64,000 nucleotides of DNA from positions 3,348,001-3,412,000 of the forward strand of contig NZ_JANADP010000001.1 of the NCBI RefSeq assembly GCF_024199945.1. Direction: 5' to 3'. This document shows positions 1-64,000 of the stretch, piece by piece. This DNA comes from Bradyrhizobium sp. CCGUVB4N. Lineage in GTDB: Bacteria; Pseudomonadota; Alphaproteobacteria; Rhizobiales; Xanthobacteraceae. The position numbers were made by a program, and so were the translations under genes. How positions within the stretch are numbered: the stretch's first letter is position 1; the number at the start of each line of letters is the position of its first letter. The notes under the pieces are model-generated. The model saw only the letters and a list, made by a program, of their open reading frames with translations. It ran no database searches and was not told the DNA's origin.

Positions 1-794
1 TCAAGGCTCGCGACCGCCAGCCCTTCACCTCGCTCGAAGATTTTGCCCGCGACACCGGCCTGCCCAAGCGCGCGCTGATCCTGCTCGCGGATGCCGACGC
101 GTTCCGCTCGCTCGGGCTCGATCGCCGCGAGGCGCTGTGGCAGGTGCGGCGGCTGCCCGACGATGTGGCGCTGCCGCTGTTCGAGGCGGCCACCGCGCGC
201 GAGCAGCCCGACGAGCAGGCTAAGCCACTCCCCGTGATGCCGCGTCCCGAACAGGTCGTCGCCGACTACCAGACCATCCGCTTGTCGCTCAAGGGCCATC
301 CGATGGAATTCCTGCGCGAGATGCTTTCGCGCGAGCGGATCGTCGCCTGCAAGGAGATCAGCCATGAGAACGAGCGGCGCCGCGTCCGCTGCGCTGGCGT
401 GGTGCTGGTGCGGCAGCGGCCGGGCAGCGCCAGCGGCGTCGTGTTCATGACGCTGGAGGACGAGACCGGCATCGCCAATGTCGTGGTGTGGCCCAAGGTC
501 ATGGAGCAGTACCGGAAGGAAGTGATGGGCGCGCGCCTCATCGAGGTCCAGGGCTATATCCAGAGCAGCCCCGAGAAGGTGACGCATCTGATCGCCCAGC
601 GCATGATCGACCGCTCGCACGATCTGGTCGGCCTCGCCAACGACGCCCTGAGCCGCAAGCCTCCGGTGCCGGCAGGCGCCACCGTGATCGAGCCCCTCAA
701 CGAAGACCCCCGCGCCCTCGCGGATATGCCCGCGCAAAAAATCCGCCACCCCCGCAACGTCCGCATCCTGCCGCCATCGCGGGATTTTCATTGA
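1..794 (+). CDS. dnaE2: Error-prone DNA polymerase DnaE2 (ImuC), C-terminal part
   Basis: The frame is open from base 3 and gives the last 263 residues of the SOS mutagenesis polymerase alpha subunit; the start lies upstream of the window. Visible parts are the helix-hairpin-helix-like segment (LEDFARDTGLPKRALILLAD), the family linker DYQTIRLSLKGHPMEFLRE, and an OB-fold containing VVLVRQRPGSASG and MTLEDETG. It ends in RILPPSRDFH, a typical DnaE2 tail. In the known family DnaE2 works with ImuA and ImuB in translesion synthesis after LexA derepression; those partners would be expected just upstream but cannot be seen. The distinction from replicative DnaE1 rests on the OB-fold and tail motifs. 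Confidence 0.93.
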   Translation, partial: KARDRQPFTSLEDFARDTGLPKRALILLADADAFRSLGLDRREALWQVRRLPDDVALPLFEAATAREQPDEQAKPLPVMPRPEQVVADYQTIRLSLKGHPMEFLREMLSRERIVACKEISHENERRRVRCAGVVLVRQRPGSASGVVFMTLEDETGIANVVVWPKVMEQYRKEVMGARLIEVQGYIQSSPEKVTHLIAQRMIDRSHDLVGLANDALSRKPPVPAGATVIEPLNEDPRALADMPAQKIRHPRNVRILPPSRDFH

Positions 795-930
795 GGGGTA
801 TGAACAAGTCGCGGGCATCGGCTGGTCCCGTTCAACGATCCATACGATTTGACTCAAGTCTCTAAGCGTCCTGAAAGCGAGATGCGCCAATATCCTTCGT
901 GGTGTCCGATTTGGACATGAGGGGTGATAT

Positions 931-1635
931 TTGCAGCAACTGGAAACGCCGCAACGATCGCGCGGCCTAGCCGTCGCAGTAAAGCCGGATCGAAGCCCAT
1001 CCCACATCGATAAGCTGGCTCTCTGGTTCTCCAAAGGCAGCACAATCGATGGACTTTGGGTCGGGACATCCGAAAGCAAGCCCCACCCGGCGTTGCGCCG
1101 CGTGGAGGAGGCTCTCCAGCTCATCAAGCGCCACGACGCGCTTGGCTATGCCCGGATCACGCGCGATCTCGACCGGATATGGGTACATCTGCTCCCCAGC
1201 GCCCAAGCACACTATGATCGATCGATGAACGCTTGCGTGCTCGATGAGCGATACATCCTAAGCGACACGATGACACTCGAGCAGATCGCGTCGACCTTCA
1301 TCCATGAAGCGACCCACGCACGCCTTGAGGGCTGGGGAATCTCCTATGTCGAGGCGATGCGTCCCCGGATCGAAGCCATCTGTCTTCGCCGGGAGCTGAG
1401 CTTCCTCTGCAAATTGCCGAACACCGAGGCGTTGCGGGACGAGATCGCGCGTACGTTGGAGTGGTGTGTTGCGAACGATAATGACTACTTTGCCGATGCG
1501 AGCTTTCATGAGCGCAAAGAGGACGGCCAAATCGAAACGTTACGCCATATAAACGCCCCGGGCTGGATCATCAGATGGGCGACCTGGCTGATCCGCAGAA
1601 GGCGCAAACGCGCGTCTGCGTCGCAAGGGTCTTAG
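931..1635 (+). CDS. Hypothetical protein with a HEATH metal-binding motif
   Basis: 234 residues, no recognised family. The striking feature is FIHEATHARLEGWGISY at residues 123-139: H125-E126-x-x-H129 is a gluzincin-type HExxH zinc site in a predicted helix, and later acidic residues such as E148 could be the third ligand (inference). The C-terminus is very basic (WLIRRRRKRASA). There is no signal peptide, so it is probably cytoplasmic. The start is TTG at 931, chosen because a GAGGGG sequence lies about six bases upstream; no in-frame ATG is better placed. It sits alone after dnaE2, separated by 136 bases, and converges with the SDR gene. It could be a metallopeptidase or only a metal-binding relic. 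Confidence 0.7.
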   Translation: MQQLETPQRSRGLAVAVKPDRSPSHIDKLALWFSKGSTIDGLWVGTSESKPHPALRRVEEALQLIKRHDALGYARITRDLDRIWVHLLPSAQAHYDRSMNACVLDERYILSDTMTLEQIASTFIHEATHARLEGWGISYVEAMRPRIEAICLRRELSFLCKLPNTEALRDEIARTLEWCVANDNDYFADASFHERKEDGQIETLRHINAPGWIIRWATWLIRRRRKRASASQGS

Positions 1636-1703
1636 CCGTTGCCGTGGATGGCCGGGACTAGCCCGGCCATGACGGCGGAGAGAGGTTCGCAAACTACGCC
1701 ATT

Positions 1704-2474
1704 CTAGAAATTCACCCGGTTCGAGATCGCGCCGTCCACGATCAGATTGGCGCCGGTCGTGAACGACGAGGCCGGGCTTGCCAGAAACACCGCGGCGTTC
1801 GCGATTTCCTGTGGCGTCGCCATGCGCCCGGTCGGATTACGCTTCATCGCGTCGTTGTAACGCTCGGGCATGTTCTGCTCGATCATATTCCAGACGCCGC
1901 CCTTGAAGTAGACGGTGCCGGGCGACACGACATTCACGCGGATCTTCTTCTTGGCGTATTGCCGCGCCAGTCCCTTGGCCATGTGGATCAGCGCCGCCTT
2001 GATCGGGCCGTAGGAGCTGGCGAGATCGGCCTGCGCCGCCGAGATCGAGGAGATGATGACGAAGGCGGCATCGCCGCGCGTCTCGCCGCTTGTCTCGAGG
2101 AACGGCCGCGCGGCGTCGAACGCATGCACGGCGCCGAGCACGTCGAGCCGGAAATTCTGCTCCCATGACGCGGGATCGTGACCTTGCGCCATCGCGCCGG
2201 CATTGGCGAACAGCAGGTCGATGCCGCCGAGCTCCTTTGCCGCGCCCTCGACCCACGCCTTCAGCGCCGCGCCGTCGGTGACATCGACCGTGCCGCCGGT
2301 GGCGCGGATGCCGCTGGCTTTCAGCTCGGCCACGGCGGCGGCGACTTGCTCCGCATTGCGCGCGCACACGGCAACATTGCTGCCTTCACCAGCCAGCGTC
2401 GCCGCAATTGCCCGACCGATGCCGCGCGTGCCGCCGAGCACGATGGCGTTTTTTCCTTTGAGACCGAGATCCAT
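1704..2474 (-). CDS. SDR family NAD(P)-dependent oxidoreductase
   Basis: 256-residue classical short-chain dehydrogenase/reductase. The Rossmann cofactor loop GGTRGIG is at residues 14-20, the structural NAG motif at 91-93, and the catalytic set is Ser143, Tyr155 and Lys159 (YGPIK, one residue longer than the usual YxxxK context but correctly spaced). The C-terminal TGANLIVDGAISNRVNF is the usual substrate-loop and dimer end. The acidic residue that would dictate NAD preference after the second strand is replaced by an Arg-Asn (CARN), which suggests NADP (inference). Substrate cannot be told. It is followed downstream on the other strand by nothing co-directional, and a small membrane protein gene lies upstream at 67 bases. 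Confidence 0.93.
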   Translation of the reverse strand: MDLGLKGKNAIVLGGTRGIGRAIAATLAGEGSNVAVCARNAEQVAAAVAELKASGIRATGGTVDVTDGAALKAWVEGAAKELGGIDLLFANAGAMAQGHDPASWEQNFRLDVLGAVHAFDAARPFLETSGETRGDAAFVIISSISAAQADLASSYGPIKAALIHMAKGLARQYAKKKIRVNVVSPGTVYFKGGVWNMIEQNMPERYNDAMKRNPTGRMATPQEIANAAVFLASPASSFTTGANLIVDGAISNRVNF

Positions 2475-2540
2475 TGTTTGGGTCTTCCCTTTTTGTTGGT
2501 CGTCACGAGTGTAGCCGCGGAGGCGGAGAAAGTCCTCCCC

Positions 2541-2828
2541 TCACTCCGGCGCAGCCCCCACCGGCGGGCCGCCGGGCGGACGATGCAGGAAGGTCAGCGA
2601 GGCGTAAGCGCCGGCCCAGGAGCCGATCGCCGCGAAAGCGACATAGAACGCGTTTTCGGTGTAGCTGATCACGGCATAGGAGGAGAGCAGATACCAGACT
2701 GCGCTCCAGTTCGCCGCCGGCACGCGCTTGCGCGCAATCACGGCCGAGGTGAACATCACATAGACTGCGTCGGTGGCCGCGGTTGCGACGAACACGGCGC
2801 CTGCGGTGAGGGGATCGATGGCGGCCAT
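2541..2828 (-). CDS. Small three-helix membrane protein
   Basis: 95 residues with three likely membrane segments (about 8-28, 43-60 and 62-80) and a Pro/Gly-rich C-terminal tail. Two short charged or polar links (ARKRVPAAN; SYTEN) separate the helices. I do not recognise the family. The gene begins with ATG at 2828 and its upstream region is cut off after 37 bases by the insertion sequence that begins at 2870, so its native promoter may have been displaced. It is co-directional with the SDR gene 66 bases downstream and could have been cotranscribed with it. Confidence 0.72.
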   Translation of the reverse strand: MAAIDPLTAGAVFVATAATDAVYVMFTSAVIARKRVPAANWSAVWYLLSSYAVISYTENAFYVAFAAIGSWAGAYASLTFLHRPPGGPPVGAAPE

Positions 2829-2869
2829 TGCATTCCCTTATGTGCTAGTGAATGGTCATCGAAAACTAG

Positions 2870-2884
2870 GAGCCCGTCCAGATA
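2870..2884 (+). repeat. Left terminal inverted repeat of the insertion sequence
   Basis: Begins GAGCCCGTCCAGATA; it matches the inward-read right end at 11 of 15 positions. It directly follows the CTAG duplication at 2866-2869. Confidence 0.8.
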
Positions 2885-2919
2885 TCTTTCTGGTTGGCGC
2901 ATTTTGACACGAATCCCGC

Positions 2920-4260
2920 TCATGCGGCCCTTGCGAGGTTAGCGAGCTTCACGAGGTTGTGGGCGGTGCAGATCATCGCCCATTCGGCACGCACGTTGGC
3001 CAGGCCCCGCAACAGGAACTGGCGGAAGCCGCGTGCCTGCTTGATCTGTCCGAACACCGCCTCCACGATCTGCTTTCTTAGCCGGTAGGGGGTGTCGAAG
3101 CCGCCATCGGCAATCTTTTTTCTCATCGCCTGTGTCAGCGGTCCGCCGACCTTGCCGTTGTCGGCGGTGGGGCGCTTGGCGCGTCCGGTGGCGATGTAGC
3201 CGTCGATCCCGCGCTGCTCGAGGCTCGCAAGATTGGCCTCGCTCAGATAGCCGCTGTCGGCGGAAGCTTGTTGTGGCTTGTGGCCGAGATTGGCTTCGAT
3301 GCCATCGACCAGCGGCACCAGTTGGCCATGGTCGCTCGTGCTCGGCGTCAGCCCGTGTGCAACGATGATCTGCGCTTTGCCATCGACGGCCGCCTGCGCG
3401 TTATAACCCTGGATGAAGCCGTCCTTGGTTTTGAGAATGCGGCTTTCAGGATCGGTGAAGTTGCGCTGTGCCTTTGCGGCAGGCTCGTCGGATGGCGGCG
3501 CGGCGGGCTTGCCGGTCTTCTTGCGACCCTCAGCCTCGCGGCTCTTCTGCTTCTCGGCCTCGATGCGACGCTCCTCGTCGGCCGCGGCCTTGGCCTCCGC
3601 CTCCAGCTCAGCCTTGGCCGCAGCGATCCTGGCGATCCGCTTCTGCTTGTCGGCGACCCAGTCGGGCAGTTCGTCGCCACGTTTGGTGCCGTGCAGCTTG
3701 TCGTCTTCGGCATCCGCGGCCTCGGCGGCGGCCAGCCAGCGATCGACCTCGGCCTGCAGTTCGGCTTGGCGCTTCTTCATGTGTCCATAGCTCATCGCCT
3801 TGTGTTTGGACGCATTCGCCCTGATCTTGGTGCCATCGAGCGCGACATGCCCAAGCCGTACCAGCCCAGCCTTCTCGGCGAGCTTCAACACCTGCACGAA
3901 TAGCCCGGCCAGCTGGTTGAGGTGCCGCTTGCGGAACTCGGAGATGGTGCGGAAGTCCGGCGCATCGAGGGCTGCGATCATCATGAAGTCAGCGCGCTCG
4001 ATGCACGCCTTGGCGATGCGCCGGGAGGAGTAGATGCCGCTCGCATAGCCGTTGAGCAGCAGCCCCACCATCAGGCGCGGATCGAACGGCGGCTGGCCGA
4101 GCGCACTCGTGTAGCTGCCGCTAATCTCGGTGAGGTCGAGGCTCTCCCGCACCAGTTCCACGATGAACCGTGACAAGTGGTCCCTTGGTACGAAATCCTG
4201 CACGCTGGGCGGCAGAAGCTGCGGCTGATCAATCTTCCAGAGGCGAAAATACTTGCTCAT
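2920..4260 (-). CDS. IS1182-family transposase (DDE)
   Basis: 446 residues from ATG at 4260; ten further in-frame codons exist upstream, but MSKYFRLWKIDQPQLLPPS is the usual beginning of this family. An N-terminal helical DUF772-type domain is followed by the DDE catalytic fold: first Asp in HVALDGTKIRAN, second in ASADSGYLSEA, and the Glu in IVEAVFGQIKQARGFRQF. A Lys/Glu/Ala-rich coiled-coil stretch of about 100 residues (roughly 160-260) lies between the first and second catalytic strands, typical of the family. The reading frame is intact, so the element may still be active. No passenger gene is present. Confidence 0.94.
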   Translation of the reverse strand: MSKYFRLWKIDQPQLLPPSVQDFVPRDHLSRFIVELVRESLDLTEISGSYTSALGQPPFDPRLMVGLLLNGYASGIYSSRRIAKACIERADFMMIAALDAPDFRTISEFRKRHLNQLAGLFVQVLKLAEKAGLVRLGHVALDGTKIRANASKHKAMSYGHMKKRQAELQAEVDRWLAAAEAADAEDDKLHGTKRGDELPDWVADKQKRIARIAAAKAELEAEAKAAADEERRIEAEKQKSREAEGRKKTGKPAAPPSDEPAAKAQRNFTDPESRILKTKDGFIQGYNAQAAVDGKAQIIVAHGLTPSTSDHGQLVPLVDGIEANLGHKPQQASADSGYLSEANLASLEQRGIDGYIATGRAKRPTADNGKVGGPLTQAMRKKIADGGFDTPYRLRKQIVEAVFGQIKQARGFRQFLLRGLANVRAEWAMICTAHNLVKLANLARAA

Positions 4261-4302
4261 CGCCGCCAATAGAATCAGAAACCCACCCAATTGAACAGGG
4301 AC

Positions 4303-4317
4303 TACTCGGACAGGCTC
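4303..4317 (-). repeat. Right terminal inverted repeat of the insertion sequence
   Basis: Read on the minus strand it begins GAGCCTGTCCGAGTA. The outer ten bases differ from the left end at one position. It is followed by the second CTAG at 4318-4321. Confidence 0.8.
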
Positions 4318-4336
4318 CTAGGGGAGAGAAGAGGCC

Positions 4337-5731
4337 ATGCAAAGCCCTGCCGACATTCTCAGGGATATCTGGACCTCTGCCGGAGGCGATGTCGCGGCCC
4401 TTGAGCGCGTGCGCCTGGCCGGCGACGAGCCGCAGATACCGTCCTCGTTCCGTGTCGCCGTCGCCGGACAAACGACGATCGCCGCTGCCGGCCTTGCCGC
4501 CGCCGAGATCTGGCGGCAACGCAGCGGCGAGGCGCAGGATGTGACCGTCGACATGCGTCACGCCGTCGTCGAATGCCGTTCCGAGCGCTATCTGCGCCTC
4601 GACGACAAGCCGCCGCCTCCGGCCTGGGACGCCATCGCCGGCGTCTACAAGACCGGCGACAACCGTTTCGTGCGCTGCCACACCAATTTTCCGCATCATC
4701 GCGACGCCGTCTGCAAAGTGCTTGGCTGTGTGCCCGAGCGCGAGAAGGTGCAGGCCGCGCTGATGCAATGGAAGGGCGAGGATTTCGAGACGGCCGCCTA
4801 TGCCGCCGGCGGCGTCGTCGCGCTGATGCGCTCCTACGACGAATGGTCGGCGCTGCCGCAGGCGCGCGCGCTGGCCGAGCTGCCGCTGATCTCGATCGAG
4901 AAGATCGGCGATGCTCCGCCCAAGCTTTGGTCCAAAGGCGATCGCCCGCTCGCAGGCCTGCGTGTGCTCGATCTCTCCCGCGTCATCGCCGGTCCCGTCG
5001 CCGGCCGCACGCTCGCTGCGCACGGCGCCGATGTGCTGCTGGTCTCGGGGCCGGACCTGCCCGCGATTCCCTGGCTCACCATCGACACCGGCCGCGGCAA
5101 GCTCACCACCTTCATCGCGCTGAAGAGCGAGGCGGGCCAGGCGCAGATGCGCGCGCTGTTGCAGGACGCCGACATCGTCTCGCAAGGCTATCGCCCGCGC
5201 GCGCTCGCCGCTCTTGGCTTCTCGCCGGAGCAGGCCGCGGAGATCAATCCCGGCATCGTCTACGTCACGCTGTCGGCTTACGGCCATGCCGGCCCCTGGG
5301 CCGAGCGGCGCGGCTTCGATTCGCTGGTGCAGACGACGACCGGCTTCAACGATGCGGAAGGCAAGGCCGCCGGCATCGACGGTCCGAAGGAATTGCCGGC
5401 GCAGATGCTCGATCACGCGACCGGCTATCTGATGGCGTTCGGCGCGATGATGGCCAAGGCGCGCCAGGCCCGTGAAGGCGGCAGCTGGCACGTGCGCGTG
5501 TCGCTGGCGCAGACCGGACGCTGGCTGTGGAATCTCGGTCGGCTCGAAGGCGGTCTCGATACCCCGGATCTTACGGGTGAGGCCGTACATGCTGCGTTCA
5601 TGGAAACGGTGTCATCTGGCTTCGGCACGTTGAAGGCGGTGCGCCATTCGGCTGTGCTGTCGCGGACGCCGGCGCAATGGAGCCGTCCGGCGATGCCGCT
5701 CGGCAGCCATCCGCCGCAATGGCCGGGCTGA
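4337..5731 (+). CDS. CaiB/BaiF family III CoA-transferase, tandem-domain form
   Basis: 464 residues. Residues 205-235 (LAGLRVLDLSRVIAGPVAGR) match what is normally the N-terminus of a family III CoA-transferase, and the likely nucleophile is Asp359 in PAQMLDHATGYL. The first 200 residues look like a degenerate half-domain, so the order is partial domain then catalytic domain, with a short C-terminus. Family members move CoA between carboxylic acids in the cytoplasm; the acids here are unknown. GGGGAGAGA lies just upstream of the ATG, and the insertion sequence ends at the same spot, so any native promoter has been pushed 1.4 kb away unless the element supplies one. Confidence 0.88.
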   Translation: MQSPADILRDIWTSAGGDVAALERVRLAGDEPQIPSSFRVAVAGQTTIAAAGLAAAEIWRQRSGEAQDVTVDMRHAVVECRSERYLRLDDKPPPPAWDAIAGVYKTGDNRFVRCHTNFPHHRDAVCKVLGCVPEREKVQAALMQWKGEDFETAAYAAGGVVALMRSYDEWSALPQARALAELPLISIEKIGDAPPKLWSKGDRPLAGLRVLDLSRVIAGPVAGRTLAAHGADVLLVSGPDLPAIPWLTIDTGRGKLTTFIALKSEAGQAQMRALLQDADIVSQGYRPRALAALGFSPEQAAEINPGIVYVTLSAYGHAGPWAERRGFDSLVQTTTGFNDAEGKAAGIDGPKELPAQMLDHATGYLMAFGAMMAKARQAREGGSWHVRVSLAQTGRWLWNLGRLEGGLDTPDLTGEAVHAAFMETVSSGFGTLKAVRHSAVLSRTPAQWSRPAMPLGSHPPQWPG

Positions 5732-5798
5732 AGCTGACGTGAAGCTGACGTGTCGCAAAATTTTAACGCAAACCGAAGGACGGCCAGCGTTTTTTAGG

Positions 5799-5828
5799 TT
5801 GTTTGCAATCCCAATTCGGCACTATTAG
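5799..5828 (+). promoter_or_regulatory. Candidate sigma-70-type promoter for the efflux pair
   Basis: TTGTTT at 5799-5804 and TATTAG at 5823-5828 are separated by 18 bases, 55 bases before the adaptor start. Matches to consensus are moderate and this is a by-eye call. Confidence 0.28.
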
Positions 5829-5882
5829 CGCGACCGATGAGGCAGCCGTCTGCCGAGATCGTCGCAGACAAGACCGGGCCCC

Positions 5883-7127
5883 ATGGTAGTTGAAAATACC
5901 AAGCGTTTGCAGGTGCTTACAAAACAACGGATGATCGTATCCGTAGTTTTACTGGCGCTTGCCGGGGCCGGCGCCTACGGGTTTCTCTATGCGGGCGTCA
6001 AGGACAAGAACCACTCCGAAGTCTCCAGCCAGTCGCGCAGGAACGCCCAGAATTTCACGCCGACGCCGTCCGAATGGGCGACGCTGACGATCGAGCCGGT
6101 CAATGCCAAGGCCTTCCGCGCCGAGTACGTCACCGAAGGCAAGGTCGCGGTCGATGAAGACCGCTCGACACCGGTGTTCTCGCCTTATGCGGGCCGGGTG
6201 ACCAAGCTGCTCGCCAAGCCGGGCGAGAGCGTGACCCAAGGTCAACCGCTGTTCACAATCGAGGCCGCCGACACCGTGCAGGCCCAGAACGATTTCATCG
6301 CGGCGATGACGTCGCAGAACAAGGCGAAGTCGGCGCTCGAGCTTGCCGACATCCAGTACCGGCGCGCCAAGGATCTCTACGAAGGCCGCGCCATTCCGCT
6401 CAAGGATTATCAGCAGGCGGAGGCCACCCAGGTCCAGGCGCAGAACGACATGCGCTCCGCGGTGACGGCGCTCGAGGCCGCAAACAACAAGCTGCGCATC
6501 CTCGGCTTCACCGACGAGACGATCAAGGCGTTCCAGACCAAGAGCACCATCAATCCGGAGATCACGATCTATGCGCCGATCGCGGGCACGGTCGTGCAGC
6601 GCAAGATCGGCCCCGGGCAATATGTCAGCGCCGGCGCCAGCGACCCGGTTTTCGTGATCGGTGATCTCTCCACCGTCTGGCTCACCGCCTTCGTGCGCGA
6701 GAGCGACGCTGCTCAGGTCAGCATCGGGCAGGACATCAACGTCAACGTCATGGCGCTGCCGGGCCGTCCGCTGACCGCCAAGATCAACTATGTCGCCGCC
6801 GCGATCGATCCCAATACCCGCCGCCTGCTGGTCCGCGCCACCATCGATAACAAGGATGGCCTGCTCAAGCCGGAAATGTTCGCCAATGTCACGATCTATT
6901 CGGCCGGCGACCGCGCGGCGCCTGCGGTGCCGAAGCAGGCGCTGATCTACGAAGGCGACCAGGTGCGCATCTGGGTCGCGCGTGACGACAAATCGGTCGA
7001 GCTCCGCCAGATCAAGATCGGCCTCATCAATGGCAACCTCGTCGAGGTGACCAGCAACCTGAAGCCCGGCGAACGGATCGTCGTCAAAGGCAGTCTGTTC
7101 ATCGACCGCGCGGCGTCCGGTAGCTGA
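5883..7127 (+). CDS. RND efflux periplasmic adaptor (HlyD/CzcB type)
   Basis: 414-residue membrane fusion protein. A short cytoplasmic N-terminus is followed by one membrane anchor (about residues 19-38), then the barrel-sandwich/lipoyl half (VFSPYAGRVTKLLAKPGESV), a coiled-coil hairpin (about 130-200), the second lipoyl half (IYAPIAGTVVQRKIGPGQYV), a beta-barrel and a membrane-proximal domain ending IVVKGSLFIDRAAS. It would bridge the inner-membrane pump encoded 34 bases downstream and an outer-membrane channel. No His-rich metal-binding N-terminus, as in some CusB/CzcB proteins, is visible. The ribosome binding site is weak. Confidence 0.92.
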   Translation: MVVENTKRLQVLTKQRMIVSVVLLALAGAGAYGFLYAGVKDKNHSEVSSQSRRNAQNFTPTPSEWATLTIEPVNAKAFRAEYVTEGKVAVDEDRSTPVFSPYAGRVTKLLAKPGESVTQGQPLFTIEAADTVQAQNDFIAAMTSQNKAKSALELADIQYRRAKDLYEGRAIPLKDYQQAEATQVQAQNDMRSAVTALEAANNKLRILGFTDETIKAFQTKSTINPEITIYAPIAGTVVQRKIGPGQYVSAGASDPVFVIGDLSTVWLTAFVRESDAAQVSIGQDINVNVMALPGRPLTAKINYVAAAIDPNTRRLLVRATIDNKDGLLKPEMFANVTIYSAGDRAAPAVPKQALIYEGDQVRIWVARDDKSVELRQIKIGLINGNLVEVTSNLKPGERIVVKGSLFIDRAASGS

Positions 7128-7161
7128 TCGACGAGCCCCACGAAACTGCGAAAAAAACTGA

Positions 7162-10100
7162 ATGGATCGTCTCGTCGCCCTAGCCGTCCACCGGCGCTTC
7201 CTGATGGTCGGCATGTTCGTCGCCGTGTTCATCGGCGGCCTGATTGCGTTCAACCAGCTCAACATCGAGGCCTATCCCGATCCGACCCCGCCGATGGTCG
7301 ACATCGTCACGCAGAGCCCGGGCCTGTCGGCGGAAGAGATCGAGCGCTACATCACGATCCCGATCGAGACGCAGGTCGCGGGCCTGAAGAACCTCACGAC
7401 CATCCGCACCATCTCGCTCTACGGCCTCTCCGACGTCAAACTGCAGTTCTCGTTCGCCTACACCTATGACGAGGCGTTGCAGCAGGTCCTGAACCGCCTG
7501 GCGCAACTCGCGCCGCTGCCGGGCAACGTGCAGCCGCAGATCTCGCCGCTGAGCCCGATCGGCGAAATCTTCCGCTATCGGCTGGTCGGCCCGCCGAACT
7601 ACAGCGTGCTCGACCTCAAGACCATCCAGGACTGGATCCTGCAGCGCCGCTTCCGTTCCGTGCCCGGCGTGATCGACGTGACCGGGTGGGGTGGCAAGAG
7701 CAAGACCTATGAGCTCCAGGTCGACAACAACAAGCTGGTCGCCAACGGCCTGACGCTGCCGCAACTGCTCCAGGCGGTCAGCAATTCCAACGTCAATGTC
7801 GGCGGCAACACCGTCAATATCGGCCAGCAATCGGCCGTGGTGCGCGGCGTCGGCCTGATCAAGTCGATCGACGACCTTGCCAACACCATGATCGCCCAGA
7901 CCAACGGCAATCCGGTGCTGGTCAAGGACGTCGCCACCGTCACGATCGGCCAGAAGCCGCGTCTTGGCATCGCCGGCATCGACGATTCCGACGATATCGT
8001 GCAAGGCATCGTCCTGATGCGCCGCGGCGAGCAGAGCTCGCCGACCATCAAGCGCGTCCACCAGCTCGTTCAAACCATCAACGAGTCGAGCATCTTGCCG
8101 CCCGGTGTGCGCATCGAGCGCATCTATGACCGCGGCGACCTGATCGAGCTCACCACCCACACCGTGCTGCACAACATGGTGGTCGGCATCCTCCTGATCG
8201 TGCTGCTGCAGTGGATCTTCCTCGGCGATCTGCGCAGCGCGCTGATCGTCGGCGCCACGATTCCGTTCGCGCTGTTCTTTGCCGTGATCATTCTGGTGCT
8301 GCGCGGGGAATCGGCAAACCTGCTGTCGGTCGGTGCCATCGATTTCGGCCTGATCGTGGATGCCACCGTCATCATGGTGGAGGCGATCTTCCGCCGCCTG
8401 ACGCAAACCACGCCGCCGACGGAATCCGAGCAGATGTCGCCCGAGACGCTGTTCGGCATGAAGAGCCACGCCATCCTCAGCGCCGCGGCCGACGTCTCGC
8501 GCTCGATCTTCTTTGCCGCCGCGATCATCATCGCGGCGTTCCTGCCGCTGTTCACGCTGTCGGGTGTCGAAGGTAACATTTTCGGACCGATGGCGCGTAC
8601 CTATGCCTACGCGCTCGCCGGCGGCCTGCTCGCGACCTTCACCGTGACGCCGGCGCTCTCCGCGATCATCCTGCCGGCCCATGTCGAGGAGACCGAGACC
8701 AGGGTGATGCAGATCCTGCATCGGATCTACATGCCGGTTCTGAATTGGGCTGTCGCCAACCGCGCCATCATGCTCGGCGCCTCGGTCGGCCTCGTGCTGA
8801 TGACGGTCGCGCTCGGCCGGCTGCTCGGCCTCGAATTCCTGCCCAAGCTGGAAGAGGGCAATCTCTGGATTCGCGCCACGCTGCCGCCGACCATCTCGCT
8901 CCAGGAGGGCAACTCCTACGTCAACGAGATGCGCAAGCTGATCCGCGCCCGGCCCGAGGTCGAATCCGTGGTGTCGCAGCACGGCCGTCCCGACGACGGC
9001 ACCGACGCCGCCGGCTTCTTCAACGCCGAGTTCTTCGCGCCGCTGAAGCCCGCGAGCCAGTGGCCCGGCACGCATGACAAGGAGGAGCTGACCGCGGAGC
9101 TGCTCAAGCAGCTCGACGACCGTTTCCCCGGCGTCGAGTTCAACTTCTCGCAATATCTCCAGGACAACGTCTCCGAAGCCGTCTCCGGTGTAAAGGGCGA
9201 GAACTCGATCAAGCTGTTCGGCAGCGATCTCCAGGCGCTGACCGACACCGCCAACAAGATCAAGTCGGTGCTCGCGACCGTGCAGGGCGTGACCGACCTC
9301 GCGGTCTTCACCTCGCTCGGGCAGCCGACGGTGCAGATCGACATCGACCGCGCCAAGGCCGCGCGCTACGGGCTCGCCCCCGGCGACATCAACGCCACCA
9401 TCAAGGTCGCGATCGGCGGCGACTCCGCGGGCGACATCTACGAGCCCGGCTCCGACCGCCACTTCCCGATCATCGTTCGCCTTGCGCCGGAATATCGCCG
9501 CAGCGCCGAGGCGATCCAGAACATTCGGATCGGTGCGCCCGGGCCGAACGGCTCCGTCACCCAGATTCCGCTCAGCGAAGTTGCCTCGATCAGCCTCGTT
9601 TCCGGCGCAGCGTACATCTACCGCGAGCAGCAGGAACGCTATCTGCCGATCAAGTTCTCGGTCCGCGAGCGCGATCTCGGCAGTGCCATCCGCGAGGCCC
9701 AGCAGAAGATCGCCGACCAGGTGCAGCTGCCGCCCGGCTCGCACATGGAATGGGTCGGCGAGTTCGGCAATCTCCAGGACGCGATCCGGCGGCTGTCGAT
9801 CGTGGTGCCGATCTCGCTGGCGCTGATCGGCATCCTGCTCTGGTTCAATTTCGGCTCGATGACCGACACCCTGCTCGCCATGAGCGTGATCCCGATGGCG
9901 ATCTTCGGTGGCGTGCTCGGCCTGCTGATCACCGGCACCGCCTTCAGCGTCTCGGCCGCGATCGGGTTCATCGCCCTGTTCGGTATCGCGGTGATGGACG
10001 GCATCATCATCCTGTCGCAGTTCAATCAGCTGATCGACGAAGGCATGGACCGCGTGAGCGCGGTGATCCGCACCGGCGAATTGCAGCTTCGCCCCGTGCT

Positions 10101-10278
10101 GATGACATGCGTCGTCGCCGGCGTCGGTCTGCTGCCGGCCGCGCTGTCGGCGGGCATCGGCTCGCAGGTGCAGAAGCCGCTCGCGGTCGTCGTCGTCACC
10201 GGCATGCTGCTGGCGCCGATCGTGATCCTGGTGACGTTGCCGGTGCTGATCTCCTTCTTCTCCCGCCGCGCGCGCTGA
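7162..10278 (+). CDS. Heavy-metal-type (HME) RND efflux pump, CzcA/CusA family
   Basis: 1,038 residues, full length for an RND pump with 12 membrane helices and two large periplasmic loops. Helix 4 carries DFGLIVDATVIMVE: Asp394, Asp400 and Glu407 correspond to the proton-relay residues of CzcA-type pumps. Helix 10 region contains GFIALFGIAVMDGIIIL. The pump would expel substrate by proton antiport together with the adaptor upstream. The missing methionine pairs needed to call Cu/Ag export cannot be judged by eye, so the metal (or even a non-metal substrate) is open. There is no outer-membrane channel gene in the operon; a TolC gene lies 3 kb away on the other strand. The gene ends eight bases from the convergent LysE gene. 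Confidence 0.93.
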   Translation: MDRLVALAVHRRFLMVGMFVAVFIGGLIAFNQLNIEAYPDPTPPMVDIVTQSPGLSAEEIERYITIPIETQVAGLKNLTTIRTISLYGLSDVKLQFSFAYTYDEALQQVLNRLAQLAPLPGNVQPQISPLSPIGEIFRYRLVGPPNYSVLDLKTIQDWILQRRFRSVPGVIDVTGWGGKSKTYELQVDNNKLVANGLTLPQLLQAVSNSNVNVGGNTVNIGQQSAVVRGVGLIKSIDDLANTMIAQTNGNPVLVKDVATVTIGQKPRLGIAGIDDSDDIVQGIVLMRRGEQSSPTIKRVHQLVQTINESSILPPGVRIERIYDRGDLIELTTHTVLHNMVVGILLIVLLQWIFLGDLRSALIVGATIPFALFFAVIILVLRGESANLLSVGAIDFGLIVDATVIMVEAIFRRLTQTTPPTESEQMSPETLFGMKSHAILSAAADVSRSIFFAAAIIIAAFLPLFTLSGVEGNIFGPMARTYAYALAGGLLATFTVTPALSAIILPAHVEETETRVMQILHRIYMPVLNWAVANRAIMLGASVGLVLMTVALGRLLGLEFLPKLEEGNLWIRATLPPTISLQEGNSYVNEMRKLIRARPEVESVVSQHGRPDDGTDAAGFFNAEFFAPLKPASQWPGTHDKEELTAELLKQLDDRFPGVEFNFSQYLQDNVSEAVSGVKGENSIKLFGSDLQALTDTANKIKSVLATVQGVTDLAVFTSLGQPTVQIDIDRAKAARYGLAPGDINATIKVAIGGDSAGDIYEPGSDRHFPIIVRLAPEYRRSAEAIQNIRIGAPGPNGSVTQIPLSEVASISLVSGAAYIYREQQERYLPIKFSVRERDLGSAIREAQQKIADQVQLPPGSHMEWVGEFGNLQDAIRRLSIVVPISLALIGILLWFNFGSMTDTLLAMSVIPMAIFGGVLGLLITGTAFSVSAAIGFIALFGIAVMDGIIILSQFNQLIDEGMDRVSAVIRTGELQLRPVLMTCVVAGVGLLPAALSAGIGSQVQKPLAVVVVTGMLLAPIVILVTLPVLISFFSRRAR

Positions 10279-10286
10279 CGCGCGAG

Positions 10287-10916
10287 CTAGCCCAACGCGC
10301 GCTGCGCGATCCGCAGCAGCATCGTGGTGCCGAGCCCGAGCAGCATCAGGCTCGCGAATCGGCTGCTCAATGACAGCATCCGCGGCGTCAGCCGCGAGCG
10401 CGCGGTGGCGACGATCGTGCTGAGGATCATCCACCACACCGCAGAGCCGACGAACACGCCCGCGATCATCGGTGCAGCTGCGGCCTGCGTGGAGAACGCG
10501 TGCAGCGCTGCGAGAAACAGGATGACCGTCAACGGATTGGTCAGCCCGAGCGCGATGGCGCTGAGATAGGCGCGGGCGAGGCGCACGCGGTCGATCTCAC
10601 CTTCGTCCTGCAGCACGATGGAGCACCGGTGGGTGCGAAGCGCGAACCACAGCAGCGTCAGCGCCGAGACGACGCCGAAGATAACGGCATTCGCCTCGAC
10701 CCAGGGCTGCGCAAGCGCGCCCAATCCCAGGACCGCGAAGGCGCTGTAGGTGAGATGCACGGTCGCCGCGCCGAAGCCGGTGGCGAGGCCTGTGGCCATG
10801 CCCGACGCCAATGTGCGCTGAATGCACAGCATGCCCATGGGCCCAATCGGAGCCGCGACGGTGAAACCAATTCCGATGCCGGAAAAAAGCGCGGCAAGAA
10901 AATGCGATAAGGGCAT
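10287..10916 (-). CDS. LysE family translocator
   Basis: 209 residues with about six membrane helices. The N-terminal FTVAAPIGPMGMLCIQRTL contains the family signature around the first helix (PxGPxxxxxxxxxL), and GLTNPLTVILFLAAL is the conserved fourth segment. LysE/RhtB proteins export amino acids and similar small molecules through the inner membrane; the substrate cannot be read from sequence. It is the last gene of a minus-strand run and is separated from the amidohydrolase upstream by 201 bases with no clear terminator. Confidence 0.9.
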   Translation of the reverse strand: MPLSHFLAALFSGIGIGFTVAAPIGPMGMLCIQRTLASGMATGLATGFGAATVHLTYSAFAVLGLGALAQPWVEANAVIFGVVSALTLLWFALRTHRCSIVLQDEGEIDRVRLARAYLSAIALGLTNPLTVILFLAALHAFSTQAAAAPMIAGVFVGSAVWWMILSTIVATARSRLTPRMLSLSSRFASLMLLGLGTTMLLRIAQRALG

Positions 10917-11117
10917 GCATCCGCACGATCAAATGAAATCTGTGCGTGTGCGTAGCCGCGAAATTGAATCGTCGCCTCAACCGGAAGGCTGAAAAGCAGA
11001 CGAGAGCGCAAACACGAACGTGTGAGTCAGCGCCGTTGTGCTCGCGTGACAACAGTTCCATCACCCGACATGGAACAGCGTCGCATTTTGTTTGAACCTT
11101 ATTGAAGATGCCGCGAC

Positions 11118-12029
11118 TCAGAAGCCGTAGAGTCGCGCCGGATTGTCGACCAGGATTTTCCTGCGTACATCGGCATCCGGCGCCCAGAGCGGAAGCTGGT
11201 TGAGCAGCCGGCCATCGTCGATGGCGTGGAAGGGTGCGATGTCAGTGGCCTTGCGACCATCGACTTGCGCCGAATCCGGATGCGGCCAGTCGGTGCCCCA
11301 GACGATGCGGTCCGGGTTCGCGGCGATCAGTGCGCGCGCATAGGGCAGCATGTCCTGATAATCGGGCGCGAGGTTCGACGAGCGATAGGCGCCTGAAATC
11401 TTCACATAGGCTTTTCCGGATTTGACCAAAGCGACGAGGTCGGCAAAGCCCGGCTGCTCCAGTCCGAGCGAGGCCTCGAGCCCGCCAAAATGGTCGAACA
11501 CCGCAGGCACCGGTGAGGCCAGCACGAGATCCCGGATCGCGGAGATCATCGACGGCGTGGTGTAGAGCTGCACATGCCAGCCGCGCGCCGTCATGCGCCC
11601 GACGGCGGCGGTGAAGCGGGCGCGGCCGACATCGGGATTGTTGACGCCGTCAGTCGCCAGATTGATGCGGATGCCGCGGAAGCCGGCCGCATGCATCGCG
11701 TCGAGCTCGGCTTCCGTGGTCTTGTCATCGATCACGGCTACCCCGCGCGCAGTAGCGCCGCGGGCCTTCATTCCGAACAGGCTGGAGGAATTGTCGGTGC
11801 CGTAGACGCTCGGCGTGACGATCACGACGCGCTCGATATGCAGCGCCTTGTGCAGCGCCGCCATTTCCTCGGGGCTTGCCGGTCCCGGCGTGTAAACGCG
11901 CCCCGTGAAGAACGGAAATGTCGCGACATCGCCATGGATATGGGTGTGACAGTCGCAGGCATGGGCCGGCACGTCGAAATTGATCGGCGTCGCGGGTTGC
12001 GCTGCGCGCGCGTAAACTGTGTCGGTCAT
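11118..12029 (-). CDS. Amidohydrolase family 2 (PF04909-type) metal-dependent hydrolase
   Basis: 303 residues, TIM-barrel hydrolase. The metal site starts with ACDCHTHIHGD (His28, His30); later elements are VFDHFGG and the Asp in VWGTDWPHPD, then DNPARLYGF at the end, a hallmark of this group. Close known relatives include 2-pyrone-4,6-dicarboxylate lactonase (LigI) and other lactone or carboxylate hydrolases, so a lactonase or decarboxylase role is plausible. The Cys in the C-D-C-H-T-H context is not a known ligand. It is separated by 41 bases from the kinase-like gene upstream and may be cotranscribed with it. Confidence 0.88.
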   Translation of the reverse strand: MTDTVYARAAQPATPINFDVPAHACDCHTHIHGDVATFPFFTGRVYTPGPASPEEMAALHKALHIERVVIVTPSVYGTDNSSSLFGMKARGATARGVAVIDDKTTEAELDAMHAAGFRGIRINLATDGVNNPDVGRARFTAAVGRMTARGWHVQLYTTPSMISAIRDLVLASPVPAVFDHFGGLEASLGLEQPGFADLVALVKSGKAYVKISGAYRSSNLAPDYQDMLPYARALIAANPDRIVWGTDWPHPDSAQVDGRKATDIAPFHAIDDGRLLNQLPLWAPDADVRRKILVDNPARLYGF

Positions 12030-12070
12030 GGCTGCTCCGGCGGCGGGGAAGGCGCGCGCACGATATCACA

Positions 12071-12634
12071 TCAGCCGGGCAGTCCCGCCAATTCGCTGCA
12101 TAGCTGCTCGACCAGTTCCGCAAGCGGACGTGCGCCGTCGAGGCGAACGACCGGGCAGGGCAGATCCGCGAGCCACGTCTCATCTTTTGCGAGACTGCGG
12201 CCGTCGCGATCACCGGCTTCGTAGTGCGAGGCCCAGTCGACGAACGCCTCCATCTCCGCGTGACGCCAGCCTCCGGGCGCGACAGCATCGGCACCGAAAT
12301 GAGCAGCTTCGCGCGCACGCAGTCGCCGCAGGCGAAGCTCGCTCGGCGTTGACACGAAGATGACGACATCGAAGAACGGGACGAGCTCGTTGCCCCAGCC
12401 GGTGACGGTTCCGCTCAGCACCCAATCGAGCCGCGGCAGAAACATCTCGCGCATCAGGCGCAGCCGATCGGCGGCAGGGCGTGTCGTCTGGTAGGGTGGA
12501 GCAGTCGGCAGCCAGAAATAATCGTCACTGTCGTGATGCGGCAGCGCCAGCCGGCCCGCAAGCGCGCGGCCGAGCGTCGTCACGCCGGAGCCCGAAGCTC
12601 CCATCAGATGGATGCGGCGGCTCTTCATGTTCAT
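12071..12634 (-). CDS. P-loop adenylate-kinase-like NTPase
   Basis: 187 residues. A Walker A loop GASGSGVTT occupies residues 12-20, followed by HHDSDDYFW, a pattern seen in small-molecule kinases of the AAA_17/AAA_18 type, and VVIFVSTPSELRLRRLRAREA, the usual arginine-rich lid helix. Phosphate acceptor unknown. The gene starts with ATG at 12634 (ATG at 12628 is an alternative) and lies 22 bases after the antitoxin gene, so it could be read from the toxin-antitoxin transcript. Confidence 0.8.
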   Translation of the reverse strand: MNMKSRRIHLMGASGSGVTTLGRALAGRLALPHHDSDDYFWLPTAPPYQTTRPAADRLRLMREMFLPRLDWVLSGTVTGWGNELVPFFDVVIFVSTPSELRLRRLRAREAAHFGADAVAPGGWRHAEMEAFVDWASHYEAGDRDGRSLAKDETWLADLPCPVVRLDGARPLAELVEQLCSELAGLPG

Positions 12635-12656
12635 ATTCCGGAATGCCAGACGAGCT

Positions 12657-13010
12657 CTAGGCGACCCGGCGGCGCTTCGCGGGCCGGCCGCTCGTCGCGG
12701 GCTGTGCGGACAAGGTCAGGCCCAACGCCCCGACAATGCGCATGACGGTCCCGAACTCGGGATTTCCCGCCTCTCCGAGCGCCTTGTACAGGCTTTCGCG
12801 GTTCAAGCCGGCTTTCTTCGCGATCTCGCTCATGCCGCGCGCCCGTGCAACGAGGCCAAGCGCGTCACGCACGAAATCCGCATCGCCGGTTTCCAAGGCA
12901 GCTGCAATATAAGCGGCCTGACGCTCCTCGGTGTTGAGGTAGTCGGCGGCATCGAAGCGCGTTGTCTTGGTGGTCGTCTTGGCTGCGGCTTTGGGCGTCG
13001 CCTTGGGCAT
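12657..13010 (-). CDS. HigA-like antitoxin (addiction module antidote protein)
   Basis: 117 residues from ATG at 13010. After a Lys/Thr/Ala-rich N-terminal tail it contains FDAADYLNTEERQAAYIAAAL and the helix-turn-helix MSEIAKKAGLNRESLYKALG with PEFGTVMRIVGALGLTLS, the signature of the putative antidote family paired with Gp49-type killers. It should bind and neutralise the toxin and repress the promoter. Its start codon shares one base with the toxin stop (TGATG), indicating coupled translation. The C-terminus is basic (GRPAKRRRVA). Confidence 0.9.
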   Translation of the reverse strand: MPKATPKAAAKTTTKTTRFDAADYLNTEERQAAYIAAALETGDADFVRDALGLVARARGMSEIAKKAGLNRESLYKALGEAGNPEFGTVMRIVGALGLTLSAQPATSGRPAKRRRVA

Positions 13011-13300
13011 CACACTGTCTCCGCCAGCTTCTGGGCTTGCTCGATGTCCTGCCGTTGTGTGCGTTTGTCCCCACCACACAACAGGATCACGACCTGCGTT
13101 CCGCGCTGTACATAGTAAACCCGGTAGCCCGGACCATGGTCGATGCGCATTTCCCGGACATTGCGGCCGACGCTCTTGCTGTCACCGGGGTTGCCCATCT
13201 CCATGCGGCGAATGCGGGCAGCGATGCGAGCAACCGCATTGGCATCTTTGAGACGGTTCAGCCACGCTGAAAAGCGCTCCGTTTGTCTCACCTCGATCAT
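13010..13300 (-). CDS. HigB/RelE-superfamily toxin (Gp49-type addiction module killer)
   Basis: 96 residues from ATG at 13300; seven codons of open frame upstream are ignored because MIEVRQTERFSAWLNRLKD is the normal family beginning. Other matches are IAARIRRMEMGNPGDSKSVG, VREMRIDHGPGYRVYYVQRG and VILLCGGDKRTQRQDIEQAQ. These are the fold elements and basic residues of the RelE-like mRNA interferase family. The toxin is first and the antitoxin second, the order found in higBA-type modules. Autoregulation by the pair is expected from the family. Confidence 0.92.
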   Translation of the reverse strand: MIEVRQTERFSAWLNRLKDANAVARIAARIRRMEMGNPGDSKSVGRNVREMRIDHGPGYRVYYVQRGTQVVILLCGGDKRTQRQDIEQAQKLAETV

Positions 13301-13408
13301 GGTGGGACCACTGTAGCCCATGGGCTACAAAATGTCAAAAGGATCGGCGTGGCGCGCCGAGACGACCCAAGGCCGAGGTGGGTCTGAACCCGATCGGCTC
13401 GCGAGCGA

Positions 13409-14839
13409 CTATTGCCCCGACGGCGTGCGCAGGCCGTGCCAGGCGTCGCGGACCTGCTGGTAGTGCACCTCGGGCAGATAGTCCGGGGTGTTCAGGCTCA
13501 GCGTCTTGACGTCGAGATGACCGACGGCGCTGAGCAGCGTGTAGGAGGCGATGACGCGGTCGCGCAGCGCGCCGATCAGTCGGGCCCTGGCCTGGATCAG
13601 ATCGGCCTGCGAGTTCAGCACGTCGACGGTGGTGCGCTGTCCGCCGGCGGCCTCGCGCTGCACGCCCTGGAGCGCGACGGTTGCGGCTTTCACTTCGGAT
13701 TCCGAGGCCGAGACTGCGATCTTGGCGCCTTCATTGGCGACCCAGGCGCTGACCGCTGCGGTGCGCGCCTGGTTGCGTACCTGGTCGAGCACGAGCCGGC
13801 TCTGCGCCGTGACTTCCTTGGCCTGCCGGGTCTGCGAGGCGGCCTGGCCGCCGTCATAGATCGGTGCGGTGACGTTGGCGACGATCGAGGCCTGGTCGGT
13901 GGCGAAGGTGCCGAGCGTCTGGTCGGCGTCGCGGCTGCGGCTGACGCTGCCCTGGAGGCTGGCGCTCGGCAACAGCGCACCTTCGGCGACGCGGATATTT
14001 GTGGACGCGACGTCGACGTCGAAGCTTGCGGCCATCACCGCCGGGTGCTCGCGGATCGACATAGCGATCGAATCTTCGCGGGTCTTCGGCAGATAACGAT
14101 CGACCACCTCGGCAGGGCGGAGCGCCGAGGGCGCATTGCCGATCACCTGGGAATAGGTCGCCTGGCTCACCGCAAGCGCGACTTCCGCGGCATTGAGGTC
14201 GGCAAGGCCGCGGTTGAGGCGCGCCTCGGCCTGGGCGCTGTCGGTCGGGGTGACGTCGCCGGCATTGAGTCGGCGCTGGGTGATGGCGAGCGTCTCGCGC
14301 AGGAAGGCGACGTTGGAGCGTTGCGCCTCGACCAGCGACTGGTTGGCCAGCACGTTGGTGTAGGCGGTGACGGCGTCGAGCAGCACGCCCTGGCCGACAT
14401 TGCGCAGCGCCTCGCGGCCGGACTGCACCTGGAGTTCCGCGACCCGCACGTTGTTGGCGGTGCGGAAGCCGTTGAACAGGGTCTGCGACACCGTGACCCC
14501 GATGGTCCAGGGCTTCAGCGTCGCGGTCTGGATGGTGTTGTCCGGAAGCAGGTTGCGCACCGCCTGCAGGCCGGCGCTGAGGCTCGCCACGATCTGCGGC
14601 CGGTAGCCAGCCAGCGCCTGCGGCACGTTCTCGTCGGTGGCGCGCTGCCTTGCGCGCTCGGCATTGAGTTGGGGGTTGGTCTGGTAGGCCTTGACCAGCG
14701 CCTCCGGCAGGGCCTCCGCGCAGGCCGCGGCGGGTAGGGCGCAACACAACGCGACCGTGGTCCATGCCGCCAGGACAGGACCCACGCCCGATCGACGCCG
14801 CGTCATCACGCGGCCAGCTCTGGCGGCACGCCCAATCAT
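13409..14839 (-). CDS. tolC: TolC family outer-membrane efflux/secretion channel
   Basis: 476 residues from ATG at 14839 (an upstream TTG and ATG at 14806 are alternatives). A signal peptide precedes AEALPEALVKAYQTNPQLNAER, the usual TolC opening. Two OEP repeats follow with the conserved VSQTLFNGFRTANNVR and the matching second-repeat IYDGGQAASQTRQAKE, then helical QREAAGGQRTTVDVLNSQADL. It forms the trimeric outer-membrane duct for type I secretion and efflux. Nothing in the immediate surroundings uses it exclusively; the RND pair at 5.9-10.3 kb lacks a channel gene and could share this one (inference). Confidence 0.93.
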   Translation of the reverse strand: MIGRAARAGRVMTRRRSGVGPVLAAWTTVALCCALPAAACAEALPEALVKAYQTNPQLNAERARQRATDENVPQALAGYRPQIVASLSAGLQAVRNLLPDNTIQTATLKPWTIGVTVSQTLFNGFRTANNVRVAELQVQSGREALRNVGQGVLLDAVTAYTNVLANQSLVEAQRSNVAFLRETLAITQRRLNAGDVTPTDSAQAEARLNRGLADLNAAEVALAVSQATYSQVIGNAPSALRPAEVVDRYLPKTREDSIAMSIREHPAVMAASFDVDVASTNIRVAEGALLPSASLQGSVSRSRDADQTLGTFATDQASIVANVTAPIYDGGQAASQTRQAKEVTAQSRLVLDQVRNQARTAAVSAWVANEGAKIAVSASESEVKAATVALQGVQREAAGGQRTTVDVLNSQADLIQARARLIGALRDRVIASYTLLSAVGHLDVKTLSLNTPDYLPEVHYQQVRDAWHGLRTPSGQ

Positions 14840-14942
14840 GTAATCCCGCAAAACCCCGGCTGTCCGCCCCCGCCGACGGCGGCTCTCTTAACTGTTTACC
14901 CAGCGCCGGTCCCGCAGGCAAACTGCCGCGGAGGAAACCCCC

Positions 14943-15002
14943 ATGAAATCCGTGCTTGTTGCAGGTGCGTCACACAGCGATTCCGCCTCGAATGCGCTAT
15001 AG
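14943..15002 (+). CDS. Possible 19-codon leader ORF
   Basis: A very short frame, MKSVLVAGASHSDSASNAL, is preceded by GGAGGAAA at near-ideal spacing, a stronger ribosome binding site than most genes here have. It ends 60 bases before the acetyl-CoA hydrolase start. It may be a leader peptide, a remnant, or chance. Confidence 0.22.
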   Translation: MKSVLVAGASHSDSASNAL

Positions 15003-15062
15003 GGGACCCATGGCGCCTTCCAATTCCGTCGGGCGCCTTTGCCATGCGGTCCGGACCCACGG

Positions 15063-16925
15063 ATGATGCCGAAATTCTTCTCCGATCCCGATGCGCTCGC
15101 GGAGGAGATCATTCGCGAGGTTGGAACCGATCTGGTGGTCGGTCTGCCGCTCGGCCTCGGCAAGGCCAATCACGTGGTCAATGCCCTTTACGCGCGGGCC
15201 TGCGCCGATCCTTACATCAAGCTGACATTGCTGTCGGCGCTGACGCTGGAGAAGCCGAAGCCGAAGGCCCTGATCGAAAGCCGCTTCATCACGCCTGTCA
15301 TCGACCGCCTGTTTGGAGGGTATCCCGACCTGGCCTATGCCGATGCGCTGCGCGCGAATCGGCTGCCGCCCAATATCAGCGTGGTCGAGTTCTTCTTTCT
15401 TGCCGGACGCTGGCTGCATGTGCCGGCCGCACAGCAGAATTACATCTCGGCCAACTATACCCACGCGGCGAGCTATCTGCTGGCGCGCGGGATGAACGTG
15501 GTGACGCAGCTGGTCGCCAAACGCGTCGTCGATGGCGTGCCGCGCTACAGCCTGTCCTGCAACACCGACACGACGCTGGACGTGCTGCGCGAGCGTCGCG
15601 CCGGACGCGCGTCGTTCAAGCTGATCGCACAGGTGAATTCCGAGCTGCCGTTCATGCCGGGCGAGGGCGATCTTCCGGCCGAGGAGGTTTGCGCCGTGCT
15701 GGACAGCGCGGCGACCGACTTTCCCCTGTTCGCGCCGCCGTCGGCGCCGATCTCCGATACCAAATACGCGATCGGCCTGAATGCGGCCGCTCTCGTGCGC
15801 GACGGCGGCACGCTGCAAATCGGCATCGGACAGGTCGGCGATGCGCTGGCGCAGGGCCTGATCCTGCGCCATCGCGACAGTGCGGCCTTTCATCATGTCG
15901 TCACACGGCTGTCTCCGGCGCGACCAGCCGTCGCGCAGGAGGCCGGTGCCTTCGAGGCGGGCCTTTACGGCGTCAGCGAGATGGTCACCGAGGCGTTCAT
16001 CGGCCTGATCGACGCCGGCATTCTCAAGCGCGCCGTCGACGGCGTGGTGCTGCACGGTGCCTTCTTCCTCGGTCCAAAGTCGTTCTATCGCGCGCTGCGC
16101 GAGATGCCGCCGGAGTTGATCGCACGCGTCCAGATGATGCCGGTGTCGTTCACGAACGAACTCTACGGCGATGAGGACCAGAAGCGTCGCGCCCGCATCG
16201 ACGCACGCTTCATCAACGTCACGATGATGGCGACGCTTCTGGGCGCAGCCGTGTCCGACGGCCTCGACGACGGCCAGGTCGTGAGCGGCGTCGGCGGACA
16301 GTACAATTTCGTGGCGCAGGCTTTTGCCCTGAACGCAGCGCGATCGGTCCTGACGCTCGAGGCCACGCGGCAGACCGGCGGCGCGCTGAAATCCAACATC
16401 CTTTGGCACTACGGGCACGAGACCATCCCGCGTCATCTGCGCGATGTCTTCGTCACCGAATACGGTGTTGCCGATCTCAGGGGAAAGTCGGACGCCGATG
16501 TGATCGCGGCCATGCTCGAGATTGCTGACTCGCGCTTCCAGGAAGAGCTGGTGCGGGTGGCGAAGGAGGCCGGCAAACTGCCGCGGGGCTACGATATCCC
16601 GGCGGTCCATCGTGAAAACCATCCGGAGCGGATCGCGGCAGCACTCAAGCCCGCGCGCGAGGCCGGGCTGTTGCCGTCGTTTCCGTTCGGCTGCGATTTC
16701 ACCGAGGTCGAGCAGCGCCTCATTCCGGCGCTGGAAATCCTGCAGGGCGCGCAGCATTCATCGCGCGCACTGGCGGGCCTGTTGTGGCAAGGCTTGACGC
16801 AGAAACCTGATGCGGCGGATCAGGCGTGTCTCGCACGCCTCGGCCTCGATCGCCCAAAAACCTGGGCCGAGCGCTTCTACCGCGCGCTCGTCGGCGCGGC
16901 CCTGGTGCAGAGCCGCGCCAGCTAG
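15063..16925 (+). CDS. Acetyl-CoA hydrolase/transferase family protein
   Basis: 620 residues from ATG at 15063 (ATG 15066 and TTG 15039 are alternatives). It has the N-terminal and C-terminal family I CoA-transferase-like halves of acetyl-CoA hydrolases; recognisable stretches are GVSEMVTEAFIGLIDAGILK, in which a conserved glutamate (SEM or TEA) is expected to carry the CoA thioester, and VFVTEYGVADLRGKSDADVI near the C-terminus. The family either hydrolyses acetyl-CoA or transfers CoA between acetate, succinate and propionate. At 620 residues it is longer than the common 430-510-residue forms; the extra length is a C-terminal extension after IADSRF. It converges with the enoyl-CoA hydratase gene with three bases between. 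Confidence 0.87.
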   Translation: MMPKFFSDPDALAEEIIREVGTDLVVGLPLGLGKANHVVNALYARACADPYIKLTLLSALTLEKPKPKALIESRFITPVIDRLFGGYPDLAYADALRANRLPPNISVVEFFFLAGRWLHVPAAQQNYISANYTHAASYLLARGMNVVTQLVAKRVVDGVPRYSLSCNTDTTLDVLRERRAGRASFKLIAQVNSELPFMPGEGDLPAEEVCAVLDSAATDFPLFAPPSAPISDTKYAIGLNAAALVRDGGTLQIGIGQVGDALAQGLILRHRDSAAFHHVVTRLSPARPAVAQEAGAFEAGLYGVSEMVTEAFIGLIDAGILKRAVDGVVLHGAFFLGPKSFYRALREMPPELIARVQMMPVSFTNELYGDEDQKRRARIDARFINVTMMATLLGAAVSDGLDDGQVVSGVGGQYNFVAQAFALNAARSVLTLEATRQTGGALKSNILWHYGHETIPRHLRDVFVTEYGVADLRGKSDADVIAAMLEIADSRFQEELVRVAKEAGKLPRGYDIPAVHRENHPERIAAALKPAREAGLLPSFPFGCDFTEVEQRLIPALEILQGAQHSSRALAGLLWQGLTQKPDAADQACLARLGLDRPKTWAERFYRALVGAALVQSRAS

Positions 16926-16928
16926 CTC

Positions 16929-17708
16929 TTACCGGTTCTTGTTCACCGGCTTGCGCTTCTCGATGAACGCGGCCATGCCTTCGGAGCGGTCTTCGAGTGC
17001 GAAGGTCGAGTGAAACAGATTGCGTTCGACGCTCATGCCTTCGGCGAGCGTGGTCTCGAAAGCGCGGTTGACTGCTTCCTTGGCCATCGCAACGGCAGGA
17101 CGTGACATGGAGGCGATCTTCTCCGCGGCCGCCATGGTCTCCTCGATCAACTTGTCGGCCGGCACGATGCGGCTGACGAGGCCGCTGCGTTCGGCTTCCG
17201 CCGCATCCATCATGCGGCCGGTGAGGCAGAGATCCATCGCCTTGGACTTACCGATCGCGCGCGTGAGGCGCTGGGTGCCGCCGATGCCGGGGATGGTGCC
17301 GAGCGTGATCTCGGGCTGGCCGAATTTGGCGGTGTCGGCAGCAATGATGAAGTCGCACATCATGGCGAGTTCGCAGCCGCCGCCGAGGGCATAGCCGGCG
17401 ACAGCCGCAATGGTCGGCTTGCGGCAGCGCGCGACGCGGTCGCCGCCGATCGCGGCAAAGTCCTCGGAGAACATGTCGATGAAGCCTTTCGGCTGCATCT
17501 CCTTGATGTCGGCGCCGGCGGCAAAGGCCTTCTCGCTGCCGGTCACGACGATGCAGCCGATGGCGTCATCGGCTTCGAGATCGTCGACGGCGGCAGCAAT
17601 CTCGCGAAACACGCCGAAGGAGAGCGCGTTGAGCATCTTCGGCCGGTTCAGCTTGATGATGCCGACCGCGCCTTTGCTTTCGACGATGATGTGTTCGAAC
17701 GTGCTCAT
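16929..17708 (-). CDS. Enoyl-CoA hydratase (crotonase family)
   Basis: 259 residues, standard size. Oxyanion-hole segments are [11 protein letters not shown] and [15 protein letters not shown]; the two catalytic glutamates are those in GGGCELAM and [20 protein letters not shown]. Both are kept, which supports true hydratase activity rather than another crotonase chemistry. It would add water to trans-2-enoyl-CoA in fatty acid or amino acid beta-oxidation, and the closest known relatives are short-chain (crotonyl-CoA) hydratases. ATG at 17708. The acetyl-CoA hydrolase gene converges on it. Confidence 0.95.
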
Positions 17709-17829
17709 GGTCCACCCACGCGTTTGATTGGGCGGGCAATGTGCCCGCTGGCGGGGTGGGCTTCAAGGGGTCCAAAAGCGGCCGGGACGCGCGCGCAGCG
17801 CGCCCCGAGACGGGGCGTTAGGCCAAGAC

Positions 17830-18501
17830 CTAAGCCATGAACATGCGGGCGGCGGAGGCCAGTGTCAGCAGCGTGCCGACGCCGATGAAGATCTTGCCGA
17901 TCAGCGAGCTCTGGTCCCAGGCCGAGCTCGGCTGGCTGCTCGCCATCATCGGCGCAGGACGCGGCTGCGCGTCGGTTGCGGCGACCACCGCCTTCTGCAC
18001 GGGCGGGTTGTCCTGTGGCAGGGCGCGATCGAGATCGTTGAGCTGGTCGGGCGCGACCACCTGGTTCTCGGCATTGGGGGCAGCGTTCGTGTCGGTCGCT
18101 GCTTGCACATTGTCGTTGGCGCGGCCCGTCATCGCCGAGGCTGCGGCCGCAGTCGGCGTGTCCGCGGCGGCGAGCTGCGCGTTCGCATTGGCGACTTCCG
18201 GCGGCATCTGGCTCGAGGCCGGGACGTCGGTCGCGGCCTTGCTGCTGACCTTGGTCCCGTCGGCCTGCGGCGTGGCATCCGCCTTGTCAGTCTTGTCGTC
18301 GGATTTCTGCGTCGTCTTGCTGTCGGTGTGGCGGCGCGACGAATGGCGTCGCTGCTTGCTCGGCTTGACCACATCGGCCTGTTTGCTTGCGCCGTCCGGA
18401 TTCGTGCTCGCAGCGCTCGGTGCGGCCTGCACTGAGGCTCCAAACAGCAGAAATAGTCCGGTCAGAGCGACCAATGCCGCGTGTCCGCTGGCTTTCATCA
18501 T
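17830..18501 (-). CDS. Secreted or membrane-anchored low-complexity protein
   Basis: 223 residues from ATG at 18501 (ATG 18498 also possible), with GGGGAG eight bases upstream. A Sec signal peptide ends near VQAAPSAAS. The middle is rich in Lys, Ser, Thr, Ala, Asp and Gln (SKQRRHSSRRHTDSKTTQKS) and looks unstructured. A single hydrophobic C-terminal segment (about 200-220, IGKIFIGVGTLLTLASAARM) would anchor it. No family recognised. It is transcribed away from the ecfF-osrA operon, with 291 bases between starts, so the two may share control sequences. Confidence 0.78.
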   Translation of the reverse strand: MMKASGHAALVALTGLFLLFGASVQAAPSAASTNPDGASKQADVVKPSKQRRHSSRRHTDSKTTQKSDDKTDKADATPQADGTKVSSKAATDVPASSQMPPEVANANAQLAAADTPTAAAASAMTGRANDNVQAATDTNAAPNAENQVVAPDQLNDLDRALPQDNPPVQKAVVAATDAQPRPAPMMASSQPSSAWDQSSLIGKIFIGVGTLLTLASAARMFMA

Positions 18502-18711
18502 GTTGATGATCTCCCCAATTCGCCCGTCCCGGGGCGAACAGAGACCCCGGCCCATGACGACAACGGGGCAAAATATGGGAATCTTCGGGCCACACCGGGC
18601 AAAACCGGGGCAAACCTTGTCCGGTGCATAGGCCCGCCGGGTGCGGCACGGACCGATCGGTGTTATGAGCCCTGCGAGAGCTTTCTGCGGCTGCTTCGGG
18701 GCAGGGTCAGT

Positions 18712-18735
18712 CTTGATCACGACTTTGTGATCAAG
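18712..18735. repeat. Perfect 9-base inverted repeat upstream of the ecfF promoter
   Basis: CTTGATCAC (18712-18720) and GTGATCAAG (18727-18735) are separated by six bases. The right arm ends 11 bases before the predicted -35. It could be an operator or a hairpin; there is no T-run for a terminator. Confidence 0.6.
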
Positions 18736-18746
18736 TAGGCCCCGAC

Positions 18747-18771
18747 GTAACAAATTGAAAGAGCGGCCGAA
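18747..18771 (+). promoter_or_regulatory. Predicted ECF (EcfF/SigF-type) promoter, autoregulatory
   Basis: GTAAC at 18747-18751 and CGAA at 18768-18771 are exactly 16 bases apart. This matches the GTAACC-N16-CGAA motif that I recall for Caulobacter SigF-controlled genes, the same ECF class as the gene 22 bases downstream. The -10 to start distance is short. Confidence 0.6.
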
Positions 18772-18792
18772 TTGCAATGGTGAGGGGCGCGC

Positions 18793-19338
18793 GTGCGCGG
18801 ACGTGAGGACGAGTGGACCGACCTGATGCGGTCGGCCATGGCAGGCGATGATGCGGCGTATCATCGCCTGTTGAAGGCGGTCACGCCGGTGCTGCGCGCT
18901 GCCGCAAGGCGCGGCCTGGCCAGGGCCGGGCAGCCTCCCGATCAGGCCGAGGATATCGTGCAGGAGATTTTGTTGGCGGTGCATCTGAAGCGGCACACCT
19001 GGGATAGCGAAGCGCCCTTCGCCCCCTGGCTGTTCGCGATCGCGCGCAACAAGCTGATCGATGCGCTCCGGCGTCGCGGCCGGCGTGTGTTCGTCAACAT
19101 CGACGATTTCGCCGAAACGCTGCCCGGCGAGACGCCGCAGGAGACGGCCTCGGCAGGCGAGGTCACCGCGCAGCTCAATACGCTGCCGCAGCGCCAGCGC
19201 GACGTGTTGCAGTCGATCGCCGTCGACAGCGCCTCGATCAAGGATACGGCGACGAAATTCTCGATGAGCGAAGGTGCCGTGCGGGTCGCGCTGCACCGGG
19301 GCCTTGCGGCCCTGACGGCCAAACTACGGGACCACTAG
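18793..19338 (+). CDS. ecfF: ECF sigma factor, EcfF/SigF type
   Basis: 181 residues from GTG at 18793. Region 2 is AEDIVQEILLAVHLKRHTWD with FAPWLFAIARNKLIDALRRR; region 4 is LPQRQRDVLQSIAVDSASIK with SMSEGAVRVALHRGLAALTA. It lacks extra N- or C-terminal domains. The gene lies two bases before an OsrA/NrsF-type membrane anti-sigma, the arrangement of the peroxide-responsive EcfF-OsrA system of Bradyrhizobium and SigF-NrsF of Caulobacter. Known targets of that system include methionine sulfoxide reductase genes; none is in this window. A matching promoter motif just upstream suggests it controls its own operon. Confidence 0.9.
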   Translation: MRGREDEWTDLMRSAMAGDDAAYHRLLKAVTPVLRAAARRGLARAGQPPDQAEDIVQEILLAVHLKRHTWDSEAPFAPWLFAIARNKLIDALRRRGRRVFVNIDDFAETLPGETPQETASAGEVTAQLNTLPQRQRDVLQSIAVDSASIKDTATKFSMSEGAVRVALHRGLAALTAKLRDH

Positions 19339-19340
19339 TC

Positions 19341-19979
19341 ATGGACACCGATCAACTCATTCGCAGCCTCGCGGCCGACAACGCCCACCGTGCCCCGCGC
19401 GTCGGCGGCTTGCTGACCATGGGCCTGTTGGTGGCAGCCCCGTTCTCGATCCTGATTTTTGCAACCTTCCTGGGCGTGCGGCCGGACGTGATGACGGCGA
19501 TGCACAACCCGTTCTTCGACACGAAGTTCGCCGTTACCTTGTCGCTCGCGATCCCTGCGATCATCATCAGCCTGCATCTGTCTCGGCCCGAAGCCTTGAT
19601 GCGCGGCTGGGGCTGGCTGCTGCTGCTCCCCGTTGGGCTGCTTGCGGTCGCGATCGGCAGTGAAGCGATGATGGCGCCGGCCATGCCGATGACGATGCGG
19701 CTCGTCGGCAAGAACTCGCGGTGGTGCATGGTGGCGATCCCGGCGATGTCGCTGCCGCTGCTCGCGGGCGCCCTGTTCGGTCTGCGCCATGGTGCGCCGT
19801 CGCGGCCGGCGCTTGCCGGCGCGCTCGCCGGCTTGTTGTCGGCCGGGCTCGCCGCGACGCTCTACGCCTCGCACTGCACCGACGACTCGCCGCTGTTCGT
19901 CGCGACCTGGTACACGATCGCGACCGCGGTCGTGACCGCGATCGGCGCGGCGGTTGGATCGAAAGTCCTACGTTACTAG
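19341..19979 (+). CDS. osrA: OsrA/NrsF-type membrane anti-sigma factor (DUF1109)
   Basis: 212 residues with six predicted membrane helices. Two cysteines stand at 129 (NSRWCMVAIPAMSLP) and 179 (LYASHCTDD), the positions recalled as redox-sensing cysteines in Bradyrhizobium OsrA. The short N-terminal cytoplasmic stretch would hold the sigma factor at the membrane until oxidation releases it. Starts two bases after the ecfF stop, so it is surely cotranscribed. The last bases overlap by three the stop codon of the convergent DUF2336 gene (sequence CTAG read both ways). Confidence 0.92.
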   Translation: MDTDQLIRSLAADNAHRAPRVGGLLTMGLLVAAPFSILIFATFLGVRPDVMTAMHNPFFDTKFAVTLSLAIPAIIISLHLSRPEALMRGWGWLLLLPVGLLAVAIGSEAMMAPAMPMTMRLVGKNSRWCMVAIPAMSLPLLAGALFGLRHGAPSRPALAGALAGLLSAGLAATLYASHCTDDSPLFVATWYTIATAVVTAIGAAVGSKVLRY

Positions 19980-21076
19980 GCCGCGGACGTCGTGTTCTGC
20001 ATGCGGTGGAAGCGCAGCACCTGCTGAGCCGTCGAGCTGCGCAGGGCTTCGTAGGTATCGCGCAGGATCAGCATGTCGGTCTGCGAGCCGCCGGAGAGCT
20101 TTTCGCGCATGGCGATGATCGCGCGCACGCTCGACCATTGCATGCCGGCGACCTTGGCGAGGATCATCACGCCCTCGGTCCGGCTCTCGATCATCATGTT
20201 TTCGGCGGTCTCGACCGAAACGCCGCCCAGTGCCGCGAGCCCCGCATTGGTCTCGTCGAACTTGCCCTGCTCGGCGAAAGTCGTGACCTGGAATTCGTTG
20301 AGACGGCCGTCGTCGTGGAGTGATTTCACCAGCGCGCGCGCCATTTCGGTCTGCCGGGTCATCGCGGCGGCCCGGACCCGCTGCGCCGCTTCCTGGACCA
20401 CGCTCGAGACTTCGTCGGCGAGCTCCGGATGAGCGGCTTCCAGCTTCCTGCGCACGCTCAGGGAGGCCTTGGCGATCAGCTTCAGATAATGATGGCGCGG
20501 CAGGTCGGGCCGCACGCCGATGCAAGTGGCAAGATCGTCGTCGCGTTCGGCGCGCGTCACGAGGTCGGTGAGGCTGCCCTCGGAGAGCTGCGCACCCGGA
20601 TTGCTGACGGTCGACTGCACCACGTCGTTGTTGCCGCGGCTCACCAGCACGTCGGTCAGCGCCTCCGACAGCACCCGCCGCAGCGAGATCGCCTTGAGAT
20701 GGGCCTGGCTCTTGCTGCGCGCGATCTCGATCAGGGTCGTCTCGTCCAGCCGCTCCGACTTCGTCAGCACGGGGCCGGCGACCTCGATCACATCGTCGAG
20801 TGCGAGCGTGCGGATGATCTGGGGCGGTGCGGCCGGGATCGGCGCGAGCCGGTCGGCGAGCAGCGCTTTTGCCGAGGTCTCGATCTGCTCGATCAGGCAC
20901 TGGAACACGTCGTCGAAGACGCGGACATGGTCGTCGGAATAATCCACCGCGTTGTTGACGAAGAGGTCGGTGACGCGGCGCAGTGTCTCGACCCGGCGCG
21001 CGACGGTGCCGTGCGAGAGCGCCGACTGCAATTCCTCGAGCAAATTCTCGGATGACTTGACGGTTTTAGAGTTCAT
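19976..21076 (-). CDS. DUF2336 domain-containing protein
   Basis: 366 residues from ATG at 21076. It is almost wholly alpha-helical, built of short repeats like those of HEAT proteins (ALTDVLVSRGNNDVVQSTVS; LVTRAERDDDLATCIGVRPD), which is the DUF2336 pattern. No catalytic motif and no membrane segment, so it is likely a cytoplasmic scaffold or interaction protein. Such proteins are often found near signalling genes in alphaproteobacteria, and this one lies 63 bases downstream of a membrane diguanylate cyclase gene in the same direction. A second, shorter DUF2336-like gene is at 53895-54872. Confidence 0.85.
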   Translation of the reverse strand: MNSKTVKSSENLLEELQSALSHGTVARRVETLRRVTDLFVNNAVDYSDDHVRVFDDVFQCLIEQIETSAKALLADRLAPIPAAPPQIIRTLALDDVIEVAGPVLTKSERLDETTLIEIARSKSQAHLKAISLRRVLSEALTDVLVSRGNNDVVQSTVSNPGAQLSEGSLTDLVTRAERDDDLATCIGVRPDLPRHHYLKLIAKASLSVRRKLEAAHPELADEVSSVVQEAAQRVRAAAMTRQTEMARALVKSLHDDGRLNEFQVTTFAEQGKFDETNAGLAALGGVSVETAENMMIESRTEGVMILAKVAGMQWSSVRAIIAMREKLSGGSQTDMLILRDTYEALRSSTAQQVLRFHRMQNTTSAA

Positions 21077-21139
21077 AGCCCTGTCCTGGAGCGTTCGGTC
21101 CGGCGGCGTATTCTCACGCACCGGCGGGAAATGGATCGG

Positions 21140-22297
21140 TCAGCTCGTAGCAATGCGGTTGCGCCCTTGCGCCTTGGCGGAATAGAGCGCGCTGTCGGCG
21201 CGCGCGAGAAATGTGTCGGCAGTATCATTGTCGCGCAGCGTCACGACGCCGGCGGAAATCGTCACGCGCATGCCGGGCGAGAATGCGCTCCAGTCGAGCT
21301 CGGCGACGATGCTGCGCAGCCGATCGAGCATGCGCGATGCGGCCTCGCTCGCGGTACCGGGCAGCAGCAGCAGAAACTCCTCGCCGCCATAGCGGCCGAA
21401 ACGGTCGTCGGGCCGGATATTGGCGAAGATGGTGATGGCGAAGGTGCGCAGCACCTCGTCACCGACGGGATGGCCGTGGGCGTCGTTGATGCGCTTGAAC
21501 CAGTCGAGATCGATCAGCGCGATGGCGCAAGGCGCGGTCGCCTGCCGCGACTTTTCCATCTCCGCGTCGAGAAGTCGCATGATGCAGCGGCGATTGTAGG
21601 AGCCGGTCAGCTCGTCGAGCTCGGCGAGCTCCTCGATGCGTCGATAGGCATCTTTCAGCTCGATGCTGCGCCGGTAGAGGATCTTGCGCAGCGTGGCGCC
21701 GAACAGGCCGAGGAAGGCGCACTGGCCGATCACCAGCATGAAGCAGAGCATCGAGGCGGTCCGCTGCAGCCGGGTCGCCACCGGCATGCCGATCGGCAGG
21801 TCCGAGCCGAGGAACACGGCCGCAAGCGCGGCGGAGGCGAGTGCCCAGGTCAGCATCGCCTGGGCCGAGGTCATGCGCAGCGTGCCGAATGCGAAGATCA
21901 GGAACAGCACGCTGATGAAGGCGATGCCGATCGTCGGCACCGACAGCAGGAACACGAACTGCAGCGCCATATGCGCCGAGATCTGGAACACCGTGAGATA
22001 ATGGTCGGTGTGCTTGTCGCCGACGCCGGCCTCCGACATCACCACGAAGATGCCGATGATCGAGAGACCGCCGACCCAGAACAGCGACGGAACGTTGATG
22101 TGAACGGCGCCGTCATAGGCGTAGAGCAGCAGGACAGAGGCGCCGAGGGAGTAGCTGACGACCTGGCCGATATACATCTGCCGGCGCTGACGGATCCGCC
22201 GCGCCAGCACCTCGGGCGCAGCCGCCTCGGGCGTGAGGACGAGATCCGCGACCTCTGCGGCATTCCTCTCCGGAAAGGACGTCGCGGCCGTGCTCAT
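21140..22297 (-). CDS. Membrane diguanylate cyclase (GGDEF)
   Basis: 385 residues from ATG at 22297. Six predicted membrane helices between about 43 and 205 form an unnamed sensor region, a short helix (SIELKDAYRRIEELAELDEL) links to the GGDEF domain, and the active site is GGEEF at 304-308. An I-site RPDD (295-298) sits exactly five residues before it, so product inhibition by c-di-GMP is expected. The metal-binding IDLDWFKRIND is intact. There is no EAL domain. It probably raises c-di-GMP in response to an unknown membrane or small-molecule cue. Confidence 0.94.
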   Translation of the reverse strand: MSTAATSFPERNAAEVADLVLTPEAAAPEVLARRIRQRRQMYIGQVVSYSLGASVLLLYAYDGAVHINVPSLFWVGGLSIIGIFVVMSEAGVGDKHTDHYLTVFQISAHMALQFVFLLSVPTIGIAFISVLFLIFAFGTLRMTSAQAMLTWALASAALAAVFLGSDLPIGMPVATRLQRTASMLCFMLVIGQCAFLGLFGATLRKILYRRSIELKDAYRRIEELAELDELTGSYNRRCIMRLLDAEMEKSRQATAPCAIALIDLDWFKRINDAHGHPVGDEVLRTFAITIFANIRPDDRFGRYGGEEFLLLLPGTASEAASRMLDRLRSIVAELDWSAFSPGMRVTISAGVVTLRDNDTADTFLARADSALYSAKAQGRNRIATS

Positions 22298-22735
22298 GGT
22301 CCCGCCAATGGTGGATGTCAGCCGAAAAAATCTACGTGGCAAGCCTTTAGGTTTGGTATCCTTTTGCACCGAATCCGGGGGACATGGCGCGGGTGAGGGG
22401 CTCGTGCAGTGCGGGATTTTGCGGCCGGTTAGGCATCGCGGGCGATATCGCGGACCAAATCCGGCCCCGTGCGACATAAGGTGCACAGGGCCGTGTTATG
22501 GACCGGGCCCGGCCGGGCCGTCCGTTCAGGCTCACGGCAAATCCGCGAGAGAGTGTTTCCGTATTATGTTACCGTTCTGCAGCGAAGCGGCCAACTGCCA
22601 CGGGTGGGATAAGGAAATTGCGCGTATGTGTGGTAGATCACACGCATCCCCGTATGACTGCGGTAGGTTGAAGAATTTCACCCCTCCCGTCGAACCGTCC
22701 CCCGCATCGACCCGACCAACTTTGCGAGACGGCCT
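22298..22735. other. 438-base intergenic region between divergent GGDEF and ECF sigma genes
   Basis: No gene seen. It holds a 14-base perfect palindrome GGCCCGGCCGGGCC at 22506-22519, and GTGTG-N6-CACAC at 22628-22643 about 100 bases before the sigma start. Promoters for both flanking genes must be here, but I could not identify a convincing pair of boxes. Confidence 0.5.
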
Positions 22736-23305
22736 TTGAGCGTGACACAGGCGGCTACGGACGAGGTCCTTATCGCCAGGATCGCTCAGGGCGACCGTCT
22801 TGCCATGCAGGTGCTGTACGGGCGGCACCATGTCAGGGTGTATCGGTTCGGGCTGAGGCTCGTGCGGGACGAGCAGACGGCGGAAGACCTCATCAGCGAG
22901 GTGTTTCTCGACGTTTGGCGTCAAGCCGGCAAGTTCGAGGGCCGATCCGCCGTTTCCACCTGGCTGCTGGCAATCACCCGATTCAAGGCCCTGTCTGCGC
23001 TTCGGCGCCGAAAGGATTTTGAACTGGACGACGAGGCCGCCAATGCGATCGAGGATTCGTCCGACAATCCAGAAACGGTGGTCCAGAAAAAGGATACCAG
23101 TGAAGCGTTGCGGGAGTGTCTGACGGGCCTCTCGCCGGACCATCGGGAAATCGTCGACCTCGTCTACTACCACGAGAAGTCCGTGGAAGAGGTGGCCGAG
23201 ATCGTCGGGATCCCGGAGAACACTGTGAAGACGCGCTTGTTTTATGCGCGCAAGAAATTGGCCGAACTGCTGAAGGCAGCCGGCATTGAGCGAGGCTGGC
23301 CATGA
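22736..23305 (+). CDS. ECF sigma factor (RpoE-like)
   Basis: 189 residues from TTG at 22736; GTG at 22742 is an equally possible start. Region 2 is EQTAEDLISEVFLDVWRQA with STWLLAITRFKALSALRRRK and region 4 is LSPDHREIVDLVYYHEKSVE with VGIPENTVKTRLFYARKKLA. The stop codon overlaps the next start (ATGA), so the sigma and anti-sigma are translationally coupled. Its regulon is unknown; a secreted subtilase is the third gene of the same operon. It differs clearly from the EcfF-type factor 4 kb upstream. Confidence 0.92.
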   Translation: MSVTQAATDEVLIARIAQGDRLAMQVLYGRHHVRVYRFGLRLVRDEQTAEDLISEVFLDVWRQAGKFEGRSAVSTWLLAITRFKALSALRRRKDFELDDEAANAIEDSSDNPETVVQKKDTSEALRECLTGLSPDHREIVDLVYYHEKSVEEVAEIVGIPENTVKTRLFYARKKLAELLKAAGIERGWP

Positions 23306-23994
23306 TGGCACTGAGCAAGAAGATGCTGGAGCAAGAGCCCGGTGAGATCGAGATGCTGCTGCCGTGGCACGCCGCCGGCACGCTGAACGCGCGCGATGCC
23401 CGCCGTGTGGAAGAAGCGCTCGCCAGCGATCCGGCGCTCGCGAAGCAATATGCGGCGATCCGTGGCGAATACGAAGAGACCATTCATTTGAACGAGAGCC
23501 TGGGCGCCCCGTCGGCGCGCGCGATGCAGAAGCTGTTTGCCGCGATCGACGCCGAGCCGGAGCGGGCGACCAGTTCGCTGCCGTTGTCGGCGCGCGTTGC
23601 CACCTTCTTCGCCAGCCTGTCGCCGCGCACGCTGGCCTGGTCGGCGAGCCTTGGCGCCATCGCGCTGCTGCTGCAGGCCGGCATCATCGGCGCCGTGCTG
23701 ATGAAGACCCAGACCTCGACCTTCCAGACCGCATCGCTGTCGACCGGCGCGCCGATCACGCGCGAGCTCGGGGCGGCGGCTCCTGCGCGGGCGCTGGTGC
23801 GCTTCACGCCCGAGGCGCGCGTGGCCGATATCACCGCGCTGCTCGACAGCTACCAGGCCTCGATCATCGGCGATGCCAGAGGCGGCATGTTCCGCCTGCA
23901 GTTCGACAAGGCGATGAGCCAGGACGAGCTCACCGCGCTGCTCGGCAGGATGCAGCGCGAGAAGTTCGTCAACCTCGCCGTGGCGGCGCCTTAA
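23302..23994 (+). CDS. Anti-sigma factor with a periplasmic prodomain-like domain
   Basis: 230 residues. The cytoplasmic part contains EMLLPWHAAGTLNARDARRV, a compact helical anti-sigma domain without the zinc HxxxCxxC motif. One membrane helix spans about 111-133. The periplasmic part (about 163-228, ALVRFTPEARVADITALLDS and FRLQFDKAMSQDELTALLGR) has the alternating strand-helix-strand spacing of subtilase propeptides/I9-type inhibitors and resembles the prodomain of the protease encoded next (inference by pattern). ATG at 23302 overlaps the sigma stop; ATG 23305 is the alternative. It presumably holds the sigma factor inactive until an envelope signal acts. Confidence 0.85.
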   Translation: MMALSKKMLEQEPGEIEMLLPWHAAGTLNARDARRVEEALASDPALAKQYAAIRGEYEETIHLNESLGAPSARAMQKLFAAIDAEPERATSSLPLSARVATFFASLSPRTLAWSASLGAIALLLQAGIIGAVLMKTQTSTFQTASLSTGAPITRELGAAAPARALVRFTPEARVADITALLDSYQASIIGDARGGMFRLQFDKAMSQDELTALLGRMQREKFVNLAVAAP

Positions 23995-24010
23995 GCGCGC
24001 CGCTGCACCA

Positions 24011-25693
24011 ATGACGCGCAAGTCCGAGAGTCAGTTGCGAGCCGGGGCCTACGCTTCGTCGGTCGGAGCCGCGCTCCTGCTCGCCGCCTGCCTCGGCATC
24101 GAGGTGGCGCACGCCCAGGCGATCATGCGCACACCGACCATCAGCGTGCCCTCGCGAACACCGACCATCAGTCCCAGCATTGCCGCCAGGGCGGTCAGCG
24201 TCGATCGCGGTCCGCACGTGGTGACGACCGCCCGGATCTCGGCGCGGATGGCGACGACCCCGGTGCTGCCCTATGCGCGCTACTCGCCGAACCTCTATCC
24301 GGCCTGCACGGCGGCCTATCGCGATGCCGACGGCGAGTGCCTGGGGCAGCCGAGCGGAGGCGGCGACGGTTCCGGCAAATCGACCAGGAAGAGCGCCGGC
24401 AAGGGGCGCGGCAACAATACGCCGGTCGCCGTCAATCTGCGCAGCTTCGCCAACGAATTCGTGGCCGAGATCGACAGCGCGCTGTCGCTGACGGAGGCCG
24501 ATGAACTCGCGCGGCGCCACGGTTTGAGGCGCGTCTCTTCGGAGAATTTTCCGCTGATCGGGTCCACGGTCGGCTTGTTCCGTATCGCCGACGGCCGGCC
24601 GTATGAGACGGTGCGGCGCGAATTTGCCGCCGACGGCAGCGTGCGATCGCTCCAGCCGAACTTCCGCTATCTGCTCCAGGACCAGAAATCGGCGGTGCCG
24701 ACCGAGGGTGATCCGGCCCAATACGTACTGCCGAAGCTGCGCCTGCCGCAGGCGCACACACTGGCGCACGGCGCCAATGTCACGGTCGCCGTGATCGATT
24801 CCGGCATCGACGCCAAGCACCCCGAACTCGCCAACTCCATCGCCGACAATTTCGATGCGCTCGGCAGCAGCGAGGGCCCCCATATCCACGGCACCGGCAT
24901 TGCCGGGGCTATCGTGGCGCACGCGAAGCTGATGGGCAGCGCGCCGGAAGCGCGCATCATCGCCATTCGCGCCTTCGGCGGCACCACCGGCAGCGCCGAG
25001 AGCTCGTCCTACATCATCCTGCGCTCGCTCAACTACGCAGCCGAGCACGGCGCCCAGATCGTCAATATGAGCTTTGCCGGTCCGAAGGACGCGGTGATCG
25101 AGCGTGCGATCGCGGCAACTGCCGCGCGGGGCCTGGTGCTGATCGCGGCCGCCGGCAATGCCGGCGCCAAATCGCCACCGCTTTATCCCGCCGCCAATCC
25201 CAACGTGATCGCGGTCAGTGCGACCGACCAGCAGGACAGGCTGTTCACCGCGTCCAACCGCGGCAACTACATCGCGTTGGCGGCGCCGGGCGTCGACATC
25301 TTCCTGCCGGCGCCGGATGGCAAATACCAGATGACGTCGGGCACCTCGTTCTCGGCCGCCTATGTCTCCGGCGTCGCGGCGTTGCTGCTCGAGCGGAACT
25401 ATTCCCTGAAGCCGGAAGCGCTGCGCATGACGCTGTCGAAGACCGCGCGTGACCTCGGTTCACCCGGGCGTGATGATCTCTTCGGCGACGGCGAGCCCGA
25501 TGCGTTCGCCGCTGTCATGGCGGTTCCGGTCGACAACACGACGCCGGTCGCGGCTGCGTCCGGTACAACTAAACGTGAAGATGCCGAGAAGCGCCGCGAC
25601 GATCCCGGCATCCGCGCAATCGAGCAGCCCTCGCTGTCGAGCGCGACCGATAAATCCACGGTTTCTCAGGCGGATAGGCCGGCGGCGCGATAG
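24011..25693 (+). CDS. Secreted S8 family serine peptidase (subtilase) with propeptide
   Basis: 560 residues. N-terminal export signal to about 37; LLAAC at 23-27 also fits a lipobox, so it may be a lipoprotein. A Thr/Pro/Gly-rich linker (38-140) leads to a prodomain (about 145-225), then the subtilase domain with Asp263 (VIDSGID), His293 (HGTGIAG), oxyanion Asn383 (AAGNAG) and Ser446 (SGTSFSAAYVSG), so the catalytic triad is complete. A low-complexity tail of about 65 residues follows. Located 16 bases after the anti-sigma gene and likely cotranscribed with the ECF sigma. It acts outside the cytoplasm; substrates unknown, possibly including the neighbouring anti-sigma. Confidence 0.93.
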   Translation: MTRKSESQLRAGAYASSVGAALLLAACLGIEVAHAQAIMRTPTISVPSRTPTISPSIAARAVSVDRGPHVVTTARISARMATTPVLPYARYSPNLYPACTAAYRDADGECLGQPSGGGDGSGKSTRKSAGKGRGNNTPVAVNLRSFANEFVAEIDSALSLTEADELARRHGLRRVSSENFPLIGSTVGLFRIADGRPYETVRREFAADGSVRSLQPNFRYLLQDQKSAVPTEGDPAQYVLPKLRLPQAHTLAHGANVTVAVIDSGIDAKHPELANSIADNFDALGSSEGPHIHGTGIAGAIVAHAKLMGSAPEARIIAIRAFGGTTGSAESSSYIILRSLNYAAEHGAQIVNMSFAGPKDAVIERAIAATAARGLVLIAAAGNAGAKSPPLYPAANPNVIAVSATDQQDRLFTASNRGNYIALAAPGVDIFLPAPDGKYQMTSGTSFSAAYVSGVAALLLERNYSLKPEALRMTLSKTARDLGSPGRDDLFGDGEPDAFAAVMAVPVDNTTPVAAASGTTKREDAEKRRDDPGIRAIEQPSLSSATDKSTVSQADRPAAR

Positions 25694-26173
25694 CGCCTGC
25701 GACAACATTGCGCGTCGGCCAAAGGTTAAAAAATCGAGCGCCGCTTTGAACGTTCAGCCTGCTGCCACGACCAATTTATGTGGGAGCGGTCATCCCTCCC
25801 CATCAGTCATATTAGGCGCGAGCGCCCATCCACCCCAAGCGCCCATATGGCTCGACCCGTCCGGTTGTCCCCCCGGACGGGTCTTTTCTTTTTGGGCGTC
25901 CGACTTCTTGAAGCGTGATTCGAGATCACCTCGCGGTTGAGGCCGCGGCGGCGATCGTCGTGATGAATCGGCAACGACAGCTGGCAAGCCCGCTATGCTT
26001 GCGCGAAGCTTGACTCGAAAATCCCTGAAAACTCCGCACGACTACGGTCTTTCGTGACGACGGCCGTGTCGTTGCTGGACAAGTCAAAACTTTTCCACAA
26101 AATATTCATGTCGCGCCTAAATTGATTCGTGTGCGTTGCGTCGCGTCCGTATTTTCTCCTGACGGGCTGATTT
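25694..26173. other. 480-base intergenic region with a strong terminator
   Basis: No protein gene seen. The stretch from about 25760 to 25893 ends in a near-perfect terminator and carries the 9-base direct repeat AGCGCCCAT at 25821-25829 and 25838-25846. It may be the 3' untranslated part of the protease operon or a separate small RNA. The rest, up to the next gene at 26174, is AT-richer and probably holds that gene's promoter. Confidence 0.5.
25854..25893 (+). terminator. Rho-independent terminator
   Basis: An 11-base perfect stem, GACCCGTCCGG (25854-25864) with CCGGACGGGTC (25873-25883), has an eight-base loop and is followed by TTTTCTTTTT. It lies 160 bases after the protease stop. Confidence 0.9.
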
Positions 26174-26983
26174 ATGACTCATCGCCATGGCGCGGCTGGA
26201 AGCCGCGAGCTTGCCGCGCGCTGGTGCGCTCTCGCCGAACAGCGGCTGGAACATCTCTCCGAAATGTTCGAGACCGGACGGTGGCGCCGCTATCACAGCG
26301 AGCTGGCATTCCTCGAAAACATCCAGGAAGCCAAGCGCGCGGTCCAGACCTGGCGCGCCCTCGCAAATGGAGGGGACGTCGCCGCCGCTGCCGCGAGCGT
26401 GACTTCTGCATTCGGCTGGTCGCCCGCGACCATGCCCCGCGTGTTCCCGCGCGAGCAGGCCCAGACCATGCAGCCCAAAGCCGTGCAGCCCAAGGCCCTG
26501 CAGCCCAAGGCCGTGCACATCGCGCCCGAGACCGTCGTCCCGGTTGCGCTCGAGCCCACGCTGGATGTGCTCGCCGAAATCCTCGAGGCACCGATTGCAC
26601 CGGTCGCCGTACCTGCATCAGCCGAGGTGGCTGCTTTGATGGCGTCGTTCACCGCGCCCCCCAAGATGCCACCACTGAAGGCGCCCGCCGCGCGGGCGTC
26701 GGTCGCGGCACCTGCCGTCAGATCACCGGTCGCCGCGTCCATCGCAGCTGCGCCGCGCACCGCGCCTGCAGTGAAGCCGCCGCTTGCCGCATCTGCAGTA
26801 CCACCGGTCGCCGCGCCTGCGGTGAGGCCACCAGTCGTCATGCCTGCTGCAATGGCGACGCTGCTGCCGCAATTCGCTCCGCCGGCCGACGAAATCGTCG
26901 CAGCCCCCGAGCGCGTTGTCGAATTCACCTTCAGCCTCGACGGCCTCGAAGCAAAGTACCCGCTGCTCAGGAACGCATTCTGA
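26174..26983 (+). CDS. TIGR03809-family protein
   Basis: 269 residues. The first 85 or so form the conserved part (ELAARWCALAEQRLEHLSEM, ETGRWRRYHSELAFLENIQE, AKRAVQTWRALA), probably helical. The rest is Ala/Pro/Val-rich low-complexity with a small tandem repeat QPKAVQPKALQPKA near 102-113, and a short ordered end FSLDGLEAKYPLLRNAF. As I recall, this family is defined by its occurrence beside TIGR03808 proteins in Rhizobiales, and exactly that neighbour converges on it 23 bases away. No signal peptide or membrane helix. Function unknown. Confidence 0.82.
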   Translation: MTHRHGAAGSRELAARWCALAEQRLEHLSEMFETGRWRRYHSELAFLENIQEAKRAVQTWRALANGGDVAAAAASVTSAFGWSPATMPRVFPREQAQTMQPKAVQPKALQPKAVHIAPETVVPVALEPTLDVLAEILEAPIAPVAVPASAEVAALMASFTAPPKMPPLKAPAARASVAAPAVRSPVAASIAAAPRTAPAVKPPLAASAVPPVAAPAVRPPVVMPAAMATLLPQFAPPADEIVAAPERVVEFTFSLDGLEAKYPLLRNAF

Positions 26984-27006
26984 GGCCTTGGAAGCGAGGG
27001 CGGCGC

Positions 27007-28377
27007 CTACTGCCGCACCGCGTTGCCGCCGACCACCACCTGCGCAAAGCGTTGGGCGCCGTCCGCCGACAGGTCTGACGTCACGGCGCGCGCATGGTCC
27101 AGCCCGACCACGGCGCCGCGCGGGGTTTCCGAGATCATGTTGTTGTTGACGAGCGCGGTGCCCGCGCCCGACACCACGGACACGCCGATGCCGGCCAGCG
27201 CCTTGCGGATCACATTGCCGGAGATGACGACGTCGCGCAGATATTTGCCCCAGCCGGCGACGATGCCGTAGGACGGCGCATTCTCGATCACATTGCCGGT
27301 CACCGAGGTGTCGGCTTCGATATAGATGCCGACGCCGGCATCGTCGTCGGGCGCGGTCCCGATCGGGCGCTTCGGGATCAAATTGCGGATGATATTGCCT
27401 TGAACCACCGCGATGCGGCCGCCTTCGTTGAAATTGCAGACGGAGACGCCGACGGCAGCGCCATCGACGGTGTTGTTGGCGATCACTGCGGCCTCGAACG
27501 CGAATTCGGAATAGAGCGCGACCTCGCGCACGTCGCTGACGCTGTTGCCGGTGATCTGGATATTGGAGGCCGAGTTGCCGCGCACCGCGGAGTAATCGCA
27601 GTTTTTGATGCGGTTGCCGCGCACGATCACGTTGCCGGCGCGGAAGGCGTTGATGGCGTTGCCGTACTGGCCGGAGCCGCCGGGGCCGGCCTTGATGTCC
27701 TCGATGCGGTTGTCCGCGACCAGCGTGCCGTCATCGCCGATCGCAGTGCGCAGGATCTCGATGCCGTTGTCGTTGGTGCCGATGATGGTGTTGCGGGACA
27801 CGTTGAGGCCTTTGGCGTCGAACGAGACCACCGCCGTCACGGCAATGTTGGTGAAGACGTTGCCGGAGATCTCGCCGGATACCTGCTCCAGCCAGATGCC
27901 GCTGCCGCCGGAGCCGGTGATCTCGCAATCGGTGATGCGGACGCCGCGGCCGCCGAGGACATGGACCAACCCGCGCCGCGTCGGCAGTGGAATGCTGCCG
28001 CCGTCGAAGGTGAGGCCGGTCAGCCCGACCGAGTCCGATCCGTCGCTCTGGATCGCCGAGGCCCCGCCAGTGAAGATCAGCTTCGTCGCGCCGCGCACGC
28101 CGATCAGTTGCGCGCCATTTGGCAGCCGCAGCAATCCGGTTCGGTAGATGCCGGGCGGAAGCGCAAGCGGCATCTGCGCGCGCGAGGCCTCGTCGATCGC
28201 GCGCTGGAGCGTGCGTGTCTGATCCTCGGCCGCGCCGGGCCGCACGCCATATTGGGTCGCATCGCGGCCGAGCAGGGAGGTCAGCGGCGCGGCGCGCGCG
28301 GCGTCGACAGGCATGGCGAGCGCACCGGCGATGCCGGCGGTCGAGGCTCCAATGAGATGACGGCGATTGAGGTCCAT
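27007..28377 (-). CDS. Tat-exported parallel beta-helix repeat protein (TIGR03808 family)
   Basis: 456 residues. The N-terminus has a twin-arginine signal (NRRHLIGASTAG, cleavage near ARAA). Residues 40-75 carry a pectate-lyase-type opening (AAEDQTRTLQRAIDEASRAQ), then many beta-helix turns with G-N-x-I/V and N-x-I motifs (ISGNVFTNIAVTAV, VIRGNRIKNCDY-like) to the end. No sugar-lyase catalytic set is obvious, so it may bind or process a polysaccharide or simply be structural. Found in Rhizobiales together with TIGR03809 proteins, as here. Export folded through Tat suggests a cofactor or early folding. Confidence 0.88.
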   Translation of the reverse strand: MDLNRRHLIGASTAGIAGALAMPVDAARAAPLTSLLGRDATQYGVRPGAAEDQTRTLQRAIDEASRAQMPLALPPGIYRTGLLRLPNGAQLIGVRGATKLIFTGGASAIQSDGSDSVGLTGLTFDGGSIPLPTRRGLVHVLGGRGVRITDCEITGSGGSGIWLEQVSGEISGNVFTNIAVTAVVSFDAKGLNVSRNTIIGTNDNGIEILRTAIGDDGTLVADNRIEDIKAGPGGSGQYGNAINAFRAGNVIVRGNRIKNCDYSAVRGNSASNIQITGNSVSDVREVALYSEFAFEAAVIANNTVDGAAVGVSVCNFNEGGRIAVVQGNIIRNLIPKRPIGTAPDDDAGVGIYIEADTSVTGNVIENAPSYGIVAGWGKYLRDVVISGNVIRKALAGIGVSVVSGAGTALVNNNMISETPRGAVVGLDHARAVTSDLSADGAQRFAQVVVGGNAVRQ

Positions 28378-28488
28378 GACGCGTCCTCCGGCGGACGCGG
28401 CGGTCCGCGGGGATTAGGTAGCGCAGGGCGGAAGGGGTCGTCGGGATTGTTCGCGGTAGGGTTAAATGTTTACCGCAGCGGAGGTGCC

Positions 28489-28611
28489 GTAGGGTGGGCA
28501 AAGCGATTTGTCCGCCGGAGCTCGAAGAGCGAAGGCGGAAGCGTGCCCACGATTGACGGCAGATGGAACGAGATCGTGGGCACGGCGCAAGGGCGCCTTT
28601 GCCCACCCTAC
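28489..28611. repeat. GTAGGGTGGGCAAAG palindromic repeat (copy 1) with a nested second repeat
   Basis: Outer ends GTAGGGTGGGCAAAG (28489-28503) and CTTTGCCCACCCTAC (28597-28611) are perfect inverses, and internal GTGCCCAC/GTGGGCAC arms repeat the symmetry. Compared with the copy at 44804, the arm GCGAAGCGTGCCCAC is interrupted by a 33-base module, TTTGTCCGCC...GGCGGA, which occurs again at 45897. The stop codon of the next gene (28608-28610) is inside the repeat. Confidence 0.88.
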
Positions 28612-29264
28612 GAGGCCTGCGTGTTCCGCGTCTTCCGTGCCAGGTTCACCATCTCCATCAGCATCGCTTCCCCGGCGTCCACCAATTCGTCCAGCGTGAT
28701 CCGTGGAAATCCCTTCCGCCGCACGGCGCCGCTGCGCGCTAGCAAGGGAATGTGGATGAACGCGGCAAGCTTTGGTCCGCCGCCGCGCACGTTCTCGATC
28801 GCGCGCCAGCTCAGATAGTTGCAGAGATAGGCGCCGGCATCGCGTGAGGGCCGTGCGTCGATGCCGGTGAGACGCGCGGCGCGCAACAGCCTTGCCGTGT
28901 GCGGGCCGAACGTCATCGCGTCAGCATGACCGGCGATGCCGCGCTTGCTGGAGCGGGTGTTGGCGGCATCGGGCCACAGCATGGTGACGGCGTTGCGCGC
29001 GCGGCTCTCGATGCGCAGGTACGGCGTGCGCGCCGCGAGGCCGAACATCAGCAGCGCATGCGGCTTCACTTTCGCCAGCACTTCCGGCAATTGCCGGTCC
29101 ACTGCAGCATAGGTCACCGGAAAGATGTGGCGCGATAGCGTGACGCCATCGAGCGCGGGGCGGCGCAATTGCGCCAGCCGCGCCACCAGCGGCTGGGTCG
29201 GATTATGCGGCGCGCCGGGAAACGGGCCGAAGCCGGTGAGGAGAATGCGGAGCTGGTCGCTCAT
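28608..29264 (-). CDS. Pyroglutamyl-peptidase I (C15) family protein
   Basis: 218 residues. LLTGFGPFPGAPHNPT is the C15 signature, and the three catalytic residues are present in context: Glu in RIESRARN, Cys in RDAGAYLCNYLSW, His in AAFIHIPLL. In the known family these enzymes remove N-terminal pyroglutamate from peptides in the cytoplasm. The protein is slightly divergent (GLAARTPYLRIESRA), so substrate is not certain. ATG at 29264 overlaps the meaB stop (ATGA), so both come from one transcript. Its last codons and stop run into a dispersed palindromic repeat. Confidence 0.87.
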   Translation of the reverse strand: MSDQLRILLTGFGPFPGAPHNPTQPLVARLAQLRRPALDGVTLSRHIFPVTYAAVDRQLPEVLAKVKPHALLMFGLAARTPYLRIESRARNAVTMLWPDAANTRSSKRGIAGHADAMTFGPHTARLLRAARLTGIDARPSRDAGAYLCNYLSWRAIENVRGGGPKLAAFIHIPLLARSGAVRRKGFPRITLDELVDAGEAMLMEMVNLARKTRNTQAS

Positions 29265-30250
29265 TGCAGCAACCCCAATATCTGTTCGGCGGCGAGCGCC
29301 GGCGTCAGGTGACCGTCAGCGACCTCCGCCTCGATCTTCTTCACCTTGGCCCGCACCGATGCCTCGCTGCGCAGCCGCGCCAGCATGCGCTGCTCCAGCA
29401 TCGACCACATCCATTTCACCTGCTGGTCGCGCCGGCGCGCGGCGAACTCGCCGGACGCGTTCATTGCCGTGCGGTGTTCGAGGATCTTCTGCCAGAGCTC
29501 GGCAATGCCGGTGCCGGCCAGCGCCGAATAGGTGACGACCGGCGGGTGCCAATGTTCGGACCGAGGGCTGAGGATATGCAGCGCGCCGCGGTAATCGGCC
29601 GCGGTGATGTTGGCCCGCTTGAGATTGTCGCCGTCGGCCTTGTTGATCGCGATCATGTCGGCGAGCTCGACCAGTCCCTTCTTGATGCCCTGCAACTCGT
29701 CACCGCCGCCTGGCAGCATCAGCGCGAGGAAGAAATCGGTCATGTCGCAGACGGCGGTCTCGGACTGACCGATGCCGACGGTCTCGACCAGCACGACGTC
29801 GAAGCCGGCGGCCTCGCACAGCAGCATCGCCTCGCGCGTCTTGGCCGCAACGCCGCCGAGCGTGCCTGACGACGGCGAGGGGCGGATGAAGGCATGGTCG
29901 GACGACGACAGTTGCGACATCCGCGTCTTGTCGCCGAGGATCGAGCCGCCGCTACGCGCCGAGGACGGATCGACCGCGAGCACCGCGACCTTGTTGCCTT
30001 GCTCGATCAGGTAGGTCCCGAGCGCATCGATGGTGGTGGATTTGCCGACGCCGGGCGAGCCGGTAATGCCGACGCGAACCGCCTTGCCGGTATCGGGCAG
30101 CAGCATCTGCACCAGCTCACGCGCCTGCGCCTGATGATCGCCACGCCGGCTCTCCACCAGCGTAATGGCTCGCGCCAGCGCCGCGCGATGGCCGGCGCGC
30201 AAGTCGCGGGCGAGGGCGGTGATATCAAGCGAAGTCTTCTTCTCAACCAT
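29261..30250 (-). CDS. meaB: Methylmalonyl-CoA mutase-associated GTPase MeaB
   Basis: 329 residues from ATG at 30250; the 18 codons upstream are not family-like. The G1 loop is GITGSPGVGKSTTIDALG, followed by AVDPSSARSGGSILGDKTRM and FIRPSPSSGTLGGVAAKT, the switch segments of MeaB/ArgK, the G3-region VETVGIGQSE, and INKADGDN (G4). It guards the B12 cofactor of methylmalonyl-CoA mutase: GTP hydrolysis gates adenosylcobalamin loading and removal of damaged cofactor. The mutase genes lie 2-7 kb upstream on the same strand, separated by a binding-protein gene and a DUF3298 gene. Confidence 0.95.
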   Translation of the reverse strand: MVEKKTSLDITALARDLRAGHRAALARAITLVESRRGDHQAQARELVQMLLPDTGKAVRVGITGSPGVGKSTTIDALGTYLIEQGNKVAVLAVDPSSARSGGSILGDKTRMSQLSSSDHAFIRPSPSSGTLGGVAAKTREAMLLCEAAGFDVVLVETVGIGQSETAVCDMTDFFLALMLPGGGDELQGIKKGLVELADMIAINKADGDNLKRANITAADYRGALHILSPRSEHWHPPVVTYSALAGTGIAELWQKILEHRTAMNASGEFAARRRDQQVKWMWSMLEQRMLARLRSEASVRAKVKKIEAEVADGHLTPALAAEQILGLLQ

Positions 30251-30315
30251 GCCCTGCTTTACAACGGCGCGCGCAGGCAGGCGAGTGCCCGCGGGACAAG
30301 GCATGCGTGGTTACA

Positions 30316-31302
30316 TCAGGCCTTGGCAAAACCCGCCGCCTTCATCGCCTGGCCCATCTGGCTATCCGCCTGGTCCATGAAGGTCTCGAACTGGCCGGCG
30401 TCGCGCCAGACGGTGCCGAACCCGCGTCCGGTCATGAAGTCCTTGAATGCGGGGGAGTCGTACACCTTCTTCAAGGCCGCGGTCAGCTTGGCGGCGATGG
30501 CCGGAGGCAAGCCCTTGGGGCCGCCGATGCCACGCCACGAGCTGGTGGAATAGTCGACACCGATCGTCTCCTTCAGCGTCGGGACGTCCGGGAAGATCGG
30601 ATTGCGCGCATGCGCCATGATCGCGAGGCTCCGGGCCTGGCCGGCCTCGATGGTGGCGCGTGCTTCCGGCACCGAGCAGGTGGTGAGATCGAGGCTGCCC
30701 GCGACGAGATCCTGCATGGCCGGTGCTGCACCATTCGACGCCGACCACGCGACCTGGTTGGCCGGCAATCCCATCGCCTGCATCCAGCCGACGAGGGCGA
30801 GATGCCAGATACCGCCTTGTCCGGTGCCTGAAGCCTTGAACCGTCCGGGAGGTGCCAGCTTGATGGCGTCCATCAGCTCCTTCGCCGTCTTGTAGGGCGA
30901 GGACGTCGAGACCTGGATGCCCGGCGGGTCCTCGTTCACCAGCGCCAGCGGCGTAAAATTCCGCGGCGTCAGCTGCGTCAGGGCTTGCCAATGCAGCATT
31001 GCGATTTCCACGGTCAGCGTGCCGATCGTGTAGCCGTCCGGCGCTGCGGTTGCGATCTCGGCATGGCCAATTGCGCCGGATCCGCCGGTGCGGTTGACGA
31101 CGTTGAACGGCTGGCCGAGCTCCTTCTCCAGCAGCGTCGCGACGATGCGCGCAGTCGCATCCGTGCCGCCCCCCGCACCCCACGGCACGATCAAGGTCAC
31201 CGGCCGCGCCGGATAGGCTTGCGCGCGGGCAGGTGAGAGGAGGGTGGACGTGGCGGCGGCCACAGAAGAGGCCGCGAAAATGCGGCGCGTAATTCCTGGC
31301 AT
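30316..31302 (-). CDS. Bug/TctC-type tripartite tricarboxylate transporter substrate-binding protein
   Basis: 328 residues from ATG at 31302. A Tat-like signal (TRRIFAASSVAAAT, cleavage after ARA) leads to YPARPVTLIVPWGAGGGTDA, the family opening; PDGYTIGTL and the region near NVVNRTGGSGAIGHAEIA are typical ligand-site loops. No TctA/TctB membrane genes are next to it, so it is an orphan binding protein, as very many Bug proteins are. It would capture an organic acid or similar small carboxylate in the periplasm and may deliver it to a carrier encoded elsewhere or act as a sensor. Confidence 0.93.
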   Translation of the reverse strand: MPGITRRIFAASSVAAATSTLLSPARAQAYPARPVTLIVPWGAGGGTDATARIVATLLEKELGQPFNVVNRTGGSGAIGHAEIATAAPDGYTIGTLTVEIAMLHWQALTQLTPRNFTPLALVNEDPPGIQVSTSSPYKTAKELMDAIKLAPPGRFKASGTGQGGIWHLALVGWMQAMGLPANQVAWSASNGAAPAMQDLVAGSLDLTTCSVPEARATIEAGQARSLAIMAHARNPIFPDVPTLKETIGVDYSTSSWRGIGGPKGLPPAIAAKLTAALKKVYDSPAFKDFMTGRGFGTVWRDAGQFETFMDQADSQMGQAMKAAGFAKA

Positions 31303-31420
31303 CAATAATCCCGGCGGCGCCCTCGGGAATCGGGCTGGTCAATGCAATATGCTACGCGGCTTTGCAGGGATGTCGCAAGCGGCCGCCCAACGGCGCCGTG
31401 AGCAATGGTTCCGCTGGAAC

Positions 31421-32233
31421 TCATTGCGGCTGGTCGTCATCGCCTTTTGGCCGCGTGCCGCCGAAGATGCGCGCGCCCTCCGGCGTGAGATAGGGCTTCA
31501 ACGTTTCCCACGAAACGAATGCGACATATTGGCCCTCGGCATAGGGGCCGACCGCATAGGGCGGGTAGTGGAAGGTGAGGCCGGAGCTCTTGCCTGGTTC
31601 GGTCGACGGCGCGAGCGTCGCCGCGCCGATCTTGAGCAGGCTGGGCTCCACGCCCTTGAACCATTCCTCAGTCGCGGTCTCGCTGGTGTCGCGCTTCTTC
31701 TTCTCGATTCTGAGCGAGGCGATCACCGCCTTCACCATCGCCTTCATGGTGGGGCCGTTGTCGGCGGTCTCGGCGAAGAACGGGCGGATCGAGATGCGTT
31801 TGTTCTCGGACTTGTCCCACAGCACCGTGTTCACGTCCGAATTAGGATGGGCGCCATGGGTGTCCATATAGTCGTCACGCAGGAGGCTGACATAGCGGTC
31901 GGCAACGACGGAGCGGATCGAATATTTGCGCTCAAAGTCCCAGCCGCCGTCCTTGAAGAATTGCGGGTCCTGCTTGCGTGAGGCAGCCGCGTCAGCCGCG
32001 TTCTTGTCGAGCCATTTCCTGCCCTCGGCAAGGCAGTCGGCCGCGAGTGGCGCGTCGGCCTTGATCTTGTCGTCGAGGAAGACACGCGCCTCGATGTTCC
32101 TGTTCTTGACGACGGCGTCGGGCTTGGGGTCGGCGGCGAGAGCGGGGGAGGCCAAGGTGATCGCAGCGATGGCAAAAAGGCTCGCGAGCCATTCTGCCCG
32201 CACGTTTGCACGATATGTCACTTCAATATCCAT
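31421..32233 (-). CDS. Exported DUF3298/DUF4163 protein (RsiV/PdaC-like)
   Basis: 270 residues from ATG at 32233; GTG at 32221 would give a more normal signal peptide. A signal segment ends at ALAADPKP. Family traits are SIRSVVADRYVSLLRDDYMD, THGAHPNSDVNTVLWD and, near the end, FHYPPYAVGPYAEGQYVAFV with WETLKPYLTPEGARIFG, the DUF3298 pattern seen in the RsiV anti-sigma and PdaC extracellular regions. Here the protein has no membrane anchor besides the signal. The function of such free periplasmic forms is not established; binding of lysozyme or peptidoglycan is a possibility from RsiV. Confidence 0.86.
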   Translation of the reverse strand: MDIEVTYRANVRAEWLASLFAIAAITLASPALAADPKPDAVVKNRNIEARVFLDDKIKADAPLAADCLAEGRKWLDKNAADAAASRKQDPQFFKDGGWDFERKYSIRSVVADRYVSLLRDDYMDTHGAHPNSDVNTVLWDKSENKRISIRPFFAETADNGPTMKAMVKAVIASLRIEKKKRDTSETATEEWFKGVEPSLLKIGAATLAPSTEPGKSSGLTFHYPPYAVGPYAEGQYVAFVSWETLKPYLTPEGARIFGGTRPKGDDDQPQ

Positions 32234-32394
32234 CAATTTTACATCCGACCGCCGTCGACACGTTCGGACGTCGGCATGAGCATAATGATCGCAAGATGAA
32301 CCGGCGCAGAACGCGCGGCGCGAACACCGGGACGTGAAGATTGGTCGCAGCAGCCTGTCCGCCGGTTTGATGCGGGCGCCCAGGCGCGGAGGAG

Positions 32395-34547
<2,153 letters not shown>

Positions 34548-34551
<4 letters not shown>

Positions 34552-34757
34552 TCCTTGGATTCCTCAAACCTGCGGTGATGCTCGATCAGCCGCTGCAAAT
34601 TCTTCTTGTAAGCGGGATCATCCGACGACCGGTTCTCAGTCATCATACCAGTCCCGCTCCACAGAAGCCGGGCGAGCAGCTTCCCGACGTTCGCCTTCCA
34701 CTCTATCAAGCCGAGCAGTATTTCTCCCAGCGCCTGAAGCATGGCATAGCCTACCAC
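34548..34757 (-). CDS. Small hypothetical protein coupled to mutB
   Basis: 69 residues from GTG at 34757 (ATG at 34742 is likelier on start-codon grounds). The first half is mildly hydrophobic ([12 protein letters not shown]) and the second half helical and charged ([20 protein letters not shown]). Its stop overlaps the mutB start by four bases (ATGA), which suggests a real, translated gene in the operon. Not recognised. It could be dismissed as chance because of its length. Confidence 0.45.
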
Positions 34758-34766
34758 GGATTGATC

Positions 34767-35231
34767 TCAATCATGATCCGGATGCTGATGGCTGACGATG
34801 GTCGCCATCTTCTCCGGCCCGTAATTCTGCTGTGTGGTCTGGCTCGGCAGATTGGAGATGCCAACCACCCAGCCCAGGCGAGACTCGCTTCCATATTGTC
34901 GCGTCGGCACCAGCCGATCGGGCCGGTCGAACGCGCCGGTCATGATTTCGATCCGCTCGCCATCGATGCGGCCAAAGCTCAGTGGCGTGCCGCAGGCGGC
35001 GCAGTAGCCACGGTCGGCGATCGTCGAGGAGCGGAAGAACGACGGCTTGCCCTTGGTCCAGGCGAAATCGGTGCGGTTGATGTCGGCGAAGGAGGCGAAT
35101 GGCGCGCCGCTCGCCTTCTGGCACATCCGGCAGTGGCAGATCGAAACCCGGTTCGGTGTGGCCGAAATCGCAAAGCGCACCGCGCCGCATTGGCAGCCGC
35201 CGGTGAGAACGGGTTTGCTCGTATCGGTCAT
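34767..35231 (-). CDS. GFA family (glutathione-dependent formaldehyde-activating fold) protein
   Basis: 154 residues from ATG at 35231. The complete GFA zinc pattern is present: GGCQCGAVRF, CHCRMCQKASGAPF and YCAACGTPLSF, so both zinc sites should form. Many family members are of unknown function; true Gfa binds glutathione and formaldehyde. ATG overlaps the stop of the mutase small subunit (ATGA) and the next ORF begins ten bases downstream, so it is embedded in the mutA-mutB operon, an unusual position. About 70 upstream in-frame codons are antisense-like and rejected. Confidence 0.92.
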   Translation of the reverse strand: MTDTSKPVLTGGCQCGAVRFAISATPNRVSICHCRMCQKASGAPFASFADINRTDFAWTKGKPSFFRSSTIADRGYCAACGTPLSFGRIDGERIEIMTGAFDRPDRLVPTRQYGSESRLGWVVGISNLPSQTTQQNYGPEKMATIVSHQHPDHD

Positions 35232-37102
35232 GCCTGTTCCATCCGCAAATAAGCGTCCTGCAACGTGGCGAGCGCGTCGCCGCCGGCAAACACAAACCCG
35301 GTGACACCGGCCGCGCGAAGGGCCGCCTCGGCCTCGGTCGGACGGCCTGCGAGATAGATATGTCGGCTGCCTGCCGTTTGCAGGGCCTTTGCCGCCGCTA
35401 CGGCGTGTTCCGCGTAGACCTTGTCGCTGGAACAAAGGCAGGCGAGCGCAGCGCCGGAGGTCTTGAAGGCGGCGGCGAGCTTGGCCGGATCGGCAAAACC
35501 CTCGCTATCGACCGCCTGGATGCCGCCGGCCTCGAAGAAGCTTTTTGCAAAGGTCGCGCGCGCGGTGAAATCCGCCGCAGTGCCGAGATTGGCCAGGAAT
35601 ACGCTCGGCCGCGTACCGCGCGCTTTCAACGCTGCATCGGATTTGTCGCGCAGCGCTTCGAATGGCGCGGCGAGGCGCATCGGGGCCAGTGCATCGAATT
35701 TGCATTTCGGCTCGCCGGAGGGCGGCAGCGCGATCGGCTTCACGTCGAGCACGGTGGCGTCGGCCTCGTGCAGATTGGGAAACTCGCTGGCGCCGGTCAG
35801 CACGTCGCGGCGCTTTGCGATGTTGGCCTCGCGCGCCTTGCGCGTGGCCGCGACCTTGCTCTGGAACAGGCCCTGTTGAAGCGCAGCGAAGGCGCCGCCG
35901 GCTTTCTCGGCCTCCTGGAACAGCGCCCATGCCGTCGCGCACAGTTCCGACGTCAGCGTCTCGATGCCGCCGGATCCCGCCGCGGGATCGCTGACTTTTG
36001 CGAGATTGCTTTCTTCCAGAAGCAGGAGTTGCGTGTTGCGCGCCACGCGCCGCGCGAACGGGTCGGGCAGCCCGCGTGCCAGCGTATGCGGCAGCACGGT
36101 GATTGCGTTGGCGCCGGCAAGTCCGGCTGCGAAGGTCGCGATGGTCGCACGCAGCATGTTCACATAGGGATCGCGCTGCGTCAGCATGCGCCAGGCGGTT
36201 TCCGCGGCGATGAAAGCGGGCCGAGGCGCGAGGCCGCACGCCTGCTCGACGCGGGCCCAGAGCTGCCGCAAGGCGCGGAACTTGGCCATGGTCAGGAACT
36301 GGTCGGCATCGGCGCTGAGCCGGAATGAAACGGCTTGTCGAGCGACATCGAGATCGATGCCGCCGCGCTCGAGCATGCGCAGATAGGTCGCACCGAGCGA
36401 CAGCACGAATGCCAACTCCTGGGCCTCGGAACCGCCGGCGTCGTGGACGGGACGGCCGTCGGCGAGCACGAACGGACCTTTGAAGCCGCGCCCGATCAGG
36501 CCCGACACGATGCGCGCAAAGGGTGCTTCGTACTCCGACCATGGCGCGAGCGCGGCGCCGCGCACGGCGAAGGTGCTCAGGGCCTGATAGTTGAAGCGCA
36601 CGTCGATCCCGGCGGGATCGAGCTTTTTGGCCTCGACCATATCGGCGAACAGCGTGCCGGCATCCTGCCGGCCGGCCACCGGGTTGAGCGAGATCGCGAC
36701 GCCGGCATCGAGGAACACACCGTCGAACAGCCGCGCCAGCGTTGCCGGATCGGCGTCGATGACACCGAAATCGCGTGCACCCGGTCCTCCGGCGAACTCG
36801 ATCTCGAGTCCGGTCGCCCCGTTCTCCAGATCCTGCAAGCCTTGCGCATTCGCCGCCGCCGCATCGGGATGATCGACCCGCTGCATGATCAGCCATGGTG
36901 CAGCCGCCGCGCGCCCCGTCAGCAGCGCGGCGCCCTTGGTGCGCGGATAGAGCGGCTGGATCTTCAGGCCGTCATAGGTCTTGCCGACCAGCTTCTCGAA
37001 CGGCGCGCCCTTCAGCACACCGTCGACCAGCTTGCGCCAGTCCGCGTCCGTCGCCTTGGGAAAATCGGCCGCCAGCGGCAGATTGTCAGTCACGGAGGTC
37101 AT
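35228..37102 (-). CDS. mutA: Methylmalonyl-CoA mutase small subunit
   Basis: 624 residues from ATG at 37102. It has the mutase barrel: DWRKLVDGVLKGAPFEKLVG at the start, YDGLKIQPLYPR, and the segment TQRDPYVNMLRATIATFAAG. The C-terminal domain keeps the flavodoxin-like fold but not the DxHxxG cobalamin motif (VFLANLGTAADFTARATFAK instead), as expected for the inactive beta subunit of the heterodimer. It supports the catalytic MutB subunit. The gene is first of a coupled group: mutA, GFA gene, small ORF, mutB. folK ends 81 bases upstream. Confidence 0.93.
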   Translation of the reverse strand: MTSVTDNLPLAADFPKATDADWRKLVDGVLKGAPFEKLVGKTYDGLKIQPLYPRTKGAALLTGRAAAAPWLIMQRVDHPDAAAANAQGLQDLENGATGLEIEFAGGPGARDFGVIDADPATLARLFDGVFLDAGVAISLNPVAGRQDAGTLFADMVEAKKLDPAGIDVRFNYQALSTFAVRGAALAPWSEYEAPFARIVSGLIGRGFKGPFVLADGRPVHDAGGSEAQELAFVLSLGATYLRMLERGGIDLDVARQAVSFRLSADADQFLTMAKFRALRQLWARVEQACGLAPRPAFIAAETAWRMLTQRDPYVNMLRATIATFAAGLAGANAITVLPHTLARGLPDPFARRVARNTQLLLLEESNLAKVSDPAAGSGGIETLTSELCATAWALFQEAEKAGGAFAALQQGLFQSKVAATRKAREANIAKRRDVLTGASEFPNLHEADATVLDVKPIALPPSGEPKCKFDALAPMRLAAPFEALRDKSDAALKARGTRPSVFLANLGTAADFTARATFAKSFFEAGGIQAVDSEGFADPAKLAAAFKTSGAALACLCSSDKVYAEHAVAAAKALQTAGSRHIYLAGRPTEAEAALRAAGVTGFVFAGGDALATLQDAYLRMEQA

Positions 37103-37183
37103 ACGGCCAAGGGCTCCCAAACGTCTCGTTATTCGCAGGCGAAATTGCCACGGCCGGCCCTCCCTGCAAACGGTTGTTTTTGG

Positions 37184-37675
37184 TTAACCGGTATCCGAAA
37201 GCCGCTCAATGCCTTGCGTCGAGACGCTGGCGAGGCCGTCACGCACACGAATGCCCGAGATCACGCGGTCGGGCGCGATTTCGGCCAGCGGCACCAGCAC
37301 GAAGGCGCGCTCGAACAGCCGCGGATGCGGCAGGGTCAGGTCGGGCTTTTGAAACGACACATCGTCATAGGCAATCATGTCGAGATCGAGCGTGCGCGGA
37401 CCCCAGCGCCGATCCTTGTCGCGCGTGCGGCCGAATTTCTGCTCGACTTTCTGCATGACGAACAATAGCGCGTGCGGATCGAGGTCGGTCTCGATCTCGA
37501 CGCAGGCATTGATGAAGGGATCCTGGTCCTCGTCGCCCCAGGGCGGCGTGGCGTAGTCCGACGAACGCGCGATCAATGCGGCTTGCGCCATGCCGCAGAT
37601 ATGGGCGATCGCCTTGCGGAATGTCGCTCGGACATCGCCGACATTGCCGCCGAGTGCGATCAGCACGCTCGCCAT
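37184..37675 (-). CDS. folK: 6-hydroxymethyl-7,8-dihydropterin pyrophosphokinase
   Basis: 163 residues. The HPPK family motifs are VLIALGGNVGD at the start, the signature RRWGPRTLDLDMIAYDD with acidic magnesium ligands, and LPHPRLFERAFVLVPLAEI. It pyrophosphorylates hydroxymethyl-dihydropterin, the substrate for FolP. ATG at 37675 lies one base after the folB stop region, so folP, folB and folK form one operon in pathway-related order. Confidence 0.96.
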   Translation of the reverse strand: MASVLIALGGNVGDVRATFRKAIAHICGMAQAALIARSSDYATPPWGDEDQDPFINACVEIETDLDPHALLFVMQKVEQKFGRTRDKDRRWGPRTLDLDMIAYDDVSFQKPDLTLPHPRLFERAFVLVPLAEIAPDRVISGIRVRDGLASVSTQGIERLSDTG

Positions 37676-37676
37676 G

Positions 37677-38045
37677 TCAGGGGTGCCGCGAGCGGGTCAG
37701 CATGATGCCGACATCGTCGAAGATCGCGGCGATCGGCGCATGCGGCTTGTGCACGGTGATCTTCACGGCGCGGATGCGCGGGAAGTGCGACAGGATGGCG
37801 TCGGCGACCGCACCGGCCGCGCGCTCCAGCAGTTTGTAATTGGTGTTCTTGAACGCCGCCGTCGTGGTCGCCACCACGTCGGCATAGGAGACGGTATCGG
37901 ACAGGCGATCGCTGCGCGAAGGCTCCGACAGGTCGGTGTAGAGCTCGAGGTCGATGACGAAACGCTGGCCGACTTCGGTTTCGTGATCCATCACGCCATG
38001 GCGCGCATGGATCGACAGGCCGGTCACGAAGATCGTATCGGTCAT
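37677..38045 (-). CDS. folB: Dihydroneopterin aldolase
   Basis: 122 residues. TGLSIHARHGVMDHETEVGQ contains the family beginning (the glutamate of the active site is the E in DHETEVGQRF), and VEVKI-type ending is replaced by VKITVHKPHAPI, with conserved Lys and Tyr positions (NYKLLERAAGAVADAILSHF). It makes 6-hydroxymethyl-dihydropterin plus glycolaldehyde. Its ATG overlaps the folP stop (ATGA). Family length normally about 120, so complete. Confidence 0.95.
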   Translation of the reverse strand: MTDTIFVTGLSIHARHGVMDHETEVGQRFVIDLELYTDLSEPSRSDRLSDTVSYADVVATTTAAFKNTNYKLLERAAGAVADAILSHFPRIRAVKITVHKPHAPIAAIFDDVGIMLTRSRHP

Positions 38046-38902
38046 TGCTTGCTCTCGATTGCGTTGGCGACCCGCAGGGCCTGCAGGGTCTCGGCGACGT
38101 CATGAGTCCGGATGATCTTCGCGCCCTTCTGGGCTGCGATCAGATGCGCGGCGATCGATCCGGCGAGCCGCTCCTTCGGCTCTGACGGCGACACCGAGGC
38201 GATGAAACGCTTGCGCGAGGCGCCGACCAGGATCGGCAGGCCGAACATGTCGAGCTCGTGCAGCCGCGCCAGCGCGATCATGCTCTGCTCGGCGGTCTTG
38301 CCGAAGCCGATGCCGGGATCCAGCACGATTCTGTCGCGTGCGATGCCGGCTTTCGCGGCGATATCCAGCGAGCGCAGGAAGAACGCCTTCATGTCCGCGA
38401 CGATGTCGATGGCAGAATCGACGCTGTCGCGGTTGTGCATGACGATGACGGGGACGCCGCGGGTAGCGACCACCGGCGCCATATCGGCGTCGCGCTGCAA
38501 CCCCCAGACGTCGTTGGCGATGGCCGCGCCCTGGTCGAGCGCGAAGGCCACCACCTCCGCCTTCATGCTGTCGATCGAGACGGGAACGCCGAGCGCGACG
38601 ATGTCAGACAGCACCGGCTTCAGCCGGGACAACTCGTCCGCCGCGGTCACCGGCTGGGCGCCCTTGTAGGGCCGGGTGGATTCGGCGCCGATATCGATGA
38701 TGTCGACGCCGGCCTCGATCATCGCCCGCGCCCGTGCCAGCGCCTGGTCCGGCGCGATGAAGTCGCCGCCGTCGGAAAAGGAATCCGGCGTCACGTTGAG
38801 CACGCCCATCACTGCCGGCAGAGGCCGGTCGAGCAGCGTCCGCAGCGCATCTGGCCCGGCCGAGCCGGCCGGCGGGACGGATGGGGAGGGCGAGGCGTTC
38901 AT
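38042..38902 (-). CDS. folP: Dihydropteroate synthase
   Basis: 286 residues from ATG at 38902; 33 further in-frame codons are unlike the family. VMGVLNVTPDSFSDGGDF, IDIGAESTRPYKGAQPV and FALDQGAAIANDVWGLQRDA are the three main loops; GIGFGKTAEQSM and GASRKRFI hold the pterin and pyrophosphate sites. It joins p-aminobenzoate to the pterin made by FolB and FolK, whose genes follow directly. It is the target of sulfonamides in general. A palindromic repeat lies 107 bases upstream of the start. Confidence 0.96.
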   Translation of the reverse strand: MNASPSPSVPPAGSAGPDALRTLLDRPLPAVMGVLNVTPDSFSDGGDFIAPDQALARARAMIEAGVDIIDIGAESTRPYKGAQPVTAADELSRLKPVLSDIVALGVPVSIDSMKAEVVAFALDQGAAIANDVWGLQRDADMAPVVATRGVPVIVMHNRDSVDSAIDIVADMKAFFLRSLDIAAKAGIARDRIVLDPGIGFGKTAEQSMIALARLHELDMFGLPILVGASRKRFIASVSPSEPKERLAGSIAAHLIAAQKGAKIIRTHDVAETLQALRVANAIESKQ

Positions 38903-39008
38903 GCGCGTCGCTTTGCGCGGTCGGGGAGGGGGAGTCAAGGCCGGGAGAGGGAGCCCCTGCATGCCGGGAGCCGCCGATGTTTTGGCGCTCTCCCGCATCA
39001 TCCCCGCT

Positions 39009-39135
39009 GTCGTCCCGGCGAAAGCCGGGACCCATCATCCCAGGGAGAAGTTTGGCGACGACTCGTAATCCGGTACTTCGGCCTTCTACGATCGATCAAT
39101 TCCGCGGTATGGGTCCCGGCCTTCGCCGGGACGAC
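39009..39135. repeat. Paired GTCCCGGC...GCCGGGAC hairpin repeat
   Basis: GTCGTCCCGGCGAAAGCCGG (from 39009) and its inverse, ending CCGGGACGAC at 39135, each form a hairpin and together form a large inverted repeat with about 75 bases between. This type is common in Bradyrhizobiaceae. It lies nine bases after the stop of the DUF4332 gene and may end its transcript. Confidence 0.85.
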
Positions 39136-39143
39136 GGAAAAAT

Positions 39144-39551
39144 TCAATACGTGATCTTCGGCGACAGTTTCCTGGCCTTGGCGATGATGTCGCCGACCGA
39201 CTTCTCGGAGGGAAGGATGCGGACGAGCTTCCTGCGATCGTTGGCCTCGCGCATGCTCTGCGTCAATCTTGCCGGATTCCGATAAGCGAGCTCGCGCACC
39301 GTGGTGACGCCGGCGGCGCGGACTAGGCCGACCTTGGCCCGGCCCATGCCGGGAATGCGCATGTAGTCGGAGACGTTGGCCCACTCCAGCAGCGACTGCT
39401 CGCTGATGCCGGTCTTGGCCGAGAGTGCCTTGCGGCCCCTGGCCGTGCTCGCGGCTTCCAGCAACGCGTCGGTCGTGCGGATCCCCTGCGCCTTCAACTT
39501 GTTGGCGGCAAAGGCCGGCAGGCCCTCAATCTCTGAGATCGGATATGTCAT
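39144..39551 (-). CDS. DUF4332 domain-containing protein (helix-hairpin-helix)
   Basis: 135 residues from ATG at 39551 (TTG at 39560 gives three more). EIEGLPAFAANKLKAQGIRT is a helix-hairpin-helix-like segment, repeated as MRIPGMGRAKVGLVRAAGVT; a third helical region ends VGDIIAKARKLSPKITY. These are the DUF4332 features, resembling non-specific DNA- or nucleic-acid-binding HhH modules. There is no catalytic domain. The next gene upstream in the same direction ends 24 bases away, so the two may be cotranscribed. Confidence 0.87.
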   Translation of the reverse strand: MTYPISEIEGLPAFAANKLKAQGIRTTDALLEAASTARGRKALSAKTGISEQSLLEWANVSDYMRIPGMGRAKVGLVRAAGVTTVRELAYRNPARLTQSMREANDRRKLVRILPSEKSVGDIIAKARKLSPKITY

Positions 39552-39575
39552 GATACTCAATATGAAATGCGTCGC

Positions 39576-39941
39576 TCAGGCGAATTGGCTAAGGCCCGGC
39601 GTGCCCGCGATGATCTTGCCCATCTGATCCGCTCCGATTTTGTCTCGACCAAAACGAAAAAGTTCACGCGCAATGGTTTGGATGTCGGACATGCCAAGCC
39701 CAAGGCCCATCAGGCGCGTGCCGACGGCCATCAGGCCGCCGCCCATCAGCCGCGACAGTCCGCCACCGCTCTTGGACGCCTCGATCGCGCCTTCCGCACC
39801 GGGGATTTGGTCGATCAGAGCCTGCACGCTGTCGGGAGGACCTTCGCTGCGGAGGAAACCCAGGATAATGCCGACGGTCTTTTCAGCGACAGCACTATCT
39901 ATGCTGGCGTTTGCCGCCAGCTGTCCGATCAGCTCGTCCAT
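39576..39941 (-). CDS. DUF2267/DUF2780-like small protein
   Basis: 121 residues from ATG at 39941, with GAGGGG upstream; the open frame goes 74 codons further but lacks coding character. MDELIGQLAANASIDSAVAE and a Gly-rich middle (SKSGGGLSRLMGGGLMAVGT) followed by LGLGMSDIQTIARELFRFGR resemble DUF2267/DUF2780 proteins, small soluble helical proteins of unknown role. No transmembrane helix is certain, although the Gly-rich section could insert. Divergent from the HerA-like ATPase gene. Confidence 0.75.
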   Translation of the reverse strand: MDELIGQLAANASIDSAVAEKTVGIILGFLRSEGPPDSVQALIDQIPGAEGAIEASKSGGGLSRLMGGGLMAVGTRLMGLGLGMSDIQTIARELFRFGRDKIGADQMGKIIAGTPGLSQFA

Positions 39942-40271
39942 ATGGGCCTGCCCCTCAGCCGGTTCACATGCCGGAGAATATTTTCGAAAAACGATCTTGA
40001 GCCGGTGCGATGTGAAATACAAGCGATGAACGCACGCAACGTTCCGAAGACGCAAAAAGTGTTGCAGCGATGCAAGAGCGGAGAAGGAATCCTTGAAAAA
40101 TTGCCGCGGTGCGAATGTATCACTCCGACTTTTGGCGCATGCCGCGCGCGGTGTCTCCGACAATGTCGCATGTGAGCGCCGTCTTGAACGGTTTCAATCG
40201 GCTCGCGACATGCGTTAAACTACGGAACTGGCGGGCCCGAGTTTCAATACGCGAAACTAACGATAGAGAGA
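39942..40271. other. 330-base intergenic region between divergent genes
   Basis: No gene was found. It must contain the promoters of the flanking genes. GGAAC at 40223 has no matching CGTT at 16-17 bases, so I do not call an EcfG promoter. No clear repeat. Confidence 0.5.
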
Positions 40272-41897
40272 ATGATGACGGCGCAGGACAACAAGCTCGG
40301 CGATACCGACGACAAAATCTTCGTCGGCAAGGGAGACGAGCAGGCCTGGCTGACGCTGGCGCTCGCCAATCGCCATGGCCTCGTCACCGGCGCGACCGGA
40401 ACGGGCAAGACGGTCACGCTGCAGGTCATGGCGGAAGGATTTGCGCGGGCCGGTGTTCCGGTGTTCGCCGCCGACATCAAGGGCGACCTCTCCGGCATCT
40501 CCGAGGTCGGGGAGGCAAAGGACTTCATCGTCAAGCGTGCCAGCGAGATGGGGCTGACGTTCCAGCCCGACCAGTTCTCGACGGTGTTTTGGGACGTGTT
40601 CGGCGAGCAGGGCCATCCAGTGCGGGCGACCATCACCGAGATGGGGCCGCTGCTGCTGGCGCGCATGCTCGATCTCAACGACGTGCAGGAGGGCGTGCTC
40701 AACGTCGCCTTCCGCGTCGCCGACGACAACGGTCTCGCGCTGATCGACATGAAGGATCTGCGGGCGCTGCTGGATGCCATCGTGCCCGACAGCGGCAAGA
40801 AGGGGCCGGATGCGGACGAGGATCCGCTCGCGCCGATCCGCAAGGCCGCCCAGGGTTTTGGCAACGTCACCAAGGCCACCGTCGGCACCATCCAGCGCCA
40901 GCTGCTGGTGCTGGAGAACCAGGGCGCGACAAAATTCTTCGGCGAGCCGGCGCTGACCTTGAAGGACTTCATGAAGACCGACCGCGACGGCCGCGGCATG
41001 GTCAACATCCTGGTCGCCGACAAGCTGATGCAGAGCCCGCGGCTTTACGCGACATTCCTGCTGTGGATGCTGTCAGAGCTGTTCGAGGAATTGCCCGAGG
41101 CCGGTGACCTTCCGAAGCCCAAGCTGGTGTTCTTCTTCGACGAGGCGCATCTGTTGTTCAACGACGCGCCGAAGGCGTTGATGGACAAGATCGAGCAGGT
41201 GGTCCGCCTGATCCGCTCCAAGGGCGTCGGCGTCTATTTCGTCACGCAAAACCCGATCGACGTGCCCGACCGCGTGCTCGGGCAGATGGGCAACCGCGTG
41301 CAGCATGCGTTGCGCGCCTTCACTCCGCGCGACCAGAAGGCGGTCGCAGCAGCCGCCCAGACCTTCCGGCCCAACCCGAAGCTCGACACCGCCAAGGTGA
41401 TCATGGAGCTCGGCAAGGGCGAGGCGCTGGTGTCGTTCCTCGAAGGCAACGGCACGCCGGCGATGGTCGAGCGGGTGCTGATCCGCCCGCCGTCGGCCCG
41501 CATCGGGCCGATCACGGCGGAGGAGCGCAAGGCGATCATGGATGCGAGCCCGGTGAAGGGCAAATACGACACCGCGATCGATTCCGAATCCGCCTATGAG
41601 ATCCTCCAGAAGCGCATCGCCGGCACCGCGGCGCCGGCCGATGGCCAGGCGGGTGGAGGCGGTGGCGGCATCCTCGGCCAGATCGGCTCGATCGTCGGTA
41701 CCATCTTCGGCACCAACACCGGACGTAACCGGCTGACGACGGGACAGCGCATCGCGCGCGACGTCACGCGCACGGTCACCGACAAGGTGGTCGGCGGCGT
41801 CGTGGCCGATCTCGGCAAATCGGTCGGCGGCCAGTTGGGCGGCTCGGTCGGCCGCGCACTCGTCCGCGGCGCGCTCGGCGGGCTGCTGCGCAGGTAG
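40272..41897 (+). CDS. HerA-like ATPase (DUF853 family)
   Basis: 541 residues. Walker A GATGTGKT is at 40-47, Walker [12 protein letters not shown] near 287, and [20 protein letters not shown] with [10 protein letters not shown] is typical of the DUF853/YjgR family. These are hexameric FtsK/HerA-fold motors that move on DNA or dock with nucleases; no nuclease partner is adjacent here. The last 100 residues are Gly-rich and end in repeated V-G-G-x-V/L segments, which may be a surface-exposed or membrane-active tail. AGAGAGA lies upstream of tandem ATG codons. Confidence 0.9.
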
Positions 41898-42046
41898 GCA
41901 GAATGCCCGGTTGCGGGCCAGCGGTCCGCAACGCCGTTGCGGTTGCGCGAGAAGCGGCGTCTTTGCAAGGCACAAATTCGGGTGATGGGGACTCTCCAAG
42001 CGTCCGTCGGTCTGCTACGTGCTATTTGTTTCCGACTGGACATAAT

Positions 42047-43375
42047 GTGACTCTCTCGAATCCATCAGACAAATCCGGCGCGCTCCGATCTCTTTCACTG
42101 CGCGCACCGCTCGACCTGCTCTTCCTGGTCTGCTGCTTGATTCTGACCGCGGACGTCCTCGGGCCGGAGATCTTCGGCCGCGGCAAGACCAAGGACTACG
42201 CGCTGTGGTACTGGGCCGGGCAGCAGGTGCTGCATGGCGGCCCGCTCTATCCGAGCGACATCCATGACCAGTTCGAGTTCATCTATCCGCCGCTGCTGGC
42301 GATCCTGCTGGCGATCCCGAGCTGGTTCGGCAAGATCCCGCTCTATGTCGTGCTGTCGATCCTCAATGTGGTGGCGTGGTTTTCAACGGGCGTTCTCTCC
42401 AATGCCATGACCGGCTCGGACCGCAAGCCGGGCCCGTGGCTCGAAGCGCTGCCGGCATTCGCCACCGTGACCTTCGTGTTCGACATGTTCGATCTCGGTC
42501 AGCCGAACCTCGTTCTGCTGGCGATGATGCTGTACGGCTTCTGGAGCCTCCAGCATCGACGATCCTGGTTGGCAGGCTTCATGTTCGCACTCGCCACCGC
42601 CATCAAAGTGTTTCCGATCGCGGTGCTGCCTTATCTGGTTTGGCGGAGGCAGTGGGCGGCCGTCGTCAGCATGATCGCCTTCATCGGCGTGCTGCTCTAC
42701 GTCGTGCCGGCGCCGATCCGTGGCTTCGAGCGTAACGCGGCCGAGCTCAGCACCTGGTACCAGGGCATGGTCGGCTCCAGTTCGGAGAAGGGTTTTGGCC
42801 AGCGCGACGAGCAGAACTGGTCGTGGGTCAACCAGTCCATCATCGCGGTGACGCATCGGCTGGTCCGCCCGATCAACTACAATCTGGAGGACCCCAGCAA
42901 GCCGGTGCGCACGATGAATGTCATCGACGTCGACTACAAGACGGCGAACTGGATCGTGCTCGCAGTGTCGGTGTTGCTCGGGCTCGGCTTTGTCGCGGTC
43001 ATGCCGCGGCAATCGCAGCGAACGGCGCGTTCGGATGCCGAGGAGCTCGGCATTCTGTTCTGCCTGATGACGGTCGCCTCGCCGTTGGCGCGACAATATT
43101 ACTTCATGTGGCTGTTCCTGCCGTTCACGGTGCTGATGCATCGGGCCGCTTTCGACGTGCGGCCGAATGTGCGGCTGGGAACCTGGCTCGCGCTTCTGGC
43201 TACCGGCATCCTCATGCTGCTGTCGCTGCCGCTGTTCCCCAACACCATCCAGGCCTGGGGCAACAACCTCGTCGCCACGGCGGTCCTCGCCGTGACGCTC
43301 GCCTGGCACATCCGGCATCCGCCGGTTGCGGCTAGCTCCGAGGCCGCGGCAGGGTTAAAACCACAACCATCCTGA
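42047..43375 (+). CDS. GT87 (DUF2029) family polyprenyl-sugar glycosyltransferase
   Basis: 442 residues from GTG at 42047; the start is uncertain because the frame is open further upstream. At least ten membrane helices. DYALWYWAGQQVLHGGPLYP with an acidic pair in the first loop and IYPPLLAILLAIPSWFGKIP are classic of GT-C fold family GT87 mannosyltransferases. They use lipid-linked sugars at the outer face of the inner membrane; acceptor unknown. The gene ends ten bases before the peptidase gene. No lipid-sugar synthesis genes lie nearby. Confidence 0.85.
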   Translation: MTLSNPSDKSGALRSLSLRAPLDLLFLVCCLILTADVLGPEIFGRGKTKDYALWYWAGQQVLHGGPLYPSDIHDQFEFIYPPLLAILLAIPSWFGKIPLYVVLSILNVVAWFSTGVLSNAMTGSDRKPGPWLEALPAFATVTFVFDMFDLGQPNLVLLAMMLYGFWSLQHRRSWLAGFMFALATAIKVFPIAVLPYLVWRRQWAAVVSMIAFIGVLLYVVPAPIRGFERNAAELSTWYQGMVGSSSEKGFGQRDEQNWSWVNQSIIAVTHRLVRPINYNLEDPSKPVRTMNVIDVDYKTANWIVLAVSVLLGLGFVAVMPRQSQRTARSDAEELGILFCLMTVASPLARQYYFMWLFLPFTVLMHRAAFDVRPNVRLGTWLALLATGILMLLSLPLFPNTIQAWGNNLVATAVLAVTLAWHIRHPPVAASSEAAAGLKPQPS

Positions 43376-43385
43376 GGTTAGAAAA

Positions 43386-44795
43386 GTGGGACATCCGGCC
43401 ATGGCCAATGCGCAGCTTCAATCCGTGCTCGACCACATCGACAAGGACTTCGGTAACAGCCTCGAGCGGCTGTTCTCGCTGTTGCGGATCAAGTCGATTT
43501 CCGCGGATCCGGCCTATGCTGGGGATTGCAAGGCGGCAGCCGAGCATCTGGCCAAGGACATCGCGAGCCTCGGCGTCGCGGCCGAGGTGAGGCCGACTGC
43601 CGGCCATCCCGCCGTCGTCGGCAAGGCCAAAGCGGGCGGACGGCCGCATGTGATCTTCTATGGCCATTACGACGTGCAGCCGGTCGATCCGCTCGAGCTC
43701 TGGCACCGTCCGCCGTTCGAGCCCGCCGTCGTCGATCATGCCGACGGCCGCAAGATCATCGTCGCGCGCGGCGCCGAGGACGACAAGGGTCAGGTGATGA
43801 CCTTCGTCGAAGCCTGCCGCGCCTGGAAGAAGGTCACGGGCTCGCTGCCGATCGACATCACCTTCCTGATCGAAGGCGAGGAGGAGGTCGGCTCCAAGAA
43901 CTTCGTGCCGTTCGTCGAAGCCAACAAGGACGAGTTCAAAGCCGATTACGTGCTGGTCTGCGACACCGGCATGTGGGATCCGGAGACGCCGGCGATCACG
44001 ACGGCGCTGCGTGGCCTGCTCTATGAAGAGGTGAAGATCACCGCCGCCAGCCGCGATCTGCATTCCGGCGTGTACGGCGGCACGGCGATGAACCCGATCC
44101 GGGTGCTGACCAAAATCCTCGGCGGACTGTTCGACGACGACAACCACATCACCATTCCGGGCTTCTATGACGGCGTGAAGGACACGCCGCCTGAGATCCT
44201 GGAGCAGTGGAAGAAACTCAATTTCACGCCGGACTCGTTTCTCAAGCCGGTCGGTCTGTCGATCCCGGCCGGCGAGAAGGGCCGGTTGATGGTGGAACAG
44301 GCCTCCACGCGTCCGACCTGTGACGTCAACGGCATCTGGGGCGGCTATATCGGCGAGGGCTCCAAGACGGTGATCCCGTCGCATGCCTCGGCAAAAGTCT
44401 CGTTCCGGCTGGTCCAGGGCCAGGACCCCCAGAAGATCCGCAAGGCCTTCCGCGACTACGTGTCCGCTCGGATTCCCGGCGACTGCAAGGTCGAGTTCGG
44501 CGATCATTCCGCCGCACCCGCCGTGGCGCTCGATTGGAACATGAAGCCGCTTGCAGCGGCCAGGAAGGCGCTCACCGAGGAATGGGGCAAGGAGACCGTG
44601 CTGATGGGCTCCGGCGCCTCGATCCCGATCGTCGCCGATTTCAAGCGCGCGCTCGGGCTGGATTCGCTGCTCGTCGGCTTTGGCCTGGACGACGACAATA
44701 TCCATTCGCCGAACGAGAAGTACGATCTGCGCAGCTTCCAGAAGGGCATCCGCTCCTGGGCGCGGATCCTCGCCGCACTGGCCGATGTGAAGTAG
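43386..44795 (+). CDS. M20 family metallo-dipeptidase
   Basis: 469 residues from GTG at 43386 (ATG 43401 is an alternative). Zinc ligands are His94 and Asp96 in FYGHYDVQPVDP; a bridging Asp is in RGAEDDKGQ, the catalytic and metal glutamates are in IEGEEEVGS (165-167), and the C-terminal His is in DDDNIHSPNEKYDL. Residues SRDLHSGVYGG are the lid-domain motif of CNDP-like dipeptidases. It would cleave dipeptides or acylated amino acids in the cytoplasm. It probably shares a transcript with the glycosyltransferase gene, and a palindromic repeat begins nine bases after its stop. Confidence 0.94.
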   Translation: MGHPAMANAQLQSVLDHIDKDFGNSLERLFSLLRIKSISADPAYAGDCKAAAEHLAKDIASLGVAAEVRPTAGHPAVVGKAKAGGRPHVIFYGHYDVQPVDPLELWHRPPFEPAVVDHADGRKIIVARGAEDDKGQVMTFVEACRAWKKVTGSLPIDITFLIEGEEEVGSKNFVPFVEANKDEFKADYVLVCDTGMWDPETPAITTALRGLLYEEVKITAASRDLHSGVYGGTAMNPIRVLTKILGGLFDDDNHITIPGFYDGVKDTPPEILEQWKKLNFTPDSFLKPVGLSIPAGEKGRLMVEQASTRPTCDVNGIWGGYIGEGSKTVIPSHASAKVSFRLVQGQDPQKIRKAFRDYVSARIPGDCKVEFGDHSAAPAVALDWNMKPLAAARKALTEEWGKETVLMGSGASIPIVADFKRALGLDSLLVGFGLDDDNIHSPNEKYDLRSFQKGIRSWARILAALADVK

Positions 44796-44803
44796 GCACA
44801 GTG

Positions 44804-44901
44804 CCGTAGGGTGGGCAAAGGCGCGAAGCGCCGTGCCCACCACCTCTCAGTGATGACCAAAGAAGAAGACGTGGGCACGCTTCGCTTTGCCCACCCTACG
44901 G
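44804..44901. repeat. GTAGGGTGGGCAAAG palindromic repeat (copy 2)
   Basis: Outer arms GTAGGGTGGGCAAAG (44806-44820) and CTTTGCCCACCCTAC (44885-44899), extended by CCG/CGG, are perfect inverses. Inner arms GCCGTGCCCAC and GTGGGCACGC add a second stem. This is the uninterrupted form of the repeat, placed between two convergent genes. Confidence 0.9.
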
Positions 44902-44926
44902 CTCCGTTTCCGTAACGAGACCTTGC

Positions 44927-44958
44927 AAAAAAACGCCGCCCGGAATTGGGCGGCGTTT
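44927..44958 (-). terminator. Rho-independent terminator of the class II aldolase gene
   Basis: Read on the minus strand, AAACGCCGCCC (44958-44948), loop AATTCC and GGGCGGCGTTT (44941-44931) are followed by four more T residues. The stem is perfect. It lies 57 bases after the stop at 45015. Confidence 0.88.
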
Positions 44959-45014
44959 CATTCCAAAACGTGTAGAGGGTGTTGGCGATTACCCTACACG
45001 AAGTCCGCAGAATC

Positions 45015-45794
45015 TCAAGACCGGTAGCCCGGCAGCTCGCGGTCGAGCTTGCGCAGCAGCGGCGGCCACACCAGGTTCGTCGCGCGCAGCTCGGCGCGGT
45101 CGCGGTTGGCGAGCAGCTCGGTGTTCTTCTCGATCGCGATCTCCTCGACCGGATAGACCGGCGTGCCGAGCGCGCGCGTGCGCACCTGCATCGAGCAGGC
45201 GCGCTCGAGGTGGTACATGCGCTCGAAGGCGGAGGCGACCGAACGGCCGACGGTCAGGGTGCCGTGGTTGCGCAGGAGCATGTGGTTGTGGTCGCCGAGG
45301 TCCTTCTGCAGCCGCGGCCGCTCGTCGTGATCGAGCGCGATGCCTTCATAGTCGTGATAGGCGAGGTCATGGGTGACGAGCTGCGCGGTCTGGTTCAGCG
45401 GCAGCAGGCCTTCGGCGCTGCTCGACACCGCGGTGCCGTCCAGCGTGTGGAGATGCAGCACGCAGATCGCGTCCTCGCGCACCTCGTGGATCGCCGAATG
45501 GATGGTGAAGCCGGCCGGGTTGATGCTGTATTCGCTCTCGCTGAGCTGGTTGCCGTGCAGATCGACCTTGACCAGGCTCGAGGCCGTGATCTCGTCGAAC
45601 ATCAGCCCGTAGGGATTGATCAGGAAGTGGTGGTCGGGGCCGGGCACGCGCGCGGAGATGTGGGTGTCGACCAGATCGTCCCAGCCGTACAGCGAGACGA
45701 GACGATAGCAGGCGGCGAGATTGACCCGTTGCTGCCACTCGGCCTCCGTCATGTTCGACGGTACTTCCTTCAGGCGCGCTTCCGCTGGTGACAT
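45015..45794 (-). CDS. Class II aldolase/adducin family protein
   Basis: 259 residues. EWQQRVNLAACYRLVSLYGW is the usual opening; zinc ligands are in CVLHLHTLDGTA (two histidines) and HNHMLLRNHGTLTVGRS (another). The Glu that acts as base in fuculose aldolases is in the HxHxxD region but cannot be assigned surely. Members include L-fuculose phosphate aldolase, ribulose epimerase and adducin-like decarboxylases; the last type (no phosphate loop) seems closest. The 5' leader can fold so that the ribosome binding site GGAGAG pairs with an upstream CTCTCC (see findings). Confidence 0.9.
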   Translation of the reverse strand: MSPAEARLKEVPSNMTEAEWQQRVNLAACYRLVSLYGWDDLVDTHISARVPGPDHHFLINPYGLMFDEITASSLVKVDLHGNQLSESEYSINPAGFTIHSAIHEVREDAICVLHLHTLDGTAVSSSAEGLLPLNQTAQLVTHDLAYHDYEGIALDHDERPRLQKDLGDHNHMLLRNHGTLTVGRSVASAFERMYHLERACSMQVRTRALGTPVYPVEEIAIEKNTELLANRDRAELRATNLVWPPLLRKLDRELPGYRS

Positions 45795-45896
45795 GGCAAA
45801 TCTCTCCGAACCTCGTTGTTGCGGGGAGAGAGCCTAGTCGCGGGTGAGGCCCGCAGCAAGGCGGTCAAATCGCGGCAGCCAAGCGTAGCCCGCATG

Positions 45897-45929
45897 CTTG
45901 TCCGCCGTAGCTCGAAGAGCGAAGGCGGA
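45897..45929. repeat. TCCGCC...GGCGGA small hairpin repeat
   Basis: CTTGTCCGCCGTAGCTCGAA and the following GAGCGAAGGCGGA make stems TCCGCC/GGCGGA and GCTC/GAGC. The same 33-base module, with one base change, is the insertion inside the repeat at 28489-28611. Located 22 bases after the stop of the downstream glycosyltransferase gene. Confidence 0.82.
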
Positions 45930-45950
45930 GAGCAAGGCTGGAGAAGAATA

Positions 45951-47600
45951 TTACGGCGCCGGGATCGACAGCAGGCTGGAAATGCTGCGGCCGCGGATGT
46001 CGTAGACGCGGGCGAACACCACGTCGTCGCGCTTGATCTCGACCAGCACCGGGGCGGTCAGGCCCTTGCAGTAGAATTCGCCGAGCGTCATGGCGAAATC
46101 GGCCGCGTTGGAATCCCAGCCGATGGTGAAGTCGGGGCCGAGCGCGACCTGCGCCGGGCGCTGCGGACCGCACACCGCGACCTTCCATTTGCGATTGCGC
46201 GGCGGCACTTCCTGGCGCTCGATCAGCTGCTCGCGCAGCTCGTCGGAGGCCTGCTTCAGCGCGAGGCCCCAATAGTCCAGCATGAAGCGGTCGTCGGCGG
46301 CGCGCACCGTGCCGGCGATGTGGTTGAAGTGGGTGTATTGATAGGGATGCAGCCGGATCATCTCGGCGAGCGGCAGCGCGAGGCCGAAGCAGAACACGGC
46401 GAGCACGGCCGGCTGCCAGGCGCGGTGGTTGGCGCGCAGGCGCTCCATGGTCCAGGCGAAGGCGACGCCTCCGAGCACCGCCATCGGCGGGATCACGAAC
46501 ACGAAATGGCGGATGCCGTTGTAGAGCGCCGGACGCTTCACCATCGCGATTGCGAGCGGCAGGGTGGCCGCCAGGGTCAGCATCAGCATGATGGTCTTGC
46601 GGCGCGCCGGAACCTCGCGACGCGTCAGCATCGCGAAGGTGCTGAACACGGCGCCGGCCATAAACACCAGCATCACTTCGGGCAGCTGCAGCGCGAACAG
46701 TGTCGGCAGATACGACCAGGGCATGTCGGGAACCGACACGATCGCGCCGTCGAACATCTCCTTCCAGGGCTTCTCGAAGAAATGCGAGAAATAGGTCAGC
46801 GCCTCGAAGGGATTGGCGGGCTCCATGATCGACCACGGCCAGATCAGGCCCATCACGAGATAGCCGAATGCCAGCCCAGGCAGCAGCACGTAGACGACAT
46901 GGGCGAAACGCCTGATCGCCTCGCGCGCGCCCTCGGTGCGCAGCTCTTCCAGCAACAGCGGCATGAAGCCGGCCATCGCGTAGACCAGCGCGAGGCCGCC
47001 GAGGATGCGGCAGCCGATCGACAGGCCGGCACCCAGGCCGACGATCAGGATCGTGCGCGGCGAGGGTTTTGGATATTCCTCCGCAAGCCGGACCAGGCCG
47101 AGCATCAGGATGATCATGGCCACCGCGAAGGGCGCGTCCTTCGGGTTCATGAACATGTGGCCGTAGAAGATCGGGCAGAGCGCCAGCAGCAAGAGTGCGG
47201 CAAGGCCCGCCAGCGGTCCGGCGACGCGGCGGCCGAGCCGCCAGGTGACCGCAAGACCGATCACGCCGACGATCGCGCCGACCAGGCGTCGCGTCTCGAA
47301 CAGCTCGAGCGGGAGAATCTTGTGCAGCAGGGCCGCGACCATGTCGAAGCCGCCGCCATACATATAGAGATTGGCGAAGGAGAGTGCGGACGTGTCCCGG
47401 AAGCCGGAACCGTACATGCGCAGCAGCAGGTCGGCATACTCGGCATGGGTGTAATCGTCCCAGCCGAGCCCGTAGTCGCGGAAGGTCAGGCCTGCGATGA
47501 CGGCGACGGCAGCCAGCACCAGCATGGCGAGATCGTCGCAAGTCCGTTCAACCGAGCGCCCGAGGGGCGTGTCGATCGCCGAAGTCGTGATGGATGTCAT
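45951..47600 (-). CDS. GT39/PMT-like (ArnT-type) glycosyltransferase
   Basis: 549 residues with about ten membrane helices. The first periplasmic loop has FRDYGLGWDDYTHAEY with Asp48/Asp49, where GT-C enzymes hold the catalytic acid. Other family-like elements are FMNPKDAPFAVAMIILMLGL and the C-terminal soluble part (RKWKVAVCGPQRPAQVALG). It would transfer a sugar from a polyprenyl phosphate to a lipid or protein in the periplasm. It is transcribed alone. Confidence 0.85.
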   Translation of the reverse strand: MTSITTSAIDTPLGRSVERTCDDLAMLVLAAVAVIAGLTFRDYGLGWDDYTHAEYADLLLRMYGSGFRDTSALSFANLYMYGGGFDMVAALLHKILPLELFETRRLVGAIVGVIGLAVTWRLGRRVAGPLAGLAALLLLALCPIFYGHMFMNPKDAPFAVAMIILMLGLVRLAEEYPKPSPRTILIVGLGAGLSIGCRILGGLALVYAMAGFMPLLLEELRTEGAREAIRRFAHVVYVLLPGLAFGYLVMGLIWPWSIMEPANPFEALTYFSHFFEKPWKEMFDGAIVSVPDMPWSYLPTLFALQLPEVMLVFMAGAVFSTFAMLTRREVPARRKTIMLMLTLAATLPLAIAMVKRPALYNGIRHFVFVIPPMAVLGGVAFAWTMERLRANHRAWQPAVLAVFCFGLALPLAEMIRLHPYQYTHFNHIAGTVRAADDRFMLDYWGLALKQASDELREQLIERQEVPPRNRKWKVAVCGPQRPAQVALGPDFTIGWDSNAADFAMTLGEFYCKGLTAPVLVEIKRDDVVFARVYDIRGRSISSLLSIPAP

Positions 47601-47663
47601 GGCTATTGGTGACCCGGAATCCCCTCTTGGCCCTGCTGGTGCGCGCGGGCCTGCTCCCCGGAA

Positions 47664-47691
47664 TCCCTATAGCGCAGTTCCATTACCAAGT
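47664..47691 (-). promoter_or_regulatory. Candidate sigma-70-type promoter of the GT39 gene
   Basis: On the minus strand TTACTT (47691-47686) and TATAGG (47669-47664) are 16 bases apart. A start site near 47657 would give a leader of about 57 bases. Confidence 0.35.
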
Positions 47692-47813
47692 AATTGGGCA
47701 TTATGGCTAAATTCCTGATGCGACGCAGCAATTTCCAGAAACTCGGAGCACATCACAGCTAGCGGACCGTTGCTGAAGGGAATGTGAATAAGTCCCTGAT
47801 ATCCTTCCCTTTA

Positions 47814-47838
47814 GGAACGGTGCGGGCAATTGGTCGTT
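47814..47838 (+). promoter_or_regulatory. General stress (EcfG-type) promoter
   Basis: GGAAC at 47814-47818 and CGTT at 47835-47838 are exactly 16 bases apart, a perfect match to the alphaproteobacterial general stress response consensus GGAAC-N16/17-CGTT. The gene start is 75 bases downstream. Confidence 0.75.
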
Positions 47839-47912
47839 GGCGAGGAACGCAGTATGACGGTATCGTGGCGTAACGGGTGTCGTGCGTGGGTGCACGGCCG
47901 GGGGTGTGTTCG

Positions 47913-48812
47913 ATGAGCTTGGCTTTGTTGATTGCAGGGATTTTCGCCGTGGTGGCGGGCCTCCTTGCGATCGCTTTTGGCTATTCGATCAGGGATTTCA
48001 GCCTCGGCAGCACGCTCATAACGAGCGGCGTGATCGGCGTCTGCTCCGGAATGTTACTGGTCGGCCTCTACATCGTGCTGCTGGAGCTGCAAGGCATTGC
48101 CCGCCGGCTGGCCGGAACAGCTGCGGCGTCGGAGGTTCGCGTGAGGCCGGTGCTGCCGCCGGGCCTCGCTGCGCCCACTGCACCGGGTGCGTCTGCGCTG
48201 GAACTGCCGCCGGCGCGCGTCGAGCCGCAGCCATCGCCCGCTGCGCCGCCTTGGCAGGCCGAAGCGCCAGTGCGCGAGCGACCGCGGGTCGAGGCACCGG
48301 CCGAGCCGGAAGCGCCGCCACCGCCCCCGCCCGCCGCTCCGGAGGCACCACGTCGCCGCAACCTGATGTTCGCCTCGAGCTCGCGCAAGGAGCGTGAGCG
48401 TGCCGAGGCCAAGGCCGCGGACGGTCTGCCGCTGCAACCACATGCCGAGCCCGCGGAGCCGGCCGCATCAGAAGCTCCGCCCGCGAGCTTCGACGATGCC
48501 TGGCCGAAGGCCGACCGTGCACGGCCGCCGGAGCCACCCGCGGCGCGTCGCCCGTCGCCGCCGCGGCCGGCGTCGACCTTCGAGCCGGCTGCACCTCAGC
48601 CTGCTGCGCCTCAGCCCGCCGCACCTCCGCCCGCCCCCGAGCCGCCGCCGGTCGAACAGTCGCCGGTGACGGTGCTCAAATCCGGCATCGTCGACGGCAT
48701 GGCCTATTCGCTTTATTCCGACGGCTCGATCGAGGCGCAAATGCCGGAGGGCATGATGCGCTTTGCCTCGATCGACGAACTGCGCGCCCATCTCGACCAG
48801 CGCGGCGGCTGA
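47913..48812 (+). CDS. Pro/Ala-rich membrane protein under a stress-type promoter
   Basis: 299 residues from ATG at 47913. Two N-terminal membrane helices (about 3-25 and 36-60) flank a short loop SIRDFSLGSTL. A long Pro/Ala/Glu-rich region (about 80-235) follows, with repeats such as EPAAPQPAAPQPAAP, then a small ordered C-terminal domain TVLKSGIVDGMAYSLYSDGS with IEAQMPEGMMRFASIDELRA. I do not recognise a named family for it. The C-terminal part resembles short SPOR-unrelated 'DUF308-like' cytoplasmic tails only loosely. It should be induced by the general stress response if the promoter is real. Confidence 0.82.
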   Translation: MSLALLIAGIFAVVAGLLAIAFGYSIRDFSLGSTLITSGVIGVCSGMLLVGLYIVLLELQGIARRLAGTAAASEVRVRPVLPPGLAAPTAPGASALELPPARVEPQPSPAAPPWQAEAPVRERPRVEAPAEPEAPPPPPPAAPEAPRRRNLMFASSSRKERERAEAKAADGLPLQPHAEPAEPAASEAPPASFDDAWPKADRARPPEPPAARRPSPPRPASTFEPAAPQPAAPQPAAPPPAPEPPPVEQSPVTVLKSGIVDGMAYSLYSDGSIEAQMPEGMMRFASIDELRAHLDQRGG

Positions 48813-48974
48813 AGCCCCGCTGGATCCAAGTAGAGTCTCGCAGTTTTTGTCGCGAGATCAGTAATCGGTTCATATTTTCCAGTCGTCCTATTTCGGCCAA
48901 ACGTATTGTTGACAGAGAATACTTCACCGCCGCCAATGCAGTCGCGACGGAGTCATTGGAGAGAGGTCGAGCCC

Positions 48975-49391
48975 ATGTCCGATGCCGGGGCCAAAAATTT
49001 CATCGAGCTGACGGCGAACATCGTCTCGGCCTATGTCAGCAACAACCCGACGCCGGCCGCCGAGATTCCGAACCTGATCAGCCAGGTGCACGGTGCGTTG
49101 ACGCGGGTGTCGTCGGGTCGCGTCGAAGCGCCGCTCGAACCGGCAAAGCCCGCAGTCTCGCTGAAGAAGTCGATCGCGCCCGACTATCTGGTGTGCCTGG
49201 AAGACGGCAAGCGCTTCAAGTCGCTGAAGCGCCATCTGCGCACGCAGTACAGCATGACGCCCGAGCAATATCGCGAGAAATGGGGCCTGCCGGCCGACTA
49301 TCCCATGGTCGCGCCGAACTACGCGGTGGCGCGTTCGCAGCTGGCGAAGAAGATGGGCCTGGGACAGCAGCAGCGGAAGAAGGGGAAGTAG
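48975..49391 (+). CDS. mucR: MucR/Ros family regulator with an altered zinc site
   Basis: 138 residues from ATG at 48975. The MucR core [18 protein letters not shown] and the finger region [40 protein letters not shown] are clear. Compared with Ros, the first Cys (Cys74) and first His (His87) remain, but the second Cys is Asp77 and the last His positions are Gln91 and Tyr92. Known Mesorhizobium homologues also lack zinc ligands and still bind DNA. It should repress T-rich or AT-rich promoters, typically of exopolysaccharide, motility and cell-cycle genes. Confidence 0.93.
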
Positions 49392-49407
49392 CGTAGCGCT
49401 TAGTGTC

Positions 49408-49497
49408 GTAGGGTGGGCAAAGGCGCAAAGCGCCGTGCCCACGAATTCTCATCAATCGCACTCAGAACGTGGGCACGCTTCGCTTTGCCCACCGTAC
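49408..49497. repeat. GTAGGGTGGGCAAAG palindromic repeat (copy 3)
   Basis: Left arm GTAGGGTGGGCAAAG (49408-49422) and right arm CTTTGCCCACCGTAC (49483-49497) differ by one base. It is shorter than copy 2 by a few bases in the centre and also lies between convergent genes. Confidence 0.88.
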
Positions 49498-49516
49498 GGC
49501 AGCTCATCATGCGGAG

Positions 49517-49945
49517 CTACGACGCTTCCGCGAGCGCCTCTTTCGCGTCGGTCTTGATCCGCTCGACCATCGAACGCAGGCCGTTGGAGCGCTGCGGCGT
49601 CAGATGGTCGCGGAAGCCGAACTCGTTGAACACGGAAATCGCATCGGTATCGAGGATCTCCTGCGGCGTGCGGCCGGAATAGAGCGAGAGCACGATCGCG
49701 ACCAGCCCGCGCACAATATGCGCGTCGCTGTCGCCGCGATACTTCAGGATCGGCGCGCCATTGCCGCGATCGACCAGCTTCTGGAGCCAGACCTGGCTGA
49801 CGCAGCCATTCACCTTGTTCTCGGCCGAGTGCTCCGCCTCGGGCATCGGTTCCAGGGTGCGGCCGAGCTCGATGACGTACCGGTAACGGTCGTCCCAGTC
49901 GTCCAGAAGCTCGAAATTGTCCCTGATCTCGTCAATCGTCGTCAT
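49517..49945 (-). CDS. sufE: SufE family sulfur acceptor protein
   Basis: 142 residues from ATG at 49945. The active-site cysteine is Cys48 in NKVNGCVSQVW, matching the sulfur-accepting Cys of SufE; DDWDDRYRYVIELGRTLEPM and GLVAIVLSLYSGRTPQEIL are the other signatures. It takes persulfide from the SufS desulfurase and passes it to the SufBCD scaffold for Fe-S assembly. Other suf genes are not in this window, which is common for standalone sufE in this group. Confidence 0.95.
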   Translation of the reverse strand: MTTIDEIRDNFELLDDWDDRYRYVIELGRTLEPMPEAEHSAENKVNGCVSQVWLQKLVDRGNGAPILKYRGDSDAHIVRGLVAIVLSLYSGRTPQEILDTDAISVFNEFGFRDHLTPQRSNGLRSMVERIKTDAKEALAEAS

Positions 49946-50015
49946 TGATGGCCCGTGGTTCCCGCGTTCTCCCAATATAGGCACGCGGGACGTCGAAATC
50001 GATAGGATTTGGGGC

Positions 50016-50444
50016 CTAATTCGCGGCTTCCGGACCGCGCCATTCCAGCGCGAGATCGTCCTGGGTCAGCGTGTCGCGCGGCGCCTCGGTCGCGGCTGCG
50101 TCGCCTTCACCGGCGACCGTGATCGAGCCGGTGTGGTCGGGCGCCTTCTTGTCGGTCTTTTCGTTCTTCTCGATCTGCTCTTTTTTGTCGTTGATGATCT
50201 GGTAGATCTTCTTCGCGCCGTCCTGGGCCCGCTGGCCGATGATGGTGGCGGCCTGTCCGCCGACCTCGCAGGCTGCCGGCTGACGTTTGCAGAACTGGCT
50301 CATGTCGGAGACGGCCGCGGTCGCAGCCTGCACCGCGTCGGCAGCGCCGATCTGCGGCAGCTTGTCCGATTCGTGCGTCTTGTCCCGCGGCAGGAGCACC
50401 AGCACCAGCCCGAGCCAGAATGTGATGCGGAGCAGAAAGCGCAT
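50016..50444 (-). CDS. DUF5330 domain-containing small membrane protein
   Basis: 142 residues. One N-terminal membrane segment (about 4-18, LLRITFWLGLVLVLLP) followed by a periplasmic or exported part with the family motif MSQFCKRQPAACEVGGQAA; two cysteines may form a disulfide. The second half is Lys/Glu-rich helical and then disordered. DUF5330 proteins are confined to Rhizobiales and of unknown role. ATG at 50444. Transcribed opposite to the kinase gene beyond a 409-base gap. Confidence 0.84.
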   Translation of the reverse strand: MRFLLRITFWLGLVLVLLPRDKTHESDKLPQIGAADAVQAATAAVSDMSQFCKRQPAACEVGGQAATIIGQRAQDGAKKIYQIINDKKEQIEKNEKTDKKAPDHTGSITVAGEGDAAATEAPRDTLTQDDLALEWRGPEAAN

Positions 50445-50853
50445 CTAATCGACCTGTATGTTAGATCCCGCCGCGGCGATCCCCGCGAGGTGTCGGACCT
50501 AGCAACTCTCGATAAATCGCAAGTGATTGCCTTCCGCTTAATTCGCGGAAAATTTACGCAAAAATCTTCGCGATTGGCGGTCTCGTAAATTTTCGATTGA
50601 TGGCTGGGCCATTGGTGTTCCGGCTCCCGCGCGTCCACCAATTCGAAACCATGAAAGGGACGGCGAAACCCTGTGTTCACCATCCGCGATGATGACATCG
50701 CCAAATCGCCTAAAAATCTCCGCGATGACGCCGTGTCGGGCCGCAGGCCGGATCGCCTTAGCACTCGTTTAAGGTCGCTCTGACACGTTGGCTCAACGAC
50801 AAGGAGGCGTTCCGGCACGTCTTCAACGACGATTGAGCCGAAGCGCGAGACCC
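50445..50853. other. 409-base intergenic region with an 11-base inverted repeat
   Basis: No gene seen. GAAAATTTACG at 50548-50558 and CGTAAATTTTC at 50584-50594 are perfect inverses with 25 bases between, in an AT-rich patch in otherwise GC-rich DNA. It sits between divergent genes and is a candidate operator. Confidence 0.6.
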
Positions 50854-52702
<1,849 letters not shown>

Positions 52703-52710
<8 letters not shown>

Positions 52711-53416
52711 AAAGCCTGCAAAGGACGAAGCCGCTCCGCGCCGCCGTGGTGCCAAGGCCGCGGTCGTGGATGTCGAGACCGAGCGCAACCTCGTGCTACG
52801 CGTGCTCTTGCACAGCCCGAAGGACACGCTGGCCGGCCTCGTCGCCGTCGCCGCGATCAGCGCTATCGTTGCCAATGCGCTGTTCCTCCAGACCGGCCGG
52901 CATCCGGCGCCGATGTTCGGCACCGTGATCAATCTTCCCGCGCCGTCGTCGGTGCCGCTCTCCAATCCCATGCCGCGTCCGCGTCCGGTCGGGGCCGATA
53001 CGTCGCCGCTCGAGCCGAAAGCAACCGAGTTTCGCGTCGAGCCGAAGCCAGCCGAGAAGGCACCGGAGAAGCCTGCCGAGACGACGGCCTCGACGTCGCC
53101 GCGCGCGGGCGATCCCATGACCAATCTGGTCATCAAGGCCACGACACCCACGCCGGCACCGTCCGCGGTGGCCGTCGCACGTCCGCCGGCGCCGATCCCG
53201 ACGCAGCAGAGCCCGGCGGCGCGTCGCCTCGCCGGCGTGCAGCGCGCGCTGTCCGAATACGGCTATGGGAATTTGAAGATCACGGGCACGATGAGCGGCG
53301 AGACCCAGTCGGCGATCCAGACCTTCGAGCGCCAGCACAAGATGCCCGTCACCGGCCAGGTGTCGGACCGCCTGCTGCGCGAGCTCGCCGCCGCGATCGG
53401 CCACCCCGTCGAATAA
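52703..53416 (+). CDS. Peptidoglycan-binding domain membrane protein
   Basis: 237 residues from GTG at 52703. One membrane helix (about 43-62) after a basic N-terminus, a Pro/Ala/Thr-rich linker, and a C-terminal peptidoglycan-binding type 1 domain (about 172-232: RLAGVQRALSEYGYGNLKIT, GTMSGETQSAIQTFERQHKM). It should tether something at the membrane to the cell wall. Its start lies inside the end of the kinase gene, so they are coupled and may form a sensory pair. Confidence 0.88.
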
Positions 53417-53479
53417 TCGTTGTCGCGTCTTGAAGCCTGAAGGCTGGTGCTGTCTGCAGCGCTGGCCTATCGTGCACGC

Positions 53480-53824
53480 ATGCGTTTGAAATCAAACATC
53501 TGGGTCTCAGCCTACTTGCGCCGGTGCCAGACCGAGGGCGTGTTCGGCGCCGTGCGCCGTCGCGGTGCCGAGGAGGCGGGGGCGGTGTTCGTGAAGGTGT
53601 CGCTGCTCGACGGCAACGCGATGCTCTACACGCCGGCGCCGCAGACCGTCTATGACGAGGGACGGCCGGTCGATCGGCTCTTCGTACCGATTGCGCCGCA
53701 GCCGGTGCCTGAGCCTGCCGTGGAAGAGCGCCTGACCAAGGAGCTTCGCTTCGACCCGGATGCTTGGATCGTGGAGACGGAGGACCGCGCGGGGCGGCAT
53801 TTCCTCGAGTTGGCGAAGACCTAA
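53480..53824 (+). CDS. DUF1491 family protein
   Basis: 114 residues from ATG at 53480. MRLKSNIWVSAYLRRCQTEG and VKVSLLDGNAMLYTPAPQTV with DPDAWIVETEDRAGRHFLEL are the family's usual blocks. Small soluble alpha/beta protein of unknown function, common in alphaproteobacteria next to cell-wall genes. Follows the peptidoglycan-binding gene by 63 bases. Confidence 0.9.
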   Translation: MRLKSNIWVSAYLRRCQTEGVFGAVRRRGAEEAGAVFVKVSLLDGNAMLYTPAPQTVYDEGRPVDRLFVPIAPQPVPEPAVEERLTKELRFDPDAWIVETEDRAGRHFLELAKT

Positions 53825-53834
53825 CTGCCGATCC

Positions 53835-53890
53835 ACCGTCATTGCGAGGAGCTCGTGACAAAATTGCGCAGCAATTTTGCACCGGAGGCG
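53835..53890. repeat. Dispersed repeat with a CAAAATTGC hairpin
   Basis: The stretch begins CGTCATTGCGAGGAGC, a sequence often repeated in Bradyrhizobiaceae, and contains a perfect 9-base hairpin CAAAATTGC (53859-53867) with GCAATTTTG (53871-53879) and loop GCA. It lies between convergent genes and may end both transcripts. Confidence 0.65.
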
Positions 53891-53894
53891 AGCG

Positions 53895-54872
53895 TTACCG
53901 CTCCGACGATCCGCCTGAGCCCGTCCGCACCGCCGGGCTCGACCCGGGCTGCACGCCCGGCCGCGACTGGCCGGCCGCGCCGCGGGCGCGCTGCCGCTCG
54001 CTGTCATGCAGCGACGGCTGGTACTTTGCGCGTGTGACGGCGAGCGTCGAGCCGCGCCAGGCGGCGAGCATCACCAGCGCGGAGCGGTCGCTGAGGCGGT
54101 CGTAGAGCCGCGACAGCCGGTAGACTGAATCCACCGAATTGCCGATCGCCGGCTTGAAGAACAAGAGGATGCGCTGGAAGTTCGGGCTCGGCATGTCGAG
54201 CGCGCGGGCGGCCACTGCAAGTGCCTCGCCGCCGGCATCGTCGACGATCTGGGCTGCGACCCGCGAGGGCAGGATCAGGGTATCGCCGAGCTCGTAGGTG
54301 AAACTCTCGATATCGCCCGCGATCGCCGCCATCTCCAGGATCTGGATCGCACGCCTGGTGTGCACGCTCGGAATCCGCGGCGCGGCCTTCAGCGGCGTCT
54401 GCGCCAGATTGTGCAGGATCAGCGCGCGCTGGCTCGCATCGGCGCCGAAGAACATGTCGTGGATCTCGGCCGCTTCCTTCGGCTGCATCGCCATGTTGGC
54501 GGCCATGCGCGCTTCCGCGTCGGTCGGTGTGCGGGCAGGCGAGGGGGCGATGGCGGCACGCGGGATCTCGCGTGCGAGCGGCACCCTGCGGCCTTCCTGC
54601 GCTGCGACCAGCCCGAGCTTCTGCAGCACCGGGACCGGCGTCTGCGGATAGATCGCAAGCTTCGCCTTGACGGAGGCACGCGTCGCATCGTCGACCTGGT
54701 CGATCAGCCGCGTGGCGAGCTCGATGAATTGCCGCTGCTCGTCCTCGCTGTGGGTGGGCGCCTGGACATAGAGGTCGGTCAGCACCCGCAGCAGCGTCGG
54801 GCGAACGTCGACGCCCTCGCGGCGGGAGAGTGTCATCAGCCCGTCGAATCCGGGAAACAGCGACTTGGTCAT
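53895..54872 (-). CDS. DUF2336-like domain protein
   Basis: 325 residues, all helical, with HEAT-like repeated units (VRPTLLRVLTDLYVQAPTHS; DDATRASVKAKLAIYPQTPV). The DUF2336 pattern is weaker than in the gene at 19976-21076 but of the same design. The C-terminal 30 residues (SRPGVQPGSSPAVRTGSGGS) are low-complexity and probably disordered, encoded next to the dispersed repeat. Single-gene transcript. Role unknown; DUF2336 proteins are candidate signalling scaffolds. Confidence 0.75.
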   Translation of the reverse strand: MTKSLFPGFDGLMTLSRREGVDVRPTLLRVLTDLYVQAPTHSEDEQRQFIELATRLIDQVDDATRASVKAKLAIYPQTPVPVLQKLGLVAAQEGRRVPLAREIPRAAIAPSPARTPTDAEARMAANMAMQPKEAAEIHDMFFGADASQRALILHNLAQTPLKAAPRIPSVHTRRAIQILEMAAIAGDIESFTYELGDTLILPSRVAAQIVDDAGGEALAVAARALDMPSPNFQRILLFFKPAIGNSVDSVYRLSRLYDRLSDRSALVMLAAWRGSTLAVTRAKYQPSLHDSERQRARGAAGQSRPGVQPGSSPAVRTGSGGSSER

Positions 54873-54997
54873 GGAGGCGTACGCAACTTGGAAAAGACTG
54901 TTGCCTCAGCCTATCAGGGGTTCCTTTAAAGGCTCCTTAAGGAAAACGAAGTGTGAAGCAAACCCGCTCATTTCAACCGTTTCGTGTCGCCGCGGGA

Positions 54998-55017
54998 CGC
55001 ACGGGCCGGCCCGTGCG
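54998..55017. repeat. 20-base perfect palindrome
   Basis: CGCACGGGCCGGCCCGTGCG is its own reverse complement. It lies in the 251-base gap between divergent genes, 107 bases before the 62-residue protein gene. Confidence 0.7.
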
Positions 55018-55123
55018 GTTACGGTCCGAAACCTTTGTTTACATCCCGTTAACCATAAACTGATCCTAATGACCCCCATGTTGCAGGGGCGCATTTTGTC
55101 GCGCGGCAATTGAGAGAGCTGAC

Positions 55124-55312
55124 ATGGGGACCATCATCGAATTTCCGGCCGGTCGCCGGGTGGGCTCGTCGGGGGATGTCACACCGCGCGCGGACATGGG
55201 GACGATTTTGATCCTTCCCGTCATCCGCATCGAGCGCGACGCGGACGAAACCAGCGGCGATCGCGGACCGGAAGCGGGCACAGCGCCGGGGCGCCGTCGT
55301 CGTCGCCGCTAG
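55124..55312 (+). CDS. Small hypothetical protein with Arg-rich tail
   Basis: 62 residues. GAGAG six bases upstream of the ATG supports translation. MGTIIEFPAGRR and DMGTILILPVIRIERD share a short repeated motif, and the C-terminus is six arginines. I know of similar short proteins in this group by pattern only. Precedes a lipoprotein gene by 15 bases and is probably cotranscribed. Confidence 0.65.
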   Translation: MGTIIEFPAGRRVGSSGDVTPRADMGTILILPVIRIERDADETSGDRGPEAGTAPGRRRRRR

Positions 55313-55327
55313 GTTCCGGCTTTTGCA

Positions 55328-56089
55328 ATGCCGGAAATCATCCGCCAGATCCGCACGATCGTATCGGCCATCCTGTTCGCAGCGGTGGGCGCGACGCTTG
55401 CCGGCTGTAGCGGCGGCGATTTCGGACGGACCCGTGCCGACATGCGCAGCGATGACATGCATCGCTGGCTCGGCCTCGAGGCCACGGGCAGCCTCGGCCT
55501 CAAGGCTTCGCAATTCCAATTGACCGACGAGGAGCGCCAGCTTCGCGACCTCGCCTATCCCATGATCCAGCCTCCGCTGTCGCGCCCGGCCTGGAAGAGC
55601 GTGTTCGGCGACTACAAGGCCCTGCCGTCGCCGTGGCGCCAGAAGATCGTGTTCGACCGCACCATGTACGGGCGCACGCTGATCGACGAACCGCATCGCT
55701 CGCATTCTTCACGCTATGCGCAGCTGATCGAGGACGTGCGCAACGACATCACGCGTTTTGAACCATTCTTTGCCTCAGCCATCCGCGTCATCGATCTCGA
55801 CAAGAAGCGCGAGGCCAGCATGGCGCGCGTCTCGGCGCTGTCGCCGCAGGAAAAGGACGATGCCGTCGCACGCATGCAGGAGAACTCGCTGATCATCCAG
55901 TGGGTGCAGCTGTCGCTGGAGCAGCGCGTCTCGTCCTATCGCTTTGCGCTGGAGCGTCTGGTGATCCAGGCGCCCGACGCCATGGCCGCGGATGCCGATC
56001 GGCTGATCGGCGAACTCGCAGCGCAAACCGCCAATCCCCCGGTTCAGTCGCAGCCGGCCTATGGCCGCGCGGTGGTGTCGAAGGGCTGA
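55328..56089 (+). CDS. Lipoprotein of unknown function
   Basis: 253 residues. Signal segment with lipobox LAGC at 24-27 (AAVGATLAGCSGG), so predicted to be lipid-anchored to the outer face of the inner membrane or the outer membrane. The mature part is helical (SLEQRVSSYRFALERLVIQA, DEERQLRDLAYPMIQPP) with no enzyme motif. No recognised family. Ends 16 bases before the convergent MFS gene. Confidence 0.83.
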   Translation: MPEIIRQIRTIVSAILFAAVGATLAGCSGGDFGRTRADMRSDDMHRWLGLEATGSLGLKASQFQLTDEERQLRDLAYPMIQPPLSRPAWKSVFGDYKALPSPWRQKIVFDRTMYGRTLIDEPHRSHSSRYAQLIEDVRNDITRFEPFFASAIRVIDLDKKREASMARVSALSPQEKDDAVARMQENSLIIQWVQLSLEQRVSSYRFALERLVIQAPDAMAADADRLIGELAAQTANPPVQSQPAYGRAVVSKG

Positions 56090-56105
56090 CGGCGCATCGC
56101 CACGC

Positions 56106-57413
56106 TCATATCCTGTGGGTCACCAGCTTGAGGGCGCCGGCAATGCCGGTCGCGACCAGCAGGATCGCGGCCATTCCGATCATGCCGGCGTTGAAGGAGC
56201 CTGTCGTATCCTTCAGCAAGCCGACCATGTAGGGACCGACGAAGCCGCCGAACGCACCGACGGAGTTGATGAACGCGATGCCGCCGGCCGCGGCCGCACC
56301 CGTCAGGAAGCCCTGCGGGATGGTGTAGAACACCGTCCGCGCCGAGATCGTGCCGACCAGCGCCAGCGTCAGGCAGGCGAGCGCCGGAATAAGCGAGGTG
56401 AAGACGACGGACAGCGCAAGGCCGAGGGCACCGAGGATCAGCGCGGCCATGAGGTTGTAGATCTTCTGCCCTTTCCGATCGACCAGACGCGCCCAGAGCA
56501 GCATTCCGATCGTCGCGAACAGGTAGGGAATCGCCGAGAGCCAGCCGACTTCCATGTTGCTGAGGCCATGGCCTTTCAGGATCAGCGGCAGCCAGATGCC
56601 GATGCCGTAGGAGCCGATCGTGAAGGCGAAGGTGATCGCGGTGAGCATCAGCACCCGCGTGTCTTTCATCGCGGCCCACAGATCCTTCTTGGGCTTGTCG
56701 TGCTTGTCGCCGGCAAGCGCGGACAGGAGTGCGTGTCGCTCGGCTGACGTTAGCCACCTGGCCTGCTCGGGCGTATCGGCAAGCAGAACCAGGCAGAGAA
56801 CACCGAGCGCGCAGGCCGGAAGTCCCTCGACCAGAAACATCCACTGCCAGCCGGCAAAGCCCCAGAATCCGTCCATCCCGAGCAGGGCCGCCGAGATCGG
56901 ACTGCCGAGCAGCGAGGAGAGCGGCGTAGCCGCCATGAACAGGGCCAGCACGCTGGTGCGGTTCTTTTCAGGAAACCAGATCGAGATGTACCAGATCACA
57001 CCTGGAAAGAAGCCGGCCTCGAACACGCCGAGGAGGAAGCGGATCACATAGAAGCTGTAGGGGCCCGTCGCAAACGCGGTCGCAGCAGCAGCGAGGCCCC
57101 AGGTGATCATGATGCGTGCCAGCCAGCGCCGCGCGCCGAACCGGTACATCATCATGTTGCTGGGGACTTCCAGCAGGCAGTAGCTGAAGAACAGGATGCC
57201 GGCGCCCCAGCCGAATTGCGTGGCGCTCAGCCCGATATCCTTGTTCATTTGCAGCGCAGCAAAGCCGACGCTGGTGCGGTCGAGATAGTTGAAAAGATAG
57301 GCGAGGCCGAGCAGCGGGACCAGCCGCCAGGTGTTTTTGGAAATGGCGCTTGCGAGCAGTGCTGCATCCGGACTGCCGTCCGTGAACGATCCATTGGCCG
57401 TGATCTCGGTCAT
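56106..57413 (-). CDS. MFS transporter, anion:cation symporter type
   Basis: 435 residues from ATG at 57413, GGGAGG eight bases upstream; 31 codons more upstream are rejected. Twelve membrane helices. LLGLAYLFNYLDRTSVGFAA (helix 1) and SNMMMYRFGARRWLARIMIT, the loop 2-3 motif, are of the ACS family, whose members import organic anions such as tartrate, phthalate, 4-hydroxyphenylacetate or gluconate. The LysR gene divergent to it, 130 bases away, most likely controls it. The neighbouring operon also has a carboxylate transporter. Confidence 0.92.
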   Translation of the reverse strand: MTEITANGSFTDGSPDAALLASAISKNTWRLVPLLGLAYLFNYLDRTSVGFAALQMNKDIGLSATQFGWGAGILFFSYCLLEVPSNMMMYRFGARRWLARIMITWGLAAAATAFATGPYSFYVIRFLLGVFEAGFFPGVIWYISIWFPEKNRTSVLALFMAATPLSSLLGSPISAALLGMDGFWGFAGWQWMFLVEGLPACALGVLCLVLLADTPEQARWLTSAERHALLSALAGDKHDKPKKDLWAAMKDTRVLMLTAITFAFTIGSYGIGIWLPLILKGHGLSNMEVGWLSAIPYLFATIGMLLWARLVDRKGQKIYNLMAALILGALGLALSVVFTSLIPALACLTLALVGTISARTVFYTIPQGFLTGAAAAGGIAFINSVGAFGGFVGPYMVGLLKDTTGSFNAGMIGMAAILLVATGIAGALKLVTHRI

Positions 57414-57543
57414 GCGCCAAACCTCCCATGCATCCAGGCCGGTTACCCCTGGGGAGCCCGGCTGTGTTAGGTTCAGGCATGCCAGACCGAGCGGACGATG
57501 GTCCAATCGCTAATGTTTTGGAATCGATAACCGGGAGGAAGAG

Positions 57544-58542
57544 GTGGACCTTCGCGACCTCACTTATTTCGAGGTGATCGCTGATCTCGGCCATATGGGC
57601 CGGGCCGCCGACAAGCTCGGACGCACCCAGCCCGCTCTGACCAAATGCATCCAGCGTCTTGAGGATGCAGTCGGGGCCGATCTGTTCGAGCGGACCGGAC
57701 GCGGCATCACCCTCACGCGCGTCGGCGAGGTGCTGCTGGCACGCGCGCGCCGCATGCGCGAGGCCATGGAGGAGTCGCTGCGTGAGGTGACTGATTTTGC
57801 CGCCGGCACCGCCGGACGCGTCGGGATCGGCTGCGGCGCGACGATGGGCGAGTACCTGCTGCCGCAGATCTGCCGCGCGATCATTGCGGATGCGCCTGGG
57901 CTTGCGATCGAAGTGCAGATCGGCATGAGCGGCGTGGTCAGGGCGGCGCTTCGCGAACGAGTCCTCGACGTTGCCATCGGTCCGATCCTTCCCTCCGACG
58001 AGCAGGAATTCGCGCACGAAGCCTTCGGCATGGACGACGTTGTCGTCGTCGCGGCAAAGGACCATCCGCTATGTGGCCAACGGCTCGCGATCGAGGATCT
58101 CGTCGCCGCGAAATGGGTGCTGCCGGCCCGCACCGTGGCGATGCGGCAATGGCTCGACAACGTCTTCGAGGCGCATGGCCTGCCGCCGCCCAATGTCCAG
58201 ATCGAGACCAACTCGATCACGACTTTGCCGAAGCTGATCGCCGATACGGCGCTGCTCAGCTTCACGTCGACGCGAAACCTGCATCCGCTTCGGCTGGGCA
58301 CCCAGCTCGACCGGTTGATGATCGACACCACGACGATGCGTCGGCCGCTCGGCTTCGTCACCCGCCGCGACGGTTATCTCTCTCCGGCCGCGCAGCGCGT
58401 CGTCGGCCTGCTCAAATCCAAGGGGCGTGACTTCCTCGAACAGGTCACGTTGCCTGGCATGACGGATGGCGCGGCAGCCAAGCCGACCATCGTGGTCAAC
58501 CGGACGGAGCGAGTCCATAAACGCGCGCGGCAGTCGCGCTGA
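57544..58542 (+). CDS. LysR family transcriptional regulator
   Basis: 332 residues from GTG at 57544, preceded by GGAGGAAGAG. N-terminal HTH: LRDLTYFEVIADLGHMGRAA, LGRTQPALTKCIQRLEDAVG. The inducer-binding domain begins near 92 (VGIGCGATMGEYLLPQICRA). It should bind the shared region with the MFS gene and respond to a small acid, perhaps the substrate of the operon beyond it. Its 3' end overlaps the convergent amidohydrolase gene by 47 bases. The last 30 residues are basic and unlike the family core. Confidence 0.94.
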   Translation: MDLRDLTYFEVIADLGHMGRAADKLGRTQPALTKCIQRLEDAVGADLFERTGRGITLTRVGEVLLARARRMREAMEESLREVTDFAAGTAGRVGIGCGATMGEYLLPQICRAIIADAPGLAIEVQIGMSGVVRAALRERVLDVAIGPILPSDEQEFAHEAFGMDDVVVVAAKDHPLCGQRLAIEDLVAAKWVLPARTVAMRQWLDNVFEAHGLPPPNVQIETNSITTLPKLIADTALLSFTSTRNLHPLRLGTQLDRLMIDTTTMRRPLGFVTRRDGYLSPAAQRVVGLLKSKGRDFLEQVTLPGMTDGAAAKPTIVVNRTERVHKRARQSR

Positions 58543-59560
58543 ACAGGTTCATGCGATCACTCTGGCTGGCGTGACGCGTCAGGCGTTTGAACGCATTCCA
58601 CACGGTGCCATATCCATAGGAGCCCTTGTCGACCGGAAAATTGCTTTCGAACATGCATCGCTGCGCGCCGAATGCCTCGATGCAAGTCTCGATGTAAGGA
58701 CGCCAGGCTGTGGCGAGCGTTTCCGAGGACGGCGGGACGTCGCGGGTCTCGAAACCGAATCCATTGATGCGCATGCCGAGACCGCCGAGCTTGACGCAGA
58801 CATTGTCGCAAGCTGCGAGCTCGCGGATGGCACGCGACCATGCGGCGAAAATGTCCTCGCGCTGGTCCCTGTAGGCGCCGATCCCCACGATGCCGCCGAG
58901 ATGATCGAGCACGATCGTCGTCCGCGGAAAGGCACGCGCAAGTGCGGTCAGCTCGTCGATTTGCGGATGGAACAGCCATGCGTCGAACACGAGCCCGAGG
59001 GATGCCAGTCGCGCAAAGCCGGCGCGGAATGTGCTGTCGCCGAGCAGGCCCGGCGGGCCGGCGCTCAACGGGTTCATCAGGCTTCGGTCGGCATCCCACA
59101 CCGTGATGTGTCGGATGCCGCGGAATCGTCCGGGCGCCGCGGCGATGTGAGCCTCCAGCACACAAGCGACCTGATCGCCGAGACATAGATCCGCATGGCC
59201 GACGATCCCGGCACAAAGTTGCCGCGGGCCGTATTGGCCGCTTGCGCTCATGGCTGCGACACCGTTGACGAATTCGGTCTCGCCGACGACGCGCATCGCG
59301 GCGGGGGCATCGGCGCGGTACATCGCCTGGCACTGCATGAAAACGCTGGCCATGATGGTGTGGCCGCTTGCCGCGATATCCGCGCGATATTCGTCGAACA
59401 GATATCTCCAGTTCGGCCGGTCCCAGAGATGATGATGGGCGTCGATGATCGGCAGCTCGGGTTCGAGCGCCTCCTCGACGCCGCGCGCCAGCCAATCCGG
59501 CCGCACGGCGAGATAGTTGCCGCCTGCTGCCTGGGATGACGTCACTTGGGATGACGTCAC
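58496..59560 (-). CDS. Amidohydrolase family 2 protein in the CoA-transferase operon
   Basis: 354 residues from GTG at 59560, which overlaps the stop of the upstream lyase gene (GTGA); GTG at 59545 would give 349 residues. Metal motif IIDAHHHLWD (His42-44), then VLDHLGG, and FESNFPVDKG near the end. The tandem 15-base repeat at the start gives VTSSQVTSSQ, so the true first residues are uncertain. A lactonase, decarboxylase or hydrolase step on a carboxylate is suggested by context. It is the last gene of the operon and converges on LysR. Confidence 0.87.
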   Translation of the reverse strand: MTSSQVTSSQAAGGNYLAVRPDWLARGVEEALEPELPIIDAHHHLWDRPNWRYLFDEYRADIAASGHTIMASVFMQCQAMYRADAPAAMRVVGETEFVNGVAAMSASGQYGPRQLCAGIVGHADLCLGDQVACVLEAHIAAAPGRFRGIRHITVWDADRSLMNPLSAGPPGLLGDSTFRAGFARLASLGLVFDAWLFHPQIDELTALARAFPRTTIVLDHLGGIVGIGAYRDQREDIFAAWSRAIRELAACDNVCVKLGGLGMRINGFGFETRDVPPSSETLATAWRPYIETCIEAFGAQRCMFESNFPVDKGSYGYGTVWNAFKRLTRHASQSDRMNLFSATAARVYGLAPSG

Positions 59561-59564
59561 TTGG
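59533..59564. repeat. Tandem 15-base duplication at the amidohydrolase start
   Basis: The unit GGGATGACGTCACTT occurs twice end to end (59533-59547 and 59548-59562), followed by GG. Each unit contains TGACGTCA, a palindrome, and on the minus strand one possible GTG start. Confidence 0.85.
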
Positions 59565-60390
59565 CGAAATCCCGCGGAGCGGGGCCGGTGTAGCGATAGG
59601 GGATGCCCGGCGGCATCGGGCCCTTGATGCGGCCGCCCTGCTGCGATTGCTCCCACGCATGGGCAAGGATACCGACCGAGCGCGAGAGAATGAACAGGCC
59701 GCGCCCCAGCGCAGGTGCAAAGCCCAGCTCCGAATAGATCACGGCGGTGGCGCCGTCGATGTTCATTGGAATCGTCCGGCCCTTGCGCTGCTGCATCACC
59801 GCTTCGACGCCGCGGCCGATCTCGGCGAAGCGGCCGGACACCACCCCGTTCGTGCGCGCGCTGTCGACCAGTGCGAGCAGTCGCGGCGAGCGGGGATCGA
59901 GCGGATGAAAGCGATGCCCGAACCCCGGTACGATCTTTCCGTTCGCCGCGATGAAGGCGTCGAGGCCCTGTTCGACAGCGGTCGTCAGTTCGGCGCCCGC
60001 GTCCTGGCGCTTCGCGATGTCGGCGTACAGCTCCATGCATTGTTCGCCGGCGCCACCATGAATGTCGTCGAGCACGTTGATGGCCGAGGCCATCGCGCCG
60101 TTGAGGGGAAGGCCGCATGTCACGGCCATCCGCCCGATCGCAATCGACGGCGCCTGCGGACCGTGGTCCACCGCGGCGACCAGTGCTGCTTCCAGCAGTG
60201 AGCCTTGCTCGGGCGTGGGCAGATCGCCCTTCAGCATCAGCCACATCATCTGCGGAAACGACACCCGGCCGATCAGTTGCTCGATCGGAAAGCCGCGGAA
60301 GCGGATCACGCCGGGCTTCATGTCGATGATGTCGGTCGACCACCATTGGGTGGCCTTTTGCAGCAGGTCTGCGGAGCCTTGATCGGTCAT
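59557..60390 (-). CDS. Citrate-synthase-fold protein, citryl-CoA lyase-like
   Basis: 277 residues, about 150 shorter than citrate synthase. Active-site residues kept: His111 in DDIHGGAGEQC, His159 in VPGFGHRFHPLD, and Asp212 in PMNIDGATAVIYSELG (the spots of His274, His320 and Asp375 in the pig enzyme by pattern). The missing N-terminal part and the small size are as in citryl-CoA lyases, which split citryl-CoA into acetyl-CoA and oxaloacetate. ATG at 60390 lies 13 bases after the CoA-transferase stop. Citrate synthase activity cannot be ruled out, but the context favours lyase (inference). Confidence 0.82.
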   Translation of the reverse strand: MTDQGSADLLQKATQWWSTDIIDMKPGVIRFRGFPIEQLIGRVSFPQMMWLMLKGDLPTPEQGSLLEAALVAAVDHGPQAPSIAIGRMAVTCGLPLNGAMASAINVLDDIHGGAGEQCMELYADIAKRQDAGAELTTAVEQGLDAFIAANGKIVPGFGHRFHPLDPRSPRLLALVDSARTNGVVSGRFAEIGRGVEAVMQQRKGRTIPMNIDGATAVIYSELGFAPALGRGLFILSRSVGILAHAWEQSQQGGRIKGPMPPGIPYRYTGPAPRDFAK

Positions 60391-60403
60391 GGAATCTGTC
60401 CTC

Positions 60404-61681
60404 TTACGTGCTTGAAGTTTCGGCGCGCGCCTTCAGGTCCGGCATCTTGACGGTCTCTTTCACCGTCGGCCGGTTGTCGAAGGCGACGACGCCGCGTTGG
60501 CCGAGTGCTGCGATCTCGCCGTCCGCGAAGCCGAGTTGCCTGAGCCATCTCTCAGTGTCCTGGCCGAGGCTCGGTGGTGGCGACGGCTCCGGATAGTCGG
60601 TCTCGAGCCGGAAGCCAGGTCGGGTGACCCGCATCGTCTGTCCGCCGGTCACCGTCGCATTCAGATGCTCCACGAATTTGCGACCGACGATCTGCTCTTC
60701 CTTCAGCACCTCCGGCACGCTCAGGACACAGCCCGCCGGAACGCCCTTGGCGTTGAACAGCGCCTCCCATTCGGCGGCGGATTTGGCGGCGAGGGCGGCT
60801 TCGAGCTCGCGCTTCAGGGCAACGCGATAGTCCTTGCGCGACTGCCGTTCGCTGAACCGCGGATCGGACTTCAACTCGGGCTTTCCGACGATGTCGCAAA
60901 GCGCCTCGTACTGCTTCTGCTCGTTGGCCGCGATGTTGAGCGGCCCGGAGCCGGTCGCAAACGTGCCGGACGGAGCCGCCGTGAAATTCTCGTTGCCGAT
61001 CGGCTGCGGATCGACATTGCCGTTGAGGTGATTGGAGACCACCCAGCCCATGGCGGCCAGGGTCGATTCGAGCAGCGAGACGTCGATCTTCCGCCCGCGC
61101 CCGCTCTGGCGCTGCTCGACCAGCGCCGCCGTGATTGCAAAGGATGCGGTGAGGCCCGCAATGGTGTCGGCGATCGGAAAGCCGGTGCGCAGGGGCGCCG
61201 TCTCGGCGTCGCCCGTGACGCTCATGACGCCGGACAATCCCTGAACGATCTGATCGTAAGCGGGCCGGCCCACCCAGGGGCCGTCCTGTCCAAAGCCCGA
61301 GATGGCACAATAGACGATGCGCGGATTGCGCCTTGCGAGCACCTCGTAGCCGAGCCCCAGCCGCTCCATCACCTTCGGGCGGAAATTCTCCAGCACGACG
61401 TCCGCCGTCTCGACGAGGCGCAGGAAAATCTCCTTGCCTTCGTCGGCCTTGAAATCGATCGCGACGGATTGCTTGTCCGCGTTCACCGCGACGAAGGACA
61501 GCCCCATCAGGTTCTTCGCCATGGCCGGATCAGCGCCGAGCCGGCGCGCCAGATCGCCGCCCTTCGGATTCTCGATCTTGATGACCTCGGCGCCGAGACG
61601 CGCAAGCTGATAGCCGCAGAACGGACCGGCCAGCACGTTGGAGAGATCGAGGATGCGAATGCCGGCGAGGGGCAATGTCAT
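60404..61681 (-). CDS. Family III (CaiB/BaiF) CoA-transferase
   Basis: 425 residues from ATG at 61681 with GGAGGACACCAC upstream; a long in-frame upstream stretch is antisense-like and rejected. IRILDLSNVLAGPFCGYQLA and IKIENPKGGDLARRLG are the family's CoA-binding start; the nucleophile is probably Asp172 in GFPIADTIAG. In known relatives it moves CoA from acetyl- or succinyl-CoA to a carboxylic acid. Tight linkage with the citryl-CoA-lyase-like gene and a carboxylate transporter suggests it makes the CoA ester that is then cleaved. Confidence 0.94.
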   Translation of the reverse strand: MTLPLAGIRILDLSNVLAGPFCGYQLARLGAEVIKIENPKGGDLARRLGADPAMAKNLMGLSFVAVNADKQSVAIDFKADEGKEIFLRLVETADVVLENFRPKVMERLGLGYEVLARRNPRIVYCAISGFGQDGPWVGRPAYDQIVQGLSGVMSVTGDAETAPLRTGFPIADTIAGLTASFAITAALVEQRQSGRGRKIDVSLLESTLAAMGWVVSNHLNGNVDPQPIGNENFTAAPSGTFATGSGPLNIAANEQKQYEALCDIVGKPELKSDPRFSERQSRKDYRVALKRELEAALAAKSAAEWEALFNAKGVPAGCVLSVPEVLKEEQIVGRKFVEHLNATVTGGQTMRVTRPGFRLETDYPEPSPPPSLGQDTERWLRQLGFADGEIAALGQRGVVAFDNRPTVKETVKMPDLKARAETSST

Positions 61682-61716
61682 GTGGTGTCCTCCGGATGAC
61701 GAAAATGTGCGAGAGA

Positions 61717-63174
61717 TCAGACGAGTCCGAGCCAGTGCCACCAGGTCGCGGCGCACAGCGCATAGAGCAGGCAGGCGACGATGCAGATGATCACGCCGAC
61801 TTTCGGGAAGTCTTCGACGCGAAGCCGGCCGGTGCCATAGACGAGGATGTTCGGCAGGGTGTTGTAGAACATCAGCAGCGGGTAGCCGCCGATGATCATG
61901 CCGGCCGGCAGCGCCAGCGCGACCGGGTTGACGCCCGCAGTCGTCGCCATTGCCAGGATGATCGGCAGCAGGGCGGTCGCCATGGCGGTCGTGCCGACGA
62001 ACATCACATGCATGAACTGCACGATGAACATCACGACCACGATGACGACCAGCGCCGAGGCACCGGCGAGGCCAAGCGCGTGGAAGATCGAATTCGCCAG
62101 CCAGTTGGCGGCGCCGGTCTTCAGCAGAATGTCGCCGAGCGAGACGCCGCCGCCCGCAATCAGCAGCACCTGCCAGGAGACGCCTTTGTTGGCATCGTTC
62201 CAGTCCATCACGCCGAAGCGCGGCAGAAACAGGAGGCAGGCCCCCATCAGGCAGACGACGGTCGTGTCCAGTCCGGTCAGACCCTGCGTCGCCCAGAGGC
62301 AGGTCACAAGGACGAACACGGTCAGCGCGCGCCATTCGGCGGATGTCATCCGGCCCATCGCGGCGAGATTCTGCGTTATCCGTGCGTCGGCCTGCTCGTG
62401 ACCGGCTTTGAATTCCGGCGGAAACACCCGCTGGATCACCCACCAGGTGAACAGGGTCATCGCCAGCGCCGGCGGGAATCCATAGAGCAGCCATTCGGCA
62501 TAGGTGATGGTGTGGCCGCTCGTCTTGGCGACGAACTCGACCGTGACGGGATTCGGCACCGTGGCCGTCAGCACACCGGCGCCGATCGTCGCGTTCGTCA
62601 TCGTCAAGGTGAGGAGCAGGTTGATCGCAAACGGCGAGCGCGCGCCGGCTCCGAAGATCGTCAGGATACTGAGGCATTCCGGCAGCAGGATTGCCGTGCG
62701 CGCCGTCGACGACGGCACGAGGAAGGCGAGGGCGATATTGACCAGCGTCACGCCGAGCGTGATCCGTGTCGGCTCGCTGCCGAAGCGCGCCAGGATGATG
62801 TAGGTGATCCGCTCGGCAAGGCGCGTCTTCACCATTGCGGTCGCGAGGATGAAGGCGCCGACGATCAGATACACCGGCGAGGCGGAGAAGCCGTCGAGCG
62901 CAGTCCGCAGCGGGGCCGTTCCGGTCAGCACCGCAAGCGGAACGACCATCAGGCTCGCGATCGCGAGCGGTATCGCTTCGGTCAGATAGAGCACGAAAAT
63001 GCCCCCGAACAGCGCCAGCGCCTTGTGGCCCTGCAAGGACAGCGTCTCCGGGGTGGGGCTGAGCCAGATGGCGGCCGCGACGACGACGGCGAGGGGAACG
63101 CCGATCGCCCTCAGCATCGCCTCCAGCGATCGGGGCGCGTGCGCGCCGGCCTCCGCGTGAGCGTGAGATGACAC
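61717..63174 (-). CDS. DASS/SLC13 family di- or tricarboxylate transporter
   Basis: 485 residues from GTG at 63174, with AGGGAGAA upstream. About 12 membrane segments; sodium/substrate hairpins are FLVPSSTARTAILLPECLS and FMHVMFVGTTAMATALLPII, the repeat-related S-x-T motifs of the family. Ends 35 bases before the CoA-transferase gene, so it opens the operon. It would bring in succinate, malate, citrate or a similar acid with sodium. Which acid cannot be told. Confidence 0.93.
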   Translation of the reverse strand: MSSHAHAEAGAHAPRSLEAMLRAIGVPLAVVVAAAIWLSPTPETLSLQGHKALALFGGIFVLYLTEAIPLAIASLMVVPLAVLTGTAPLRTALDGFSASPVYLIVGAFILATAMVKTRLAERITYIILARFGSEPTRITLGVTLVNIALAFLVPSSTARTAILLPECLSILTIFGAGARSPFAINLLLTLTMTNATIGAGVLTATVPNPVTVEFVAKTSGHTITYAEWLLYGFPPALAMTLFTWWVIQRVFPPEFKAGHEQADARITQNLAAMGRMTSAEWRALTVFVLVTCLWATQGLTGLDTTVVCLMGACLLFLPRFGVMDWNDANKGVSWQVLLIAGGGVSLGDILLKTGAANWLANSIFHALGLAGASALVVIVVVMFIVQFMHVMFVGTTAMATALLPIILAMATTAGVNPVALALPAGMIIGGYPLLMFYNTLPNILVYGTGRLRVEDFPKVGVIICIVACLLYALCAATWWHWLGLV

Positions 63175-63523
63175 GAGTTTTCTCCCTGTCGAAGCATGCG
63201 GCGATGGATCGGTGCCATCACGGTTTTGGAGCCGTGCTTCGGGGATGCGAGTAGCTTGGCCGCCGGATCTGCGTCCAATTGCAAGTTTTCAGGAGACCAT
63301 AACCCGCAGGAATGTGCGGCGTTCGCGACGACGAGCGATCTTGCAACCTTGGCGAGGATTACGTCCAGGTGCCACCGGGACGGGGCTCCGGGAACCTGTG
63401 TTGCGCTGCGCCCCAAGCGATTCAGCTTTTGGTCGAACCGCTCCGAATGGTGCTTGTTCTCCCAAGCCATCGCGATAGGATTGTACCGTTATACCAAGTC
63501 AATTTGCACGAAGGTCTTTTGAG
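63175..63523. other. 349-base intergenic region
   Basis: No gene was recognised. It must contain the promoter of the minus-strand operon and that of the plus-strand gene at 63524. No clear -35/-10 pairs, operator repeats or terminators stood out. Confidence 0.5.
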
Positions 63524-64000
63524 ATGAGCATCAATTCCGCGATGCCGCTTGACGCCCGTCGAAATTTCACGCCCCTGCGAAAGTTGCTCGCCCTTGCCAT
63601 CCTGCTCGGATCGAGCGGATCCGCCGCCGCACTGACCAAGGAGGCGGCGATCGAGAACTGCCGGATGACCGTCGGCAAGCCGATCGTGCAGGCCTGCATG
63701 CAGGCCCAGGGAGGCCGCAGGGCTGGTGCCGATATCGAGGGCTGTCGCGCCAAGGCCAAACCGCAGGTCCACGCCTGCGTGCTCGCCGCGCTCAATGCCG
63801 CGAACGGACGCGCCAATGTCGCCGTCGAGGCGCCGAAGGAGGAGGCGCCCAAGCTGGCGCCGGGGACCGCGCTGCCGAAGGATTTCATCGCGCCGCCGCG
63901 CACCATCTCCGACATCACCGCGATCCTCGACAGCGAAAAGCCGAACGAAAAGCTGATCGCTGAGCTGAAGCAGGACGCGGATTCGGCTCCCACCGGCAAG
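63524..64000 (+). CDS. Secreted protein, partial (possible start of a TPR-type protein)
   Basis: 159 residues are visible before the window ends. A signal peptide precedes ALTKEAAIENCRMTVGKP; Cys residues at 47, 58, 74 and 86 (ENCR, QACMQ, EGCRAK, HACVLA) make two possible disulfides. Then comes an Ala/Lys/Glu/Pro-rich linker and a helix ISDITAILDSEKPNEKLIAE. The linker plus helix reminds me of the N-terminus of large rhizobial proteins with tetratricopeptide repeats, but without the rest this is a guess. Confidence 0.6.
   Translation, partial: MSINSAMPLDARRNFTPLRKLLALAILLGSSGSAAALTKEAAIENCRMTVGKPIVQACMQAQGGRRAGADIEGCRAKAKPQVHACVLAALNAANGRANVAVEAPKEEAPKLAPGTALPKDFIAPPRTISDITAILDSEKPNEKLIAELKQDADSAPTGK

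Follow-up and report, generated by a model that had tools for sequence, protein, structure and literature searches.

Organization of the locus

The window, the whole stretch of 64,000 nucleotides that was analysed, derives from the 9.2-Mb, Bradyrhizobium-like genome of a soil bacterium and contains an operon of four tightly packed genes on the minus strand, flanked by a regulator and a permease gene:

61717..63174, minus strand: DASS-family anion:sodium symporter (485 aa; GTG start, with ATG at 63117 as an alternative)
60404..61681, minus strand: CaiB/BaiF-type (family III) CoA-transferase (425 aa; PF02515)
59557..60390, minus strand: citrate-synthase-fold lyase of the citryl-CoA-lyase type (277 aa; PF00285, NF004864)
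58496..59560 (354 aa) or 58496..59545 (349 aa, GTG at 59545), minus strand: Amidohydro_2 (PF04909) protein, proposed lactonase
57544..58542, plus strand: LysR-type regulator, convergent with the operon
56106..57413, minus strand: MFS permease, divergent from the LysR gene (PF07690)

Gaps of 35 bases between the symporter and transferase genes and of 13 bases between the transferase and lyase genes, followed by an overlap of 4 bases between the lyase and amidohydrolase genes if the latter starts at GTG 59560, confirm the coordinates, strand and spacing on which the initial annotation had based a four-gene operon. The LysR and MFS genes beside the operon were absent from that annotation and are both conserved with it; the 3' ends of the LysR and amidohydrolase genes overlap by 47 bases.

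The order symporter-transferase-lyase-amidohydrolase-LysR-MFS is common to the nine named Bradyrhizobium loci examined, with two exceptions: L059 has no amidohydrolase gene, and the MFS frame of L063 is broken into two. Symporter (89.7–96.1% identity), LysR and MFS genes were found in all nine loci and the amidohydrolase in eight, as well as in a Caldimonas locus (L087), and this conservation of gene order exceeds chance. Linkage of the operon genes in relatives, for which the initial annotation had looked to a gene-order survey, thus holds in part: the genes are linked, but all four were seen together only in Bradyrhizobium, and elsewhere it is the transferase-lyase pair that recurs.

The DASS protein (PF00939, 293.5 bits) scored 284.7 bits against TIGR00785, above the cut-off of 198.6, and is a member of the sodium-coupled anion symporters. 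The MFS permease (PF07690, 161.8 bits) stayed below the cut-off of TIGR00893 (314.1 versus 395 bits) and is a possible second transporter of the regulon. TctABC transporters, which Pfam names as tricarboxylate-type (one set, in L110, was scored), lie beside the transferase-lyase pair in Mesorhizobium and other loci.

The amidohydrolase (PF04909, 134.9 bits) has a poor structure model (mean pLDDT 56.6), and no named lactonase model was reached at its cut-off: it scored 85.7 bits against the NCBIfam L-fucono-1,5-lactonase (NF052480, cut-off 400), and the Caldimonas copy, which is 60% identical, scored 74.8 bits. SMP-30/SGL, a second lactonase-type family, accompanies the pair elsewhere, in L036, L037, L073, L077, and L123 (four of these five loci were scored with Pfam), so that two unrelated lactonase-type families co-occur with the lyase. 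The earlier guess that the amidohydrolase may open a lactone gains support from these five loci, and we propose, on family membership and context, that it acts as a lactonase.

A conserved transferase-lyase pair

The lyase scored 461.1 bits against the NCBIfam citryl-CoA lyase model NF004864 (cut-off 261) and is a member of that family. His76, His111, His159, Arg167, Asp212, and Arg237 are invariant in a 20-row subfamily alignment, in which His111, His159, and Asp212, described initially as intact, are indeed all present; their catalytic roles are presumably those of the corresponding residues in citrate synthase. The residue comparison rests on the row of 6hxp, the citryl-CoA lyase of Hydrogenobacter thermophilus; among the other citrate synthases of the host, only the L002 row was usable. 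The predicted structure (mean pLDDT 92.3) matched 6hxp with a Z score of 25.6 (rmsd 2.2, 231 residues, 32% identity), ATP-citrate-lyase structures with Z scores of 22.3–24.2, and citrate synthases with Z scores of at most 18.6, all among the 50 matches listed. The model has the citryl-CoA-lyase-type fold, not that of a full citrate synthase, and is nearest to lyases among the matches listed.

The transferase belongs to family III (PF02515, 398 bits, gathering score 23.3) and reached no functional NCBIfam equivalog at its cut-off; the best model was succinate--glutarate CoA-transferase (SucGlutTfsCaiB, NF052585; 294 bits, cut-off 750). Its best solved relative is 10uh, and the third and fourth are the hydroxymethylglutarate CoA-transferases 9br6 and 9br7.

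Of 398 genomes drawn evenly from the phylum, 22 carry the lyase, and 15 of these (the genome of the window and 14 of the 21 others) have a same-strand CaiB gene at most 400 bases away. Among 128 loci, a sample biased by locus choice, 105 have such a gene at this distance. Sixteen of the remaining 23 are clusters with a ThDP enzyme and an acylating-type aldehyde dehydrogenase and no same-strand CaiB match; in L163 and L170, both CaiB and the ThDP set are missing beside the lyase. The conserved core is the transferase-lyase pair; transporters and lactonase-type genes vary. Since lyase contexts differ by clade (FAD dehydrogenase, aconitase, RraA/CHA-aldolase-like genes), the lyase family may serve several acids. 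These neighbourhoods were taken from uncurated six-frame codon models, which can miss genes (TIM2 in L198, and the lyase in several loci including L081, L086, and L120, although it is detected there by tblastn), and gene labels derive mostly from blastp clustering with a few representatives per cluster scored.

We consider it fairly probable that the operon serves to catabolize a 2-substituted malate taken up from outside, HOOC-CH2-C(OH)(COOH)-R, which would be degraded via CoA transfer and retro-Claisen cleavage; this grading covers substrate class and mechanism, and the odds of the rival substrates discussed below lie partly inside it. We infer all steps from the protein families, from the fold and catalytic residues of the lyase, and from the genomic surroundings. 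The DASS symporter, perhaps with the MFS permease, would import the citrate-like acid, and the amidohydrolase, where present, would open its lactone form. The transferase would place CoA, probably from succinyl-CoA, on the CH2-COOH arm, and the lyase would release acetyl-CoA and the 2-oxo acid R-CO-COOH. The route outlined initially, from carboxylate uptake through CaiB-type activation to carbon-carbon cleavage by a short citryl-CoA-lyase-like enzyme, is supported by protein families, the structure model, and the linked genes in relatives.

ThDP clusters of the nearest related lyases

A lyase tree was calculated from 73 of 110 rows and two outgroup rows, with 37 close Bradyrhizobium/Mesorhizobium-type rows left out; the 110 rows had been kept from 116 after six distant or unmatched rows were dropped. 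The Bradyrhizobium lyases and that of L065 are sister to seven lyases from ThDP clusters (support 97/85). All seven are clustered with a ThDP enzyme gene and four also with quinate/shikimate-type genes. In the phylum draw, the ThDP enzyme occurred in four of the 398 genomes, all within the 22 with the lyase (Fisher 7e-6, kinship ignored). In family f17 it occurred in 18 of 295 genomes, and 16 of these 18 have the lyase, as compared to 65 of 295 overall (6.6e-10, kinship ignored). The two exceptions (G693 and G790) have the same neighbours and an HMG-CoA-lyase relative in the cluster, which exceeds the NF004283 cut-off of 246 (310.8 bits in G693, locus L211; 292.1 bits in G790, locus L210).

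In the Rhodobacteraceae ThDP clusters, an aldehyde dehydrogenase takes the transferase's place. It is apparently acylating: its best model is the acylating sulfoacetaldehyde dehydrogenase NF047625, with scores below the cut-off of 600 (L130, 478.3; L165, 430.1; L103, 459.4 bits). Of the Aromatoleum/Azoarcus loci, which number four, L067, L068, and L071 have no aldehyde dehydrogenase among their called genes. The clusters further hold Gfo/Idh/MocA-type dehydrogenases (65–138 bits to the IolG model, below cut-off) and an AP_endonuc_2 TIM barrel. The ThDP enzyme scored highest, below cut-off, against acetolactate synthases and has an invariant His near the position of His28 of cyclohexane-1,2-dione hydrolase (CDH), of which H28A variants are named in the available text of PMC12247030. 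That it is CDH itself was rejected: its 180.8 bits to 2pgn are no better than those to many other ThDP enzymes, and CDH is one of many equally distant solved relatives.

A QuiC-like gene of these clusters scored 452.6 bits (L165) against the 3-dehydroshikimate dehydratase model NF042435, whose cut-off of 1200 is narrow, as the highest-scoring copy of the genome that contains the window reaches 721.7 bits. We take E134, D165, Q191, and E239 to be the metal-binding residues of the QuiC-type enzyme. The same four residues are listed for 3-dehydroshikimate dehydratase in the available text of PMC7442255. Both E134 and D165 are changed in the TIM domain of 15 of 17 Rhodobacteraceae copies examined; L210 keeps all four residues, and L211 is changed at D165 and Q191. 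The four Aromatoleum/Azoarcus copies keep E134, D165, and Q191, with E239 replaced by Asp in one, and have Gln in place of His168. The changed sites in the 15 Rhodobacteraceae copies make it less likely that protocatechuate is simply the product of the QuiC-like gene in every cluster; dehydration there would need another enzyme (TIM2).

These relatives apparently use the same lyase to end the cleavage of a quinate/shikimate-type ring. The ThDP enzyme would yield an aldehyde, which an aldehyde dehydrogenase with CaiB, or an acylating aldehyde dehydrogenase alone, would convert to the acyl-CoA for the lyase. The ThDP-cluster context and the replacements by an aldehyde dehydrogenase and an HMG-CoA-lyase relative support a retro-Claisen reaction that yields acetyl-CoA together with a 2-oxo acid.

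Candidate substrates and known systems

Homocitrate and itatartarate join citrate, citramalate, methylcitrate, and aromatic-derived acids on the initial list of candidates. We tentatively favour homocitrate or its gamma-lactone, which would give acetyl-CoA and 2-oxoglutarate; its chief competitors are itatartarate/2-hydroxyparaconate and citrate. The host can make homocitrate, as its NifV exceeds the model cut-off (502.7 versus 462.9 bits) and is encoded 1.5 kb from nifH. It is conceivable, if doubtful, that an undescribed, perhaps oxygen-independent cleavage of the quinate/shikimate ring ends in the lyase and that the Bradyrhizobium operon is a shortened version acting on homocitrate, free or as its lactone, that comes from nodules or nitrogen-fixing cells. 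A dehydrogenase would form 3-dehydroquinate, with AroD/AroQ linking shikimate, and a DSD-like TIM barrel would remove the C5 hydroxyl to give 1-hydroxy-3,4-dioxocyclohexanecarboxylate. Ring opening by a ThDP hydrolase would lead via homocitrate semialdehyde to homocitryl-CoA, which the citrate-synthase-fold lyase or the HMG-CoA-lyase relative would split into acetyl-CoA and 2-oxoglutarate. In 6 of 18 ThDP loci, the gene after that of the ThDP enzyme encodes an HpaI-type aldolase (two copies scored, below cut-off), which a hydroxylated keto acid would fit better than plain 2-oxoglutarate.

Itatartarate, with its lactone 2-hydroxyparaconate of fungal origin, is a natural lactone-forming 2-substituted malate and would be processed by the lactonase, by the transferase to itatartaryl-CoA, and by the lyase to acetyl-CoA and hydroxypyruvate. 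This rather unlikely substrate agrees with the recurring lactonase-type genes, and the available text on the Pseudomonas aeruginosa itaconate cluster describes a proposed 2-hydroxyparaconate lactonase, a CoA-transferase, and a citramalyl-CoA lyase (PMC12290011); as a substrate, however, itatartarate leaves the ThDP/quinate-type clusters of the nearest lyases unexplained.

Citrate itself, used without ATP by a succinyl-CoA:citrate CoA-transferase and a true citryl-CoA lyase to give acetyl-CoA and oxaloacetate, is unlikely, even though NCBIfam files the lyase as citryl-CoA lyase, 6hxp is its best structural match among those listed, and TctABC and DASS transporters would be suitable. Aerobes that have a TCA cycle can use citrate without activating it with CoA, and the lactonase-type genes would be unexplained, since citrate, to our knowledge, forms no gamma-lactone. 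In the ThDP clusters, an aldehyde leading to citryl-CoA would likewise arise if an oxalocitramalate-type keto acid were decarboxylated; against this, no ring-cleavage dioxygenase was noticed among the annotated genes.

We regard citramalate or another simple 2-alkylmalate, which would be cleaved to acetyl-CoA plus a keto acid (pyruvate or a longer one), as a quite improbable substrate. Some citramalate/mesaconate CoA-transferases are of the CaiB type, and the operon transferase scored 218 bits against the succinyl-CoA:mesaconate CoA-transferase model, far under the cut-off of 700. Lactonase-type genes and tricarboxylate-type transporters would again be unexplained, although citramalate/mesaconate CoA-transferases are known, in the available text of two sources, together with lyases that give acetyl-CoA and pyruvate (PMC8307300, PMC12290011). 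A mevalonate/HMG substrate, to which alcohol and semialdehyde dehydrogenases in L046 and L049 may point, gains no support from other contexts.

It is very unlikely that the lyase runs as a synthase and the transferase then frees the citrate-like acid from CoA: most citrate-synthase-fold relatives favour condensation and the transferase reaction is reversible, but the clusters contain lactonase-type genes, IclR/LysR regulators, and uptake transporters, which speak for catabolism, the HMG-CoA-lyase relative as a replacement points to cleavage, and the lyase model is nearest to lyases among the matches listed.

Proteins of this family, named citryl-CoA lyase, are usually partnered by a CoA-transferase in a catabolic-looking context. 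If the proposed cleavage of 2-substituted malates is correct, ATP-free use of citrate-like acids would be widespread, and the ThDP clusters would represent a second, non-aromatic breakdown of two common plant acids, quinate and shikimate. If nitrogen-fixing Bradyrhizobium degrades homocitrate by this operon, that would bear on how a component of the nitrogenase cofactor is supplied.

The H. thermophilus citryl-CoA lyase (6hxp) shares with the operon lyase the short citrate-synthase-type fold and the His/His/Asp positions. There, an ATP-dependent citryl-CoA synthetase provides the CoA ester during CO2 fixation, whereas the operon lyase is partnered by a CaiB-type transferase in a catabolic-looking gene set. 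The itaconate-pathway lyase Ccl is of the CitE type rather than the citrate-synthase fold, and the fold of citramalyl-CoA lyase likewise differs from that of the operon lyase. We know of no other citrate-synthase-fold lyase in this role; its use here and the apparent link to hydroaromatic catabolism are new. In the open-access literature we found no paper joining citryl-CoA lyase with CaiB, and none that apparently places homocitrate and quinate in a single pathway. A CoA-transferase feeding a lyase, regarded initially as unusual, is not so in principle and CoA-transferase priming is less unusual than first thought, because itaconate and citramalate pathways use it, according to the available text of PMC12290011 and PMC8307300. 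The P. aeruginosa itaconate cluster (Ict, Ich, Ccl) likewise combines CoA-transferase activation with a lyase that yields acetyl-CoA and a 2-oxo acid, and a lactonase is also proposed there (PMC12290011, available text), but it includes a hydratase step, for which the Bradyrhizobium operon has no gene. Succinyl-CoA:citramalate CoA-transferase and citramalyl-CoA lyase similarly pair a transferase and a lyase on a 2-alkylmalate (PMC8307300, available text) and differ from the operon in substrate.

Operon structure and the transferase-lyase pair

The window covers positions 3,348,001-3,412,000 of one single 9.2-Mb contig. The four genes that the initial annotation had grouped into an operon for uptake, CoA transfer and cleavage are real, all lie on the minus strand and are as closely packed as described. 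They are followed by two further genes of a conserved unit:

61717-63174, minus strand: DASS transporter
60404-61681, minus strand: CaiB-type CoA-transferase
59557-60390, minus strand: lyase (citrate-synthase fold, citryl-CoA-lyase type)
58496-59560, minus strand: amidohydrolase (Amidohydro_2)
57544-58542, plus strand: LysR gene, whose 3' end overlaps that of the amidohydrolase gene
56106-57413, divergent from the LysR gene: MFS permease gene

The start of the amidohydrolase gene carries a 15-base tandem duplication (59531-59560, GTGACGTCATCCCAA; the second copy differs in its last base), which results in two possible GTG starts. The nine named loci nearest to the window are all from Bradyrhizobium. 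The nine fetched named Bradyrhizobium loci (L056-L064) have the six genes in this order, with the exceptions of L063, in which the MFS match shifts frame, and L059, in which the rest of the unit is complete and no amidohydrolase match was found between the lyase and LysR genes.

The distribution of the lyase is patchy. It scored above the lyase cut-off in 17 of 296 genomes of the window's bacterial family, in three of the 24 same-genus genomes among those listed (the window's own included) and in 22 of 398 genomes drawn from the phylum. The conserved core is the transferase plus the lyase. Among 128 lyase loci, mostly of Bradyrhizobium and Mesorhizobium and including some chosen via a gene for a ThDP enzyme, 105 have a CaiB gene on the same strand no more than 400 bases away, as do 15 of the 22 lyase genomes of the less biased phylum draw. 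The 23 loci without adjacent CaiB comprise four with CaiB farther away (L046, L049, L073, L077), 16 clusters encoding a ThDP enzyme and an acylating-type aldehyde dehydrogenase, L169, from a genome that has its ThDP gene on a different contig, and the loci L163 and L170, to which none of these explanations applies.

Partners of the core change between loci. Transporters are of the DASS, TctABC, TRAP, TctC-receptor or ABC type, and lactonase-type genes belong to two unrelated folds, Amidohydro_2 (Bradyrhizobium and Caldimonas L087) and SMP-30/gluconolactonase (L036, L037, L073, L123 and, from clustering alone, L077). Four loci (L039, L040, L046, L049) have AcnA-type aconitase genes near the lyase gene (one scored), together with OYE/SDR or alcohol and aldehyde dehydrogenase genes. 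The pair is accompanied by a 2-hydroxyacid dehydrogenase and an RraA/CHA-aldolase-like protein in Candidimonas (L075, L080, L081; L081 scored), and in a Hyphomicrobiaceae bin (L065) it is followed by what appear by eye to be three subunits of a molybdenum hydroxylase.

Family, fold and active site of the lyase

By score and fold, the lyase is a member of the NCBIfam citryl-CoA lyase family (NF004864; 461 bits, cut-off 261), with citryl-CoA cleavage as a possible activity. The closest solved structure by sequence is the citryl-CoA lyase of H. thermophilus (6hxp). An AlphaFold2 model built from 20 rows (mean pLDDT 92.3) matched 6hxp with a Z-score of 25.6 and an rmsd of 2.2 over 231 residues, followed by ATP-citrate-lyase structures (Z 22.3-24.2), and citrate synthases reached 18.6 or less among the matches listed. 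His111, His159 and Asp212 are invariant in the lyase alignment, as are His76, Arg167 and Arg237, which would correspond to the residues that bind citrate in citrate synthase. Active-site residues were retained in all 19 family rows compared, which represent all main gene contexts, and thus we saw no sign of differing active sites.

A distant second group of short citrate-synthase-fold proteins (L024-L034, e.g. L028:1429-2199) has about 30% identity. Their matches to the citryl-CoA lyase model are below cut-off, the equivalents of His111 and Asp212 are lost in the rows aligned, and several adjoin a CaiB gene; these proteins probably have some other function.

ThDP clusters and a proposed ring cleavage

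In the lyase tree, the Bradyrhizobium lyases and that of L065 are sister (97/85) to seven other lyases, from Aromatoleum/Azoarcus (n = 4), Ramlibacter (n = 1) and metagenome bins (n = 2), all accompanied by a ThDP enzyme gene. The four Aromatoleum/Azoarcus loci additionally have AroE-like, AroD and split QuiC-like (3-dehydroshikimate dehydratase-related) genes (representatives scored). Gene calling placed an aldehyde dehydrogenase close to the pair in L066, L069 and L082 and gave none there in L067, L068 and L071. Microbacterium L103 and bin L130 encode a ThDP enzyme, an aldehyde dehydrogenase closest to acylating models, and AroQ or AroD. Rhodobacteraceae clusters combine a TRAP transporter, Gfo/Idh/MocA-type dehydrogenases, a QuiC-like protein, a second AP_endonuc_2 TIM barrel (TIM2), an acylating-type aldehyde dehydrogenase and the ThDP enzyme, in some cases with a shikimate-dehydrogenase-family protein. 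According to our own gene calls, the 18 Rhodobacteraceae ThDP loci contain aldehyde dehydrogenase (18/18), TIM2 (17/18) and QuiC-like genes (17/18), with the lyase on the same fetched stretch in 15.

The lyase would act on a substrate of the type X-C(OH)(COOH)-CH2-CO-SCoA, with the CoA ester formed from an acid via CaiB or, apparently, from an aldehyde via the acylating dehydrogenase; both sources fit a ThDP-catalysed step whose product carries an aldehyde beside this CH2. In quinate, the C(OH)(COOH) centre is present from the start. If 3-dehydroquinate lost its C5 hydroxyl, in the same elimination that 3-dehydroshikimate dehydratase performs on dehydroshikimate, a ring 1,2-dione would result, and its ThDP-dependent hydrolysis would yield a homocitrate semialdehyde. 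Hydrolysis of this kind is carried out by IolD and cyclohexane-1,2-dione hydrolase (CDH). The semialdehyde would be converted to homocitryl-CoA and cleaved to acetyl-CoA and 2-oxoglutarate.

E134 and D165 of the QuiC-like TIM domain are changed in 15 of the 17 Rhodobacteraceae copies examined (two-domain proteins altered in the N-terminal dehydratase domain: L165, L166, L169, L171, L198-L203, L205-L207, L209, L212), and TIM2 retains an E/D/E pattern in all 19 of its rows, which favours TIM2 over the QuiC-like protein as the enzyme of the proposed elimination in this family. All three HPPD-like His/His/Glu motifs are present, under a strict pattern, in 8 of 18 listed fused QuiC-like copies. The His of the FGLCGHT motif of the ThDP enzyme is found in 26 of 27 rows, the remaining row being short at its start; projected from the match start in the CDH structure 2pgn and assuming no intervening gap, it would fall at CDH His28. 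An HpaI-type aldolase gene lies 3' of the ThDP gene in 6 of 18 loci, which counts against the plain form of the ring-cleavage scheme.

All four phylum genomes with the ThDP enzyme (4/398) are among the 22 lyase genomes (Fisher 7e-6). In the G606 family the enzyme occurs in 18 of 295 genomes, 16 of which have the lyase compared with 65 of 295 overall (Fisher 6.6e-10, a test that takes no account of genome relatedness). The two ThDP genomes lacking the lyase (G693, G790) have an HMGL-like gene clustered with genes for TIM2, aldehyde dehydrogenase, the ThDP enzyme and the QuiC-like protein, and both copies score above the HMG-CoA lyase model cut-off (L211, 310.8; L210, 292.1; cut-off 246). The HMG-CoA lyase family releases acetyl-CoA from a 3-hydroxyacyl-CoA; thus, an acetyl-CoA-releasing enzyme type of another fold occurs where the lyase is absent. 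The cleavage step draws its strongest support from this replacement (n = 2 genomes).

Candidate substrates and known pathways

At E 1e-170, the window's genome yielded no ThDP enzyme of this type, and a QuiC-like protein (721.7 bits) is encoded outside the operon region; the operon is therefore most likely to import an acid that is already made. The favoured candidate is homocitrate, as the acid that ties together the nearest relatives, the lactonase-type genes and the biology of the organism. It forms a gamma-lactone, and the organism encodes NifV above cut-off as well as nifH. Homocitrate can be supplied to rhizobia by plants, according to PMC8073898. The best rival substrate is itatartarate with its lactone 2-hydroxyparaconate, and citrate ranks next.

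The itaconate and citramalate pathways are established cases in which a CoA-transferase activates the acid before a lyase acts, as described in PMC12290011 and PMC8307300. The initial annotation had called a CoA-transferase route for a citrate-like acid unusual. Because these pathways already use the transferase-then-lyase principle, that description holds for the lyase type and not for the principle: the window operon would share the latter with the itaconate and citramalate pathways but differs from them in its type of lyase.
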